Assembly: GCA_003278345.1 (NCBI GenBank)
Contig: QCFH01000009.1
Location: 1 to 57,431 of the forward strand
Length of the DNA: 57,431 nt
Direction: 5' to 3'
Origin: Prochlorococcus sp. AG-363-C02
GTDB lineage: Bacteria > Cyanobacteriota > Cyanobacteriia > PCC-6307 > Cyanobiaceae
Shown here: piece by piece, positions 1-57,431 of the stretch
Numbering within the stretch: position 1 is the stretch's first letter
Layout of the letters: every line of letters starts with the position of its first letter
Position numbers and translations under genes: made by a program
The notes under the pieces: generated by a model
Told to the model about the DNA's origin: nothing
Seen by the model: the letters and a program-made list of their open reading frames with translations, nothing else
The model's database searches: none

Positions 1-121
1 AATTGCAAGCTGATATCTAGAACCTCAAACTTATAGCAAGGAATGCATCTATCAAGCTCTAATAAAAGGAGTATTAGAAGGTATAGTGTTAATGATAAGG
101 GAAGCTAATTCCTAATCTAAA

Positions 122-203
122 GCCCATCTGGCGGAATTGGTAGACGCGCTGGTTTTAGGTACCAGTGACTTCGGTCGTGGGAGTTCAAGTCTCCCGGTGG
201 GCA
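122..203 (+). tRNA. trnL: tRNA-Leu (anticodon UAG)
   Basis: Cloverleaf read directly. The acceptor stem GCCCATC (122-128) pairs with GGTGGGC (196-202) and is followed by discriminator A at 203. The anticodon stem CTGGT/ACCAG (149-153/161-165) encloses the loop TTTAGGT, giving anticodon TAG (156-158). A variable arm follows, and the T-loop is GTTCAAGTC. The long variable arm and the A discriminator fit leucine. No CCA is encoded. It lies 57 nt upstream of crtR on the same strand. Confidence 0.97.
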
Positions 204-260
204 TTGAATACTAAAGTAGACAAACATTTATTTTGTCGATGTTGTAAGTTCAACAATCAA

Positions 261-1289
261 ATGAAAGAAACTATACCTTCTACTATTATCGATAGCTCTA
301 GCAGATTTCATTCTCATGCTTTCTGGCAGAGACAAATTAAAGAATATCTAGACCCTCCAGGGTTCATTAACCCTACTTTATTTTTATTTGTTGGTGGTTA
401 TGCAACCGCATGCCTAACTATTTGGCAATGGTATAGGGGAGAATGGCCTCTTCCTTTACTGGTTGGGCTTGCTTTCTTATCTCTTCATATGGAAGGAACT
501 GTTATTCATGATGCATGTCATAAAGCAGCTCATCCAAACAAATGGATAAATCAAGCAATGGGTCATGGAGCAGCAATTTTATTAGGGTTTAGCTTCCCTG
601 TTTTTACTAGAGTCCATCTCCAACATCACTCCCATGTAAATGATCCAAAGAATGACCCAGATCATATAGTTAGCACCTTTGGTCCTGTTTGGTTAATTGC
701 ACCAAGATTTTTTTATCATGAGTATTTCTTTTTTCAAAGAAAGCTATGGAGAAGGTTTGAATTAATGCAGTGGGGTATTGAGAGATCTGTTTTTATAACA
801 ATAGTAATTGCGGGAATAAAATTTAACTTTATGAATGTTATTTATAATCTTTGGTTTGGTCCTGCGTTAATGGTAGGAGTAACACTGGGAATATTCTTCG
901 ATTATCTTCCACATAGGCCTTTCTTAGAACGTAATAAATGGAAAAACGCAAGAGTCTATCCAAGCAGAGTTATGAATATTCTAATTATGGGACAAAATTA
1001 TCACTTAGTTCATCATTTATGGCCTTCTATCCCTTGGTTTGAATATAAACCAGCGTATGAAGCAACTAAGCCGCTTTTAGAACAAAAAGGTTCACCTCAA
1101 AGAATGGGTATATTTGAAACAAAAAAAGATAGTTTTAATTTTCTTTATGATGTTTTCATAGGAGTAAGAAGTCATAAAAAAAATAGAAGTAAAATGAGGC
1201 CTCTAGCTAAATTAATTCCTAATAAAAAATGGCGTAAAAAATGGGTTTACTTACTTCATAAAACAGCTGTGATTCCGGAAAAAGAATAA
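261..1289 (+). CDS. crtR: Beta-carotene hydroxylase CrtR (di-iron fatty-acid-hydroxylase/desaturase family)
   Basis: A 342-residue membrane enzyme that would hydroxylate beta-ionone rings of carotene to give zeaxanthin in thylakoid or cell membranes. The histidine boxes of the desaturase superfamily are visible: HDACHKAAH (about residues 83-91), HLQHHSHVND (119-128) and NYHLVHHLWP near residue 250. Hydrophobic stretches lie at about 37-75 and 170-220. The frame stays open upstream to a GTG inside the tRNA, which cannot be the start; the ATG at 261 opens a protein of normal length. The extreme C-terminus is lysine/arginine-rich. Family assignment is strong. The substrate (CrtR type rather than another desaturase) rests on overall resemblance to cyanobacterial CrtR. 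Confidence 0.9.
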   Translation: MKETIPSTIIDSSSRFHSHAFWQRQIKEYLDPPGFINPTLFLFVGGYATACLTIWQWYRGEWPLPLLVGLAFLSLHMEGTVIHDACHKAAHPNKWINQAMGHGAAILLGFSFPVFTRVHLQHHSHVNDPKNDPDHIVSTFGPVWLIAPRFFYHEYFFFQRKLWRRFELMQWGIERSVFITIVIAGIKFNFMNVIYNLWFGPALMVGVTLGIFFDYLPHRPFLERNKWKNARVYPSRVMNILIMGQNYHLVHHLWPSIPWFEYKPAYEATKPLLEQKGSPQRMGIFETKKDSFNFLYDVFIGVRSHKKNRSKMRPLAKLIPNKKWRKKWVYLLHKTAVIPEKE

Positions 1290-1296
1290 TTTTTTA

Positions 1297-1587
1297 CTAG
1301 GAAATAATCTTTGGAACCCTATAAAATTGTCCTTCTATCTTAGGTCCTAATTCTAATAAATCATCCCTAACAACAGATTCCTCTACATCATCATCTCTTA
1401 ATACATTAACAACTTCAACTGCTCTAGTAGTAGGAGGTACATTTTGAGTATCAATTTTTTCTAATTGAGAAACATAGTCTAATATTTTTTCAAGTTGCTT
1501 TGCATAAAGATTTAAACGATCCTCAGGTATATCCAAACGAGCAAGTTTAGCTACTTTCGAAACATCAGCTGAAGAAATACTAGTCAT
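1297..1587 (-). CDS. gatC: Asp/Glu-tRNA amidotransferase subunit C
   Basis: A 96-residue GatC. It stabilises GatA in the GatCAB complex that converts Glu-tRNA(Gln) or Asp-tRNA(Asn) to the amide form in the cytoplasm. The typical start ([16 protein letters not shown]), the amphipathic helix ending in [11 protein letters not shown], and the late FYRVPKII motif are all present, and the length is normal. It overlaps the upstream creatininase-family gene by ATGA, so the two are probably translationally coupled. gatA and gatB are not in this window. It converges on crtR with only a 7-nt gap and no visible terminator. Confidence 0.93.
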
Positions 1588-2363
1588 TGTTCTTGAATAA
1601 AATCAGTTAAATCTTGAGTTAAAGCTGAAGCTGCTTTATCTAAAAAGATTTTACCGTCATTAGGTTTCGCCAAGTATGGATCTGAACCCATTCTTCCATC
1701 AGGATATCTTCGACGGAAATCTTGATAATCATATATTGGGCCAGCAGGAGCAGGTTTAGGAAGTGCAAATTGTTTTTTTAATAAAGTTGGTTCTAAATAA
1801 AGGGTTAATGCAATTTCACTGGGAGTAGCATGTTGTCCTTCTTTTTCCCCATATAAAGATTTAGCTTCAGCATATACTTCAGGAACCATAAACCAATTTG
1901 CCAACTTGCATCTAAATGTATTTGCTAAAGGCAAGTTCATTTTCGATACACTTCTATAAGCTTGTGCAAAAGCAGATTTTATAGTTGCAATGTTTCCACC
2001 GTGTCCATTAATAATAAAAATTCTTTCGAAACCATGCATAGCTAACGATACAAGCAAATCGTGCATCAAATTAAGCAAAGTAGATGGTTTAAGGCTCATT
2101 GTTCCAGGAAAGGCTAGATGATGCTCAGCCATTCCATAGGGTTGGGTTGGTGCGACAACGACTCTTGATCTCTTGCTAACTTCTAAAGCCACTGACTGTG
2201 CAGTAAGAGCATCAGTACCTATTGCACCAGTAGGTCCATGTTGCTCAGTTGAACCAATTGGCAAAATAACTCCTTTACAATTTTCCAGATATTCCTCAAC
2301 CTCAGGCCAACTCAAAAGATCTAAGCGCAAAGAGGATTGGTTTTCGTCTGATAAAAATGGCAC
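1584..2363 (-). CDS. Creatininase / creatinine amidohydrolase family protein
   Basis: 259 residues with the metal-binding signatures of the creatininase fold: [19 protein letters not shown] (about 36-54) and the HGGNIAT motif (about 120-126). The family hydrolyses cyclic amides (creatinine, formamide intermediates of riboflavin or F420 biosynthesis, mycofactocin maturation). The substrate in cyanobacteria is not known to me, so no specific reaction is assigned. It ends in an ATGA overlap with gatC, so both are probably co-transcribed, although no functional link is obvious. The first 15 residues are variable, and the ATG at 2363 is the most likely start. Confidence 0.85.
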
Positions 2364-2492
2364 AATTGATTCGGCTTTATTTATGCTTTGATCTACTCAT
2401 TATTATGATTGAATCTAATTTTATTAGATCTTTAAACAATTTATAAAATGCCTAATGAAAGCATTTCAAAGTCAATTTTCTAAAAAGACTAA

Positions 2493-3098
2493 ATAGTTAA
2501 TTCTCCTCTGCCACTAGATTTCTTTTATAGGCCCTCTGAAAAAGTAGCGCCTGACTTATTAGGATGCTTATTAATTAAGAGAAAATCAAATAACAAATTA
2601 ATCTGGGGAGTAATAGTAGAAACAGAAGCTTATTCACAGATAGAACCCTCATGCCATGGGTTTAAAAAGAGAACTCCAAAAAACGAAACACTTTTTGGAG
2701 AACCTGGCAGATTTCATGTTTATTTAACTTATGGGAGCTACAACTGCGTAAATATCGTTACTCATAAAAAAGAATGGGCTAGTGGCGTACTTTTAAGATC
2801 TATAGCTATGCCTAATGAAAATGAACGTATTGCATCAGGTCCAGGATTATTAGCTAATAGATTTGGAATAAATAGAAGTCATGACAATTCACTTATCTCA
2901 TTAGAGAATGGGTTGTGGCTAAGCAAAAGTCCATTAAATAGAAATATGAAGACTATTATTCAAACAACAAGAATAGGAATTTCAAAAGCAAAAGATCTTC
3001 CCTGGCGCTGGTATGTTAAAAACAGTCGAAGTATTAGTAAAAGAGCAAAGGGAGATCGATGTCCTAGTGTCTCTGAAGCCTGGAGACCCAGCTCTTAA
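2493..3098 (+). CDS. mpg: 3-methyladenine DNA glycosylase (AAG/MPG family), no canonical start codon
   Basis: An uninterrupted frame encodes the AAG-type base-excision glycosylase that removes alkylated purines. It reads from FYRPSEKVAPDLLGC through the catalytic VETEAY motif, the TPKNETLFG segment, the YLTYGSYNCVNIV core and SGPGLLANRFGI to LPWRWYVKNS. Against family members the protein should start just before the FYRPSE segment, but the frame contains no ATG, GTG or TTG between the in-frame TAA at 2490 and the internal ATG at 2808. Candidates are ATA at 2493 or CTG at 2508. An in-frame ATG at 2448 is separated from the body by TAA at 2481 and 2490. It lies 9 nt before pyrB. Function is secure from motifs; whether it is translated is open. 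Confidence 0.75.
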   Translation: MVNSPLPLDFFYRPSEKVAPDLLGCLLIKRKSNNKLIWGVIVETEAYSQIEPSCHGFKKRTPKNETLFGEPGRFHVYLTYGSYNCVNIVTHKKEWASGVLLRSIAMPNENERIASGPGLLANRFGINRSHDNSLISLENGLWLSKSPLNRNMKTIIQTTRIGISKAKDLPWRWYVKNSRSISKRAKGDRCPSVSEAWRPSS

Positions 3099-3107
3099 AT
3101 CATCCTT

Positions 3108-4124
3108 ATGAGTAACTGGAATCATAAGCACATAATTGATTTAGCTTCTTTCTCACTAGAGGATTATCGAACTGTTTTAGATCTTACAAATCGATTTAAA
3201 ATAATTCCCATTTCCGGATCAAGGAAGTTACCTGCACTACAAGGGAAATTAATAGCAACATTATTTTTTGAACCAAGCACAAGAACTAGAAGTAGTTTTG
3301 AACTTGCAGCAAAAAGACTTTCGGCAGATGTTCAATCCTTCTCTCCATCAAGTAGTTCATTAAAGAAAGGTGAATCTCCACTAGACACTGTTATGACCTA
3401 TGTAGCGATGGGTGCAGATGTTCTAGTAATACGCCATAACTGTTCAGGGATCGCCGAACAAATAGCTAAATCATTAGACGAAAATCTCAAACACGTCTCC
3501 ATACTTAATGGTGGAGATGGTCTTCATAGCCATCCTAGTCAAGCTCTTTTAGATTTATTTACCTTGGCTCAATTTTTCGATAAAGAGAATCCCAACATAA
3601 AAAACCTTGCTGGGAAAAAGATTACAATTATTGGAGACATACTTCATTCCCGAGTAGCACGATCAAATTTGTGGGGTCTTACTGCATGCGGAGCAGATGT
3701 TGTTCTTTGTGGACCTCCAACTCTCCTTCCAGAGCAATTTTCAGAATTTGTAAGTAATCCTCCTCCTGGAATAATTCAAGATCCAATAAAAAATCGTGGA
3801 AAAGTTTCTATCTCAAGATCACTAAAAGAAGCAATGGAAGATAGCGATGCTATTTATACTTTAAGAATTCAAAAAGAAAGAATGAGTGAGAATTTAATAT
3901 CTAGTTTAGATAGATATCATGAAGAATATGGAATTACACACGAGAGCCTAAAATGGTGTAAAGAAAATGTACCTGTTCTACATCCTGGGCCTGTTAATAG
4001 AGGTATTGAAATAAGTAGTGAATTAGTCGATGATCACTCAATATGCTTAGTTGACACTCAAGTAACTAATGGAATCCCAGTAAGAATGGCTTTATTGTAC
4101 CTTCTTGCTTCAATGAAAAATTAA
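3108..4124 (+). CDS. pyrB: Aspartate carbamoyltransferase catalytic subunit
   Basis: 338 residues. The enzyme joins carbamoyl phosphate and aspartate in the committed step of pyrimidine synthesis. The carbamoyl-phosphate loop STRTR (57-61, within [13 protein letters not shown]), the HPSQALLD motif (about 142-149) and the late [11 protein letters not shown] motif are present. Length is slightly above the usual 310, which is common in cyanobacteria. It starts 9 nt after the mpg stop, so it may be co-transcribed with it. pyrD lies elsewhere in the window at about 40.3 kb. Confidence 0.96.
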
Positions 4125-4127
4125 AAT

Positions 4128-4463
4128 CTAAACTAATTTAAATCCTTCCATCAGCAAACCGTATACAAATCCCATTCTAAAACTATCAATAATTTGATAA
4201 GCAATTGAAGCTTCCTTTTTTTTTAAATCAATTCTTCTAATTCTTACTAATAATTCTATAAATACAAGTGAGAAGAAAGCACCTATTGGATCCATTAAAG
4301 CTAATACACCATTAATCATTCCTACTGATCCACCTATAAAAAAAGCAGCTAAGAAAATTATTATTAGAAAAGAATATTTACGCCAAGGATTCCTAGTCCA
4401 GAATTCAAGCCTCTTAATTAAATTTATTATATTACGATCTAAACTTGTAGTTTGATATTTCAT
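4128..4463 (-). CDS. DUF565 / Ycf20-like membrane protein
   Basis: 111 residues resembling the cyanobacterial and plastid Ycf20/DUF565 family: NPWRKYS followed by a strongly hydrophobic helix (about 31-50, LIIIFLAAFFIGGSVG), a second hydrophobic stretch containing DPIGAFFSLVFIELLVR, and a C-terminal amphipathic region. Family members are thylakoid or inner-membrane proteins; in algae and plants the family has been linked to non-photochemical quenching, but no biochemical activity is established. It is convergent with pyrB, with a 3-nt gap. Confidence 0.75.
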   Translation of the reverse strand: MKYQTTSLDRNIINLIKRLEFWTRNPWRKYSFLIIIFLAAFFIGGSVGMINGVLALMDPIGAFFSLVFIELLVRIRRIDLKKKEASIAYQIIDSFRMGFVYGLLMEGFKLV

Positions 4464-4565
4464 AAAAATAAATTCCTATTTAATAATCTTATGATTTTAA
4501 ATAAGCAAGCACTATAAATTTCTTTCATTAAATCGTAACTTAATATGCTTAAGCGGCAAAATTTT

Positions 4566-4763
4566 TCATTCCAAATCCTTACTCTTATTTTTTGTCTTAC
4601 CATCAAGTAATTCATGCAATGCCTCCATCTGAGCCATTACCCCTCTAATTTCTCCTGGCTCAGGAAGCAATCCATCATCCAAAACACCTTGGTGCATTTC
4701 CCGCAATTCTTGTCTTACATATCGCAGATGACTAATCACTTGTTCTCTTTTAGACTGAGACAT
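4566..4763 (-). CDS. Small conserved hypothetical protein
   Basis: 65 residues, mostly helical and charged, with no signal peptide or membrane segment. It contains HLRYVRQELREMHQG and a GEIRGVMAQMEALHELLDG segment that looks like an amphipathic helix. I know no function. Codon use is gene-like, and the opposite-strand frame here is poor, which supports coding. It may be restricted to picocyanobacteria. It is divergent from the DUF2555-coaBC pair across a gap of about 210 nt. Confidence 0.6.
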   Translation of the reverse strand: MSQSKREQVISHLRYVRQELREMHQGVLDDGLLPEPGEIRGVMAQMEALHELLDGKTKNKSKDLE

Positions 4764-4855
4764 AAAAAAATCGCTCTTAATAGCTTCTTTTACCGCATTA
4801 ATTTCCTTCTCGCTGGTTCAACCGAGGAATTGCACATAAAAAACTATAAATAAAC

Positions 4856-4883
4856 TTGACTGTGATCAATCTAAAAATAATAT
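4856..4883 (+). promoter_or_regulatory. Candidate sigma-70-type promoter for the DUF2555-coaBC pair
   Basis: TTGACT (4856-4861) is separated by 16 nt from TAATAT (4878-4883), about 90 nt upstream of the 4973 start. A TATAAA at 4886-4891 is a rival -10. This is a pattern match only. The remainder of the 4764-4972 gap shows no gene. Confidence 0.35.
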
Positions 4884-4972
4884 TGTATAAAAGAATGCAT
4901 CCTTAAACTTCAGCAAACCTAGCTTTACATAGAATAATTAGAGGAATGAAGAACTAAAGAGGAAAATTTTAA

Positions 4973-5212
4973 ATGAAATCTAATGATATATCTAGTAAAA
5001 GTTCTAAACTTAAAATCACTAAAGAAATTATTCATAAGTTCGATGACAAGTTAACCGCTAAACTTGCAAAACGACTTGAAGAAGATGATTATCCAAGTCC
5101 ATTCGAAGGCTTAGATGATTGGCATCTTTTAAGAGCTCTTGCTATTCATAGGCCAGAACTAACACTTGATTATCATCATTTAATTGATCAGGAACCATTT
5201 GATGAAGATTGA
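4973..5212 (+). CDS. DUF2555 family protein
   Basis: 79 residues with the hallmark of cyanobacterial DUF2555: LAKRLEEDDYPSPFEGLDDW (about 35-54), then HLLRALAIHRPEL and a final LIDQEPFDED. It is small, acidic and soluble. Function is unknown to me; the family is essentially confined to cyanobacteria. Its last 11 nt overlap the start of coaBC, so the two are likely co-expressed. The purine-rich AAAGAGGAAAA at 4959-4969 just before the ATG is a good ribosome-binding site. Confidence 0.8.
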   Translation: MKSNDISSKSSKLKITKEIIHKFDDKLTAKLAKRLEEDDYPSPFEGLDDWHLLRALAIHRPELTLDYHHLIDQEPFDED

Positions 5213-6488
5213 AAAAAATCATCAGTTGAAAGATAGAAAAATACTGGTATTAGCTACTGGGAGCATTGCTGCTATTAAAACTCCCATACTTGTAAGCAAT
5301 TTAATTAAAAGGGGTGCAGAGGTTAGATGTGTAATTACTCCCAGTGCATCAAAACTAGTTAGTCCTTTATCTTTATCAACACTTAGCAGAAATCGTTCCT
5401 ATCAAAATGAAGACCAATGGGACCCCAGACAAACAAGGCCTTTGCACATTGAGCTTGCAGACTGGGCAGATTTTATTGTTGTAGCACCATTAAGCGCCTC
5501 ATCTTTATCTAGATGGATAAATGGTCTTTCTGAAGGATTAGCAGCAAGTATTCTTTTGGCAGCTGAAAGACCAGTTATAGCTGCAGCTGCAATGAATACA
5601 GGAATGTGGGAAAACGAAGCTATTCAAAACAATTGGACAAAGCTAAATAATTTCAAAAATGTTATAGCTCTATCACCTGGAGAAGGACTTCTAGCTTGTG
5701 ATCGAATAGGTGATGGAAGGATGGCTAGTCCTCATCTAATTGAATTAGCAATAGAAAGTGCAACTATAAAATGTGAAAATAACTATTTACTTCCGAAAGA
5801 TTGGAAAGGGATCAAATTACTTGTTACAGCTGGAGCGACAATAGAGGATCTTGACTGTACAAGATATATCTCAAATAGAAGCTCAGGGTTAATGGGCGTA
5901 CTTCTTGGCCAAGCCGCACGATTTAGAGGAGCAAGTGTTGATTTTATTCATGGGCAATTACAAATAGAAGAAGACCTTTTAGAAGGTCTAAATAGTTTTG
6001 AAATAAGAAGTTCTCATGATATGGAAGCGATACTTGAAAAACTTCATTCATCTGCCGATGTTATAGCCATGACAGCTGCGGTAGCAGATGCAAGAGCAAA
6101 AGGTAATCCTAATAAGATGAAATTCCCAAAGAGATATCTTCTTGAGTCTCTAAAAGATCAACTTGAGATAGTTCCTGATTTAATTGAGAAGTTAGTCAAA
6201 AAAAGAGAAAAGAAACAAATTTTCTTAGGTTTCTCTGCGCTAACTGGCGATGATGAAAACATTAAAAAACTTGCGATAGCGAAAAAAACAAGTAAGGGCT
6301 GCGACCTCTTAATGGCAAACCCTGTTGATAAAGCAAATCAAGGATTCGAGTCAGATTTTAATGGTGGATGGTTATTAGGTCCGGAAGATAGAGTTCAGAA
6401 AATATCGGTGAATTCAAAATTTTCAATAGCCCATAACTTATTAGATGAACTAAAAAGCCTTTTAATGGTCAAATCAATAAAAAAATAA
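5202..6488 (+). CDS. coaBC: Bifunctional phosphopantothenoylcysteine decarboxylase / phosphopantothenate-cysteine ligase
   Basis: 428 residues, a CoaC-CoaB fusion making 4'-phosphopantetheine for coenzyme A in the cytoplasm. The flavoprotein CoaC part begins ILVLATGSIAA and carries the substrate motif AAAMNTGMW (near 130) and LLACDRIGDGRMAS. The CoaB part follows with VTAGATIEDLDCTRYISNRS and AAVADARAKGNPNKMKF. The ATG at 5202 is preferred; an in-frame upstream ATG at 5184 would deepen the overlap with DUF2555. Normal length, all expected blocks present. Confidence 0.95.
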   Translation: MKIEKNHQLKDRKILVLATGSIAAIKTPILVSNLIKRGAEVRCVITPSASKLVSPLSLSTLSRNRSYQNEDQWDPRQTRPLHIELADWADFIVVAPLSASSLSRWINGLSEGLAASILLAAERPVIAAAAMNTGMWENEAIQNNWTKLNNFKNVIALSPGEGLLACDRIGDGRMASPHLIELAIESATIKCENNYLLPKDWKGIKLLVTAGATIEDLDCTRYISNRSSGLMGVLLGQAARFRGASVDFIHGQLQIEEDLLEGLNSFEIRSSHDMEAILEKLHSSADVIAMTAAVADARAKGNPNKMKFPKRYLLESLKDQLEIVPDLIEKLVKKREKKQIFLGFSALTGDDENIKKLAIAKKTSKGCDLLMANPVDKANQGFESDFNGGWLLGPEDRVQKISVNSKFSIAHNLLDELKSLLMVKSIKK

Positions 6489-6596
6489 CAATAAAGATAC
6501 AAAACCACCTGAAAGACGTGAAACGAGCCAAAGCATTGCACTGGAATGGTTCTCACGATATTGGGGCGTTTTTTTAGGCAACAATTAAGCTACGAG

Positions 6597-6623
6597 TTGT
6601 TTAGAGCTGCAAAAGGCTATACA
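6597..6623 (+). promoter_or_regulatory. Candidate psbO promoter
   Basis: TTGTTT (6597-6602), a 15-nt spacer and TATACA (6618-6623), about 90 nt upstream of the psbO ATG. Weak by spacing and chosen by position. The 6489-6709 gap is visibly richer in G+C than neighbouring gaps and otherwise holds only short inverted repeats. Confidence 0.3.
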
Positions 6624-6665
6624 TAAGGCGCATTTCCCCCTGTAAGCTCCCAACTGAGTAATAGG

Positions 6666-6681
6666 GCGGTTTTTATACCGC
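6666..6681 (+). promoter_or_regulatory. Hairpin in the psbO leader
   Basis: The inverted repeat GCGGT-TTTTAT-ACCGC lies 28 nt before the psbO start. If transcription begins near 6630 it would form a stem early in the 5' leader. It may stabilise the message or modulate ribosome access. No known element is recognised. Confidence 0.4.
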
Positions 6682-6709
6682 GTTCATTTGGCCTTTAGGC
6701 TTCCCTTCC

Positions 6710-7501
6710 ATGAGATTTCGTCCTTTGCTAGCCCTAGTGCTTGCTTTCTGTCTCACTTTCATAGCTGCCCCAAGTAGTGTCTCTGCCTCTGGAGAAAGAG
6801 GTAATGCAAGATTTGCCGATGTTGTTAATACCGGCAAAGCAAATGATTGCCCAACAATATCTGCTGGATCTGACGGATCAATCAGTATTGATGGAGGCCT
6901 TACAGATATCTGCATGCACCCAACAGAAGTGTATGTAAAGGTAGCTAAATCAAGGAGATCAAAAGCTGAATTCTTACCAGCAAAAATTATTAGCCCAAGA
7001 AACAACACAACCGTTGAACAAGTCTATGGTGATGTTTCTGGTAGCACCTTTAAAGAGCAAGGTGGTATTGACTTTCAGTTAATAACAGTTCTTGCTCCAA
7101 CTGGAGAGGAATTTCCCTTTGTTTTCTCAGCCAAGGATATGGCTGTAGATTTTAAAGGAAAGTCAATTGCTCCAGGCACCGAAGCTTCCGGAACTACCTA
7201 CACACCTAGCTATCGCACCGGTGACTTCTTAGATCCAAAAAGTAGAGCTAAAGACACAGGTGTTGAATATGCACAAGGTCTAGTTGCCTTAGGTGGTGAC
7301 GATGAAGAACTTGCAAAAGAAAACATCAAAAGAGACCTTGATGGCCAAGGGGTTATAACTCTTGCAATCGAAAATGTTGATTCTGATACTGCAGAATTCA
7401 CTGGATCTTTTGTTGCAATCCAACCATCAGATAATGATCTTGGATCTAAAGAGCCCGTCGATGTCAAAATCATTGGCGAGTTATATGGTCGCAAAGCCTA
7501 A
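6710..7501 (+). CDS. psbO: Photosystem II manganese-stabilising protein PsbO
   Basis: 263 residues with a Sec signal peptide (about 1-26, cleaved near SVSA/SG). The mature part is the beta-barrel extrinsic protein that protects the Mn4CaO5 cluster on the lumenal side of PSII. The two conserved cysteines are present (C47 and C68, in ANDCPTI and TDICMHP). The family block with GGIDFQLITVLAPTGEEFPF is intact. Monocistronic: preceded by its own leader and followed by a strong terminator. Confidence 0.97.
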   Translation: MRFRPLLALVLAFCLTFIAAPSSVSASGERGNARFADVVNTGKANDCPTISAGSDGSISIDGGLTDICMHPTEVYVKVAKSRRSKAEFLPAKIISPRNNTTVEQVYGDVSGSTFKEQGGIDFQLITVLAPTGEEFPFVFSAKDMAVDFKGKSIAPGTEASGTTYTPSYRTGDFLDPKSRAKDTGVEYAQGLVALGGDDEELAKENIKRDLDGQGVITLAIENVDSDTAEFTGSFVAIQPSDNDLGSKEPVDVKIIGELYGRKA

Positions 7502-7532
7502 AATCAGGTATTTGTTTTATAAAAAAGATCAA

Positions 7533-7565
7533 AAAAAAGAAGGGGTCAATGACCCCTTCTTTTTT
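7533..7565 (+). terminator. psbO rho-independent terminator
   Basis: GGGGTC (7542-7547) pairs with GACCCC (7551-7556) around an AAT loop. The stem is extended by A/T pairs to about 15 bp and ends in a T run (7560-7565). Because the stem is flanked by A and T tracts it could act in both directions, but the neighbouring genes are both on the plus strand. Confidence 0.93.
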
Positions 7566-7630
7566 ATATGATCTGGCTCTAGTATTTTTACCCCCTCTCT
7601 GGGAGAATCACTTGGATCGATATACACATA

Positions 7631-8803
7631 ATGACCTCTCAAAAATCATTTTCTTGTTCAAGATCAGAAATAATAAAACCATATGGAGGAAAACTTGAAA
7701 ATTTAATGGTTGAATCTGACCAATTTGAGAAAGTAAAAAAAAGTGCTGCTAAAACAATAGAATGTTCTGATCGTAATGCTTGTGATATAGAACTACTTGC
7801 TGTAGGAGCTTTCTCTCCTCTGAAAGGATTTATGCAAAGAGCAGATTATCAATCTGTTGTTGAGAAAAACAGAACAACTGCTGGAATATTATTTGGTCTC
7901 CCAATTGTTATGGATACAGATAGAGAAGATCTATCAATTGGTGACAGAGTACTTCTTCAATATAAAAATGAACCTTTAGCAGTACTAACTATAGAAGACA
8001 AGTGGGAACCAGACAAAGTTTTAGAAGCTAAAGGATGCTATGGAACTACCTCCTTAGAACATCCTGCAGTGCGAATGATTGCAATGGAAAGAAAAAGATT
8101 TTATTTAGGAGGAAGTATAGAAGGCTTACGACTTCCCAAAAGAATATTTCCCTGTAAAACTCCTTCAGAGGTAAGAAAAGAACTTCCTTTAAATCAAGAT
8201 GTTGTTGCATTTCAATGTAGGAACCCAATTCATAGAGCCCACTACGAGCTATTCACACAATCTCTGCATGCTGAAAATGTAAGCGAGGGTGCAGTCGTAC
8301 TAGTTCACCCCACATGCGGACCTACACAAGAAGATGACATCCCAGGTTCTATTCGCTTCCAGACTTACGAAAAATTAGCAGAAGAGGTATCAAACCCAAG
8401 AATTAGATGGGCTTATCTACCGTATTCAATGCACATGGCTGGGCCTAGAGAGGCTCTACAACACATGATTATCCGACGAAACTATGGTTGTTCTCATTTT
8501 ATAATCGGACGAGATATGGCTGGGTGTAAATCGCAGTTAACTGGAAAAGATTTTTATGGTCCTTATGATGCTCAAAATTTCGCCAAATCATGTTGCAATG
8601 AATTAGAAATGCAGACTGTCCCCTCTCTAAACCTTGTTTACACAGAGGAAGAAGGATATGTAACAGCTGATCATGCAGAGGCTTCTGGTTTAAAGATAAA
8701 AAAACTCAGCGGTACCCAATTCAGGCAAATGCTCAGAGAAAATAAAGACATTCCAGAATGGTTTGCATTCAAAAGTGTCGTAGAAGTTCTTAGAGGGAAT
8801 TAA
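7631..8803 (+). CDS. sat: ATP sulfurylase (sulfate adenylyltransferase)
   Basis: 390 residues. The enzyme forms adenosine phosphosulfate from ATP and sulfate, the first step of assimilatory sulfate reduction. The nucleotide-binding motif QCRNPIHRAHYE (near 190-201), HPTCGPTQEDD and GRDMAGCK are intact. It is the homo-oligomeric bacterial and plant type without a fused kinase domain. The N-terminal PUA-like domain contains DIELLAVGAFSPLKGFM. The ATG at 7631 follows the psbO terminator by 65 nt, so it has its own promoter in that gap, not identified here. Confidence 0.95.
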   Translation: MTSQKSFSCSRSEIIKPYGGKLENLMVESDQFEKVKKSAAKTIECSDRNACDIELLAVGAFSPLKGFMQRADYQSVVEKNRTTAGILFGLPIVMDTDREDLSIGDRVLLQYKNEPLAVLTIEDKWEPDKVLEAKGCYGTTSLEHPAVRMIAMERKRFYLGGSIEGLRLPKRIFPCKTPSEVRKELPLNQDVVAFQCRNPIHRAHYELFTQSLHAENVSEGAVVLVHPTCGPTQEDDIPGSIRFQTYEKLAEEVSNPRIRWAYLPYSMHMAGPREALQHMIIRRNYGCSHFIIGRDMAGCKSQLTGKDFYGPYDAQNFAKSCCNELEMQTVPSLNLVYTEEEGYVTADHAEASGLKIKKLSGTQFRQMLRENKDIPEWFAFKSVVEVLRGN

Positions 8804-8852
8804 CAGTAAGGCAAGAATCCTATTAATATTCATTCATCATGATTAAAAAACC

Positions 8853-10703
8853 TTGAACAAACGCTGGAGAAACATAGCCCTCTACTTCTTAATCGTTGTA
8901 GTAGTGATTTTTGTAGGTACTGCTTTCTTAGACAGGCCGAATCAACCTCAAGAATCAAAAAAACTAAGATATAGTGATTTCATTGAGGCAGTAGAAGACA
9001 ATCAAATTAGTAGAGTCTTCATCTCTCCTGACAATGGAAGTGCAAAGATTATTGAAAACGATGGCAGCAGAGCAGAGGTCAATCTTGCTCCAGATAAAGA
9101 CCTTTTACAAATACTTACTGAAAATAACGTAGATATAGCTGTTCAACCCGCTCCACAAGCCAATCCTTGGCAGCAGGCGATAGGTAGCCTTATTTTCCCA
9201 CTCTTACTCTTAGGTGGTCTATTTTTCCTTTTCCGACGTTCTCAAGGAGGTGGCGGTGGAGGCAACCCTGCAATGAGTTTTGGAAAAAGCAAGGCTCGTC
9301 TTCAAATGGAACCTTCTACTCAAGTAACTTTTGAAGATGTAGCTGGTATAGAAGGTGCAAAATTAGAACTTACCGAGGTCGTTGATTTTTTAAAAAGTCC
9401 TGATAGATTTACCGCTGTTGGAGCAAAAATACCAAAAGGTGTTTTACTTGTTGGTCCTCCAGGAACTGGTAAAACTCTTTTAGCTAAAGCTGTAGCAGGA
9501 GAAGCGGGAGTTCCTTTCTTCTCTATATCAGGTTCTGAATTTGTTGAAATGTTTGTAGGTGTTGGGGCAAGTCGAGTAAGAGATTTATTTGAACAGGCCA
9601 AAAAAAATGCGCCCTGTATAGTTTTTATTGATGAAATTGATGCAGTTGGTCGTCAAAGAGGAGCAGGACTAGGCGGAGGTAATGATGAAAGAGAACAAAC
9701 GCTTAACCAATTACTTACAGAAATGGATGGATTTGAAGGAAATACAGGCATTATTATTGTTGCTGCAACTAATAGACCAGATGTACTCGATTCTGCGCTT
9801 TTAAGACCTGGTCGATTTGATAGACAAGTAGTTGTTGACAGACCTGACTACATTGGACGTCTTCAAATACTAAATGTTCATGCTAAAGAAAAAACGCTTG
9901 CAAAAGATGTAGATCTAGATCAAGTAGCAAGAAGGACACCTGGTTTCACAGGTGCAGATCTAGCTAATTTACTAAATGAAGCAGCCATTCTTGCTGCTAG
10001 AAGAGAAAATACAGAAGTAAGAAATATAGAAATTAGTGATGCTATAGAGAGGGTTATGGCAGGGCCAGAGAAAAAAGACAGAGTTATGAGTAATAAGAGA
10101 AAAGAATTAGTTGCTTATCATGAGGCAGGACACGCATTGGTTGGAGCAGTTATGCCTGACTATGACCCTGTCCAAAAAATCTCAATTATCCCAAGAGGTC
10201 AAGCAGGAGGGTTAACATTTTTCACTCCTAGTGAGGAAAGGATGGAATCTGGACTTTATTCCAGATCTTATTTGCAGAATCAAATGGCAGTAGCTCTAGG
10301 TGGTCGAGTTGCAGAGGAAATAGTATATGGAGAAGACGAAGTAACAACAGGTGCTTCCAATGATCTAAAACAAGTAGCTCAGGTAGCCAGACAAATGGTT
10401 ACTCGATTTGGCATGAGTGACAAATTAGGTCCGGTTGCTTTAGGAAGATCTCAAGGAGGAATGTTCCTAGGAAGAGATATAGCAGCCGAAAGAGATTTTT
10501 CAGAAGATACAGCGGCAACAATTGATGATGAGGTGTCTGCCTTAGTGGATATTGCTTATAAAAGAGCAACAAAAGCACTTATAGAGAATAGGTCTGTTCT
10601 TGATGAACTGGCTAAAATGCTCGTTGACAAAGAAACTGTTGACTCAGAAGACTTACAACAATTATTAATCAAACGTTCAGTAAAAGTTGCAGACTACATC
10701 TAA
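8853..10703 (+). CDS. ftsH: ATP-dependent zinc metalloprotease FtsH
   Basis: 616 residues. Membrane-anchored AAA protease of the thylakoid or cell membrane; family members degrade damaged D1 and other membrane proteins. TM1 is at about 9-25 and TM2 at about 108-127, followed by a glycine-rich linker (131-137). Walker A GPPGTGKT is at 201-208, Walker B is IVFIDEID, the arginine-finger region is [11 protein letters not shown], and the zinc site is HEAGH near 425. The start is TTG at 8853, because the conserved MNKRWRN opening begins there and no ATG is in frame. An out-of-frame five-codon ORF starting at ATG 8839 ends in TGA overlapping this TTG. Four FtsH paralogues are usual in cyanobacteria; which one this is cannot be told here. 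Confidence 0.96.
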
Positions 10704-11364
10704 CACAAATTCAAATTCATTAGGCTTATGGCATCAAAGTCAGGGAGAGCTCATCAATTCTTTAACAATAAATCCCTTAATTGTTGTTTTAAGAATTAGC
10801 ATAGATGATTTAGATAACCTGTATATAGACCATATAATTTCTCTAATAAACAAGCTTAATTTTTTAGGAATTAAGCATATAGAAATTGGATGGTCATCAC
10901 ATAAAAATTGGATATTTTTTATAAAAGAATTAAAGACTCAATTAAAAATTAATAAATTAGGTGTTGCATCAATAACTAATTTAGAAGCTTTAGAACTAAT
11001 AACTAAACTTGATTTTCACTATGCTATGTCTCCATGTTGGGATAAAGGACTTCAGCAAAAAGCAAAAGATTTTGGTAAAATTCTTATACCTGGTGTATTT
11101 ACTCCTTCCGAAATTCAACAAGCATTAAACTTTGGATATCGAATAATAAAACTATTTCCAGCATCAAATTTAGGATTCAACTACCTTAAACAAATTAAAG
11201 CGTCTTTAAATCCATTTCCTTTTATGATTGCAGCAGGAGGTATTAAAGTTATTGATATAGATATATGGCTAAATGGAGGTTTTAAAGCAATTGCTCTAGG
11301 TAGAGAATTGATAAAAGACAACAGAATAGATCCTCTTCTTGAAGAGTGGTTAAAAGTAAAATAA
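10687..11364 (+). CDS. eda: KDPG aldolase-like protein (Eda family)
   Basis: 225 residues of the KDPG/KHG aldolase TIM-barrel family, which splits 2-keto-3-deoxy-6-phosphogluconate into pyruvate and glyceraldehyde 3-phosphate (Entner-Doudoroff pathway). The catalytic Glu is seen in HIEIGW, and the Schiff-base Lys lies in IIKLFPAS. The loop usually written PTGGI reads AAGGI, replacing the Thr that contacts substrate in E. coli Eda. The only plausible start is TTG at 10687, inside the end of ftsH (17-nt overlap), so expression probably depends on ftsH transcription and coupling. The first 20 residues have no counterpart in the family. Function is probable rather than certain. Confidence 0.78.
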
Positions 11365-11438
11365 TAAGCTCAAATATTAAAATCTATTAGTTCATTTTTT
11401 TTATTAATATATAAGAAAGTTCGATTATCAAAGAATAT

Positions 11439-12527
11439 CTACCAAAGACTACATTGTCCTCTATGTCGTAAAAGATGGTCTGCTAAAACTATAGATACCA
11501 TAGCCTCAACCATTGGTACAGCTCTAGGTAAAACACAAGGATCATGTCTACCTTTGGCTGCTAAAGTTACTTTCTTGCCTTCGGAATTAATTGTCTGCTG
11601 ATCTTTTCGGATAGTCGCTGTAGGTTTAAATCCAACCCTAAGTATTATTGGTTCTCCATTGCTAATGCCTCCTTGAATACCACCAGAGTTATTAGTGGAA
11701 GTTCTCAATCGATTCCCATCAGAAGGTAAAAAAGCATCATTATGATCACTACCTTTAAGAAAAGTACCAGCAAATCCTGATCCGATCTCAAATCCCTTAC
11801 TAGCAGGGAGTGATATCAGTGCTTTTGCTAGATCAGCTTCTAATTTATCGAAAACCGGCATGCCAATACCAATTGGGGGGTTTCTAACAACACATTCAAT
11901 AACCCCACCACAAGAATCGCCTTCAATACTTATCTCTTCAATTCGTTTAATCATTAATTTTGCGATGTCTTGATCAGGGCAACGAACAATATTAGCTTCA
12001 ACATCTTCGATTTTAATTGAACTTAGATTGACATCTGCCTCGATATCATGAATTCGCTTTACCCATGCAACTATTTCAGTATTATTTGTTTTTTTAAGAA
12101 GTTGTTTTGCAATTGAACCTGCTGCAACCCTACCTATAGTTTCCCTCGCAGAGGCTCTCCCACCTCCACTAGAAGCTTGAATTCCATATTTCAACTGATA
12201 AGTTCCATCCGCATGTGATGGTCGAAAAACATTTTTCATCTCACCATAATCACCTGGACGCTGATCTTTATTTCGCACAAACATTGCTATGGGAGTACCT
12301 AGAGTTTGGCTATCTAAAATTCCGCTCAATATCTCTACCTGATCAAGCTCCTTACGAGGTGTCGTGATTTTGCTTTGTCCTGGTCTTCTTCTATCAAGAT
12401 CTTTTTGAATTTCTTGAATATCTATTTTCAATCTAGGTGGACAGCCATCAACTATGACACCAACACCTCCTCCATGAGATTCTCCAAATGTAGATATTCT
12501 AAATAATTTTCCAAAGCTGCTTCCCAT
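11439..12527 (-). CDS. aroC: Chorismate synthase
   Basis: 362 residues, last step of the shikimate pathway, converting EPSP to chorismate with reduced FMN. The N-terminal [15 protein letters not shown], the [13 protein letters not shown] segment, the [19 protein letters not shown] block and the C-terminal [17 protein letters not shown] are all present. Length is standard. ATG at 12527. It is downstream of psbA on the same strand but separated from it by the psbA terminator, so it needs its own promoter in the short gap 12528-12613. Confidence 0.96.
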
Positions 12528-12613
12528 AAATTCCTCAACTAATTACCAGAAATAATGAAAATGTTCACACCAAATACTACACAATCGCATTTAATTAATA
12601 CTAATAATATGTT

Positions 12614-12653
12614 CTTTAAAAAAAACCCCCTCTTCCAAAAAAGGAAGAGAGGG
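12614..12653 (-). terminator. psbA rho-independent terminator
   Basis: Read on the minus strand: a stem of CCCTC(T)CTTCC against GGAAGAGGG (plus-strand arms 12627-12636 and 12643-12653, one bulged base) with a T6 loop, followed by a run of eight T (12618-12625 complement). It lies about 50 nt after the psbA stop. Confidence 0.9.
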
Positions 12654-12700
12654 AAAACTGAAAATTTAATTTTAAGTTTTTTTATCTCAAAGAGATGTTT

Positions 12701-13783
12701 TTAACCAATAGCTGGAGCAACTAAAGCCACAGATGTGGACTCAGCAGCAGCAAGGTCAAGAGGGAAGTTATGAGCATTACGCTCGTGCATAACTTCCATA
12801 CCTAGGTTTGCTCTGTTAAGAACGTCTCCCCAGGTAGGAACAACCTTACCACCTGCATCAACTACAGATTGGTTAAAGTTGAATCCATTTAGGTTGAAAG
12901 CCATGGTGCAAATACCCATAGATGTCAACCATACACATACAACTGGGAAAATAGCCAAGAAGAAGTGAAGGCTTCTGCTGTTGTTAAAGCTTGCATATTG
13001 GAAGATCAAACGACCGAAGTAGCCATGAGCTGCAACGATGTTATAGGTTTCTTCCTCTTGTCCAAACTTATAACCATAGTTCTGAGACTCAGTCTCGGTG
13101 GTTTCACGTATAAGTGAAGAAGTCACCAAAGAACCATGCATTGCTGAGAACAAACTTCCGCCAAACATACCTGCAACTCCAGCCATATGGAATGGGTGCA
13201 TAAGTATGTTGTGCTCAGCTTGGAACACAAACATAAAGTTAAATGTTCCTGAAATTCCTAAAGGCATCCCGTCAGAGAAAGAACCTTGTCCAAATGGATA
13301 AACAAGGAACACTGCGAAAGCAGCTGAAACTGGAGCTGAATAAGCAACACAGATCCAAGGTCTCATACCTAAACGATATGAAAGCTCCCACTGACGACCC
13401 ATCCAACCGCAAATACCAATAAGGAAGTGGAACACAACAAGCTGGTAAGGACCGCCGTTATAAAGCCACTCATCAAGAGTTGCAGCTTCCCAAATTGGGT
13501 AAAAATGAAGGCCTATTGCATTACTAGATGGAACTACAGCACCAGAGATGATGTTATTTCCATAAATGAAAGATCCTGCTACAGGCTCACGAATGCCATC
13601 AATATCAACTGGAGGAGCTGCTATGAAAGCAATTACAAAACATATTGCTGCCGCTAGAAGGCAAGGAATCATCAAAACACCGAACCAACCTACATAAATG
13701 CGGTTATCGGTAGAAGTGACCCACTCACAGAACTGCGGCCAACCTTTTAGCAACGATGAACGCTGCTGTCTAATGGTGGTCAT
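12701..13783 (-). CDS. psbA: Photosystem II reaction-centre protein D1
   Basis: 360 residues, nearly collinear with other cyanobacterial D1 proteins. It binds P680 chlorophyll, pheophytin, QB and most ligands of the Mn cluster in the thylakoid. Seen directly: [10 protein letters not shown], the VFHF histidine, [13 protein letters not shown], the QB region with [15 protein letters not shown], and [16 protein letters not shown] followed by a 15-residue tail that CtpA would remove. There is one extra residue near the N-terminus relative to Synechocystis. The GRQWEL segment puts Gln at the position usually numbered 130, as in low-light D1:1 forms. It is monocistronic with its own promoter and terminator. 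Confidence 0.99.
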
Positions 13784-13801
13784 GAGGACGTGAATTCAAA
13801 A

Positions 13802-13844
13802 GTCCCAAAGGGACATTTTTTAAGTAAGAACGGGTATTAGCCCG
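13802..13844 (-). promoter_or_regulatory. Two hairpins in the psbA 5' leader
   Basis: GTCCC-AAA-GGGAC (13802-13806/13810-13814) and CGGG-TATTAG-CCCG (13831-13834/13841-13844) lie 19-61 nt upstream of the psbA ATG in the expected untranslated leader. A purine-rich AGGAGG-like run sits at 13848-13853 on the plus strand, so it reads as pyrimidines in the mRNA and is not a ribosome site. The hairpins may affect message stability or initiation, as leader structures do for other psbA genes. Confidence 0.55.
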
Positions 13845-13899
13845 CCAGGAGGATCTTAAAGGAAAACTTGCAAAAGTGCGCAAGGATTATCAAAGGTTC

Positions 13900-13928
13900 T
13901 TATTAAGAAAATATATAGTTACTTGCAA
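13900..13928 (-). promoter_or_regulatory. Probable psbA promoter
   Basis: On the minus strand, TTGCAA (13928-13923) is followed by a 17-nt spacer and TAATAA (13905-13900). Transcription would start near 13893, giving a leader of about 110 nt. The spacing is ideal, but the assignment is from pattern only. Confidence 0.45.
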
Positions 13929-13998
13929 TAGATCAAAGAAATACTTATATGAGTACGCCTGAGTCGCACCACTAAAAATAAGATTAAAACCTAAATTC

Positions 13999-14922
13999 TT
14001 AGATATTGACCAAATCATACAAATCTTCAGCCCATGGCGTTTGAAAATCTATAACTTCTTTCTTAGTTAAAATCATAGCTATATTTTTCTCAGCATATGC
14101 TGCTTCATTAATAAATACTGGTACTAAATCATTTTCTTTAGAATAATTATGAAGTTTAAATAATTCTCCTTCTATATTAGCAAATATATTTTGATCAATA
14201 CTTAAGGGACTCCAATCTTTACTCTGAACCTCTGAATGAATAAATGCATTGGGTAAACCAGATGAATCTCTAGGAAAATCTATACTTTTAAAATACCTAT
14301 GAATTATTAATTGTTTAGGAAAAATCGCATTGTTATTAATAACATTATTTATTTCCTCAATGCATGTTTCTATCATCAACAATGTTTGATTGATAATTTT
14401 GTTATGAATCACTCCTTGGGGAACAGGACCAATTTCAACAACAAAACCACAAGGCCATGCTTCAACTAAAAACCCATTTTGAGAATCATCTCCCTCATGC
14501 AAGTAAATAGGAACCTGCAAACGCTTTTGAATTAAAGAAACAATTGCCAAATCAACAGATCTCCTCCCATAAACAACGATACTTGTCCCCATCGAAGAAG
14601 TAGTGCTATGAAAATCTATGACTATTTGAGATGGGTTGTTACCCCTAGGTCCATTCTCAAGTACCAATTCTCTAGCTATGCAAGTTTCCAAGTCTTTATT
14701 TGCATAGTTTTCAAGTAATTCTGGTGAGAAGCTTCTATTTAAATCTTTATCTATATATCTTTGACATTTTTTCCTAGCTATTGGGTTCGCAATAACCTTA
14801 TTAAGGTTTAAACCACTTGTATGAATTAAAGTAGGCTTTTTATCCCATTGGTCAAAAAGCCAAGGCGCATTAATTTCATTGCCATGAGTTCCTGCAACCA
14901 AAAGCAATTGAAATCCAGACAT
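13999..14922 (-). CDS. Aspartoacylase / succinylglutamate desuccinylase family zinc hydrolase
   Basis: 307 residues. Zinc-carboxypeptidase-like fold: the metal motif GTHGNE (about 11-16) appears at the N-terminus, with the DKDLNRSF segment, the second metal histidine in VIDFHSTTSSMGTSIVVYG, and a Glu in FVVEIGPVPQG. Aspartoacylases hydrolyse N-acetyl-aspartate; bacterial relatives act on varied N-acyl amino acids, so the substrate is not fixed. GTG at 14925 is in frame one codon upstream; the ATG at 14922 is chosen. It is divergent from the next gene, with a gap of 54 nt. Confidence 0.82.
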   Translation of the reverse strand: MSGFQLLLVAGTHGNEINAPWLFDQWDKKPTLIHTSGLNLNKVIANPIARKKCQRYIDKDLNRSFSPELLENYANKDLETCIARELVLENGPRGNNPSQIVIDFHSTTSSMGTSIVVYGRRSVDLAIVSLIQKRLQVPIYLHEGDDSQNGFLVEAWPCGFVVEIGPVPQGVIHNKIINQTLLMIETCIEEINNVINNNAIFPKQLIIHRYFKSIDFPRDSSGLPNAFIHSEVQSKDWSPLSIDQNIFANIEGELFKLHNYSKENDLVPVFINEAAYAEKNIAMILTKKEVIDFQTPWAEDLYDLVNI

Positions 14923-14976
14923 CACTAATTATAAATTTTTTAATCTTCTTCTAAAAATATCTACAAAATAAATTTC

Positions 14977-15948
14977 ATGTCAATCCCACCAGTAATTGTT
15001 TCATCAGCAAAAAAAGCTTGGAGATGGCAATGGAACCAATTAATGAATGGTCTTGCTCCTGCAGACCAAGATGGAAATTACTGCCGAAAAGAAAGTCAAG
15101 CAAAAGAAGCAAAGCCTCCTTCTAAAATTGATCTTTTAAACAGAAACTCTGAAGAATTGCCAATATTAATAATTGGTCGCAGTTGCCCTTGGGCCCATAG
15201 GACTTGGTTGCTATATGAACTCAAGAATCTTAAAAACAAACTTAACCTTTTAATAGCAGAGCCTGATTATGAAGCTGGATTATGGAAAATAAAACCTAAC
15301 TGGATGGGATGCGAAAACCTTCTAGAGATTTACAAACTTTGTGGATCAGAACCAGCACTAAGAGCTACGGTTCCCGCACTGATTGACCCCAAAATAAATA
15401 AAAAACCTATATTACTTGGAAATGAAAGTGCTCAACTTGTAGAAGCATTGAATATATGGCCTACACAAGATGAATATCCAGATTTCTTCCCATCAGATCT
15501 ACGCGAAGAAATAAATAAATGGCAAGATATTATTCAAGAATCAGTTAATAACGGAGTTTATAAATGTGGCTTTGCTAGGAATCAATCCTCCTATGAGAAG
15601 GCAAGCGAAGAGCTCTTTAATGCTCTCAATATATTGGAAAAAAGCCTTTCCTCGAAAGGGCCTTGGCTTTGTGGAGAAAAGATAACTCTTGCGGATATAA
15701 GACTTTTTCCCACAATGATTCGTTGGGAATCAATTTACGCTCCTTTATTTGGCTGCAGTCAAAAACCTCTAGTTTCTTTTCCTAACATTGTAAATTGGAT
15801 AAAGAATTTCTATTCAATCCCCAATGTATCTTCCACTTGCAATGCGAAGAATTGGAGAAATGATTATTTCGGTGCACTTTTTCCTTTAAATCCTAATAAT
15901 GTTGTTCCTAGAGGTCCTACTATAAAAGAAATAATAAATAACTTTTAA
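14977..15948 (+). CDS. Glutathione S-transferase-like protein (Xi / glutathionyl-hydroquinone reductase type)
   Basis: 323 residues. A thioredoxin-like N-terminal half carries the catalytic CPWAHRT motif (IIGRSCPWAHRTW, near 70-76) that marks Xi-class enzymes such as EcfG/Ecm4-type glutathionyl-hydroquinone reductases. The NESAQLVEALN segment contacts glutathione. The all-alpha GST C-terminal domain includes WLCGEKITLADIRLFPTMIRW. It would act on glutathionylated quinones or other redox substrates in the cytoplasm; the exact substrate is unknown. The ATG at 14977 gives a usual length. Confidence 0.85.
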   Translation: MSIPPVIVSSAKKAWRWQWNQLMNGLAPADQDGNYCRKESQAKEAKPPSKIDLLNRNSEELPILIIGRSCPWAHRTWLLYELKNLKNKLNLLIAEPDYEAGLWKIKPNWMGCENLLEIYKLCGSEPALRATVPALIDPKINKKPILLGNESAQLVEALNIWPTQDEYPDFFPSDLREEINKWQDIIQESVNNGVYKCGFARNQSSYEKASEELFNALNILEKSLSSKGPWLCGEKITLADIRLFPTMIRWESIYAPLFGCSQKPLVSFPNIVNWIKNFYSIPNVSSTCNAKNWRNDYFGALFPLNPNNVVPRGPTIKEIINNF

Positions 15949-15990
15949 ATTATAGTTTTGCATTTATAATAAAAATATTTATGAAAAGCT

Positions 15991-16626
15991 ATGGAAAGTA
16001 AATTAGAATTTAATGGAGTATATGGTAAATACCATATAACTAATGATGATCAAATTGAAGTTAAGAAATATAGAATAGCTCTGTTAATTTGTGGAATAAG
16101 TTTTACTTCTGGAATGCTCCAATGGATCACTTTTGGTGGGTCATTTGCATGGATTTGGCTGGTTCCAATGTCTATAGGCTTAGGGTTTGCTCTTAAGTGG
16201 GTACATATATATATTCAGATACTTCATAGAGCACTACAATTTTTTTGGGGCTTAGGTTCTATAGGTATTTTAATACTTATTCTGCAGGGTAATTGTCAGG
16301 AACTTTTATCTAAATTCGCCTCTCAACCAATATTAACTTTATTAATCGGTCCTTATTTTGCAGCAATGACTGGATTAGGATTTAAAGAATTTTTCTGCTT
16401 TCAACGTCCAGAGGCTATTGGTCTAACACTATTTCTTCCCATTGCTTTAGGAAGTCATTTGCTAGGAATACTTAATAATGAATTAGTCATGGGGCTAATG
16501 CTGTTTTCAGCAATTCTATTGTTAATTCTTTCACTCAGAAAATTTGGTATGGATCCAGCTTCTGATATTGGGGACAAAAGTGTATTTGAATACCTAAAGA
16601 GAGAAGGAAAAACTTCAGGTCTTTGA
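15991..16626 (+). CDS. DUF2301 integral membrane protein
   Basis: 211 residues with about six hydrophobic segments (roughly 27-46, 50-66, 82-100, 108-128, 138-156, 160-180). The sequence FALKWVHIYIQILHRALQFFW and the segment GLGFKEFFCFQRPEA match what I know of the DUF2301 family in cyanobacteria. There is no known biochemical role. It starts 42 nt after the GST-like gene and may be co-transcribed with it. Confidence 0.75.
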   Translation: MESKLEFNGVYGKYHITNDDQIEVKKYRIALLICGISFTSGMLQWITFGGSFAWIWLVPMSIGLGFALKWVHIYIQILHRALQFFWGLGSIGILILILQGNCQELLSKFASQPILTLLIGPYFAAMTGLGFKEFFCFQRPEAIGLTLFLPIALGSHLLGILNNELVMGLMLFSAILLLILSLRKFGMDPASDIGDKSVFEYLKREGKTSGL

Positions 16627-16695
16627 TTAATAACAATATAAAATTATTTTAAGTAGCATAAAAAAGACAATGAGCTTATATCATTTGAATGACTA

Positions 16696-16722
16696 GGTTT
16701 GTAAAGGAAGGTGTTGTAAACC
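16696..16722 (+). promoter_or_regulatory. Hairpin / TTGTAAA direct repeats upstream of CP12
   Basis: GGTTTGTAA (16696-16704) pairs with TTGTAAACC (16714-16722) over nine pairs, two of them G-T, around the loop AGGAAGGTG. The same stretch holds two copies of TTGTAAA (16699-16705 and 16714-16720), 15 nt apart. On the minus strand each reads TTTACAA, resembling half-sites of the RpaB HLR1 element, but the standard repeat spacing is 10 nt. The role is inferred only. Confidence 0.4.
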
Positions 16723-16801
16723 AAACCAACATTTAGTGACAGAAATGACTAATATATTTATCGTAAAAGAGTCTAAAGCTAAAGGCTTAAAGCAAGAACC
16801 A

Positions 16802-17020
16802 ATGAAATCAATCGACGAACACATTCAGAAGGATCAATCTGAGATTCTTTCAGCAAAAGCCGAAGGCAATGCTGCTAAAGCAAGACATTTTGAAGAAGAG
16901 CTTCATTCTCTTGAAGAGTATAAGGAGCATCATCCAGAGGATAAGCATGATCCCAATGCTCTTGAATTATTTTGTGATGCAAATCCAGATGAGCCTGAAT
17001 GCCTTGTTTACGACGATTAA
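16802..17020 (+). CDS. cp12: CP12 family protein
   Basis: 72 residues from this ATG. CP12 is a disordered linker that, when oxidised in the dark, binds GAPDH and phosphoribulokinase and shuts down the Calvin cycle. The C-terminal CP12 core LELFCDANPDEPECLVYDD is clear, with its cysteine pair. The N-terminal cysteine pair of many CP12s is absent; the front half is a charged helix (SIDEHIQKDQSEIL). An in-frame ATG at 16745 would add 19 residues lacking family similarity. The KSIDEHI opening fits other marine CP12s, so 16802 is preferred. It ends in its own terminator. Confidence 0.88.
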   Translation: MKSIDEHIQKDQSEILSAKAEGNAAKARHFEEELHSLEEYKEHHPEDKHDPNALELFCDANPDEPECLVYDD

Positions 17021-17049
17021 AAAGTGGGCATAAGCCCACTTTTTTTTTA
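17021..17049 (+). terminator. CP12 rho-independent terminator
   Basis: AAAGTGGGC (17021-17029) pairs with GCCCACTTT (17034-17042) over an ATAA loop, directly followed by a T run to about 17047. It begins at the first base after the CP12 stop. Confidence 0.93.
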
Positions 17050-17071
17050 TTTAATCTCACTAAAAGGTTAT

Positions 17072-17254
17072 TTAATAATCCATATTGAAATCTGATGGAC
17101 TGCCAGTAAGAGAACAAACAACAGATTCTTCATTTCTCATTTCTCTAACTTCTTTAATAGGTCGACCCATTCGTTTTAGAACGTCAACATCTTGAGAAGT
17201 TTGACAACGTGCGATTACGCTACCTTGCTCATCAAAACAAGTGTAATAATTCAT
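17072..17254 (-). CDS. Small conserved hypothetical protein
   Basis: 60 residues beginning MNYYTCFDEQGSVIARC, with three cysteines (6, 17, 47). The opening looks like a beta-hairpin followed by a helix (SQDVDVLKRMG). No domain is recognised. It is convergent with CP12 and shares the intergenic terminator region. Its length and composition look like a real picocyanobacterial small gene, but no function can be given. Confidence 0.55.
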   Translation of the reverse strand: MNYYTCFDEQGSVIARCQTSQDVDVLKRMGRPIKEVREMRNEESVVCSLTGSPSDFNMDY

Positions 17255-17336
17255 AAAAAATATAATCTCATACTATTTATGACCAATTCTTTATCACTAG
17301 ACAAGCATTAATTTGCTAAAAAACATTTAGAAAATA

Positions 17337-18326
17337 TTAAATATCTAATTTTGACCAAATTTTGTTTAGGAGAATATCCAATCCTTTCCTCATTCCAGCA
17401 GAAATCAAAACAAAATCATTTTTCCATAAATCCTTTAAAGGTTTAGACAAGTTTTGCAAACAATTTTTGTCGATAAGCTCAGTTTTGTTTAAAACCAAAA
17501 TTCTTGGCCGATCAATTAATCCATGTCCATATGAAATCAACTCCTTTTCTAAAATTCTTATATCATCCAATGGATTTGATGCAGAACAGTCAACAAGATG
17601 GACTAATAATTTAGTTCTTTCAATGTGTCTTAAGAATTCGTGTCCCAAGCCAATACCTTTAGAAGCACCTTCAATTAAACCAGGAATATCAGCAAAAACA
17701 GTTCCATCACCAGTTGGTTTGCGAACAACTCCAAGATTTGGGATCAAGGTTGTAAAGGGATAATCAGCAATTTTTGGTCTTGCAGAAGAAAGTACAGAAA
17801 TTAATGTACTTTTACCAGCATTTGGTAAGCCAATAATGCCTACTTCTGCTAATAGTTTCAATTCAAGATGAAGAAACCATTCTTCCCCATCTTTTCCTTC
17901 AGTAAACTTTTCAGGTGCTCGATTTCTATTACTTAAATAATGAGCATTTCCAAGACCTCCTCTACCTCCAAAGGCAACAATCAAAGTATCTCCATTGGTC
18001 GTCAAATCTCCGAATATAATGCCAGTATCAATATTTCTAACCTCAGTTCCACAAGGAACTTTTAAAATGAGATCGTCACCAGATGCACCAGTGCATTTAT
18101 TTGGTCCTCCTCTACCACCATTGTTAGAAAGAATTATTTGTTTAAACTTGAAATCCAATAATGTCTGCAGGTTCGAATCAGCTTGAAAAATAATATTCCC
18201 GCCATTTCCTCCATCTCCTCCTGAAGGTCCACCAGCAGGAACATATTTTTCTCTTCTAAAAGCAACTATTCCATCACCTCCTCGTCCTGCCCTAACTGTT
18301 ATACGTGCTTGATCTATAAACTGCAT
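17337..18326 (-). CDS. obgE: GTPase Obg/CgtA
   Basis: 329 residues. Ribosome-associated GTPase involved in 50S maturation and stress response. The glycine-rich Obg domain (1-160: [20 protein letters not shown] and GGNGGNI) is followed by the G domain with P-loop [10 protein letters not shown] (about 168-177), switch I ending [22 protein letters not shown] and NKTE. The C-terminal OCT domain of some family members is absent, as is usual in cyanobacteria. ATG at 18326. Confidence 0.95.
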
Positions 18327-18743
18327 TTTATATAGTTATAGCTATGTATTAGAAGGATCTTGAAGAGCCGAATCTTAACTGTACTTTATAAAAAGAAAGG
18401 AAAAATGGTTGGAAGACTGAATGATGTATTTGAGGATGTTGAGGCAAAATTAACTGGAAATGTTTTCAACAAGAAACAATTATAGAATTCATTCCATCGT
18501 CTATAAATATCAAATTCACAAGAGAGGCTATAAAGAAAACCGCTAAAATATAAAACCACATCCCTCAATTAGCGCAGCCAAATATCAATTAAATCACTCG
18601 TTTATTAGAGAAAATTACTTGTAATGCAACAAGACAATTGCCTATCACTAGGCTATTATTCCGATTCGAGAAGTGGGCTGATAGAAAAAGATGCAGGGAT
18701 ATCCGAGTTAATTTACCTTCATTATTTCTGTATGAGAAGCATT
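18327..18743. other. Gap between obgE and the porin gene
   Basis: This 417-nt gap separates divergent genes and should hold both promoters. A 26-codon ORF with a ribosome-binding site (AGAAAGGA before the ATG at 18405) is the only coding-like item; it is treated as a finding. The porin frame is open upstream to 18624, but that part does not look like a signal peptide. No terminator or RNA gene was recognised. Confidence 0.6.
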
Positions 18744-19844
18744 ATGAAATCATTCAACAAGTTATTTTTAACTCCTGCAGCACTTGGCCTTTTAGCACCA
18801 ATCGCTATCAGTGCAGGATCAGCCTCTGAATTCGAAACAACTACAAAAGTTAGTGGTACAACAACTTTTATTGTTGGTGCAACTGATTTTGAACAAGGTG
18901 TTGCTAATAGCGGATCAGCTGTAATTTCTAAGTATGCAGTTGATTTTACTGTAAATACAAGTTTCACAGGAGAAGATAGCTTAGTTGCTGGGTTCGAAAC
19001 TGGTAATGACGATGCAAATAACAAGATGGCTACAACCAGTTCAGTTATTGGGAATGGGAGTTTAAATATTCATTCTCTTTACTACCAATTCCCTATTGGT
19101 GACAACTTTACCGTTGCAGCCGGTCCTCTTTTAGATCAAGACGACTTAATCCCAACTACTTTGTCTACCTACAGTAATACTGGAACCTTGGATGCCTACC
19201 TTATGGAGCCAGGAGGTATAGCAACTCATGGTTTAACTGGTTCCGGAGCCGCAATAGCTTTTAATAACGAAAAAGGATTTAATGCAAGTGTAAACGTTAT
19301 TTCCACATTAGGAGCAAATTCAACGCAAGGTATGTTCACTAGTGAAGGGTTGGATATAGTTACTTTGTCTGCTGGATATGACTCAAGTAATGCTGGCTTT
19401 GGTGTGATTTATTCAAAAATAGATGATCCAACTTCACTACTGGAGACATACGATGGAAATATCTCAGATTTATTAGGAACTACCTTTGACGACTCCCATA
19501 TCGTTGCAGTAGGTGGTTATTGGAACATTACAGAATCAGCTGATGTAAGTGCAGCCATAACTCATATCAACCCAGGCGTTTCAGGTACAGATAATGGCCA
19601 AACTTTTGCTGTTGGAGTCGATTACGAAGTAGGACCTGGGACAATAAGTGTAGGAGCATCTACCTACCCTGAATGGAATCTAACTACAGGAGATTACAGT
19701 CAAGCTGGAAATATGTATGAAGTTTATTATGAATTCCCAGTTGCTGATAGCATAAAAGTAAAGCCATTATTACAGGTAACGGGGCTTGATTCAGATTGGG
19801 TTGATCAGAACATTTATGCTATAGAGACTCAATTTAGTTTTTAA
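18744..19844 (+). CDS. Outer-membrane porin-like protein with signal peptide
   Basis: 366 residues from ATG 18744. A clear Sec signal peptide (KLFLTPAALGLLAPIAISAG, cleaved near SAS) leads to a protein rich in Ser, Thr, Gly and alternating hydrophobic residues typical of beta-barrel strands. It ends in a C-terminal Phe (ETQFSF), the outer-membrane insertion signature. Only the barrel-like part is seen; the SLH domain of larger cyanobacterial porins is lacking. It is probably one of the multi-copy porins that let nutrients across the outer membrane. An ATG at 18732 is a possible alternative start. Confidence 0.75.
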   Translation: MKSFNKLFLTPAALGLLAPIAISAGSASEFETTTKVSGTTTFIVGATDFEQGVANSGSAVISKYAVDFTVNTSFTGEDSLVAGFETGNDDANNKMATTSSVIGNGSLNIHSLYYQFPIGDNFTVAAGPLLDQDDLIPTTLSTYSNTGTLDAYLMEPGGIATHGLTGSGAAIAFNNEKGFNASVNVISTLGANSTQGMFTSEGLDIVTLSAGYDSSNAGFGVIYSKIDDPTSLLETYDGNISDLLGTTFDDSHIVAVGGYWNITESADVSAAITHINPGVSGTDNGQTFAVGVDYEVGPGTISVGASTYPEWNLTTGDYSQAGNMYEVYYEFPVADSIKVKPLLQVTGLDSDWVDQNIYAIETQFSF

Positions 19845-19894
19845 TAGATCAAAAATATTAATTTTTTAAATTTGAATTAAATATACTAATAAAT

Positions 19895-20182
19895 TTAAAT
19901 ATTTCCAGCTTCTACACAAGTCCATCTATGGTCAAATTGCCATACTTTTTTATATATTGCATCAGTTATCTCCTCACCTGCTGCATTACATAAAGACAAA
20001 GTCTCCATTGGAATCGAATGCAAAGTTGGACTTGTTATTCCACTTACTTCAGGTCTTGTTCCTGGTCCTTGCCGATAACTCCCAATGACAAGCAAGTACT
20101 TGGCTATTGCTTCTGACTGAAAACTAAGAACTGCCAGCAATGAGAGAAGAAATGAAAGAATGAAGTTTCTTTTTCTTAGCAT
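19895..20182 (-). CDS. Small secreted hypothetical protein
   Basis: 95 residues with a convincing signal peptide (basic MLRKRN, hydrophobic FILSFLLSLLAVLSF, cleavage near AIA/K). The mature part is about 67 residues with two cysteines (SLCNAAG and WTCVEAG) that may form a disulfide in the periplasm. Function unknown. It is convergent with the porin gene across a 50-nt gap. Confidence 0.65.
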   Translation of the reverse strand: MLRKRNFILSFLLSLLAVLSFQSEAIAKYLLVIGSYRQGPGTRPEVSGITSPTLHSIPMETLSLCNAAGEEITDAIYKKVWQFDHRWTCVEAGNI

Positions 20183-20605
20183 AAGTAATTAATTCATTTG
20201 AAATAATTATAAATTATATTATTCACAATTGATTCAATTAAATTATTTTCTTCTAATTTAGAAATCGATAAGATGATTTATTCCCTAGCAAACTTTTTCC
20301 TTAACCATAATTCCTTTTATTGATAAATCCAATCCTCAAATTTATTGCAAATACTAAGTTTACATATAAGAAATCAACATTTTATTTTTCCATGCATGAT
20401 AAAAATTATATTCATTGTGTAAATATAAAGAGGATAAATCTAAACAGCTATTATTATTACAACTAGATAACCAAATTTAATTCATAGAATAATTTAATTC
20501 TACATACAAAATAGAGTATACGATTGAATACAAATATTGATAGAGAGTAGATTACTGATTGGTTTTGGAAAGAAATATGCAAAGTCAATCAAGATAATCT
20601 ATAAA
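20183..20605. other. AT-rich gap between mutS2 and the small secreted protein gene
   Basis: 423 nt, very AT-rich. No ORF of reasonable quality, tRNA, terminator hairpin or repeat is seen. It should contain the promoter of the minus-strand gene ending at 19895. Confidence 0.6.
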
Positions 20606-23023
20606 TTATTTCAACCAAACAACACTGCAACCAGCTCCACCATCCTGTAAATCAGCAGCTCTTATTTTATCAACATAATCAAGACTTTCAAGCCAATCTA
20701 AAAGGCCTTTTTTTAAGCGGCCACTACCAATGCCATGAACAATCCATAAAGGACTGATTGTATTTCTTAATTTTTCTTCGACAACAGATTCAGCTTCGTG
20801 GACTCTCAGTCCCCTAACATCAATAGTGTTTTTCTTAGTTCTAACGATTGAAGAACTACCTAAAGATATACTAGTTTTGATATTAATTACAGATTTAGGA
20901 TGAGTAGGTTTTTGCCCTTCCAGGCTTTCTACAGAGTTCAAATCCACAGTACTTCTAAACATACCGCACATAACAATCAATTGCATTCCATCATCTGAGA
21001 CTTTCTTAACTTCTCCTGACTTCCCTAAAGAAATCACCCTGACACGATCACCTACTTTTGGGAACCACCTTGTTTTTTTATTATTAGTTTTTCTTTCACG
21101 ATTACGTGCCTCAAGTTTCTTTAATCTTTGGCCAGCCACCCTAGCCATCTCACCATCAGCCGACCCATCTCGTAATCGTCTAATCAATTCCCTTACTTCC
21201 TTTTGTCCTTCTAAAATAGACGTTTCTAATTGCTTGCGACGTTGCTCCTGAAAATCTTGGGACAGTTTTCGTTGTTGTTCCCATTGGCTTAGCAACTCTT
21301 CATGAAGCAACTCAGTACGAGCCAGAAGAGCAGCAGCATCTTCTGCAGCTTCTTGCTGTTTTTTGCGCTGATCTTCCAAACCTTGTATTACATGATTTAT
21401 ATTTTCTATACCATGGCTACTAATTAAGTTTTGTGCGCTCTCAATAACCGCCTGTTCAAGGCCTAATCTCCTTGCAATTACTAAGGCGTTACTTCTTCCT
21501 GGTATACCCCAATGTAAAAAATATGTAGGACTCATCGTTTCACTACAAAAGCCAACAGAGGCATTTTCAAAACGCGAGTCACTATATTTTAATGACTTCA
21601 ATTCCCCAAAATGAGTAGTCGCAATAGTCAAGCGAGTTCTATCAGCAAGAGTGCTCAACAATGCCATAGCCAGGGCAGTACCTTCTGTTGGATCAGTGCC
21701 CGCACCTAACTCATCCAATAAAACCAATGAAGGTCCAGATTGATTGGTTAATGACTTAAGAATGCGATCTATACGAATAATATGTCCACTAAAAGTAGAC
21801 AAGCTTTGTTGAAGTGATTGCTCATCACCAATATCTGCTAAAATCTGATTAAACCAAGGTAAAGATGGTTTACCTATACATGGCAAAAATAATCCAAGTT
21901 TTGCCATAAGGGCTGCCAATCCAATACTTTTTAATGTGACTGTTTTCCCCCCAGTATTTGGTCCTGTAATCGCAACTACTCTTAATTCTGAAGAAACATC
22001 CAAGCTAACTGGTACCACCTTATTCCCTCCCTCATAATGCTCTTGCCAAACAAGCAAAGGATGTCGGAACTCTTCAAGCAAAAATTTGGTTTCTGATTCT
22101 TTGTGTATCTGTGGAGCGACTCCTCCTAACCACTTTCCATATCGTGCTCGTGCTAAAGCAAAGTCTAGTTTCATTAAGATTTGACATAGCAATGTTAGTT
22201 CCGAGAAATTTGAGCCAACTTCACTACTCCATTGTGCCAATAATCTCTTTTCTTCTAGCAGAATTTTTCCTTGCAATACACTAATTTGATCTCCTAAAAG
22301 AATTATTGATTGTGGTTCTATAAAAATAGTATTGCCCGAAGCAGAGCTATCATGAACAGTGCCTTTAAACTGATCAACGGCATTTGCCTTTACTGCTAAA
22401 ACTGGCCTGCCAAATCTTTCAGCAATAATATTATCTTGAAGAATCGTAGAATATCTATTCATAATCTCTTTTATTAGCTCTCGTCTTTCTATTCGTAAGT
22501 GGAATAAATTATTACGCAAGTTAGTCAATTTCTCACTAGCTCTATCCGCTACGCGTCCACCTTCTTCTAATCCAAACTCTATAAGTCTCTTTAGCTCAGG
22601 CAAAGTCTTCATATCAGCTACTAAGCGAGAGATAATTGGTCGAATTTCCGTTTGTACAATCTGACTACGTAATCGTCGCGAAGCTTTTAAAGTTTCTGCG
22701 ATTTCTAAGAGTTCCAAGCCAGAAGCAACACCTCCCTTTAAACATCTGTTCAAAATATGCTCTATATCATTAACACCAAGAAAACTCAAGCCTCCTTCTA
22801 TCTCCTCATCTATCTCACTCATCTCAATAGTTTCAGCAAGATAACTACAAGAAGTCTCAAATTCCTTTGGAATTAAACCACTATTACATTTTCGTCTACC
22901 TGGAGAAGTGCTTGCAAATGAAGCAAGTTGCTCACAAACTCTTTGCCACTCCAATAATTCAAGTGATTCTTCAGATGCAGTATCAAAAAGAGATAAGTTA
23001 GAGTTCTTCTTTTTGAAAGCCAT
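20606..23023 (-). CDS. mutS2: MutS2 ATPase/endonuclease
   Basis: 805 residues. The MutS2 family suppresses recombination and can rescue collided ribosomes. MutS core with clamp and lever helices occupies about 1-320. The ATPase has Walker A ITGPNTGGKTVTLKS, then LLDELGAGTDPTEG (Walker B) and ATTHFGELK. A long coiled coil rich in Gln and Glu lies at about 520-620. A KOW-like segment follows, and the C-terminal Smr domain has IDVRGLRVHEAES and LWIVHGIGSGRLKKGL. MutS mismatch domain I is absent, which separates it from MutS1. ATG at 23023. Confidence 0.95.
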   Translation of the reverse strand: MAFKKKNSNLSLFDTASEESLELLEWQRVCEQLASFASTSPGRRKCNSGLIPKEFETSCSYLAETIEMSEIDEEIEGGLSFLGVNDIEHILNRCLKGGVASGLELLEIAETLKASRRLRSQIVQTEIRPIISRLVADMKTLPELKRLIEFGLEEGGRVADRASEKLTNLRNNLFHLRIERRELIKEIMNRYSTILQDNIIAERFGRPVLAVKANAVDQFKGTVHDSSASGNTIFIEPQSIILLGDQISVLQGKILLEEKRLLAQWSSEVGSNFSELTLLCQILMKLDFALARARYGKWLGGVAPQIHKESETKFLLEEFRHPLLVWQEHYEGGNKVVPVSLDVSSELRVVAITGPNTGGKTVTLKSIGLAALMAKLGLFLPCIGKPSLPWFNQILADIGDEQSLQQSLSTFSGHIIRIDRILKSLTNQSGPSLVLLDELGAGTDPTEGTALAMALLSTLADRTRLTIATTHFGELKSLKYSDSRFENASVGFCSETMSPTYFLHWGIPGRSNALVIARRLGLEQAVIESAQNLISSHGIENINHVIQGLEDQRKKQQEAAEDAAALLARTELLHEELLSQWEQQRKLSQDFQEQRRKQLETSILEGQKEVRELIRRLRDGSADGEMARVAGQRLKKLEARNRERKTNNKKTRWFPKVGDRVRVISLGKSGEVKKVSDDGMQLIVMCGMFRSTVDLNSVESLEGQKPTHPKSVINIKTSISLGSSSIVRTKKNTIDVRGLRVHEAESVVEEKLRNTISPLWIVHGIGSGRLKKGLLDWLESLDYVDKIRAADLQDGGAGCSVVWLK

Positions 23024-23029
23024 TCAATA

Positions 23030-23431
23030 TTATTCTGTTATTTCCTGATTAGAAGGAATTCCTTCTACAGGCAAATACAACATTTCCAACCAATTCCCTT
23101 CAGAATCTTTGAGATAGAAAGACGAAGTGCCATCGCGATGTTCATGTATAGAGCCAACTTTAACTCCAGCTGCCATTAATTCCTGATGAGCTTTTTCGAC
23201 CTCAATTTTATTTGTAAAATGAAAAGCAAAATGAGGACCTGCAGCTTTATAATTAGGACCCAATAAAGCCAATCCATCAGTACTAGGCTGGGCTTCTAAA
23301 TAACACCACTCACTATCATCCCAAACGAGTTTCATGCCCAAACTCAGATAAAAAGATTTTGCTCTTTCTAAATCTTTTACTCTTATGGCAACATGACCAA
23401 GCCTTTTTACATTAACAATTTTTTTTTTCAA
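23030..23431 (-). CDS. VOC (glyoxalase/bleomycin-resistance) family protein
   Basis: 133 residues of a single VOC domain: GHVAIRVKDLERAKSFYLSLGM at the N-terminus, then FAFHF and the closing DSEGNWLEMLYLP. Metal-ligand candidates (His near 13, His near 73, Glu near 118) are in place. Glyoxalase I, dioxygenase or resistance activities are all possible; none can be chosen. It lies 6 nt upstream of mutS2 on the same strand, so the two are probably co-transcribed. Confidence 0.82.
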   Translation of the reverse strand: MKKKIVNVKRLGHVAIRVKDLERAKSFYLSLGMKLVWDDSEWCYLEAQPSTDGLALLGPNYKAAGPHFAFHFTNKIEVEKAHQELMAAGVKVGSIHEHRDGTSSFYLKDSEGNWLEMLYLPVEGIPSNQEITE

Positions 23432-23500
23432 AATCTTTTCAACAATTAGGCTTCATTCTAAAAGCATTCCCAGAAAATTTATTGGAATCTATTTAACAAA

Positions 23501-24508
23501 TTAAATTAGTTCATCTTTTAACCAATTAGCCGCATCACATGCATGATAAGTCAAAATCAAATCAGCCCCTGCCCTTTTAAAACTTAATAGAGTTTCAAGG
23601 ACAACCGCCTTTTCATCAATCCATCCCTGCGCAGCTGCGGCTTTAACCATGGAATATTCACCGCTTACGTTATATGCAGCAATAGGCAATTCAGACTCTT
23701 GCCTTAGCCTTAAAATAATATCCAAGTAAGCAAGTCCAGGCTTAACCATCAATATATCTGACCCTTCCTGTTCATCTAGCTGAGCCTCTGTAATGGCCTC
23801 TCTAGAGTTAGCTGGATTCATTTGATAAGTACTTTTATCTTTTGGAATAGGCTTTAAGTTCAAAGATTTTGGAGCTGAGTCAAGTGCCTCTCTGAATGGT
23901 CCGTAGTATGCAGAAGAATATTTAGCGGTATAACTAATAATCCCAACATTTTCAAATCCTTCATCATCCAAAGCCTCACGAATAGCACCAACACGTCCAT
24001 CCATCATGTCACTCGGACCAATCAAATCTGCACCAGAATCAGCCTGAACAATTGCTTGTTTGCATAGCTGATCAACTGTTTCGTCATTCAAAATCTCTCC
24101 ATCTGAATTGACAATTCCATCATGTCCATCACTTGAATATGGATCTAAAGCTACATCAGTCATAATTATCATCTCAGGCAATTCTTTTTTTAGCTTCCTA
24201 ATTGCTCTTGGAATTAAACCGTTTTCATTAAAACATTCTTCGCCTTCTTCAGTTTTAAGAGAGTCAGCAATCTTTGGGAATAAGACAACACATCTAATTC
24301 CTAGCTCCCAAGCTCTTGTAACTTCTCCAATCAAAGTATCTAATGTCCAGCGATTTGCACCAGGCATAGCTCCTATTGGTTCAATATCCTTTCCCTCATG
24401 AATGAATAAAGGGTAAATAAAATCAGATGCAGAAACAATATTTTCTTTCACCATACTTCTTAAAGCAGGTGTTCTTCTTAAGCGGCGAGGTCGATAGGTT
24501 AATTCCAT
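23501..24508 (-). CDS. hemB: Delta-aminolevulinic acid dehydratase (porphobilinogen synthase)
   Basis: 335 residues. It condenses two aminolevulinates to porphobilinogen, feeding chlorophyll and haem. The Schiff-base Lys lies in DILMVKPGLAYLDI. The metal loop reads DVALDPYSSDGHDGIV, i.e. the three Zn-binding cysteines of animal enzymes are Ala/Asp/Asp, the Mg-dependent plant/cyanobacterial version. Length is standard. The start at 24508 is an ATG with ELTYRPRRLRR, as in relatives. A small gene lies 15 nt upstream on the same strand. Confidence 0.96.
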   Translation of the reverse strand: MELTYRPRRLRRTPALRSMVKENIVSASDFIYPLFIHEGKDIEPIGAMPGANRWTLDTLIGEVTRAWELGIRCVVLFPKIADSLKTEEGEECFNENGLIPRAIRKLKKELPEMIIMTDVALDPYSSDGHDGIVNSDGEILNDETVDQLCKQAIVQADSGADLIGPSDMMDGRVGAIREALDDEGFENVGIISYTAKYSSAYYGPFREALDSAPKSLNLKPIPKDKSTYQMNPANSREAITEAQLDEQEGSDILMVKPGLAYLDIILRLRQESELPIAAYNVSGEYSMVKAAAAQGWIDEKAVVLETLLSFKRAGADLILTYHACDAANWLKDELI

Positions 24509-24523
24509 ATGTTTAAAGTCAAA

Positions 24524-24745
24524 TCAACTAACACTGATCGTAGAGCTTTCAGGAAAATGAAACTCATTAATGGCACTATCCAAGCACTTTTTATTATTGA
24601 CTTTACATCTGATCATTTTCTTAAAAGCATTACTATAACAAGTATTTCGATGCATACCTCGATAAAGATCTGAAAAAAATAAAGAATTATTTTTAAAATA
24701 AAAGGATATATAGAACCTTTTAATCTCTTTAAAAATAAAAATCAT
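24524..24745 (-). CDS. Small cysteine-containing hypothetical protein upstream of hemB
   Basis: 73 residues. It starts at ATG 24745 with an AGAGG ribosome-binding sequence 7 nt before it, and ends 15 nt upstream of hemB on the same strand. The N-terminal 25 residues are aromatic and hydrophobic (IFIFKEIKRFYISFYF) but broken by charges. The second half, RGMHRNTCYSNAFKKMIRC, has three Cys in total. No family is recognised. The position and ribosome site suggest a short leader gene co-transcribed with hemB. Confidence 0.5.
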   Translation of the reverse strand: MIFIFKEIKRFYISFYFKNNSLFFSDLYRGMHRNTCYSNAFKKMIRCKVNNKKCLDSAINEFHFPESSTISVS

Positions 24746-24801
24746 ATGGTACCTCTACAAGTTAAGCTGCATCAAGTTAATTGAAAAATGGAGTTTTTTA
24801 A

Positions 24802-26457
24802 GTGAACCTAATTCATGGTCTTCACCTTAAAAACGTTAGAGGTGATGTATTAGGGGGTCTTACAGCTGCAGTTGTTGCATTACCTTTAGCACTAGCCTTT
24901 GGTAATGCAGCTCTTGGCCCTGGAGGGGCAATATATGGACTTTACGGGGCAGTTGTTGTTGGATTTCTTGCTGCCTTGTTTGGAGGAACTCCTGCACAAG
25001 TAAGTGGTCCCACAGGACCAATGAGCGTAACAGTTGCTGGAGTTGTAGCAAGCCTTGCAGCTGTAGGAGTTCCAAGAGATCTTTCTGCAGAGCAAATTTT
25101 GCCCCTTGTAATGGCTGCTGTGGTTATAGGAGGCTTATTTCAAGTCTTATTTGGAATCTTAAAGCTTGGGAAATATATAACACTTGTCCCTTACTCAGTC
25201 GTATCAGGCTTTATGTCTGGTATTGGTGTAATTATAATCGCCCTTCAAATTGGACCTCTTTTAGGAATTAGTACAAGAGGTGGTGTAATTGAATCTCTAT
25301 CTACGGTTTTCAATAATTTTCAACCCAATGGAGCAGCTATAGCAGTAGCCATAATGACTCTTGCCATAGTTTTTCTAACTCCCAGAAAAATAAGTCAATG
25401 GATTCCTTCTCCACTCTTGGCTTTATTAATAGTTACACCTCTTTCAATTGTTCTTTTTGGTGGCAATGCTGTAGATCGAATAGGTGAAATACCAAGAGGA
25501 GTACCATCACTTAGTATTCCTAGTTTCAATCAATACTTACCAATTATTCTTAAAGCAGGTCTTGTTCTTGCAGTATTAGGAGCAATTGATTCCTTACTTA
25601 CTTCACTTGTTGCAGACAATATTTCGCAAACAAGACATAACTCTGACAGAGAATTGATTGGTCAAGGAATCGGGAATGCTATTGCGGGCTTATTCTCTGG
25701 CCTCCCAGGCGCTGGGGCAACAATGAGAACAGTTATAAACGTCAAATCAGGAGGTGCGACTCCATTATCTGGGATGGTTCATTCAATCGTCCTATTAATA
25801 GTTTTAGTTGGTGCAGGTCCTCTTGCAGAGCAAATACCAACAGCCCTTCTAGCAGGAATTCTTATAAAAGTTGGTTTAGACATTATTGATTGGGGGTTCC
25901 TACTCCGGGCTCATAAACTTTCTCTTAAAACTGCCAGTGTGATGTATGGCGTTTTATTAATGACTGTTTTCTGGGATTTAATCTGGGCAGTATTAGTTGG
26001 TGTGTTTATAGCAAATATGCTCACAATAGATTCAATCACGCAAACACAATTAGAAGGAATGGAAGCTGATAACCCCATTCAATCAGGTGATGAAGATCTA
26101 CCATCTTTACCTTTAGAGGAAAAAGATTTGCTTAGTAATTGCTCTGGAGAAGTAATGCTATTCAGACTAAAAGGTCCACTTAGTTTTGGAGCAGCAAAAG
26201 GAATAACTGAAAGAATGATGCTTGTAAGAAATTACAAGGTTTTAATCTTGGATATAACAGATGTCCCAAGGCTAGGGGTAACTGCAACCCTAGCAATAGA
26301 AGATATGATTCAAGAGGCAAGAATCAATTCAAGAAAAGCTTATGTTGCAGGTGCAACTGGCAAAGTTAAAGAGAGACTATCTAAATTTGGAGTCTCAGGA
26401 TTAATAGACACTAGGAAACAAGCATTAGAAATAGCACTAAATGAAATAAAAGACTGA
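24802..26457 (+). CDS. bicA: SulP-family transporter, BicA-like bicarbonate/anion transporter with STAS domain
   Basis: 551 residues. N-terminal transport domain with 10-12 hydrophobic segments. Conserved SulP blocks are visible: GDVLGGLTAAVVALPLALAF, FGGTPAQVSGPTGPM, SGFMSGIGVI and GQGIGNAIAGLFSGLPGAGA. The cytoplasmic STAS domain occupies about 450-551 (VMLFRLKGPLSFGAAKG and ILDITDVPRLGVTATLA). It resembles Synechococcus BicA over the whole length, so low-affinity Na+-dependent bicarbonate uptake is the favoured function; sulfate cannot be ruled out. GTG start with GGAG 9 nt upstream. It is first in a likely bicA-sbtA-sbtB operon. Confidence 0.85.
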   Translation: MNLIHGLHLKNVRGDVLGGLTAAVVALPLALAFGNAALGPGGAIYGLYGAVVVGFLAALFGGTPAQVSGPTGPMSVTVAGVVASLAAVGVPRDLSAEQILPLVMAAVVIGGLFQVLFGILKLGKYITLVPYSVVSGFMSGIGVIIIALQIGPLLGISTRGGVIESLSTVFNNFQPNGAAIAVAIMTLAIVFLTPRKISQWIPSPLLALLIVTPLSIVLFGGNAVDRIGEIPRGVPSLSIPSFNQYLPIILKAGLVLAVLGAIDSLLTSLVADNISQTRHNSDRELIGQGIGNAIAGLFSGLPGAGATMRTVINVKSGGATPLSGMVHSIVLLIVLVGAGPLAEQIPTALLAGILIKVGLDIIDWGFLLRAHKLSLKTASVMYGVLLMTVFWDLIWAVLVGVFIANMLTIDSITQTQLEGMEADNPIQSGDEDLPSLPLEEKDLLSNCSGEVMLFRLKGPLSFGAAKGITERMMLVRNYKVLILDITDVPRLGVTATLAIEDMIQEARINSRKAYVAGATGKVKERLSKFGVSGLIDTRKQALEIALNEIKD

Positions 26458-26522
26458 TATTTAAGGTTGCATTAAAAGCAAATCTTACACCCTGAAAAAG
26501 ATCTGAATCTAAATCGAACCTT

Positions 26523-27518
26523 ATGGAGACCAATCTTGTACTTCAAAATGTTTTAACTCCACCGGTACTTTTCTTCTTTCTTGGAATTATTGCTGTAGTT
26601 GCTCGATCTGATCTTGAAATTCCTGCTCCTTTACCTAAATTATTTTCTTTATACCTGTTATTGGCGATTGGCTTTAAAGGTGGATTAGAACTTGAAAAAA
26701 GTGGACTTGGTGGGCAAGTCCTTCCAACTGTTTTGGCTGCTATAGCCATGTCATTATTTATACCTCTAGTATGTTTTTTAATCTTACGTTTAAAACTTGA
26801 TGTTTTTAATTCCGCAGCAATTGCGGCAGCGTATGGATCAATAAGTGCAGTTACATTTATTACAGCTGAAAGCTTTCTAGCAAGCCTAGAAATTCCATTT
26901 GATGGTTTCATGGTTGCGGCTTTAGCCTTAATGGAATCCCCTGCAATAATTGTTGGTCTATTGCTAGTAAAATTAGGAGCTCCAAAAAATCGTCCTAATG
27001 GTAGAGAAATGAAATGGGGATCAATTCTTCATGAATCAATGCTTAATGGATCAGTTTATTTGCTTTTAGGAAGTCTTTTGATCGGATTCTTAACTGCTGC
27101 TAATAATCCTATTGGCATAGAAAAAATGAATCCTTTTACAGATAAATTATTCTATGGAGCCGAATGCTTTTTTCTATTAGATATGGGAATAGTGGCAGCG
27201 CAGCGACTCCCTGGACTTAAAAAAGCAGGTTCATTTTTAATTATGTTCGCAATTTTTATTCCTTTGCTAAATGCATTAATTGGAATTTTTATAGCGAAGT
27301 TATTATCACTTGAACCAGGTAACGCATTATTATTTGCAGTTCTTTGTGCTAGTGCCTCATATCTTGCTGTACCAGCTGCAATGCGCATGACAGTACCAGA
27401 AGCAAAAGCAAGTTATTACATTTCAACTACTCTTGGACTAACATTTCCTTTTAACATTGTTATAGGGATACCGCTCTATATGAGTTTAGTAAACAAAATC
27501 ATCCCTTCTATTGGATAA
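26523..27518 (+). CDS. sbtA: SbtA-type sodium-dependent bicarbonate transporter
   Basis: 331 residues with about ten hydrophobic helices arranged as two inverted halves. Segments resembling SbtA are the early IPAPLPKLFSLYLLLAIGFKGG, then ITAESFLASL, ALALMESPAIIVGLLLV and the repeat-like SASYLAVPAAMRMTVPEA. It is shorter than Synechocystis SbtA (374): the hydrophilic loop between the halves is only about 20 residues (APKNRPNGREMKWG). High-affinity bicarbonate uptake at the cell membrane is expected from family and context. The adjacent sbtB, 4 nt downstream, strongly supports the call. Confidence 0.87.
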   Translation: METNLVLQNVLTPPVLFFFLGIIAVVARSDLEIPAPLPKLFSLYLLLAIGFKGGLELEKSGLGGQVLPTVLAAIAMSLFIPLVCFLILRLKLDVFNSAAIAAAYGSISAVTFITAESFLASLEIPFDGFMVAALALMESPAIIVGLLLVKLGAPKNRPNGREMKWGSILHESMLNGSVYLLLGSLLIGFLTAANNPIGIEKMNPFTDKLFYGAECFFLLDMGIVAAQRLPGLKKAGSFLIMFAIFIPLLNALIGIFIAKLLSLEPGNALLFAVLCASASYLAVPAAMRMTVPEAKASYYISTTLGLTFPFNIVIGIPLYMSLVNKIIPSIG

Positions 27519-27522
27519 ATAA

Positions 27523-27804
27523 ATGAAACGCTTAGATCTAATTTTTAGTGAAAGAGAACTCGATGCAATTCTTGAAGCTCTTGAATCTGCCGACGTACCC
27601 GGTTACACGGTTATGAAACATGCAACTGGTAAAGGACCTCAAACAATTTGTTCAGAAGATATGGAGTTCACTGGCCTTGGGACTAATGCTCATGTAATAG
27701 TTTTTTGTGAGCTTGAAATGATAGAAAAAATCAGAGCCAACGTAAGATCTATTCTTAATTACTATGGTGGAGTCGCTTATATATCAGAAGCAATTGAAAT
27801 GTAA
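27523..27804 (+). CDS. sbtB: SbtB, PII-like regulator of SbtA
   Basis: 93 residues, PII-like ferredoxin fold. Shared with known SbtB proteins: the GYTVM segment (about 27-31) then the GKG motif, and the late NYYGGVAYISEA. SbtB trimers bind adenine nucleotides (cAMP, AMP, ADP, ATP) and cap SbtA. The protein ends immediately after the last strand, so the C-terminal redox loop with two cysteines (CGPEGC in Synechocystis) is missing. Starts 4 nt after sbtA, hence co-translated. Confidence 0.87.
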   Translation: MKRLDLIFSERELDAILEALESADVPGYTVMKHATGKGPQTICSEDMEFTGLGTNAHVIVFCELEMIEKIRANVRSILNYYGGVAYISEAIEM

Positions 27805-27812
27805 AAAACAGT

Positions 27813-28769
27813 TTAAGAATGTACCCAATCCACTCTAATTGATTTACGGCTATTTAAATATCGATCTATAGCCATAGCTGCAATACAACCATCTGAAGCA
27901 GCAACTACAGCCTGTTTAAAAGGTGTATTTCTAATATCTCCTATAGCCCAAACCCCCTCGGAAGTAGTCGACATGAAGTCATCAACTACCACACCTCCAT
28001 CATCTTTAAATGCAATCTGATCTCCCAAAAAATCTGTTATAGGCTTTGAACCACTCATATATACAAATACTCCATCTACAGATAAAAACTGATTATCTTC
28101 TTGAGACCGATTTTTAATATGGACTCCAGTAACACCTCCTTCATTTCCTTCGATTTTCATTAATCTTGTCTTGCTCCAATGTTTTACATTAGATTCTCGC
28201 AATAAAGCCTGAGCATGCACATCGTCTTCTTTGGGATCATTAGAAGTAAGCCAATGAACAGTTGATGCAAACTTTGTAAGGACTTGCGCTTCTTCTACAG
28301 CCTCTTTATTGACTCCAACTACAGCAACTTCACGTCCTTTATAAAAAGCTCCATCACAAGTAGCACAATAACTAACTCCTCGACCCAAAAAATCAGCCTC
28401 TCCCTTAAAAGAAGCTGGTCTACCCATTGCTCCACTCGCAACAACTAATGCACGTCCTTTAAAAGTACCCTCAGGTGTAAAAACTGTTTTCCATTCTCCT
28501 GTTATATCTACTCCAAAAACTTGAGCCCTTCGATAATCTGTTCCATACTGAATAGCTTGGTCTCTCATTAATTTCAATAAATGCTCACCACTAATATCTG
28601 TAGGCACCCCTGGATAATTAGCAATTTGATGAGTGATAGCTAAAGCACCAACAGAAGGGTTCTTGTCTAAAATCACTGTCTTTAGATTGGCCCGTGAAGC
28701 ATAAAGAGCACAGCTACAACCTGCGGGTCCTCCTCCAACTATCACCACATCAGTTTCTACGGTTTCCAA
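27813..28769 (-). CDS. Flavin thioredoxin reductase of ferredoxin-dependent type (FFTR-like)
   Basis: 318 residues. FAD-binding VGGGPAGCSCALYA (about 11-24) and the redox CATC (135-138) define a thioredoxin reductase. The NADPH domain is abnormal: the usual GGGDSAxEEA reads GVNKEAVEEA (152-161), and the HRRxxxR 2'-phosphate motif is missing (VHWLTSNDP follows). That pattern matches the pyridine-nucleotide-independent FFTR described in Gloeobacter and Prochlorococcus, where ferredoxin is the donor. TTG start at 28769 with GGAG 7 nt upstream. A TrxB call would be misleading. Convergent with sbtB, 8-nt gap. Confidence 0.82.
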   Translation of the reverse strand: METVETDVVIVGGGPAGCSCALYASRANLKTVILDKNPSVGALAITHQIANYPGVPTDISGEHLLKLMRDQAIQYGTDYRRAQVFGVDITGEWKTVFTPEGTFKGRALVVASGAMGRPASFKGEADFLGRGVSYCATCDGAFYKGREVAVVGVNKEAVEEAQVLTKFASTVHWLTSNDPKEDDVHAQALLRESNVKHWSKTRLMKIEGNEGGVTGVHIKNRSQEDNQFLSVDGVFVYMSGSKPITDFLGDQIAFKDDGGVVVDDFMSTTSEGVWAIGDIRNTPFKQAVVAASDGCIAAMAIDRYLNSRKSIRVDWVHS

Positions 28770-28989
28770 AATTTTTCTCCTTTAAAAGTTAGCTATTCCT
28801 TATTTATTCATTATAAGACTCCCAAAAAAAAAAGTAAAAGTTTCATAGCAAATATTGACTAGCTTAATAATGCTCCACTTGTTTATAATTTTCAATTATT
28901 TTATCCTATAGCATTATTCAAATTTTCTTAGCTTTTTAAAGCAAAATAAATCATGTGCTTATTGTATTTGATTCTAATTTAATTAAATT

Positions 28990-29451
28990 ATGTTTAATAG
29001 AAGCAAATTAGAAAAAGTTATATATTTTTGGTTCTTACCTTTTTCAGTAGGTATTTACCTTTCAGCCGGTTATATTGTTACTCATAATATCTTCTTGAAA
29101 TCAAATAAAGTTAGAAATTACCTAACTAAGCATAAGATGTATAATAAAGAGGAATATAAAAAATCTAGTGAAAGCATATATTTAGAAGAAGAAAATATTA
29201 CACTAGAAGATACGAAAGATAATATATCTATTTCAAACAAAATCAAAGAAGAAGAAAATAATAACTCAGTTCTAAGTAAATATAGCCAAGAGCAAACTGA
29301 ATATATTCAAAACTTGTCCCGAAAAAGCCTTAGCAATAAAGAGAAAAAACAGGGATCCAAAACCGAGGATTCTGCCATGCTGAAAAAAGCATCTTCAGAT
29401 AAGCTAGAAAAAATATTAAATGAACTATTCCAAACACTTCCCAAACCATAA
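28990..29451 (+). CDS. Hypothetical membrane-anchored, Lys/Glu-rich protein
   Basis: 153 residues. One hydrophobic segment near the N-terminus (about 10-32, VIYFWFLPFSVGIYLSAGYI), then a hydrophilic tail of about 115 residues rich in K, E, N and S with low-complexity character. Orientation would leave the tail in the cytoplasm or periplasm depending on topology. No family recognised. It starts 221 nt after the reductase gene start (divergent). Codon bias is AT-rich like the neighbours. Confidence 0.55.
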   Translation: MFNRSKLEKVIYFWFLPFSVGIYLSAGYIVTHNIFLKSNKVRNYLTKHKMYNKEEYKKSSESIYLEEENITLEDTKDNISISNKIKEEENNNSVLSKYSQEQTEYIQNLSRKSLSNKEKKQGSKTEDSAMLKKASSDKLEKILNELFQTLPKP

Positions 29452-29496
29452 CCTAAAAAAAAATCTTCTAAAATCTCTTTTTACCTGAGTCCAGTA

Positions 29497-29811
29497 ATGA
29501 CAAGCTCGGAAAACTTTTTCAGGGCTGCTTTTAATAGCGTTAAAGCTCGAATAAAAAAAACAGTTATCTATTCCGCAAATGAAACAGCAAATTTCATGAA
29601 AGATGCTCCTGAAATAATTAAAAAAGAATGGAATGAATTTAAAGATGAAGTTTCTAAAGAAGCAGATCGGCTTGAAGATTCAAAAAATGAAGCAATTTCT
29701 ATGGAAGAAATGGATTTCAAAAAAGAATACGATTTGTCTGAACAGACTAGAATCGATCAACTAAGAAAAAAAATTGCAGACTTAAATAATAAAATTGAGG
29801 AGATACATTGA
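29497..29811 (+). CDS. Hypothetical helical protein upstream of ABC1 kinase
   Basis: 104 residues, almost entirely charged helix and probably coiled coil (KDAPEIIKKEWNEFKDEV... and DQLRKKIADLNNKIEEI). It resembles apolipoprotein-like/DUF amphipathic proteins but no family is assigned. The terminal GAGGAG (29797-29802) inside this gene is the ribosome-binding site of the next gene, and its TGA overlaps that gene's TTG start (TTGA). The two are therefore translationally coupled. Confidence 0.7.
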   Translation: MTSSENFFRAAFNSVKARIKKTVIYSANETANFMKDAPEIIKKEWNEFKDEVSKEADRLEDSKNEAISMEEMDFKKEYDLSEQTRIDQLRKKIADLNNKIEEIH

Positions 29812-31487
29812 TAATTCTAACCTCTCTAAAAAATGCTTTGCGTAGATATATACGAGCAATAAGCATTTGGAAATCTGTATTTATATTAATCTTTTGGCTC
29901 TGGTGTGACTCACAAGAATGGTTATATATAGGTGGTTTTTCTATTGAAAAGCAAAGAATTAGGCATCAATCAAGAGCCAAATGGTTAACAAAAGAGTTGT
30001 TAAGTCTTGGTTCAGCATTTATTAAACTTGGTCAACTAGTTTCTGCCAGACCTGATGTTCTTCCAAAAAATTGGGTAGTTGAATTAGCAGATTTACAAGA
30101 CAAGGTTCCCGCTTTTAGCTTTGAAAAAGTGCAAGCAATAATAGAAAAAGAACTAGGTGAACGTTGTAAAGAAATTATCGATCTTGATGAATCTCCTATT
30201 GCTGCTGCATCAATCGCACAAGTTCACAGAGCATGCCTTAGTAGTGGACGGCAAGTCGTTTTAAAAGTACAGAGGCCTGGATTAGAAACATTTTTCAAAC
30301 TAGATCTTGATGTAATGCAAAAAGTAGCTTCATTGCTTCAAAGAAATAAATCATTAAGTAGAGGAAGAGATTGGGTTTCCATTGCAAAAGAATGCAAAAG
30401 AGTTTTACTTAAGGAGCTAGATTTTCGAGTTGAGGCACAATATGCAGCAAGATTTCGCCAACAATTTTTAGAAGACCCCAATATCAAGGTACCTGGTGTA
30501 ATTTGGGAATTAAGTACTAAGAAAATTATCTGCCTAGATTATCTACCAGGTATTAAGATAAATGATCAAGAAGCTATTAGAAATAGTGGATTAAATTCGG
30601 CTTCAATAGCGGAACTTGGTGCTAAAAGTTATTTAAAACAATTAATTCAATTTGGTTTTTTTCACGCAGATCCACATCCAGGTAATCTAGCTGTTGGAAG
30701 TGATGGCTCTCTTATATTCTATGACTTTGGAATGATGGGAATGATATCTGAGAGTATTAAAGAAAAAATAGGAAGAATGGTAAGTGCTGCAGCTGTTCAA
30801 GATGTAAATATGCTTATAAAAGAATTGCAAAATGCAAAGCTTCTAGCAAAAGATATTGATCTGGGACCTGTTAGAAGATTAATAAGAATAATGTTAAAAG
30901 ATAAACTAACCCCTCCTTTTAGTTCAGATACTATTGAAAAACTATCTGTAGATCTTTATGAATTAATTTACGATCAACCATTCAGGATACCTGTTGAACT
31001 AATATTCGTTATGAGGGCTCTTTCTACTTTCGAGGGGGTAGGAAGAACCTTAGATCCAAACTTTAATTTAATAGCAATAACAAAGCCATACCTACTGGAA
31101 CTTATGACTTCAAACAATACTAATGACCTACTTAATGAAATAGGACGCCAATTTGGTGAACTAGGAACTAAAGCTGTAGGCCTTCCCAAACGCTTGGATG
31201 AAAATCTAGAAAGGCTTGAGCAAGGTGATCTTCAACTACAAATAAGACTAGGCGAATCTGATAGACAGCTTAGAAGAATGATTAATGCACAGCAGTCAAT
31301 GGGACAGTCCATTTTACTTGGTTGTCTTGGCATTTCAGCAGCTCTTTTAGGATCAAGTAATAAAGCTATTTTTTCCTTACTTCCAATAATAATTGCTCTT
31401 CCTATTTCAATTAAATGGATAAAGCTACAAATTAAAATAAGAAGAGATGAGAAGATTGAAAGACTTCAAGGTAAGCAATATAAATAG
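29808..31487 (+). CDS. ABC1/AarF/UbiB family protein kinase-like
   Basis: 559 residues. Atypical kinase fold: VVLKVQRPG (Lys-containing motif), a catalytic FFHADPHPGNL segment and YDFGMMG metal site, with the family KLGQLVSARPDVLP motif upstream. One or two C-terminal hydrophobic segments anchor it in membrane. Relatives support ubiquinone/plastoquinone or tocopherol metabolism and lipid homeostasis; in cyanobacteria the role is poorly defined. TTG at 29808 is chosen because GAGGAG lies 5 nt upstream. Confidence 0.9.
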   Translation: MIILTSLKNALRRYIRAISIWKSVFILIFWLWCDSQEWLYIGGFSIEKQRIRHQSRAKWLTKELLSLGSAFIKLGQLVSARPDVLPKNWVVELADLQDKVPAFSFEKVQAIIEKELGERCKEIIDLDESPIAAASIAQVHRACLSSGRQVVLKVQRPGLETFFKLDLDVMQKVASLLQRNKSLSRGRDWVSIAKECKRVLLKELDFRVEAQYAARFRQQFLEDPNIKVPGVIWELSTKKIICLDYLPGIKINDQEAIRNSGLNSASIAELGAKSYLKQLIQFGFFHADPHPGNLAVGSDGSLIFYDFGMMGMISESIKEKIGRMVSAAAVQDVNMLIKELQNAKLLAKDIDLGPVRRLIRIMLKDKLTPPFSSDTIEKLSVDLYELIYDQPFRIPVELIFVMRALSTFEGVGRTLDPNFNLIAITKPYLLELMTSNNTNDLLNEIGRQFGELGTKAVGLPKRLDENLERLEQGDLQLQIRLGESDRQLRRMINAQQSMGQSILLGCLGISAALLGSSNKAIFSLLPIIIALPISIKWIKLQIKIRRDEKIERLQGKQYK

Positions 31488-31521
31488 TAGTTTTTTAAAG
31501 TCCAAGTAAATCAACAATTAT

Positions 31522-32841
<1,320 letters not shown>

Positions 32842-32972
32842 TTATTAGATCTTATGAGTTTCAGGTACCATTTTCTTATCCTTTTTTAGCATTTTGGGAT
32901 TTGGCAAGGTTTTTAAGAAACTTAAAAACAGTTCAAAATTAAGATAGCTTAAATGAAAAGAGTTGTTCAAAG

Positions 32973-33374
32973 ATGAAAATACTCCATACAATGATTCGAG
33001 TTATTGATCTAAAAAAATCTATTTCTTTTTACACGGAAATATTAGGCATGAAGCTATTAAGGACAAAAGATTATCCTTCTGGTCGCTTTACATTAGCTTT
33101 TGTAGGGTTTGGCTCAGAAGCTAATACATGTGTGCTTGAACTTACACACAATTGGGATGTTGATCATTATCAAATGGGTAATGCTTATGGTCATATAGCA
33201 ATAGGCGTAGATGATATTTACAAAACTTGTGCAGCAATCGAAAGCAATGGAGGGAAAGTGACTCGAAAGCCTGGGCCTATGAAACATGGCCAAACTGTTA
33301 TCGCTTTTGTGGAAGACCCAGATGGATACAAAATTGAATTGATTGATATTGCATCGAGAAAAAATGCAGATTAA
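32973..33374 (+). CDS. gloA: Lactoylglutathione lyase (glyoxalase I)
   Basis: 133 residues of one VOC domain: [26 protein letters not shown] at the front, [27 protein letters not shown] in the middle, and [14 protein letters not shown] at the end, the typical glyoxalase I order including metal-ligand His5, Glu near 52, His near 73 and Glu near 124. It detoxifies methylglyoxal with glutathione. It is 5 nt upstream of clpB2 and probably co-transcribed. Confidence 0.92.
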
Positions 33375-33379
33375 TTAAT

Positions 33380-36136
33380 ATGAGCAATCAAATAATCCAA
33401 TCTCCAGCACCAAAGAGTCTTACAGCAACACCTGATAGTTTCAGCCAAAATGCTTGGGAACTTCTACTTCAAAGTGAAGAAGAAGCACGTAAATGGCGAC
33501 ATCAATATCTAGATGTAGAACACATTTTGCAAGTTATTTTTACTTATTCAAGTTATAGGAATATTGTTAATGCATTGCCAATAAATAATTCTGATCTTCT
33601 GGATTCATTAGAAGAATTTCTTGCAGATATAGAAACAACAAATTCAGAAGAAATATTTATAGGTGAAGATCTTGAAATACTGCTTGATACCGCAAATTCT
33701 TCCAGAAGTCGTTGGGGATCTAAATTTATAGAGATATCACATCTTCTTATAGCTATTGCTAAAGACAGAAGAATTGGAAAGGAGATATTTGAACAATTTG
33801 GGCTAACAAGTGAGATTTTAGAAGGAGAATTAAAGAGATTGCCTAAAGCAAATAAAAAGAAAGATAGAATAGAAAAATTAGATAATGCAAAATTTAATTA
33901 TCAATCAGATCAAAGAAAGATAGAAAAGGATAAAAAGATACCTAAAGTCGAAACAATTAAAGATAACAATGAAATTATTAATATAGAAAAAGAAATAAGT
34001 TCACTAGAGTTATATGGGAAAGATCTTACATTTAAAGCAAAGCAGGGTGAGTTAGATCCAGTAATAGGAAGAGACGAAGAAATTGAACTAACAATAAAAG
34101 TTTTATCTAGGCGAAACAAAAACAATCCTGTTTTAATTGGTTCACCTGGAGTTGGAAAAACTGCTGTAGCAGAATTGCTAGCTCAGAGGATTATAAATGA
34201 TAATGTACCAGACTCTATAAAGGGTTTAAAGCTTATTTCCTTAGATGTAGGAGCCTTAATAGCTGGTACAAAATTGAGAGGCCAATTTGAGGAAAGGTTG
34301 AGATCAGTATTAAAAGAAGCTAGTGATCCTAATTCAGGGGTTGTTTTATTTATAGATGAATTACATACTATCCTAAGCACTGAAAGATCTAGTAATAATG
34401 TTGCCAATTTATTAAAACCAGCTCTAGCAAGTGGTGATATCAGATGTATTGGTGCAACTACTCCAGAGAACTATAGTAATACAATTGAGAAAGATCAAGC
34501 TTTAAATAGAAGATTTCAAAAAGTACATATCAAAGAGCCTTCGATAGACTTAAGCGTTGAAATTTTAAGAGGTATTAAAGAACGATATGAAGAACATCAT
34601 AATGTAAAAATAACAGATGAGGCATTAATTACTGCAAATCGTTTAGCTGATAGATATATAAGTGACAGATGTCTTCCTGACAAAGCAATAGACTTAATAG
34701 ATGAAGCATCTGCACAAATAAGAATAGAATCAACAGGCAAACCAAAAGCAATTAGAAATACAGAGGCTAAATTAAAAGAGATTGAAAATACTTTACTTAA
34801 TAAAAATGATTTGGAATCATCAGAAGAAATAATTTCCTTAGAAGAGAAAACAAAAATAATTGAGAGTAAACTAGAAAATCTAATGGAAGATTGGGGACAA
34901 GAAAAATTAATGATTAGAGATCTAAAAGAAATCTCAGAAGAAGCAAATTATATTAAAGATTCTATCAATGAAGCAGAGCAAAAAGGTGATTTGGAAGAAT
35001 CAGCGAGGCTTAAATTTGATGAATTACATCACATACAAATACAAATAGATGAAATTAATAACAACTTAAAGGAATTTAGAAGTAAAGGGAAATCATTGAT
35101 AAAAAGTATAGTTGAGTCAGAAGATATAGCAGATGTAGTTGCTAGATGGACAGGTATACCTGTTAATAAAGTTTTAGCTGGCGAAAGGCAAAAGCTTTTA
35201 GGTTTAGATAAGGAATTATCAAAAAAAATTATTGGTCAAACTCAAGCAGTTAATGCAGTTTCTGCAGCAATCAAAAGGGCACGGGCTGGAATGAAAGATG
35301 TAAAAAGACCTATTGGATCCTTCCTTTTCCTAGGACCTACAGGTGTTGGAAAAACTGAACTTGCAAAATCTCTTGCGGCTTTATTGTTTGACCAATCCGA
35401 AGCATTAATTCGCATTGACATGAGTGAATTCATGGAACGCAATGCAGTTGCTAGGCTTATTGGTGCTCCTCCAGGATACGTTGGCTATGAACAAGGTGGG
35501 CAACTTACTGAAGCAATAAGGAGGAATCCTTATTCAGTGCTTTTATTTGATGAAGTAGAGAAAGCTCACCCAGATGTATTCAATATTCTTTTACAGGTTC
35601 TAGATGATGGACGCCTTACAGATTCTCAAGGTCGAACAATCGATTTTAGACACACTGTTGTAATCATGACAAGTAATATTGCTAGTAGAAAGATATTAGA
35701 AAATGCCAAATTATCTCAAGACGAAAAGCAGGTGAAAAGTCAATTAAAAGAAGATCTAGATCTAAGCATTGATCAATCGTTATCTAAACATTTTAGGCCT
35801 GAGTTCTTAAATAGAATAGATGAGGTTATAAGGTTTACGCCTCTTACAAAAGAAGATCTTAAAAAAATAATCAAACTTCAACTATCTGAGTTGACTAAAT
35901 TAATATCTGAACAGGACCTCCAATTGATCATAGATGAAAAAACTATTGAGTCGCTTGCTCTTGAAGCATATGAGCCAGAATATGGTGCAAGGACACTAAG
36001 AAGAATCTTAAGACGTCGTATAGAAAATCCACTTGCAACGAAATTATTAGAAGATCAATTTATTGGAGCAAAAACAATTCGAGTTCAAACTTCTTCTGAA
36101 AATTCAAAAATATTAGAATTTACAGCAGAAAACTAA
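33380..36136 (+). CDS. clpB2: ClpB-type disaggregase ClpB2
   Basis: 918 residues. A Clp N-domain is followed by a charged linker, AAA1 with Walker A GSPGVGKTAV and LFIDELHTI, a coiled middle domain (includes ARLKFDELHHIQ), then AAA2 with GPTGVGKTEL, LLFDEVEKAHPDVF and an arginine-finger region. The middle domain shows it is ClpB-like rather than ClpC/ClpA, and there is no visible ClpP-binding tripeptide loop. Cyanobacterial ClpB2 has a housekeeping role separate from heat-induced ClpB1. Starts 5 nt after gloA. Confidence 0.88.
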   Translation: MSNQIIQSPAPKSLTATPDSFSQNAWELLLQSEEEARKWRHQYLDVEHILQVIFTYSSYRNIVNALPINNSDLLDSLEEFLADIETTNSEEIFIGEDLEILLDTANSSRSRWGSKFIEISHLLIAIAKDRRIGKEIFEQFGLTSEILEGELKRLPKANKKKDRIEKLDNAKFNYQSDQRKIEKDKKIPKVETIKDNNEIINIEKEISSLELYGKDLTFKAKQGELDPVIGRDEEIELTIKVLSRRNKNNPVLIGSPGVGKTAVAELLAQRIINDNVPDSIKGLKLISLDVGALIAGTKLRGQFEERLRSVLKEASDPNSGVVLFIDELHTILSTERSSNNVANLLKPALASGDIRCIGATTPENYSNTIEKDQALNRRFQKVHIKEPSIDLSVEILRGIKERYEEHHNVKITDEALITANRLADRYISDRCLPDKAIDLIDEASAQIRIESTGKPKAIRNTEAKLKEIENTLLNKNDLESSEEIISLEEKTKIIESKLENLMEDWGQEKLMIRDLKEISEEANYIKDSINEAEQKGDLEESARLKFDELHHIQIQIDEINNNLKEFRSKGKSLIKSIVESEDIADVVARWTGIPVNKVLAGERQKLLGLDKELSKKIIGQTQAVNAVSAAIKRARAGMKDVKRPIGSFLFLGPTGVGKTELAKSLAALLFDQSEALIRIDMSEFMERNAVARLIGAPPGYVGYEQGGQLTEAIRRNPYSVLLFDEVEKAHPDVFNILLQVLDDGRLTDSQGRTIDFRHTVVIMTSNIASRKILENAKLSQDEKQVKSQLKEDLDLSIDQSLSKHFRPEFLNRIDEVIRFTPLTKEDLKKIIKLQLSELTKLISEQDLQLIIDEKTIESLALEAYEPEYGARTLRRILRRRIENPLATKLLEDQFIGAKTIRVQTSSENSKILEFTAEN

Positions 36137-36219
36137 AAGTTATTTTATCGATTACTGTATTAGTATTAAAAGCCTTTGCATACGCATAGGCAACATTAGC
36201 CTCAGACTTAAATTATAAA

Positions 36220-36462
36220 GTGACAAGCTCAACCCCTCAAGAAACCCCGGAATCACAATCTTCTCCTGAACAAAAGGTACCTTTAGCTAAAAAAGGTTTT
36301 CTCGGTTCGACTGTAGACGAGTTAAAATTAGTAGTTTGGCCTAGTCGTCAGCAATTATTCAGTGAGTCCATAGCAGTAATATTAATGGTTACACTGTCTG
36401 CGGCTTCAATTGCGGCAGTCAGCCGATTTTATGGCTGGGGGGCTTCACAGATTTTCCGTTGA
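36220..36462 (+). CDS. secE: Preprotein translocase subunit SecE
   Basis: 80 residues: variable acidic front, the conserved amphipathic KKGFLGSTVDELKLVVWPSRQQL and a single membrane segment (about 50-70, IAVILMVTLSAASIAAVS). It stabilises the SecY channel. Start is GTG at 36220; the family needs only the C-terminal part. First gene of the secE-nusG-rplKAJL cluster, whose order is conserved in bacteria. The 83-nt gap after clpB2 may hold the cluster's promoter. Confidence 0.9.
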   Translation: MTSSTPQETPESQSSPEQKVPLAKKGFLGSTVDELKLVVWPSRQQLFSESIAVILMVTLSAASIAAVSRFYGWGASQIFR

Positions 36463-36520
36463 GCCAAATCAACGCTAAAGCCATTTACCCATTCATTCGC
36501 CCACTTATCTCATTTCAAAC

Positions 36521-37180
36521 GTGTCAGATATTGATCCCACCCCCAAAGAACCTATCCAGGTGATGGATCTACCTCATTCCTCTTCAGGAGATGAAATAGT
36601 CTCCACAGCTAAAACCAGTATTGCTCGATGGTATGCAATACAAGTTGCATCCAGTTGCGAGAAAAAAGTAAAAGCAACTCTTGAGCAAAGAGCAGTAACA
36701 CTAGGTGTTAGCAATAGAATTTTAGAGATTGAAATCCCCCAAACTCCTGCTGTTAAATTGAAAAAAGATGGAAGTAGACAATCTACGGAAGAGAAAGTTT
36801 TCCCTGGTTATGTGCTTGTTCGCATGGTCCTTGATGAAGACACTATGATGGCAGTCCGAAGCACACCCAATGTAATCAATTTTGTTGGCGCAGAGGATCG
36901 TAGAGCGACCGGAAGAGGAAGAGGGCATATAAAACCAAGACCTCTGAGTAGGCAAGAAGTGAATAGAATCTTCAAACGAGCATCTGAAAAGAAAACAGTT
37001 GTCAAACTTGACTTGGCAGAAGGGGATCAAATTTTAGTAACTTCTGGACCTTTTAAAGATTTCCAAGGAGAGGTAATAGAAGTTTCTGGCGAAAGAAACA
37101 AACTAAAAGCGCTTCTTTCTATATTTGGACGAGAGACTCCCGTAGAACTGGAATTTTCTCAAATCAGTAAACAGAACTAA
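36521..37180 (+). CDS. nusG: Transcription elongation factor NusG
   Basis: 219 residues. NGN domain with RWYAIQVASSCEKKVKATLEQR and VFPGYVLVRMVLDED; C-terminal KOW domain with EGDQILVTSGPFKDFQGEV. It links RNA polymerase to Rho and the ribosome. GTG start at 36521; about 33 N-terminal residues before the NGN domain are non-conserved, so a later ATG at 36563 is possible. Lies 58 nt after secE. Confidence 0.93.
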   Translation: MSDIDPTPKEPIQVMDLPHSSSGDEIVSTAKTSIARWYAIQVASSCEKKVKATLEQRAVTLGVSNRILEIEIPQTPAVKLKKDGSRQSTEEKVFPGYVLVRMVLDEDTMMAVRSTPNVINFVGAEDRRATGRGRGHIKPRPLSRQEVNRIFKRASEKKTVVKLDLAEGDQILVTSGPFKDFQGEVIEVSGERNKLKALLSIFGRETPVELEFSQISKQN

Positions 37181-37294
37181 CTGATTCTTTGCTCATTAAA
37201 TTATTGGTGAGCACATAAATGAAGTAGGTTTGCAAAAACCTTTTCTATACAATCCTTTAACAAGGTACTTCTCAATTCATCCTTTTTTTAGAAG

Positions 37295-37720
37295 ATGGCA
37301 AAGAAAATTGCAGCTGTGATCAAGCTAGCCCTACAAGCTGGTAAAGCCAATCCTGCGCCTCCAGTGGGGCCTGCACTAGGTCAGCATGGGGTGAATATTA
37401 TGGCTTTTTGCAAGGAATACAATGCAAAGACTCAAGACAAAGCAGGCTTAATTATTCCTGTTGAAATTTCAGTTTTTGAAGATAGAAGTTTCACTTTTAT
37501 AACAAAAACACCACCAGCTTCCGTTTTAATCACAAAAGCTGCAGGAATAACCAAAGGCTCTGGTGAATCAGCCAAAGGTCAAGCAGGTAGTATTAATCGT
37601 AACCAGCTTGCGGAAATCGCTAAAACAAAATTGCCTGATCTCAATTGCAACAATATTGAATCTGCAATGAAGATTATTGAAGGAACCGCCCGAAATATGG
37701 GTGTCTCTATCAGTGATTAA
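37295..37720 (+). CDS. rplK: 50S ribosomal protein L11
   Basis: 141 residues. N-terminal [33 protein letters not shown] is diagnostic, followed by the [13 protein letters not shown] segment and the rRNA-binding C-domain. L11 with its rRNA site forms the GTPase-associated centre. Standard length. Preceded by a 114-nt leader (37181-37294) with no recognised structure. Confidence 0.98.
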
Positions 37721-37757
37721 TTTTTTCACTTTCCAATTAAGCAAATTAGCCAATAAA

Positions 37758-37788
37758 GGGGGAGACACATTATGTCGCTAATTACCCC
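37758..37788 (+). promoter_or_regulatory. Hairpin directly before rplA (possible L1 autoregulatory site)
   Basis: GGGG (within 37758-37762) pairs with CCCC (37785-37788), enclosing a second stem GACA (37764-37767)/TGTC (37773-37776) with a CATTA loop. It ends 9 nt before the L1 start codon in the rplK-rplA gap. L1 is known to repress its own mRNA near the start in other bacteria; whether this folded site is its target is inferred. Confidence 0.4.
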
Positions 37789-37797
37789 GACAAAATC

Positions 37798-38505
37798 ATG
37801 AAAAAAATCTCAAAAAGAATGACAAACCTATCTTCCAAAGTGGAAGACAAGGCTTATTCTCCTCAGGAGGGGATCAAGTTAGTCAAGGAAAGCGCAACCG
37901 CAAAATTCGATGAAACTATTGAAGCTCATGCTCGATTGGGTATTGATCCAAAATACACTGACCAACAATTAAGAACTACAGTCGCCCTTCCCAAAGGAAC
38001 TGGTCAGGAAATAAAAATAGCAGTTATCGCAAAAGGTGAAAAAGTTTCTGAAGCAAGTACTGCCGGGGCAGATATTGCTGGCGAAGAAGAGCTTATTGAC
38101 TCAATTAACAAGGGTGAAATAAATTTTGACCTCCTAATTGCTACACCAGACATGATGCCTAAAGTAGCAAAATTAGGAAGAGTGCTTGGTCCTAGAGGCC
38201 TAATGCCAAATCCCAAAGCTGGAACAGTTACTACTGATCTGTCTGGAGCAATAAAAGAGTTTAAAGCTGGAAAACTTGAATTTAGAGCAGATCGTGCTGG
38301 GATTGTTCATGTGAGATTTGGGAAAGCAAGTTTTTCTGAAGAAGATCTCTTTGCAAACCTAAAAGTCTTACACGACACAATAGACCGTAATAAGCCTAGT
38401 GGAGCTAAAGGTCGTTACTGGAAAAGTCTATACATAACTTCTACAATGGGACCTTCAATAGAAATAGATCTAGCATCTTTACAAGACAGCAAAGAAGAAG
38501 GTTAA
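37798..38505 (+). CDS. rplA: 50S ribosomal protein L1
   Basis: 235 residues. Contains [27 protein letters not shown] and the [18 protein letters not shown] motif, both typical of L1, which binds 23S rRNA helix 76-78 and forms the stalk at the E site. The first residues ([20 protein letters not shown]) are slightly longer than average. Its stop codon lies in the first arm of the hairpin at 38500-38540. Confidence 0.97.
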
Positions 38506-38540
38506 CCATAATGTTGTATCTTTAATGGTATTGGTTAACC
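38500..38540 (+). promoter_or_regulatory. 9-bp hairpin across the rplA stop codon
   Basis: GGTTAACCA (38500-38508) and TGGTTAACC (38532-38540) are exactly complementary around a 23-nt loop. The rplA TAA (38503-38505) is inside the first arm. No T run follows, so it is not a simple terminator; RNA processing or attenuation between rplA and rplJ is possible. Confidence 0.5.
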
Positions 38541-38545
38541 CCAAA

Positions 38546-38620
38546 CGGGCATCCGCCCGGCCAAAGACAGCAGGTAATTAATCTCTTCAAATTTGATTAG
38601 GTTGAAGTAATTCCTGCCGA
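38546..38620 (+). promoter_or_regulatory. Ribosomal protein L10 leader (autoregulatory RNA)
   Basis: A GC-rich hairpin CGGGC-ATC-CGCCCG at about 38546-38559 is followed by AGACAGCAGGT (38566-38576) and the pairing CCTGCCGAGG (38613-38622), with an inner TTCAA/TTGAA stem. The AGACAG-AGGT to CCT-CCGAGG pattern matches the L10 leader known from Bacillus and other bacteria, where the L10(L12) complex binds and represses rplJL. It sits in the long rplA-rplJ gap exactly where expected. Confidence 0.75.
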
Positions 38621-38661
38621 GGCTTACGCAAAGATTTTCCATAATTGGATTGAATCAGTAG

Positions 38662-38697
38662 CGGCCTCGTCTCTTCATTAAGAGATAAATCGGCCGT
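38662..38697 (+). promoter_or_regulatory. Second leader hairpin upstream of rplJ
   Basis: CGGCC (38662-38666) pairs with GGCCG (about 38692-38696), and inside it TCTCTT pairs with AAGAGA around a CATT loop. It lies 37 nt before the L10 start used here. It may be an anti-terminator or expression platform of the L10 leader. No T run follows. Confidence 0.45.
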
Positions 38698-38733
38698 ATG
38701 TCCGGCTTCTTCCCCCGATTCGATCCAATTATT

Positions 38734-39261
38734 ATGGGCCGCACGCTGGAGAGCAAAAAACAAATTGTCGAAGAGATTAAAGGCCTCCTCGATAAAGCCG
38801 ATATGGCTTTAGTTCTGGATTACCAGGGCTTATCCATTAAAGAAATGTCTGATCTTCGTGCTCGCCTGGAGCCAAGCAATGGCATTTGTAAGGTGACTAA
38901 AAACGCCTTAATGCGTAAAGCAATTAATGGAAATGATACTTGGTCAGGCCTTGATTCTTTGTTAACAGGCACTAATGCATTCGTACTTGTAAAAGGCGAT
39001 GTCGGTAGTGCTTTGAAAGCAGTCCAAGCTTTTCAAAAGGACACCAAAAAATCTGAGACCAAAGGCGGCCTTTTTGAAGGCAAACTTCTATCTCAAGATG
39101 AAATAAAAGCTATTGCTGCTCTACCTTCCAAGGAAGCACTTATGGCTCAAATTGCTGGTGCATTAAATTCCATTACTACAAAAATTGCAGTTGGTATTAA
39201 TGAAGTTCCTTCTGGTCTAGCTAGATCTTTACAAGAATACTCAGATAGCAGTGAAAGCTGA
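38734..39261 (+). CDS. rplJ: 50S ribosomal protein L10
   Basis: 175 residues: [18 protein letters not shown], the [19 protein letters not shown] segment and [10 protein letters not shown]. It anchors L7/L12 dimers to the ribosome stalk. Conserved L10 proteins start at MGRTLE, so ATG 38734 is used; an in-frame ATG at 38698 would add 12 residues without similarity and lies next to the leader hairpin. Confidence 0.95.
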
Positions 39262-39321
39262 CCATCTAAATCTTCGACTAAATCTTTTTCTCCCTAAAAA
39301 AATACTTGCTGTATTCAAATC

Positions 39322-39714
39322 ATGTCTTCAAAAACAGACGAGATTCTCGAGTCACTAAAAAGCCTTTCCTTGTTAGAAGCCTCTGAGCTTGTCAAACAAA
39401 TAGAAGAGGCGTTTGGTGTTTCTGCTGCCGCTTCCGCCGGCGTAGTAATGGCTGCTCCAGGAGCCGCTGCAGGAGGCGGTGAAGCCCCTGCAGAAGAAAA
39501 AACTGAATTTGATGTTGTACTAGAAAGCTTCGATGCTTCAGCTAAAATCAAAGTCCTAAAGGAAGTTCGTAATGCAACAGGCCTTGGCCTCGGAGATGCA
39601 AAAGCGATGGTTGAAGCTGCTCCTAAAACAATCAAAGAAGGTGCTTCCAAAGATGAAGCTGAGGCACTTAAAAAAGCCATAGAAGAAGTTGGAGGAAAAG
39701 TAACCCTTAAGTAA
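39322..39714 (+). CDS. rplL: 50S ribosomal protein L7/L12
   Basis: 130 residues: an N-terminal dimerisation helix ([25 protein letters not shown]), an Ala/Gly-rich hinge (about 35-52), and the C-domain [25 protein letters not shown] then [20 protein letters not shown]. It recruits translation factors. The small gap after rplJ has no visible structure; the gene ends at a terminator. Confidence 0.98.
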
Positions 39715-39759
39715 ATACCCGCTAATATTTACTCATACGGGTTACGGCCTCTTTGAAAT

Positions 39760-39787
39760 GCCGGTCTTAATGACCGGCTATTTTTTT
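39760..39787 (+). terminator. rplL terminator / possible attenuator before rnhA
   Basis: GCCGGTC (39760-39766) pairs with GACCGGC (39772-39778) around a TTAAT loop, followed by a T-run (39781-39787). The T run ends only 3 nt before the rnhA ATG used here. It terminates the rpl transcript, and readthrough would be needed for rnhA. Confidence 0.9.
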
Positions 39788-39790
39788 AAC

Positions 39791-40288
39791 ATGAACAATG
39801 AACATGGACGAGTAGTAACTGCAGCAACAGATGGAGCATGTAGTGGTAACCCTGGGCCAGGAGGCTGGGGAGCCCTTATAAGATTTGAGGATGGAGCTGT
39901 AGAGGAATTTGGTGGATTTGAAACCAAAACAACCAATAATAGAATGGAACTTAAAGCTGCACTAACTGTTTTAGAGAAACTTGAACATTTAGAAAGAATA
40001 CCAAATCTAAAGATTCGTACAGATAGCAAATATCTTATTAATGGGTTTGAAACATGGGTAAAAGGGTGGAAAAAGAAAGGATGGAAAACTGCTAATGGAA
40101 AAAAAGTACTTAATCAAGACCTTTGGGAGGCATTAGATAAATCTCGTCTCGATAATGTTGGCTTAGAATATGTGAAAGGACATAGTGGAGATCAAGATAA
40201 TGAGCGAGTCGATAATATTGCCGTAAGTTTCTCAAAAAATATTTCGATCACACTACAATGTGCCTCTAGAAAAAAAAATGAGAACTAG
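39791..40288 (+). CDS. rnhA: Ribonuclease HI
   Basis: 165 residues. It cleaves RNA in RNA-DNA hybrids. The active-site residues are in place: [15 protein letters not shown] (Asp near 13), the MELKA Glu, DSKYL Asp, and the final Asp in [14 protein letters not shown] 39791 is immediately after the rplL terminator; two further in-frame ATGs (39758 and 39770) lie inside that terminator. The C-terminal 20 residues are not family-conserved. The gene overlaps pyrD by about 11 nt. Confidence 0.92.
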
Positions 40289-41456
40289 AAAGCCATACAA
40301 GTTTCTATCAAGCGAATTGCTATATAAGCAACTCTTTAGTCCTGTCCTTGCTAAAGACGATGGAATTGATGCAGAAGCTCTAAGCCAAATTACATTAAAC
40401 ACTCTTAAACAAGCTTCTCTTTACAGGAATTGGCCAGTTATATCTAATGCATTAGATCAATTAGCAGAAGAACTTCAACGCAAAGACAAAAGACTAGAGC
40501 AAGAATTATTCGGATGCAACTTTCAGAATCCTCTGGGATTAGCCGCAGGGTTTGATAAAAATGGAATCGCAGCTTCTATATGGGAATATTTTGGTTTTGG
40601 TTTCTCAGAAATTGGAACTGTCACTTGGCATCAGCAAGAGGGCAATCCAAAACCTAGACTTTTTCGACTTTCGAAAGAAAAAGCTGCTTTAAACCGTATG
40701 GGCTTTAATAATCAAGGAGCCATAAAGATGAGACAAGGCTTGGAGAGACAAAAGCTTCAACCTCCTGGAAGCAGGTTATCCATTATTGGTCTAAATTTAG
40801 GAAAATCTAAAATCACTCCTCTAGATCAAGCTGCAGAAGATTATTCATTATCTCTAAAAGAACTTTCATCCTTTGCAAATTATGTAGTCATAAATGTAAG
40901 TTCTCCTAATACACCAGGGCTAAGAAAACTACAAGAGTCACAAAAATTGCGTCAACTAATTCAGAAATTAAGACGTTTACCGTCTTGTCCTCCTTTACTT
41001 GTAAAAATTGCTCCTGATCTAAATGATTATGAAATAGATAATATAATAGAAGTAGCCTTTGAGGAAGGTTTAGCGGGAATTATTGCTGTTAATACTAGTT
41101 TAAATAGGTTAGGCCTTGAAAATAGAGTGATTCTTCAAACAGGTAAACGATTAAGTGAAGAACAAGGTGGTCTAAGTGGCTCTCCATTATGTCCTAGAGC
41201 TGTAGAAATCATCAGGCGTCTAAGAAAAAAATCAGGGGGTAAATTACCATTAATAGGTGTTGGCGGAATTGACTCACCCCAAAGTGCTTGGGAAAGAATA
41301 TCTGCTGGTGCATCCCTAATTCAAATATATACAGGTTGGATCTTTAAAGGACCTATCTTAGTGCCATATATTCTTGAAGGGCTTATTAAACAAATAAATG
41401 CACATGGGTTTCGAAATATCTCGGAAGCAATTGGCAGCGAAGCACCATGGATTTAG
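40278..41456 (+). CDS. pyrD: Dihydroorotate dehydrogenase, class 2 (quinone-dependent)
   Basis: 392 residues from ATG 40278. It oxidises dihydroorotate to orotate using quinone and FMN at the membrane. Present: [31 protein letters not shown], the catalytic-serine block [29 protein letters not shown] and [26 protein letters not shown]. An N-terminal helical extension marks class 2. A GTG at 40260 in frame is the alternative start. Its end overlaps the next gene by 10 nt. Confidence 0.93.
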
Positions 41457-42571
41457 ATGAAGGAAAATCCAGTAATGCCTCACATTCTTTCTTACTTGAG
41501 CATGGTGGAAATATAGAAGAAGAAGCAAATAGATTAGGCGTCAAGATTAATTCGTTAATTGATGCCAGTGCCTCTCTCGTACCATTTTCGCTACCCCCAT
41601 GTTTATACAATTGTCTCCTGGAAACAATATATGGAATGGATTTAAGAAGTTATCCCAATCGAAATCACTCTTCTTTAAAGGAAGCTATAGCAAATTATCA
41701 TCAAGTCTCTCCTGATATGGTTTTACCTGGCAATGGTGCATCGGAACTCATCACATGGGCTGGACGCGATGCAGCTGCACAAGGAATTAGCTTATTACCT
41801 TCACCAGGTTTTTCTGATTATAAAAGAGCTTTAAAGTGCTGGAATGGGGATTATGTAGAGTCATTATTACCATTGAAATGGAATACTAACTTCCCTCAGA
41901 ATTTCCCATTAAAAAGAATTGGCAACGTGATTTGGATTACAAATCCACACAACCCTACTGGCCAAAGTTGGAGTAGAGATTCTCTAGAAATTTTACTCAA
42001 AAATTATAGCCTCGTAATATGTGACGAAGCCTTCTTGCCATTAGTTCCTAATGGAGAAAAAGAATCTCTTATTCCATTAGTAAATAATTATCCAAACCTG
42101 ATTGTAATTAGAAGCTTAACAAAACTATTCTCAATAGCTGGCCTAAGGCTTGGATATGTAATCAGCTCCCCTAACAGATTAAAAGAATGGCAAAAGTGGA
42201 GAGATCCTTGGCCGATGAATTCACTTGCAATAGCAACTGGAAAAGTAATTATGAATGACAAAAAGATCTTAGAGAAACAAATTAAAAAGGTGCAAGCCTG
42301 GGTAAAAGAAGAAGGGTCATGGCTTCAATCAAAATTACAAAATTTAAACGGAATCATTTCCCATCCATCATCGACAAATTTTCAACTAATAGAAAGCAAT
42401 GTATCACTTACAAGATTTCGAGAAGCCCTTGCAAGAAAAAGCATTCTATTAAGAGAATGCAATTCATTTAAAGGGTTGGGAGAAAACTGGTTGCGTATAA
42501 GCCTGCAAAGTAAATCTAATAATCGTCGTATGATGAAAGCAATTAACGAAGTTATTGAGTATATTGTTTGA
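41447..42571 (+). CDS. Threonine-phosphate decarboxylase-like (CobD/CobC, PLP-dependent class I)
   Basis: 374 residues of the histidinol-phosphate aminotransferase fold. The N-terminal LEHGGNI motif and [12 protein letters not shown] resemble the cobalamin enzyme CobD/CobC that makes aminopropanol phosphate for B12. The PLP Lys is in [15 protein letters not shown], with NPHNPTGQS and CDEAFLPL before it. Marine cyanobacteria make a B12-like cofactor (pseudocobalamin), consistent with this. The alternative is a HisC paralogue; a clear HisC occurs at 56.7 kb. It overlaps pyrD by 10 nt, and its end overlaps murG by 20 nt on the opposite strand. Confidence 0.78.
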
Positions 42572-43628
42572 GAATATCTACTACGCGATGATGAGAATCT
42601 TTAATAGCTATCTTATTCATCCCTCTTCTCATCTGATCTAATAGATTATCTGATTGATTTTGCTTAGAAGAATAATAGCTGTCTAATAACAGTTTTATCG
42701 CTCTTTTTAAACCTGTTTTTCCAGATTTACTCTGATGAATTATTAATGCCGCACCAAATTTGGCTGCATATGCAGCATTACACTCTTGATGATTATCAGC
42801 TGCATAAGGATATGGAATAAAAATAGCTGGAAGATTACACACAGCCAATTCACATAGGGTGCCAGCACCAGCTCGACTTATAACTAGATCAGCATTTTGA
42901 AGTAATCCAGACATATCATCAACAAAATGCCTTTCTACAAAGTTCGAATCGTCTATAACTAATTCTTCATCATTGTTGCCAATGATATGTACGATTCTAC
43001 ATCCCTCGCTTAATAGCCAAGGTATAACTTCTCTAAACATAGAGTTTAATCCAACTGCTCCCTGACTTCCTCCGATTACAACAATTAATGGATCTGTTCC
43101 CTTTGGTACCCACAATGGTAAAGGATTACTTAAAAAGAAAGAATTTCTCACCGGTGTTCCAGTAACTATTGTACGACAACTCTTTAAATGATGATTGGCA
43201 ATTGGAAAACCTAGAGCAACCTCATTACAAAACCTACCTAAAAGACGAGTAACTTTACCTGGGAAAGCATTTGACTCATGCAAAATAACTTTTATCCCAC
43301 ATATTTTCGAAGCGATTATCGCAGGTGCAGCTATATAGCCACCAGTTGTAAAGACTATATTGATCCCTCTTTTTTTTAAAATGTGAATCACTCTAAAAGT
43401 AGAAAAAAGCAATCTAGAGATATAAAAAAACCTCATAATCAAACTCGAATGTAAGCCGCTCACACTAATAGTCGACATATGATATTTGTTAGGAACAATT
43501 TTCTTTTCCAGTCGATCTGGAACTCCAAGCCAACTTATTTCCCAGGAATCATCCAATCCTTCTGCGATTGTCAATGCGGGATAAATGTGTCCACCTGTCC
43601 CACTAGCTGCAATCAGAAGACGAGGCAT
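42552..43628 (-). CDS. murG: UDP-GlcNAc : lipid I N-acetylglucosaminyltransferase MurG
   Basis: 358 residues. Inner-membrane-associated GT28 enzyme forming lipid II. N-terminal LIAASGTGGHIYPALTIAEGL (the G-loop), the mid FTTGGYIAAPAIIASKI, the second G-loop VVIGGSQGAVGLN and the C-terminal ISRAGAGTLCELAVCNLPAIFIPYP are complete. It stands alone without other mur genes. Its last 20 nt overlap the end of the convergent CobD-like gene. Confidence 0.96.
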   Translation of the reverse strand: MPRLLIAASGTGGHIYPALTIAEGLDDSWEISWLGVPDRLEKKIVPNKYHMSTISVSGLHSSLIMRFFYISRLLFSTFRVIHILKKRGINIVFTTGGYIAAPAIIASKICGIKVILHESNAFPGKVTRLLGRFCNEVALGFPIANHHLKSCRTIVTGTPVRNSFFLSNPLPLWVPKGTDPLIVVIGGSQGAVGLNSMFREVIPWLLSEGCRIVHIIGNNDEELVIDDSNFVERHFVDDMSGLLQNADLVISRAGAGTLCELAVCNLPAIFIPYPYAADNHQECNAAYAAKFGAALIIHQSKSGKTGLKRAIKLLLDSYYSSKQNQSDNLLDQMRRGMNKIAIKDSHHRVVDILKQYTQ

Positions 43629-43676
43629 AATTTTTTCAAGCTAAGATTAATTTATAGGTAAATACAAAATGCTCAG

Positions 43677-44414
43677 GTGCAAAACTTAATTAGATTGACT
43701 CTTTCATCGGGATTATTCATCCTATTAATCTTTTCTCCTAGTAGCTTATCGCAAACAGAAGAAAAAAATTCTCTTGCCCATAAACTTCAAAATTCATTTA
43801 ACAATAAGTTAGAGAGTGATTTATCCAATATTTTTTCGAAAGAAATCTTTAAAGATATAGAAAAGAAATATACATATTTTTCAAACATATTTCCTGATGC
43901 TAAATGGATAATCAAACCTTCAAATGAACCTAAAGACAAGCGTCAATCAATAGATATTATGATAATAGGAAAAAAAGATACAGGTGTTCACAAATACTCG
44001 CTTATCTCAAATCAAAGAATAGCAATAAAGACAGAAAATAACAAAATTACAAGTACAGAAATATTGAGTGATTATTCTATATTGCAAAGTGGTACTAATA
44101 AAATAGAAATGACTGTTCGAATACCAGATACAGTTTTAACAGGTAGCAAATATGATGTCGATATAATCTTAGATAAGCCACTTGAAAATACGATTATTGC
44201 TGGTGGATTAATAGCTGTCGACAAAAAATACTTTGATATTGGCAAGCACAAAAATATAACCCTGAAACCAATAGCCTCAGGAGGTCTTTTTAAATCTGTT
44301 AGAGCACCACTAGAACCAGGAAAACAAAGATGGAGTGCACTAATAGCTCATCCAGATGGACTTATATCAGTCACAAAAATGGTCAGAGTAATTTCTGATC
44401 CTGATAATTTATAA
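43677..44414 (+). CDS. Exported hypothetical protein
   Basis: 245 residues from GTG 43677. A signal peptide is evident (about 1-25: basic start, LSSGLFILLIFSPSS, cleavage near LSQ). The mature protein appears to have an N-terminal helical part (about 30-75) and a beta-rich part with DTVLTGSKYDVDIILDKPLENTIIAGGLIAV and a conserved-looking GRFKS-like SGGLFKSVRAPLEP. I do not recognise the family; localisation is probably periplasmic. Divergent from murG with a 48-nt gap. Confidence 0.7.
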   Translation: MQNLIRLTLSSGLFILLIFSPSSLSQTEEKNSLAHKLQNSFNNKLESDLSNIFSKEIFKDIEKKYTYFSNIFPDAKWIIKPSNEPKDKRQSIDIMIIGKKDTGVHKYSLISNQRIAIKTENNKITSTEILSDYSILQSGTNKIEMTVRIPDTVLTGSKYDVDIILDKPLENTIIAGGLIAVDKKYFDIGKHKNITLKPIASGGLFKSVRAPLEPGKQRWSALIAHPDGLISVTKMVRVISDPDNL

Positions 44415-44434
44415 AGCTATAAATTAAAAATTTA

Positions 44435-45640
44435 TTACTTATCATCTAAAGCAGAAACACCAGGCAATATCTTTCCTTCAAGCAATTCAAGACTGGCACC
44501 TCCACCTGTAGAAATATGAGACATCTTTGATGCTAAGCCAGCCTTCTCCACGGCTGCCACTGAATCACCACCACCAATAATTGTGCAACAACCATTGGTA
44601 CTTAATTCAGCCAATGTTGTTGATATCGAATTAGTGCCATTTGCAAACTTGTCAAATTCAAAAACTCCCATAGGACCATTCCAAATTACAGTTTTACAAG
44701 TAGCCAGCGCATCCTGAAATAATTCAACTGAATTAGGACCTATATCTAAACCCATCCATCCTTCAGGGATTTCAGTTATCTGTGCTATTTGACTATTTGC
44801 ATCAGGGGCAAAGTTATCCGCAAGAACAACATCAGTAGGTAGCAATAATTGGACACCTTTTTCTTTTGCTTTTTTCTCCAAAGCCCTTGCCAACTCTAGT
44901 TTATCATCTTCAACCAAACTTTTTCCTACTGACAAACCTCTTGCTTTATAGAAGGTAAAAATCATTCCTCCTCCAATTAGAACCTTGTCACATTTATCAA
45001 GCAATGATTCCAATACACCGATTTTACTACTAACTTTTGAACCACCTACAATTGCAGCCAGGGGTCGTTGCGGCGAATCTATAGCACCTTGTAGATATTG
45101 CAGCTCTTTTTCCATTAGATAACCTGCAACACTGGGACTTAGATACTTTGTAACCCCTTCAGTGGAAGCATGAGCTCTATGTGCTGCTCCAAAGGCATCA
45201 TTTACGTAAACTTCAGCTAAAGAAGATAATGATTTCGCAAAATCTAGATCATTTTTCTCTTCACCTTCAATAAAACGAACATTCTCAAGAAGAACAACAT
45301 CACCATTCGACATTGCATTCACTTTTGACTCTGCATCAGATCCTATGCAGCTTTCAGTTTTGAGAACATTTTTTCCAAGTAATTCAGCTAGTCTTGCAGC
45401 AACAGGAGTAAGACGCATGCCCTCATTAACCTTCCCTTTAGGTCTTCCGAAATGAGCAGCAAGTATAACCTTAGCTTCTTTCTCTACTAAGTGCCTAATA
45501 CTTGGTAGTGCGGCTCTAATTCTTGTGTCATCAGTAATAGAACCTTCATCATTCAAGGGAACGTTAAAATCAACCCTAACTAAAACTTTTTTTCCAGATA
45601 GGTCCTCTACGCCGAGACTTGAGAGAGAACGCTTTGCCAT
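44435..45640 (-). CDS. pgk: Phosphoglycerate kinase
   Basis: 401 residues. Reversible phosphate transfer between 1,3-bisphosphoglycerate and ADP; in this organism used by the Calvin cycle and glycolysis. Present: [25 protein letters not shown], the domain hinge, [25 protein letters not shown] and a final [15 protein letters not shown]. Standard length. ATG 45640. Divergent from rbgA across a 376-nt gap. Confidence 0.97.
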
Positions 45641-46016
45641 AGTTCGCCTTAAAATATTAAAACCAAGCGAGACTAACCCGAGAAAAGGACTAAAAAATCA
45701 CCTTTAAGCCAGACAAATGATCTGACCATAGCAACAATCCTCAAAAAGCATTGGTATAACAAGAAGAGCAATCTGAAGAATTAAGATTCAAAATTATAAA
45801 CTTACCTTTTTATGAACTAAAAAACAAAGAAAACTAGCAAATTTTTCCTTTAAGAGCTATGAAGTAACGTAATAACTTAGAACACTTATTTTAGACTTGA
45901 GAGTCTAAATGATCAATTTCAATCTTTATAATGGACAATGCCATACTAAATCTTAAACAAGATTTTCTCTCAGGTAAGGAATTAATCTATGATTCAGTTT
46001 CTATAAGCATAGTGCC
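45641..46016. other. Gap between pgk and rbgA with an exact inverted repeat
   Basis: 376 nt between divergent genes. It contains TTAGACT-TGAG-AGTCTAA (45891-45908), TATAAT (45927-45932) that may be the -10 of rbgA, and a 29-codon open frame (45931-46020) whose TGA overlaps the rbgA GTG. Nothing else recognised; no RNA gene was found by eye. Confidence 0.6.
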
Positions 46017-46880
46017 GTGAGCACTCCTATTATTCAGTGGTATCCTGGCCATATAGCAAAAGCTGAAAAGCAACTTAGTAAAAGTCTGGAAAAAGTAGAT
46101 ATTGTCATTGAAGTAAGAGATGCCCGAATTCCACTCGCAACTTCTCATCCATGTCTTCAAAAATGGATTAAGAATAAAAAGCACTTACTCGTTATCAATC
46201 GCAGAGATATGATTTCTATGCAAGCTTTTAATTGTTGGGAAAAATGGTTCAAACAATCTAGCCAAAAACCCTTGTGGTGCAATGCTAAAGAAGGAACTGG
46301 AACAAAACAAATAAAAGAAGCATCTATTAAACTTGGCGATGAATTAAATAGCCGTCGGATTTCAAGAGGCATGCGTCATAGAGCGATAAGAGCACTAGTA
46401 CTTGGATTCCCAAATGTTGGCAAGTCTGCTCTAATCAATAGGCTAGTAAATAAAAAAGTTGTTCAAAGTTCAAGAAGGGCGGGAGTTACAAGAAATTTAC
46501 GATGGGTCAGGGTAGATCAAAAGCTAGATCTTCTTGATGCACCTGGCGTTTTACCTCCAAGGATTGAAGATCAAGAAGCCGCATTACATCTCGCACTTTG
46601 TGATGACATAGGTCAGGCAGCATATGATGCTGAATTAGTAGCAATAAGGTTTTTAGGAATACTCAATCATGCAAAGAAAAAACCAGCAACAGGTTTTCTT
46701 CCTAATATTCTAGAAAAACGTTATGGTATTAATTTGGAAGACAATAAAATTAGTCCATACCTTTGGTTGAAAGATGCTGCCAACTATCACACTTCAGGAG
46801 ACATGCGTAGGATGGCACAAAAGCTATTAGATGATTTCCGTAAAAGCTTGATTGGACCTATTTCTCTTGAACTTCCATAA
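46017..46880 (+). CDS. rbgA: Ribosome biogenesis GTPase RbgA/YlqF (circularly permuted)
   Basis: 287 residues. Assists late assembly of the large ribosomal subunit. GTPase motifs are in permuted order: G4-like INRRDM (about 59-64), then G1 GFPNVGKSALIN (about 128-139) and G3 DAPGVLPP (about 176-183). The QWYPGHIAKAEKQL opening is typical. GTG 46017 is chosen because it places this opening at the N-terminus. The stop overlaps the rluD start (TAATG). Confidence 0.92.
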   Translation: MSTPIIQWYPGHIAKAEKQLSKSLEKVDIVIEVRDARIPLATSHPCLQKWIKNKKHLLVINRRDMISMQAFNCWEKWFKQSSQKPLWCNAKEGTGTKQIKEASIKLGDELNSRRISRGMRHRAIRALVLGFPNVGKSALINRLVNKKVVQSSRRAGVTRNLRWVRVDQKLDLLDAPGVLPPRIEDQEAALHLALCDDIGQAAYDAELVAIRFLGILNHAKKKPATGFLPNILEKRYGINLEDNKISPYLWLKDAANYHTSGDMRRMAQKLLDDFRKSLIGPISLELP

Positions 46881-47842
46881 TGTTTGAAGAAGAAGAAGAA
46901 AAACTATCTTTTGGAGAAGGAGAAGGAGAGCTAGTAATACTTCATTATCCCAAGCCATTACCAATGAGATTAGATCGGTGGCTTGTTAGTCAAAGATCAG
47001 AACAAAGTAGAAACAGAATTCAAAAATTTATTGAGCATGGTTTAGTACTTGTAAATGGTTGCAAAGGTAAGGCAAATACTCCTCTTCGAAAAGACGATGA
47101 AATTAAATTGTGGATACCGCCGCCTGAACCACTCCCATATCTAAAACCACAAAAAATGGACTTAAATATCCTTTTTGAAGATCCCCACATCATAGTTATT
47201 AATAAACCTGCAAATTTAACCGTTCATCCTGCACCTGGTAATAAAGATGGAACTCTAGTAAACGGCTTATTACATCACTGTAAAGATCTCCCAGGTATTA
47301 ATGGCAAGCTTAGACCTGGAATAGTTCATAGATTAGATAAAGATACTACAGGGTGTCTTGTCGTTGCAAAAAGTCAAGAAGCATTAGTCAATCTACAAAT
47401 TCAAATTCAAAAAAGGATTGCATCCAGAAGATATATAGCTTTAGTACATGGAGTTCCAAAAGGTGATAGCGGAGTAATAATTGGAGCAATAGGAAGACAT
47501 CCAACAGATAGAAAAAAATATACAGTTGTAAATGATGAGTCAGGGCGTTATGCATGCACTCATTGGAAACTAAAAGAAAGACTTGGTGACTACTCTTTAA
47601 TAGGCTTCAAATTAGATACAGGTAGAACTCACCAAATACGTGTACATTCAGCTCATGTAGGACATCCAATTCTTGGAGATCAAACTTATAGCCGTTGTAA
47701 AAAAACGCCAACCAAACTAACAGGACAAGCTTTGCATGCAATTAAACTTAGTTTAAATCATCCTATATCAAATAAACTGATGCATTTTGAGGCCCCATTG
47801 CCTAATTCATTTTTAAAGCTTCTTTCAATTTTACGTAGATAA
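46880..47842 (+). CDS. rluD: RluA-family 23S rRNA pseudouridine synthase (RluD-like)
   Basis: 320 residues. S4 RNA-binding domain near 30-85 (RLDRWLVSQRSEQSRNRIQKFI), then catalytic core GIVHRLDKDTTGCLVVAKS with the essential Asp, and DTGRTHQIRVH. RluD-type enzymes modify helix 69 of 23S rRNA; the exact uridines are not determined by sequence alone. The acidic first 20 residues (FEEEEEKLSFGEGEGE) are unusual. Starts by TAATG overlap with rbgA. Confidence 0.93.
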   Translation: MFEEEEEKLSFGEGEGELVILHYPKPLPMRLDRWLVSQRSEQSRNRIQKFIEHGLVLVNGCKGKANTPLRKDDEIKLWIPPPEPLPYLKPQKMDLNILFEDPHIIVINKPANLTVHPAPGNKDGTLVNGLLHHCKDLPGINGKLRPGIVHRLDKDTTGCLVVAKSQEALVNLQIQIQKRIASRRYIALVHGVPKGDSGVIIGAIGRHPTDRKKYTVVNDESGRYACTHWKLKERLGDYSLIGFKLDTGRTHQIRVHSAHVGHPILGDQTYSRCKKTPTKLTGQALHAIKLSLNHPISNKLMHFEAPLPNSFLKLLSILRR

Positions 47843-47858
47843 TTGATATTTTAGAGTT

Positions 47859-49460
47859 TTAAATAATTCTTGGAGAAACACTAACCAATTCTTTAGTTAA
47901 AGCTGCCTTGGGGTTACGTATGATTAAATCTGCTTGTCCTTCTTCAACGATTTTGCCTTGGTCTAACACAATAACATGATGACAAAAAGAAGATGCAAGG
48001 TAAAGATCATGCGTAATAAAAATAATGGCTAATCCCAATTTTTTTTGTAATTTCCTAAGCAGCTTCAAAATATCAACCTGTATCTCCACATCTAACATAC
48101 TTACGCTTTCATCACAAATAAGTACTTTTGGGTTTAAAGCAAGTGCACGAGCAATGGCAACTCTTTGTTGTTGACCACCAGAAAGTTGATGAGGAAATCG
48201 TTCCTGAAAAATCTCTGCAGGCGTCAACCCTACTTGTTCTAGTAGATATCTTACCTGTTCTTTCGCACTGGTTGTATTGGCTAGCCCATGGATTAGAAGC
48301 GGATCTGAAACTGCTTCCAAAACAGTCATACGAGGATTTAAAGAAGTGAAAGGATCTTGAAAAACCATTTGTACAGATCGTCTCAAAACCTTCAAATCAT
48401 TTTTATTTAAACTCGCAATGTTTTTACCAAATAACTTTACTTCACCTCCTCTTATTGGGATTAGACCAAGCAAAGCTCGACACAAAGTACTCTTTCCACA
48501 CCCCGAGATCCCAACAATTCCTAGTGTTTGAGAACTACTTAAGGAAAAACTTACTTCATCAATAGCTTTTATCCATTTGAACTGCCATGGCAAGCTAGAA
48601 ACAGGGTGCCAACAACGCAATCTATCAACTTCCAAAATTACATCTTGTGTAGGCATGGAAGCTAAAGTAATTTGTTCACGGCCTTTAACTGCTTCTACCA
48701 ATTTCTTTCCCATCAAAGATGTAGGGTTGGCAAATAACTGATCATTAGATTTTTCTTCAACAATTCTTCCAGAATCAAGAATCGCAATTCGATTACACCA
48801 TCTAGAAGCAAGAGCAAGATCATGACTTATTAATAAGAGAGAACTTCCAATCTCATCACAAAGCATGCTTAATTCTCCCATTACCTGATTGGCTATTGTT
48901 ACATCAAGGCTAGAAGTTGGTTCATCAGCAATTATCAATGGAGGCCGCATTGCAATAGCCAATGCAATGCCAACACGTTGACGCATTCCTCCACTTAACT
49001 CATGTGGATATGCTTCAAATCTTTTTATAGAAATACCCACTTTATCTAATAATTCTTCTGCCCTTGTTCTAATCCAAAACGATGATTTACTAGGCTGATG
49101 CGCGCGCAAGGTATCAACAAGGTGTGTTCCAATATTCATCAATGGATTCAGACGAGTACCGGGATCCTGAAAAATCAAGCCAACTAATTCACCCCTAAAC
49201 TTTTCTAAATTCTTAACTTCCAATTTCATTAAATCATGACCATCTAAGAAAATATTGCCAGTACAAATAGATCCAGGAGGAATTATTTGCAATAAAATTT
49301 TAGCAATTGTGCTTTTACCCGATCCTGAACTTCCAATGAGAGCAATGCGTTCTCCACGTTTTAGCTGTAGATTCACCTTATCAAGTACCCATCTCTTGCT
49401 ACCCAAATAACAAAAACTCAAATCTTTAATTATCAATACATCCTTTCCAGAACAAGTCAT
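47859..49460 (-). CDS. Fused double ABC ATPase (peptide/nickel DppD-DppF type)
   Basis: 533 residues from ATG 49460. Two complete ATPase domains in tandem: first with GSSGSGKST and the LSGGMRQRVGIALAIA signature, second with GISGCGKST and LSGGQQQRVAIARALA, each followed by Walker B (LIIADEPTSSLDV and VLICDESVSMLDVEIQ). The arrangement matches DppD-DppF fusions that power oligopeptide or nickel uptake. No permease or binding protein is nearby. A TTG 4 codons upstream is an alternative start. Convergent with rluD. Confidence 0.88.
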   Translation of the reverse strand: MTCSGKDVLIIKDLSFCYLGSKRWVLDKVNLQLKRGERIALIGSSGSGKSTIAKILLQIIPPGSICTGNIFLDGHDLMKLEVKNLEKFRGELVGLIFQDPGTRLNPLMNIGTHLVDTLRAHQPSKSSFWIRTRAEELLDKVGISIKRFEAYPHELSGGMRQRVGIALAIAMRPPLIIADEPTSSLDVTIANQVMGELSMLCDEIGSSLLLISHDLALASRWCNRIAILDSGRIVEEKSNDQLFANPTSLMGKKLVEAVKGREQITLASMPTQDVILEVDRLRCWHPVSSLPWQFKWIKAIDEVSFSLSSSQTLGIVGISGCGKSTLCRALLGLIPIRGGEVKLFGKNIASLNKNDLKVLRRSVQMVFQDPFTSLNPRMTVLEAVSDPLLIHGLANTTSAKEQVRYLLEQVGLTPAEIFQERFPHQLSGGQQQRVAIARALALNPKVLICDESVSMLDVEIQVDILKLLRKLQKKLGLAIIFITHDLYLASSFCHHVIVLDQGKIVEEGQADLIIRNPKAALTKELVSVSPRII

Positions 49461-49515
49461 AAGTTGTAGCAAGGGTGCTTACGCCCTAATAAAATAAATT
49501 AAAGCAATTGGTCGA

Positions 49516-51840
49516 ATGCTAAATACCGCTTCTGCATCTAATCAGAAAGAGACCAAATCGGTCTGTGGTTTAGCAATGAGTGATGAGCCTCAGCTTAGAA
49601 CTGATCTAATTAGTAATTCTGATGACTATGGCATCCAATTACCAGCTTGGTTAAAAAATTGCATAGAAAAATCACCAGTTCCTATTGGTCAATCTTGCCC
49701 AAATAATGCAGATTCTTTGTTAGCATCATCATTCGATCTAGCTTTTAGGCTTCATAAAGGACAATTTAGAGTAAGTGGAGATCCTTACATAGTTCATCCA
49801 GTTGCTGTAGCAGATCTTTTAAAAGAAATAGGAGCAAGCCCAAAAGTAATAGCTGCTGGTTTTCTACATGATGTTGTTGAAGATACAATCATTACTCCTG
49901 ATGAATTAGAGGATTTATTTGGGACTGAAGTAAGAGAATTAGTAGAAGGCGTAACAAAATTAGGGGGTATTCATTTCCCAAATAGATCTGAGGCTCAAGC
50001 TGAGAACTTACGAAAAATGTTCTTGGCAATGGCGAGGGATATTCGCGTTGTACTTGTTAAATTGGCAGATAGATTACATAACATGAGGACAATAAGTGTT
50101 CTTCCCCAAGAGAAACAAAAACGAATTGCCTTAGAAACCAGAGAAATATATGCACCTTTAGCAAACAGGCTGGGTATAGGACGATTTAAGTGGGAACTGG
50201 AAGATCTAGCGTTTAAACTACTTGAACCAAATTCTTTTACACAAGTACAGAAAGACGTTGCGACCAAAAGGAGTGAACGAGAAAAGCGTTTAGACACAAC
50301 AGTGGATATACTCAAAAATCACTTAAATGATGCTGGTCTTGAGAATTGTGAGGTATATGGTCGACCTAAACATCTCTTTGGCATATGGAGCAAAATGCAA
50401 CGTCAAGGTAAAGCATTTCATGAAATTTATGATGTTGCTGCCTTAAGAATTATTGTTCCAAATTTAGAAACATGCTATCGAGCCCTTGCAGTTGTCCATG
50501 ATACTTTTCGCCCTATCCCAGGTAGATTTAAAGATTACATAGGATTACCAAAACCAAATGGATACCAATCTCTTCATACATCTGTTATTGGTAGACATCG
50601 ACCAATAGAAGTTCAAATAAGAACTAAAGAAATGCACCAGGTAGCTGAGTTTGGAATAGCTGCACACTGGAAGTACAAAGAAGGAGGCTCTCCAGCATTA
50701 GGAGATGCAGAGCGTTTTAGCTGGCTACGTCAATTAATAGACTGGCAACAAGAAGAAGATAATTCTGATTATAATGACTACCTTTCATCTATTAAAGAGG
50801 ATTTATTTGACGAAGAAGTTTTTGTATTTACTCCAAAAGGAGATGTAGTAGGTCTACGCAAGGGATCAACAGCAATAGATTTTGCATATCGCATTCATTC
50901 AGAAGTCGGAAATCATTGTTATGGTACAAGAATAAACGACAAACTATCTCCGTTAACTACTCAACTAAATAATGGTGACTTTGTAGAAATTATTACTAAT
51001 AATACTGCCCATCCTAGTCTCAATTGGCTAAATTTTGTAGCCACTCCCACAGCTAGAAATCGAATTAGACAATGGTACAAAGTAAGTCATAGAGATGAGA
51101 CAATACAACGAGGGAAAGAACTTCTGGAACGTGATCTTGGTCGTAAAGGATTTGACATATTTCTAAAAAGCGAAGCACTAATCAAAGTAGCAGAACGTTG
51201 TAATTACAAATCGACGGATGATCTTCTGGCTGCACTTGGTTTTGGAGCAATTACGATAAATCAGGTTTTAAATCGTTTTCGTGAAGAAATGCGTTTACAA
51301 AACATGAGCGTAGTTCATATTCCTGAGAAAGGTAAGACTATTCATACTCAAACAACAAGCCATAAAGAGGACTCTTCTTTAAAAAAATCTTCTACAATTA
51401 TCGGATTAGAAGGTTTGGATTACCGTCTAGCTGGTTGTTGTAGTCCTCTACCAGGGGAAGAAATTATAGGGACTGTTACTTTGGGAAATCATGGAATAGC
51501 AGTTCATCGAGAAAATTGTATGAATTTAAATTCTGTTCCTAAAGAAAGGCAATTACCTGTGAAGTGGAATGAAAGATCATTAACTAAAAATACTAAGTTC
51601 TCCACCCAAATAAGAATAGAAGTAATAGATAGAGTTGGTGTTTTAAAAGATATTTTATTGAGACTTTCAGACAATGGAATAAATGTTAGCGATGCACGAG
51701 TCCAAACTGCTTCTGGTAAACCTGCTTGTATTGATCTAAGAATAGAAATAAATAATTCTGACCAACTTTCAATGACAATTAATAAAATTCGTTCAATGGC
51801 AGATGTTATTGATATTGCTAGAACAGGAATAAACCATTAA
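49516..51840 (+). CDS. spoT: Bifunctional (p)ppGpp synthetase/hydrolase (RelA/SpoT, RSH)
   Basis: 774 residues. HD hydrolase domain (about 73-190) with HDVVED at 118-124, synthetase domain with FKDYIGLPKPNGYQSLHTS and EVQIRTKEMHQVAEFGIAAHWKYK, TGS domain (FVFTPKGDVVGLRKGSTAIDFAYRIHSEVG), a zinc-finger-like CCSPLPG, and a C-terminal ACT domain (RIEVIDRVGVLKDILLRLSDNGINVSDA). Both activities look intact, so this is probably the only long RSH. ATG 49516; 49576 is an alternative. Confidence 0.95.
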   Translation: MLNTASASNQKETKSVCGLAMSDEPQLRTDLISNSDDYGIQLPAWLKNCIEKSPVPIGQSCPNNADSLLASSFDLAFRLHKGQFRVSGDPYIVHPVAVADLLKEIGASPKVIAAGFLHDVVEDTIITPDELEDLFGTEVRELVEGVTKLGGIHFPNRSEAQAENLRKMFLAMARDIRVVLVKLADRLHNMRTISVLPQEKQKRIALETREIYAPLANRLGIGRFKWELEDLAFKLLEPNSFTQVQKDVATKRSEREKRLDTTVDILKNHLNDAGLENCEVYGRPKHLFGIWSKMQRQGKAFHEIYDVAALRIIVPNLETCYRALAVVHDTFRPIPGRFKDYIGLPKPNGYQSLHTSVIGRHRPIEVQIRTKEMHQVAEFGIAAHWKYKEGGSPALGDAERFSWLRQLIDWQQEEDNSDYNDYLSSIKEDLFDEEVFVFTPKGDVVGLRKGSTAIDFAYRIHSEVGNHCYGTRINDKLSPLTTQLNNGDFVEIITNNTAHPSLNWLNFVATPTARNRIRQWYKVSHRDETIQRGKELLERDLGRKGFDIFLKSEALIKVAERCNYKSTDDLLAALGFGAITINQVLNRFREEMRLQNMSVVHIPEKGKTIHTQTTSHKEDSSLKKSSTIIGLEGLDYRLAGCCSPLPGEEIIGTVTLGNHGIAVHRENCMNLNSVPKERQLPVKWNERSLTKNTKFSTQIRIEVIDRVGVLKDILLRLSDNGINVSDARVQTASGKPACIDLRIEINNSDQLSMTINKIRSMADVIDIARTGINH

Positions 51841-52040
51841 TTTGCTTTTGAATTTATAATAAAAATTATAAAGACTAGAAGAAAATTTATTTATTATTTA
51901 TAAGTAGAAGTGACTAATGATAAATTTAGTCAAAAGTGTATTTTATCTACAATTTGTACTAATATCTTCTTTCAAAGACTGAGAAAAAATAAATTCTAAT
52001 ATTTAATTAGCCTTTTAAAGAACTATTTGCAATGTGTAGG

Positions 52041-52511
52041 TCATAAAAATGTTTTTCTTTTATGTAATTTCTTAAAAATCATATAAGAAATGCATCCCAT
52101 CAAAAAACTAGAAATTAGTCCAACAATAAATGATCCTAATAAAATCCTGTTACTGATAAGCAATCCTTGATTCCACATTTGTTTTTGAGTCAATTGACTC
52201 AAATTATTTAAACTATCTCCTTTACCTAGAATAAATGCTCCGACTTTATAGTTAAATAAGTATAAAGGTATATACGTGAAAGGATTACTAATCCAAGTCC
52301 CCATTGCTGCAAGTAAATGATGACCTCTAACCAAGCTTGCCAAACAAATCCCAATCAGAGATTGCAATCCAAAGAATGGAAAGCAACCACTGAAAATCCC
52401 AACTGCTACTCCACGTGCTCTTTCAGCTGGGGTTCCATCCTGTTTCCAAATCCAAAAAATCATAATTTTTAATTTTTGACAAAATTTCAAAACGATGTTC
52501 ATCATTTTCAT
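52041..52511 (-). CDS. DUF2062 membrane protein
   Basis: 156 residues from ATG 52511 (ATG 52505 and 52502 are alternatives). DUF2062 signatures are visible: GTPAERARGVAVGIFSGCFPFFGLQSLIG and the DUF-typical GTWISNPFTYIPLYLFNYKVG. Three or four membrane segments. Function unknown; probable inner membrane. Convergent with spoT; its start faces mnmE. Confidence 0.8.
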   Translation of the reverse strand: MKMMNIVLKFCQKLKIMIFWIWKQDGTPAERARGVAVGIFSGCFPFFGLQSLIGICLASLVRGHHLLAAMGTWISNPFTYIPLYLFNYKVGAFILGKGDSLNNLSQLTQKQMWNQGLLISNRILLGSFIVGLISSFLMGCISYMIFKKLHKRKTFL

Positions 52512-52578
52512 GTTCCGTATAAATAACAAGATAAAGAATGGAGAGAGCTCGTGGAGAACACGATTTTACTGTTAAATA

Positions 52579-53952
52579 ATGGAACCATTATTGTCAACAG
52601 AAGAAAATATTGCTGCAATAGCATCTGCAATTTCCCCAGGTCAAGGAGCCATTGCAATTATAAAAATTTCAGGACCATCTTCTATAAAAGTTGTTAAAGC
52701 TATTGTGCAAGTTCCAGGTAAACAATTGTGGGATAGTCATAAGATTCTTTATGGATATGTAATAGACAAAAATATTCAAAAGAAAATTGATGAAGTTTTA
52801 ATATTAATTATGAAGGCACCTCGTAGTTTTACTGGAGAAGATGTAGTAGAAATCCATTGTCATGGTGGATTAATAGCAGTACAAGAAGTTCTAAAGCAAG
52901 TTTTAAATCAGCCCAATACCAGAAGAGCCTTTCCTGGAGAGTTCAGTCAGCGTGCAATTTTAAATGAAAGGATTGATCTAACTCAAGCAGAAGCAATCAA
53001 TGAATTAATTAGTGCAAAAACAACAAAAGCAGCAGAAATAGCAATGTCAGGAATTAATGGTGAAATTACTCAACAAATCAATAGTATAAGAGACAACCTA
53101 CTGGATCAACTTAGTGAGATTGAAGCAAGAATTGATTTCGAGGATGACTTACCACCTCTTGATTCTCAAGGAATATTATCAAATTTAACTTTAATTCATG
53201 AAAGACTTTCTCGACTCGTTCATGATGCAGAACAAGGCAATTTAATACGTAATGGCTTAAAAGTAGCGCTAATTGGCTTGCCAAATGTCGGAAAGAGTTC
53301 GATATTGAACTTACTTAGCAAGCAGGAAAGAGCTATTGTTACAAGTATCCCAGGAACTACGAGAGATATTCTTGAAAACGAAATTGTACTAGAAGGTATT
53401 CCAATAACTATCCTAGATACAGCAGGCATAAGAGAAACAAAGAGTGAAATTGAAAAAATTGGAATTGCTCTCAGTGAAAAGACATTGGCCACTGCAGATG
53501 TAATTGTATTAATATTTGATCTCAGCCAAGGGTGGACAGTTGACGACGAAAAATTACTTCAAAAAATTCCCAAAAGTACACAAACAATAATCTTAGGAAA
53601 TAAGTCTGATCTAGCAAAAGAATCAAAAGGTAAACCTAAAGAAGCAGATGTCACTATGAGTGCACTAACTGGCAAAGGAGAGAAAGAAATGATTGAAGCT
53701 ATATTAAAAATTTTTAATGCAACTAAAGTCTCCGGAATACAAGTGGCTCTTAATGAACGACAATTGGATTTAGTCACACTAGCAATTAAAGCATTAGAAA
53801 GAATAGATACAATTGCTGCACAAAATTTGCCTTGGGATTTTTGGACGATTGATTTAAGAGATGCTATATACAAGCTTGGAGAATTAACTGGTGATGAGGT
53901 GACTGAGGAAATACATAATCGAATATTCTCAAAATTCTGTATTGGTAAGTAA
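52579..53952 (+). CDS. mnmE: tRNA modification GTPase MnmE (TrmE)
   Basis: 457 residues. With MnmG it installs the carboxymethylaminomethyl group at U34 of some tRNAs. The N-terminal folate-binding domain (IAAIASAISPGQGAIAIIKISG), central helical domain (RRAFPGEFSQRAILNERIDLTQAEA), G domain GLPNVGKSSILN and DTAGIRETKSEIE, and the C-terminal CIGK (catalytic Cys) are all present. Normal length. ATG 52579. Confidence 0.96.
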   Translation: MEPLLSTEENIAAIASAISPGQGAIAIIKISGPSSIKVVKAIVQVPGKQLWDSHKILYGYVIDKNIQKKIDEVLILIMKAPRSFTGEDVVEIHCHGGLIAVQEVLKQVLNQPNTRRAFPGEFSQRAILNERIDLTQAEAINELISAKTTKAAEIAMSGINGEITQQINSIRDNLLDQLSEIEARIDFEDDLPPLDSQGILSNLTLIHERLSRLVHDAEQGNLIRNGLKVALIGLPNVGKSSILNLLSKQERAIVTSIPGTTRDILENEIVLEGIPITILDTAGIRETKSEIEKIGIALSEKTLATADVIVLIFDLSQGWTVDDEKLLQKIPKSTQTIILGNKSDLAKESKGKPKEADVTMSALTGKGEKEMIEAILKIFNATKVSGIQVALNERQLDLVTLAIKALERIDTIAAQNLPWDFWTIDLRDAIYKLGELTGDEVTEEIHNRIFSKFCIGK

Positions 53953-54047
53953 AAGAGTTTTATTGATATATCAATTTTAGTGTTCTAATTCATATAAAAT
54001 AAATAAAATTACAGCTCTTTATTCAAAATTTTTCTAGAGTTTTCATC

Positions 54048-54911
54048 TTGAATATAATCACACCAAAAATAATTCACCTATTGGATCTTTGGCTGGATGA
54101 AGATATAGGTCGTGGTGACCTTACTCAATCAGCTATTGAAAATAAAATTGTTAGTGCTTATTGGGTATGTAAGCAAGAAGGTCTCTTTTGTGGTGGGGAA
54201 TTAGTAAAGTCTCTTTATCAACGTCTTGATGATTCTGTAAAAATAAGATTACAGAAATTTGATGGAGAAAGAGTAATAGTTGGAGAAAAAGTTATGGAAT
54301 TAACTGGGCCAGTATCATCCTTATTAGCAGGAGAACGTACAGCCCTCAATTTAGTGATGCATCTTTCAGGGATTGCAACTTATACAAAACAGTTAGTTTC
54401 AGAACTAGAAGGGACTAAAGTACAATTAGCAGATACTAGAAAAACAACACCAGGTCTTCGGCAATTAGAGAAATATGCAGTGAGATGTGGCGGTGGAATA
54501 AATCACAGATTAGGCTTAGATGATGCAGCGATGTTAAAAGAAAACCACATTGCTTGGAGCAAAGGAATAACAGAATCTATGCAGACACTTAGAGAAAGTT
54601 TACCTTGGACTACTAAAGTTATAGTAGAAGCTGAAACCAGCAAGCAAGCAATAGAAGCTGTCTCTGCTGGAGCTGATGGAGTTCTTCTAGATGAAATGAA
54701 GCCTAGTGATATAAAGAAGTTAATTCCTGAATTAAAAGCAATATCAAAAAACAACTCAAAGGAGGTAATTATTGAAGCATCAGGTATTAATCCTCAATAT
54801 ATAAAAGAATATGCCTCAACAGGTGTTGACATAATCTCTAGTAGTGCTCCCATTAGCCAAAGCAAATGGATAGATTTCAGCATGCGTTTCACTGAAGCAA
54901 GGGAGAACTAA
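54048..54911 (+). CDS. nadC: Nicotinate-nucleotide pyrophosphorylase (quinolinate phosphoribosyltransferase)
   Basis: 287 residues. Makes nicotinate mononucleotide from quinolinate and PRPP for NAD. Present: [77 protein letters not shown] and [25 protein letters not shown] 54048 is the only nearby start that keeps the normal N-terminus. The stop is 2 nt from argS, so the pair is probably one transcript. Confidence 0.94.
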
Positions 54912-54913
54912 CT

Positions 54914-56725
54914 ATGCATATTATATTCCAAGTATTAACTAAACAAATTCAAGATGCCATTAATGCTTCATTTCCCAAAGCAGCATTAAACGCAAGAAAA
55001 GAAGGCTCTTTTCTAAACCCTCAATTAGTTCAGGCTTCTAAGCCTGAATTTGGTGATTTTCAGATGAATGGCGCCTTAACTTTATCAAAGATTTTAAAAA
55101 AGCCTCCTAGAGAAATTGCAGAAATAATTGTTATTCAACTCAAAAAAAATAAAGATTTCAACAACATTTGTTTGGCACCAGAAATAGCTGGGCCAGGCTT
55201 TATAAATCTTACTATTAAGAATTCTTGTCTTAAAAAAGAACTGACATCTCGACTCAACGATGATCTCCTTGGTGTACCTCAGGCAAAAGATGAAGAAGAA
55301 AATAAACAACTTAAGCCCATCATCGTCGACTTTTCGAGTCCAAATATCGCAAAAGAAATGCATGTTGGGCATTTACGGTCGACAATTATCGGCGACTCTA
55401 TTGCACGAATTTTAAAATTTCGTGGTCATCAAGTATTGCGTCTTAACCATGTTGGGGACTGGGGGACTCAATTTGGAATGTTAATAACCCATTTAAAGAA
55501 TGTTGCTCCAGAAGCACTTACAACTGCTAATTTTGTAAATCTTGGAGACTTAGTAGATTTCTATAGACAAGCAAAAAAGAATTTTGATGAAGATCAATAT
55601 TTTCAGAAATGCTCTCGTGAGGAGGTAGTGAAATTACAGCAAGGCAATCAGGAAAGCATTAAAGCATGGAAGTTACTTTGCAATCAATCTCGTAATGCAT
55701 TTCAAAAGATCTATAACCGTCTAGATATTAAACTCGATGAAAGAGGTGAATCATTTTATAACCCTTTTTTAAAAGATGTCATAGATGAGCTTTCCAAATT
55801 AGGTTTACTTATAAAAGATAATGGTGCTCAATGTGTATTTTTAAATGAAATTAAGGGTAAGGATGGAAATCCTCTTGGAATAATTGTACAGAAATCAGAT
55901 GGGGGCTTTAATTATGCAACTACAGACTTAGCCGCAATTAGATATAGACTCAATGATTTGCCAAATGGAGATGGTGCTGGAAGAATCATCTATGTAACCG
56001 ATGCAGGTCAATCAAATCATTTTGCTAGCGTATTTCAAGTTGCAAAATTAGCCAACTGGATACCAAAGGATTGCAAAGTAGAGCACGTACCATTTGGATT
56101 GGTACAGGGAGAAGATGGAAAGAAGCTCAAAACCCGTTCAGGTGAGACAATACGATTAAAAGATCTACTTGATGAAGCAATTGATCGAGCAAAAATAGAT
56201 ATAGAGAGAAGACTAAAAGAAGAAGGACGTAAGGAAAGTCTTGATTTTATAGAAAAAGTCTCAAGCACTATTGGTATCTCAGCCGTCAAGTATGCGGATC
56301 TTAGCCAGAATAGAATTACTAATTATCAATTTAGTTTTGATCGAATGCTATCTTTGCAAGGTAATACAGCTCCGTACTTATTGTATGCATTGGTTAGAAT
56401 TGCGGGGATAAATCGTAAAGGTGGGGAAATTAAAAATTTCAATAATAAACTTGATTTTAATAATGAACAAGAATGGAAATTAGCTAGAGAGATTCTAAAA
56501 TTTGATGAAGTTATTCTAGAAGTAGAAGAACAATTATTACCTAATCGACTATGTAATTATTTATTTGAATTAAGCCAAGCTTTTAATCGTTTTTATGATC
56601 ACATACCTATATTAAAAGCCTCAGAGCCATCAAAATCATCACGTCTTGTATTATGTAGACTTACTGAAAAAACTCTTAAGAAAGGTCTAAACCTACTAGG
56701 TATTTCAACTCTGGAGAGAATGTAA
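54914..56725 (+). CDS. argS: Arginyl-tRNA synthetase
   Basis: 603 residues. The N-terminal Add1 domain (about 1-110) is followed by the HIGH-like signature [19 protein letters not shown], the [20 protein letters not shown] segment in the KMSK region, and the C-terminal DALR anticodon domain ([12 protein letters not shown] onward). Complete. The stop TAA overlaps the ATG of the next gene (TAATG). Confidence 0.96.
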
Positions 56726-57431
56726 TGAATCCCTTAGAAGAATCATTTTTTGATGAAATACCCTCAGCAAGAAGTGAAATAGAAAATATGAATCCATATT
56801 CTGCTCCTTTAGAAGGAAGAAGAAATCTACTGCGTCTTGATTTTAATGAAAATACAATCGGACCAAGTCCGAAAGTTCTGAAAACAATTCAATCCATAAG
56901 TTCTGAACAGATATCTATTTACCCTGAATATAATGGTCTAACAAAAGCTGTTGCAGATAATCTCAACTTATCTAACACCTCATTCCATAAACTTAATACA
57001 AATCAAATCGGAATATTTAATGGAGTTGATGCTGCGATTCATTCTATTTTTTATGCCTATGGAGATAGGAATAAAAAGTTTCTAACTACAGTTCCAACTT
57101 TTGGTTATTACAGTCCTTGCGCATCAATGCAAGGAATGGAAATAATTCAAATTCCTTACATAGGTGCAAATTTTGTATTCCCATTTAATGAAATCAAAAA
57201 AGCATTAATTGAGCTAGAGCCTAAAATTTTGATAATATGCAATCCTAATAATCCGACAGGTACAAATCTTTCAGCTGAAAAAATTATTGAGTTGGCACAA
57301 ATATCCACGAAAACATTAGTCGTAATAGATGAACTTTATGAGGCATTTTCAGGAGATAGTCTACTACCAATAATCAATTTTAATAAGCTAAAAAATATTA
57401 TTCTTCTTCGCTCACTTTCAAAGACTGCGGG
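56725..57431 (+). CDS. hisC: Histidinol-phosphate aminotransferase, partial (window end)
   Basis: N-terminal 235 residues only; the gene continues past the window. PLP class I aminotransferase: LDFNENTIGPSP near residue 40, IYPEYNGLTKAVADNL, the FNGVDAAIHSIFYAYGD segment, ICNPNNPTGT, VIDELYEAFSGD, and SLSKTAG ending at the PLP Lys motif. Role in histidine biosynthesis is the natural call. TAATG overlap with argS suggests co-transcription. The paralogue at 41.4 kb is a different enzyme. Confidence 0.88.
   Translation, partial: MNPLEESFFDEIPSARSEIENMNPYSAPLEGRRNLLRLDFNENTIGPSPKVLKTIQSISSEQISIYPEYNGLTKAVADNLNLSNTSFHKLNTNQIGIFNGVDAAIHSIFYAYGDRNKKFLTTVPTFGYYSPCASMQGMEIIQIPYIGANFVFPFNEIKKALIELEPKILIICNPNNPTGTNLSAEKIIELAQISTKTLVVIDELYEAFSGDSLLPIINFNKLKNIILLRSLSKTA

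Follow-up and report, generated by a model that had tools for sequence, protein, structure and literature searches.

In Synechocystis the T-loop of the PII-like protein SbtB inserts into the cleft of SbtA, a transporter of the Sbt_1 family in which docked bicarbonate contacts S114, Y140, S324 and S327 (PMC8352866). R43 and R46 of Synechocystis-type SbtB are reported to coordinate the ATP phosphates, and alanine mutants to lose apyrase activity (PMC10117731). The CGPxGC R-loop is described in about half of 460 SbtBs; the SbtB of Cyanobium PCC 7001 is naturally without it, and SbtB without an R-loop is said to respond mainly to energy state (PMC10991534), as far as the accessible parts of these last two papers go. 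A second pair, SbtA2-SbtB2, has already been named (PMC13249358, citing Rourke 2026a and Selim & Alva 2024). The available part of that review reports that SbtA2, in general, interacts with SbtB2 and that the SbtA2 of marine Synechococcus transports inorganic carbon in a chloride-dependent manner, and calls the mechanism of the pair still to be elucidated. The names SbtA2 and SbtB2, and the absence of the R-loop from half of SbtBs, are therefore in print. The literature reached by our search, which missed Rourke 2026a and 2026b, Selim & Alva 2024 and Wheatley 2016, holds no statement on the RxxR arginines or C62 in SbtB2, nor on a kinship of SbtB2 with CPII. The string 'SbtB2' in the part of PMC12313861 available to us apparently consists of citation superscripts and is not a protein name.

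The sbtA2-sbtB2 locus

The window, by which we mean the whole stretch of 57,431 nucleotides analysed here, comes from Prochlorococcus sp. AG-363-C02 and carries the following genes of interest.

24802..26457, plus strand: bicA2-like SulP transporter gene, upstream of sbtA2 (PF00916 and STAS; first GTG taken as start)
26523..27518, plus strand: sbtA2, 331-residue homologue of Sbt_1 transporters, short class (PF05982 at 9.8e-120, length class, SbtA2-type site residues)
27523..27804, plus strand: sbtB2, 93-residue PII-like protein without a C-terminal R-loop (open reading frame, PF00543, SbtB2 clade, AlphaFold2 model)
27813-28769, minus strand: thioredoxin-reductase-like gene, convergent, 8 nt past sbtB2 (TIGR01292 at 295.5 bits, cut-off 343)

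The sbtB2 frame opens with ATG at 27523, only 4 nt after the end of its SbtA2-class neighbour, and closes after 93 codons with TAA at 27802-27804. A profile search matches the product to PF00543 at 2.6e-11, so that a chance match is no concern for the family assignment, and the AlphaFold2 model has a PII-like fold (mean pLDDT 87.5). In the window genome, which is 77% complete, sbtB2 is the sole match to the SbtB protein and sbtA2 the sole Sbt_1 gene found. The bicA2-like gene, a conserved neighbour of sbtA2-sbtB2 across the loci compared, encodes a SulP-STAS product scoring 597 bits against the NCBIfam BicA model, below its cut-off of 880, as would fit a BicA2.

The C-terminal residues of the protein are YYGGVAYISEAIEM, and translation of the frame, together with a scan of the last 20 residues that found neither CGPxGC nor C....C, bears out the original prediction that it ends at AYISEAIEM without the redox loop. 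A hidden extension downstream of 27804 had been named as the outcome that would overturn this; translation of all three plus-strand frames to 27960 found no CGPxGC-type motif past the stop. The window's family was searched for relatives in 300 genomes; 215 gave a match (the 85 without one include incomplete genomes), and 83 SbtB2 proteins were fetched. The alignment, a check that had been proposed for marine SbtB proteins, places the end of 81 of these 83 in the same column, the other two being one residue longer, with no R-loop in any of them. Named relatives are 93 residues long in 79/80 cases and 94 in the remaining one; the closest are Prochlorococcus, AG-436-K22 being 96% identical. Two of the weakest family matches, in genomes G112 and G231, are probably GlnB, because only one strong PII was found in each genome.

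A degenerate or mis-sequenced gene could also account for a short C-terminus, and at one locus of the SbtA2 class, L189, no neighbouring SbtB was found. The uniform lengths and motif-free downstream frames lead us to reject a frame error hiding an extension, and the dN/dS of 0.041-0.078 in six of seven comparisons (dS being saturated in the seventh) indicates strong purifying selection on sbtB2. On sequence grounds truncation or frame error is thus unlikely, and these counts refute the idea of a degenerate gene, to which we attach almost no probability.

The R-loop is confined to one branch of SbtB1

The original prediction measured the protein against Synechocystis-type SbtB (SbtB1), taking its redox control to be probably lost. 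This comparison does not hold, since that protein is not the ortholog of the window gene, which encodes the SbtB2 that goes with SbtA2. In a main tree of 94 rows (20 SbtB1, 72 SbtB2), calculated with the R-loop columns excluded, SbtB1 and SbtB2 form separate branches (support 98/86 and 95/86). GlnB/PII, which has the fold in common with SbtB2, is a distant branch in the trees, and the root is only as reliable as this distant outgroup. The window protein falls in the SbtB2 clade in both trees calculated, and scores 164.8 bits with an SbtB2 model that includes it, versus 19.0 bits with the SbtB1 model. Its membership of SbtB1 was rejected on branch, on score and on the missing R43xxR46 pair. The first SbtB1 list had been built with a pattern containing R43; possible circularity was checked by a motif-free search, which recovered 36/36 proteins and no extras.

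CGPxGC is present in 18/36 SbtB1, and hence is not required for membership of that group, and in 0/113 SbtB2 (0/83 from the window's family, 0/30 from other cyanobacteria). The R-loop rows of the main tree (8/20 SbtB1) form a single branch nested within SbtB1 (97/95; 100/96 in the second tree). As the tree is rooted here, the R-loop was therefore gained inside SbtB1 and is derived in a single branch of that group.

It is very improbable, in our estimation, that the window protein is a Synechocystis-type SbtB whose redox loop was lost in marine lineages. The protein is PII-like and adjoins an SbtA homologue, and in a single-sequence search its nearest solved chains are those of SbtB1 (E 0.013-0.037), all of which agrees with such a loss. 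However, the loop is missing from 12/20 SbtB1 and 72/72 SbtB2 rows, and within the window's family SbtB1 and SbtB2 types coexist in some genomes. The loss reading needs several independent losses, and a single gain in SbtB1 is by far the more economical account; most simply, the lineage of the window protein would never have had an R-loop. Of the original claim this leaves the part that concerns function, in that a protein without an R-loop has no R-loop redox switch, and takes away the word 'lost'. To call marine SbtB2 an SbtB with lost redox control would be misleading.

Thirteen of the 30 SbtB2 from other cyanobacteria (L121, L123, L125, L127, L129, L130, L132, L134, L135, L142, L146, L147 and L148) end in a 7-9-residue tail that contains a single cysteine (RSVKCVASL and LITRCVG types), and another cysteine in the last strand (GGTCY type). 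These tails are possibly of independent origin.

Arginines, cysteines and the T-loop

SbtB1, as known from Synechocystis slr1513 and Cyanobium PCC 7001 SbtB, has the PII-like fold of SbtB2 (Z about 11-12), and both have GYTV and GKG motifs and are partners of an Sbt_1 transporter. SbtB2 differs in its shorter termini and separate branch, in the absence of both R-loop and R43xxR46, and in C62, which replaces a threonine. The residues concerned were placed by alignment (all on the plus strand).

27628..27687: T-loop region, residues 36-55, GKGPQTICSEDMEFTGLGTN, aligned to SbtB1 and PII
27640..27642: Q40, in the alignment column of R43 in Synechocystis SbtB
27649..27651: C43, in the T-loop, aligned with R46 of Synechocystis SbtB
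27706..27708: C62, cysteine near-invariant in SbtB2, where the third strand ends
27766..27771: G82-G83, invariant in 113/113 SbtB2

G82-G83 aligns with the side of the nucleotide cleft that we take to be formed by the B-loop. T-loop residues 41-50 are modelled with low confidence (mean pLDDT 58). The arginine pair is found in 36/36 SbtB1 and 0/113 SbtB2, its place being taken in the window protein by Q40 and C43; an arginine at position 43 is kept in 24 of the 30 SbtB2 from other cyanobacteria. With R43xxR46 missing, apyrase activity of the SbtB1 type would not be expected in SbtB2, and its mode of ATP/ADP handling would have to differ. These residues make results on SbtB1 (apyrase, R-loop, RxxR) non-transferable to SbtA2-SbtB2. 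The window protein is an ordinary SbtB2 in kind, whose residue differences are testable.

Redox sensing might reach SbtB2 by another route, through C62 and, in the window's clade, C43. These are the two cysteines of the window protein. C62 is present in 109/113 SbtB2 (81/83 in the window's family, 28/30 elsewhere) and in 0/36 SbtB1, which have threonine in 36/36, and the thioredoxin-reductase-like gene adjoins sbtB2 in 74/74 named loci with room. The product of the latter, with its CATC motif and a tryptophan near the C-terminus, fits FFTR, given as the sole thioredoxin reductase of Prochlorococcus in the accessible parts of PMC9025218 and PMC12796991. Yet 59/83 proteins have a single cysteine, which precludes an intramolecular disulfide in these, and the reductase gene is convergent with sbtB2 and hence not co-transcribed with it. 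C43, for its part, is confined to the window protein and four close relatives among the 83. We regard cysteine-based redox sensing as improbable.

The SbtA2 partner

A search with PF05982 gave a match in 72 of 194 cyanobacterial genomes, and both kinds of Sbt_1 gene were fetched with their neighbours: a short class of ~325-335 residues, which includes the window gene, and a long class of ~370-410 residues scoring ~300 bits. Some cyanobacterial genomes contain both. At loci with room, sbtB2 lies directly 3' of sbtA2 in 78/79 of the unnamed-family set, 78/78 of the named set and 27/27 from other cyanobacteria, counts in which the first two sets share part of their genomes and the loci were mostly gathered via the SbtB2 match. 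The other cyanobacteria are represented by the 30 best Sbt_1 scores, and 28 of these 30 loci contain a PII-like gene of the window's type. Published SbtB2 and SbtB-like proteins are likewise PII-like and coupled to SbtA2, and we saw no difference between published SbtB2 and the window protein, set side by side by review description and not by sequence.

Among 47 loci first sorted as long class, 36 have a canonical SbtB1 within the stretch. L189 (genome G075), one of the 11 without, has a short-class Sbt_1 gene and was probably sorted wrongly, because it scores 371 bits and, among the 47 rows, is most likely the only one to carry SbtA2 residues. At two other loci, L126 and L141, sbtA2 is followed by a tandem pair of PII-like genes of the window's type.

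Of the four bicarbonate contacts of Synechocystis SbtA, S114 and S324 are kept in SbtA2, with Y140 replaced by leucine and S327 by alanine in 110/110, the window protein matching the rest; 46/47 long-class rows have tyrosine and serine at these two places. The accessible part of PMC4275256 reports no transport by Prochlorococcus MED4 SbtA in one expression system, so that in Prochlorococcus the target of SbtB2 may lack bicarbonate transport activity.

Relation to CPII

CPII of Thiomonas intermedia is the best profile and fold match of SbtB2. The SbtB2 profile finds it first in the PDB (3.5e-10, vs 6.4e-8 for SbtB), a fold search with the sbtB2 model places it at Z 14.1 over 93 residues and 1.7 Å (best SbtB 12.3), and Foldseek agrees (9.4e-8 vs 1.0e-6). 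Four CPII-type rows score 28-46 bits with three SbtB2 models and 7-21 with three SbtB1 models. CPII also has no RxxR, with histidine at the R43 place, and the CPII relatives examined are without CGPxGC, like SbtB2. PDB entries 5d4l/n/o/p, 5drk and 5ds7 give bound ADP, AMP and bicarbonate in their titles; since CPII was crystallised with ADP and AMP without these arginines, it is plausible, by analogy and as the original prediction allowed, that SbtB2 still binds adenylate.

These similarities raise the possibility that SbtB2 is a CPII-like PII responsive to both adenylate and bicarbonate, reading inorganic carbon directly and not only the energy state. However, the branch uniting SbtB2 with CPII has a support of only 95/76, and AU tests favour neither alternative over the other (p 0.497 with SbtB1 and SbtB2 held together, 0.488 with SbtB1 and CPII held together), so a firm CPII-SbtB2 clade is not claimed. 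Structural identity of the sbtB2 model is 18% to CPII against 26-31% to SbtB, and the CPII relatives found adjoin genes for DUF2309 and a proton-conducting transporter, not Sbt_1, whereas SbtB2 adjoins sbtA2. We consider direct sensing of bicarbonate unlikely, if worth keeping in view, and a little less likely a fuller version in which SbtB2 would be no duplicate of SbtB but a line of inorganic-carbon sensors of its own, CPII-like, gating BicA2-SbtA2 uptake in Prochlorococcus via bicarbonate and adenylate charge, with C62 as a family-specific element of the ligand pocket. CPII is nonetheless a second model against which to set SbtB2.

The CPII relatives of Nitrobacter lie near Rubisco and CsoS2. 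On a plasmid of Nitrobacter hamburgensis (L271) the block of CPII, DUF2309 and proton-conducting transporter genes occurs twice in tandem, adjoining Rubisco and CsoS2.

Putative mechanism and nucleotide signals

The reading we favour, and hold to be probable, is that sbtB2 encodes a PII-like regulator of SbtA2 that acts like an R-loop-free SbtB1, adenine nucleotide setting the plugging by the T-loop. The sbtB2 gene shares a same-strand cluster with the genes for SbtA2 and the BicA2-like SulP transporter; by analogy with SbtB1, its product would be a trimer with adenine nucleotide in the inter-subunit cleft. The kind or charge of the nucleotide would decide whether the T-loop folds, and the T-loop would accordingly plug the cytoplasmic side of SbtA2 or leave the transporter free. 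BicA2 is perhaps also a target; SbtB1 is reported to contact BicA in Synechocystis in the available part of PMC13249358.

As for the signal, a search for cyclases of classes I and III found the class III domain (PF00211) in 3/18 Prochlorococcus-like genomes with SbtB2, the window's own included, and class I in 0/18, and the c-di-AMP synthase (DAC) domain is present in 32/32 genomes searched, the same 18 among them. Adenylate charge or c-di-AMP would thus be a likelier signal than cAMP, because cyclases of these two classes are mostly absent and DAC is found throughout. The rarity of cyclase domains disfavours cAMP as a general ligand of SbtB2, although another class of cyclase could rescue it. 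The class III domain of the window genome, absent from three near-complete genomes of its genus, lies at G000:C23:13595-14131.
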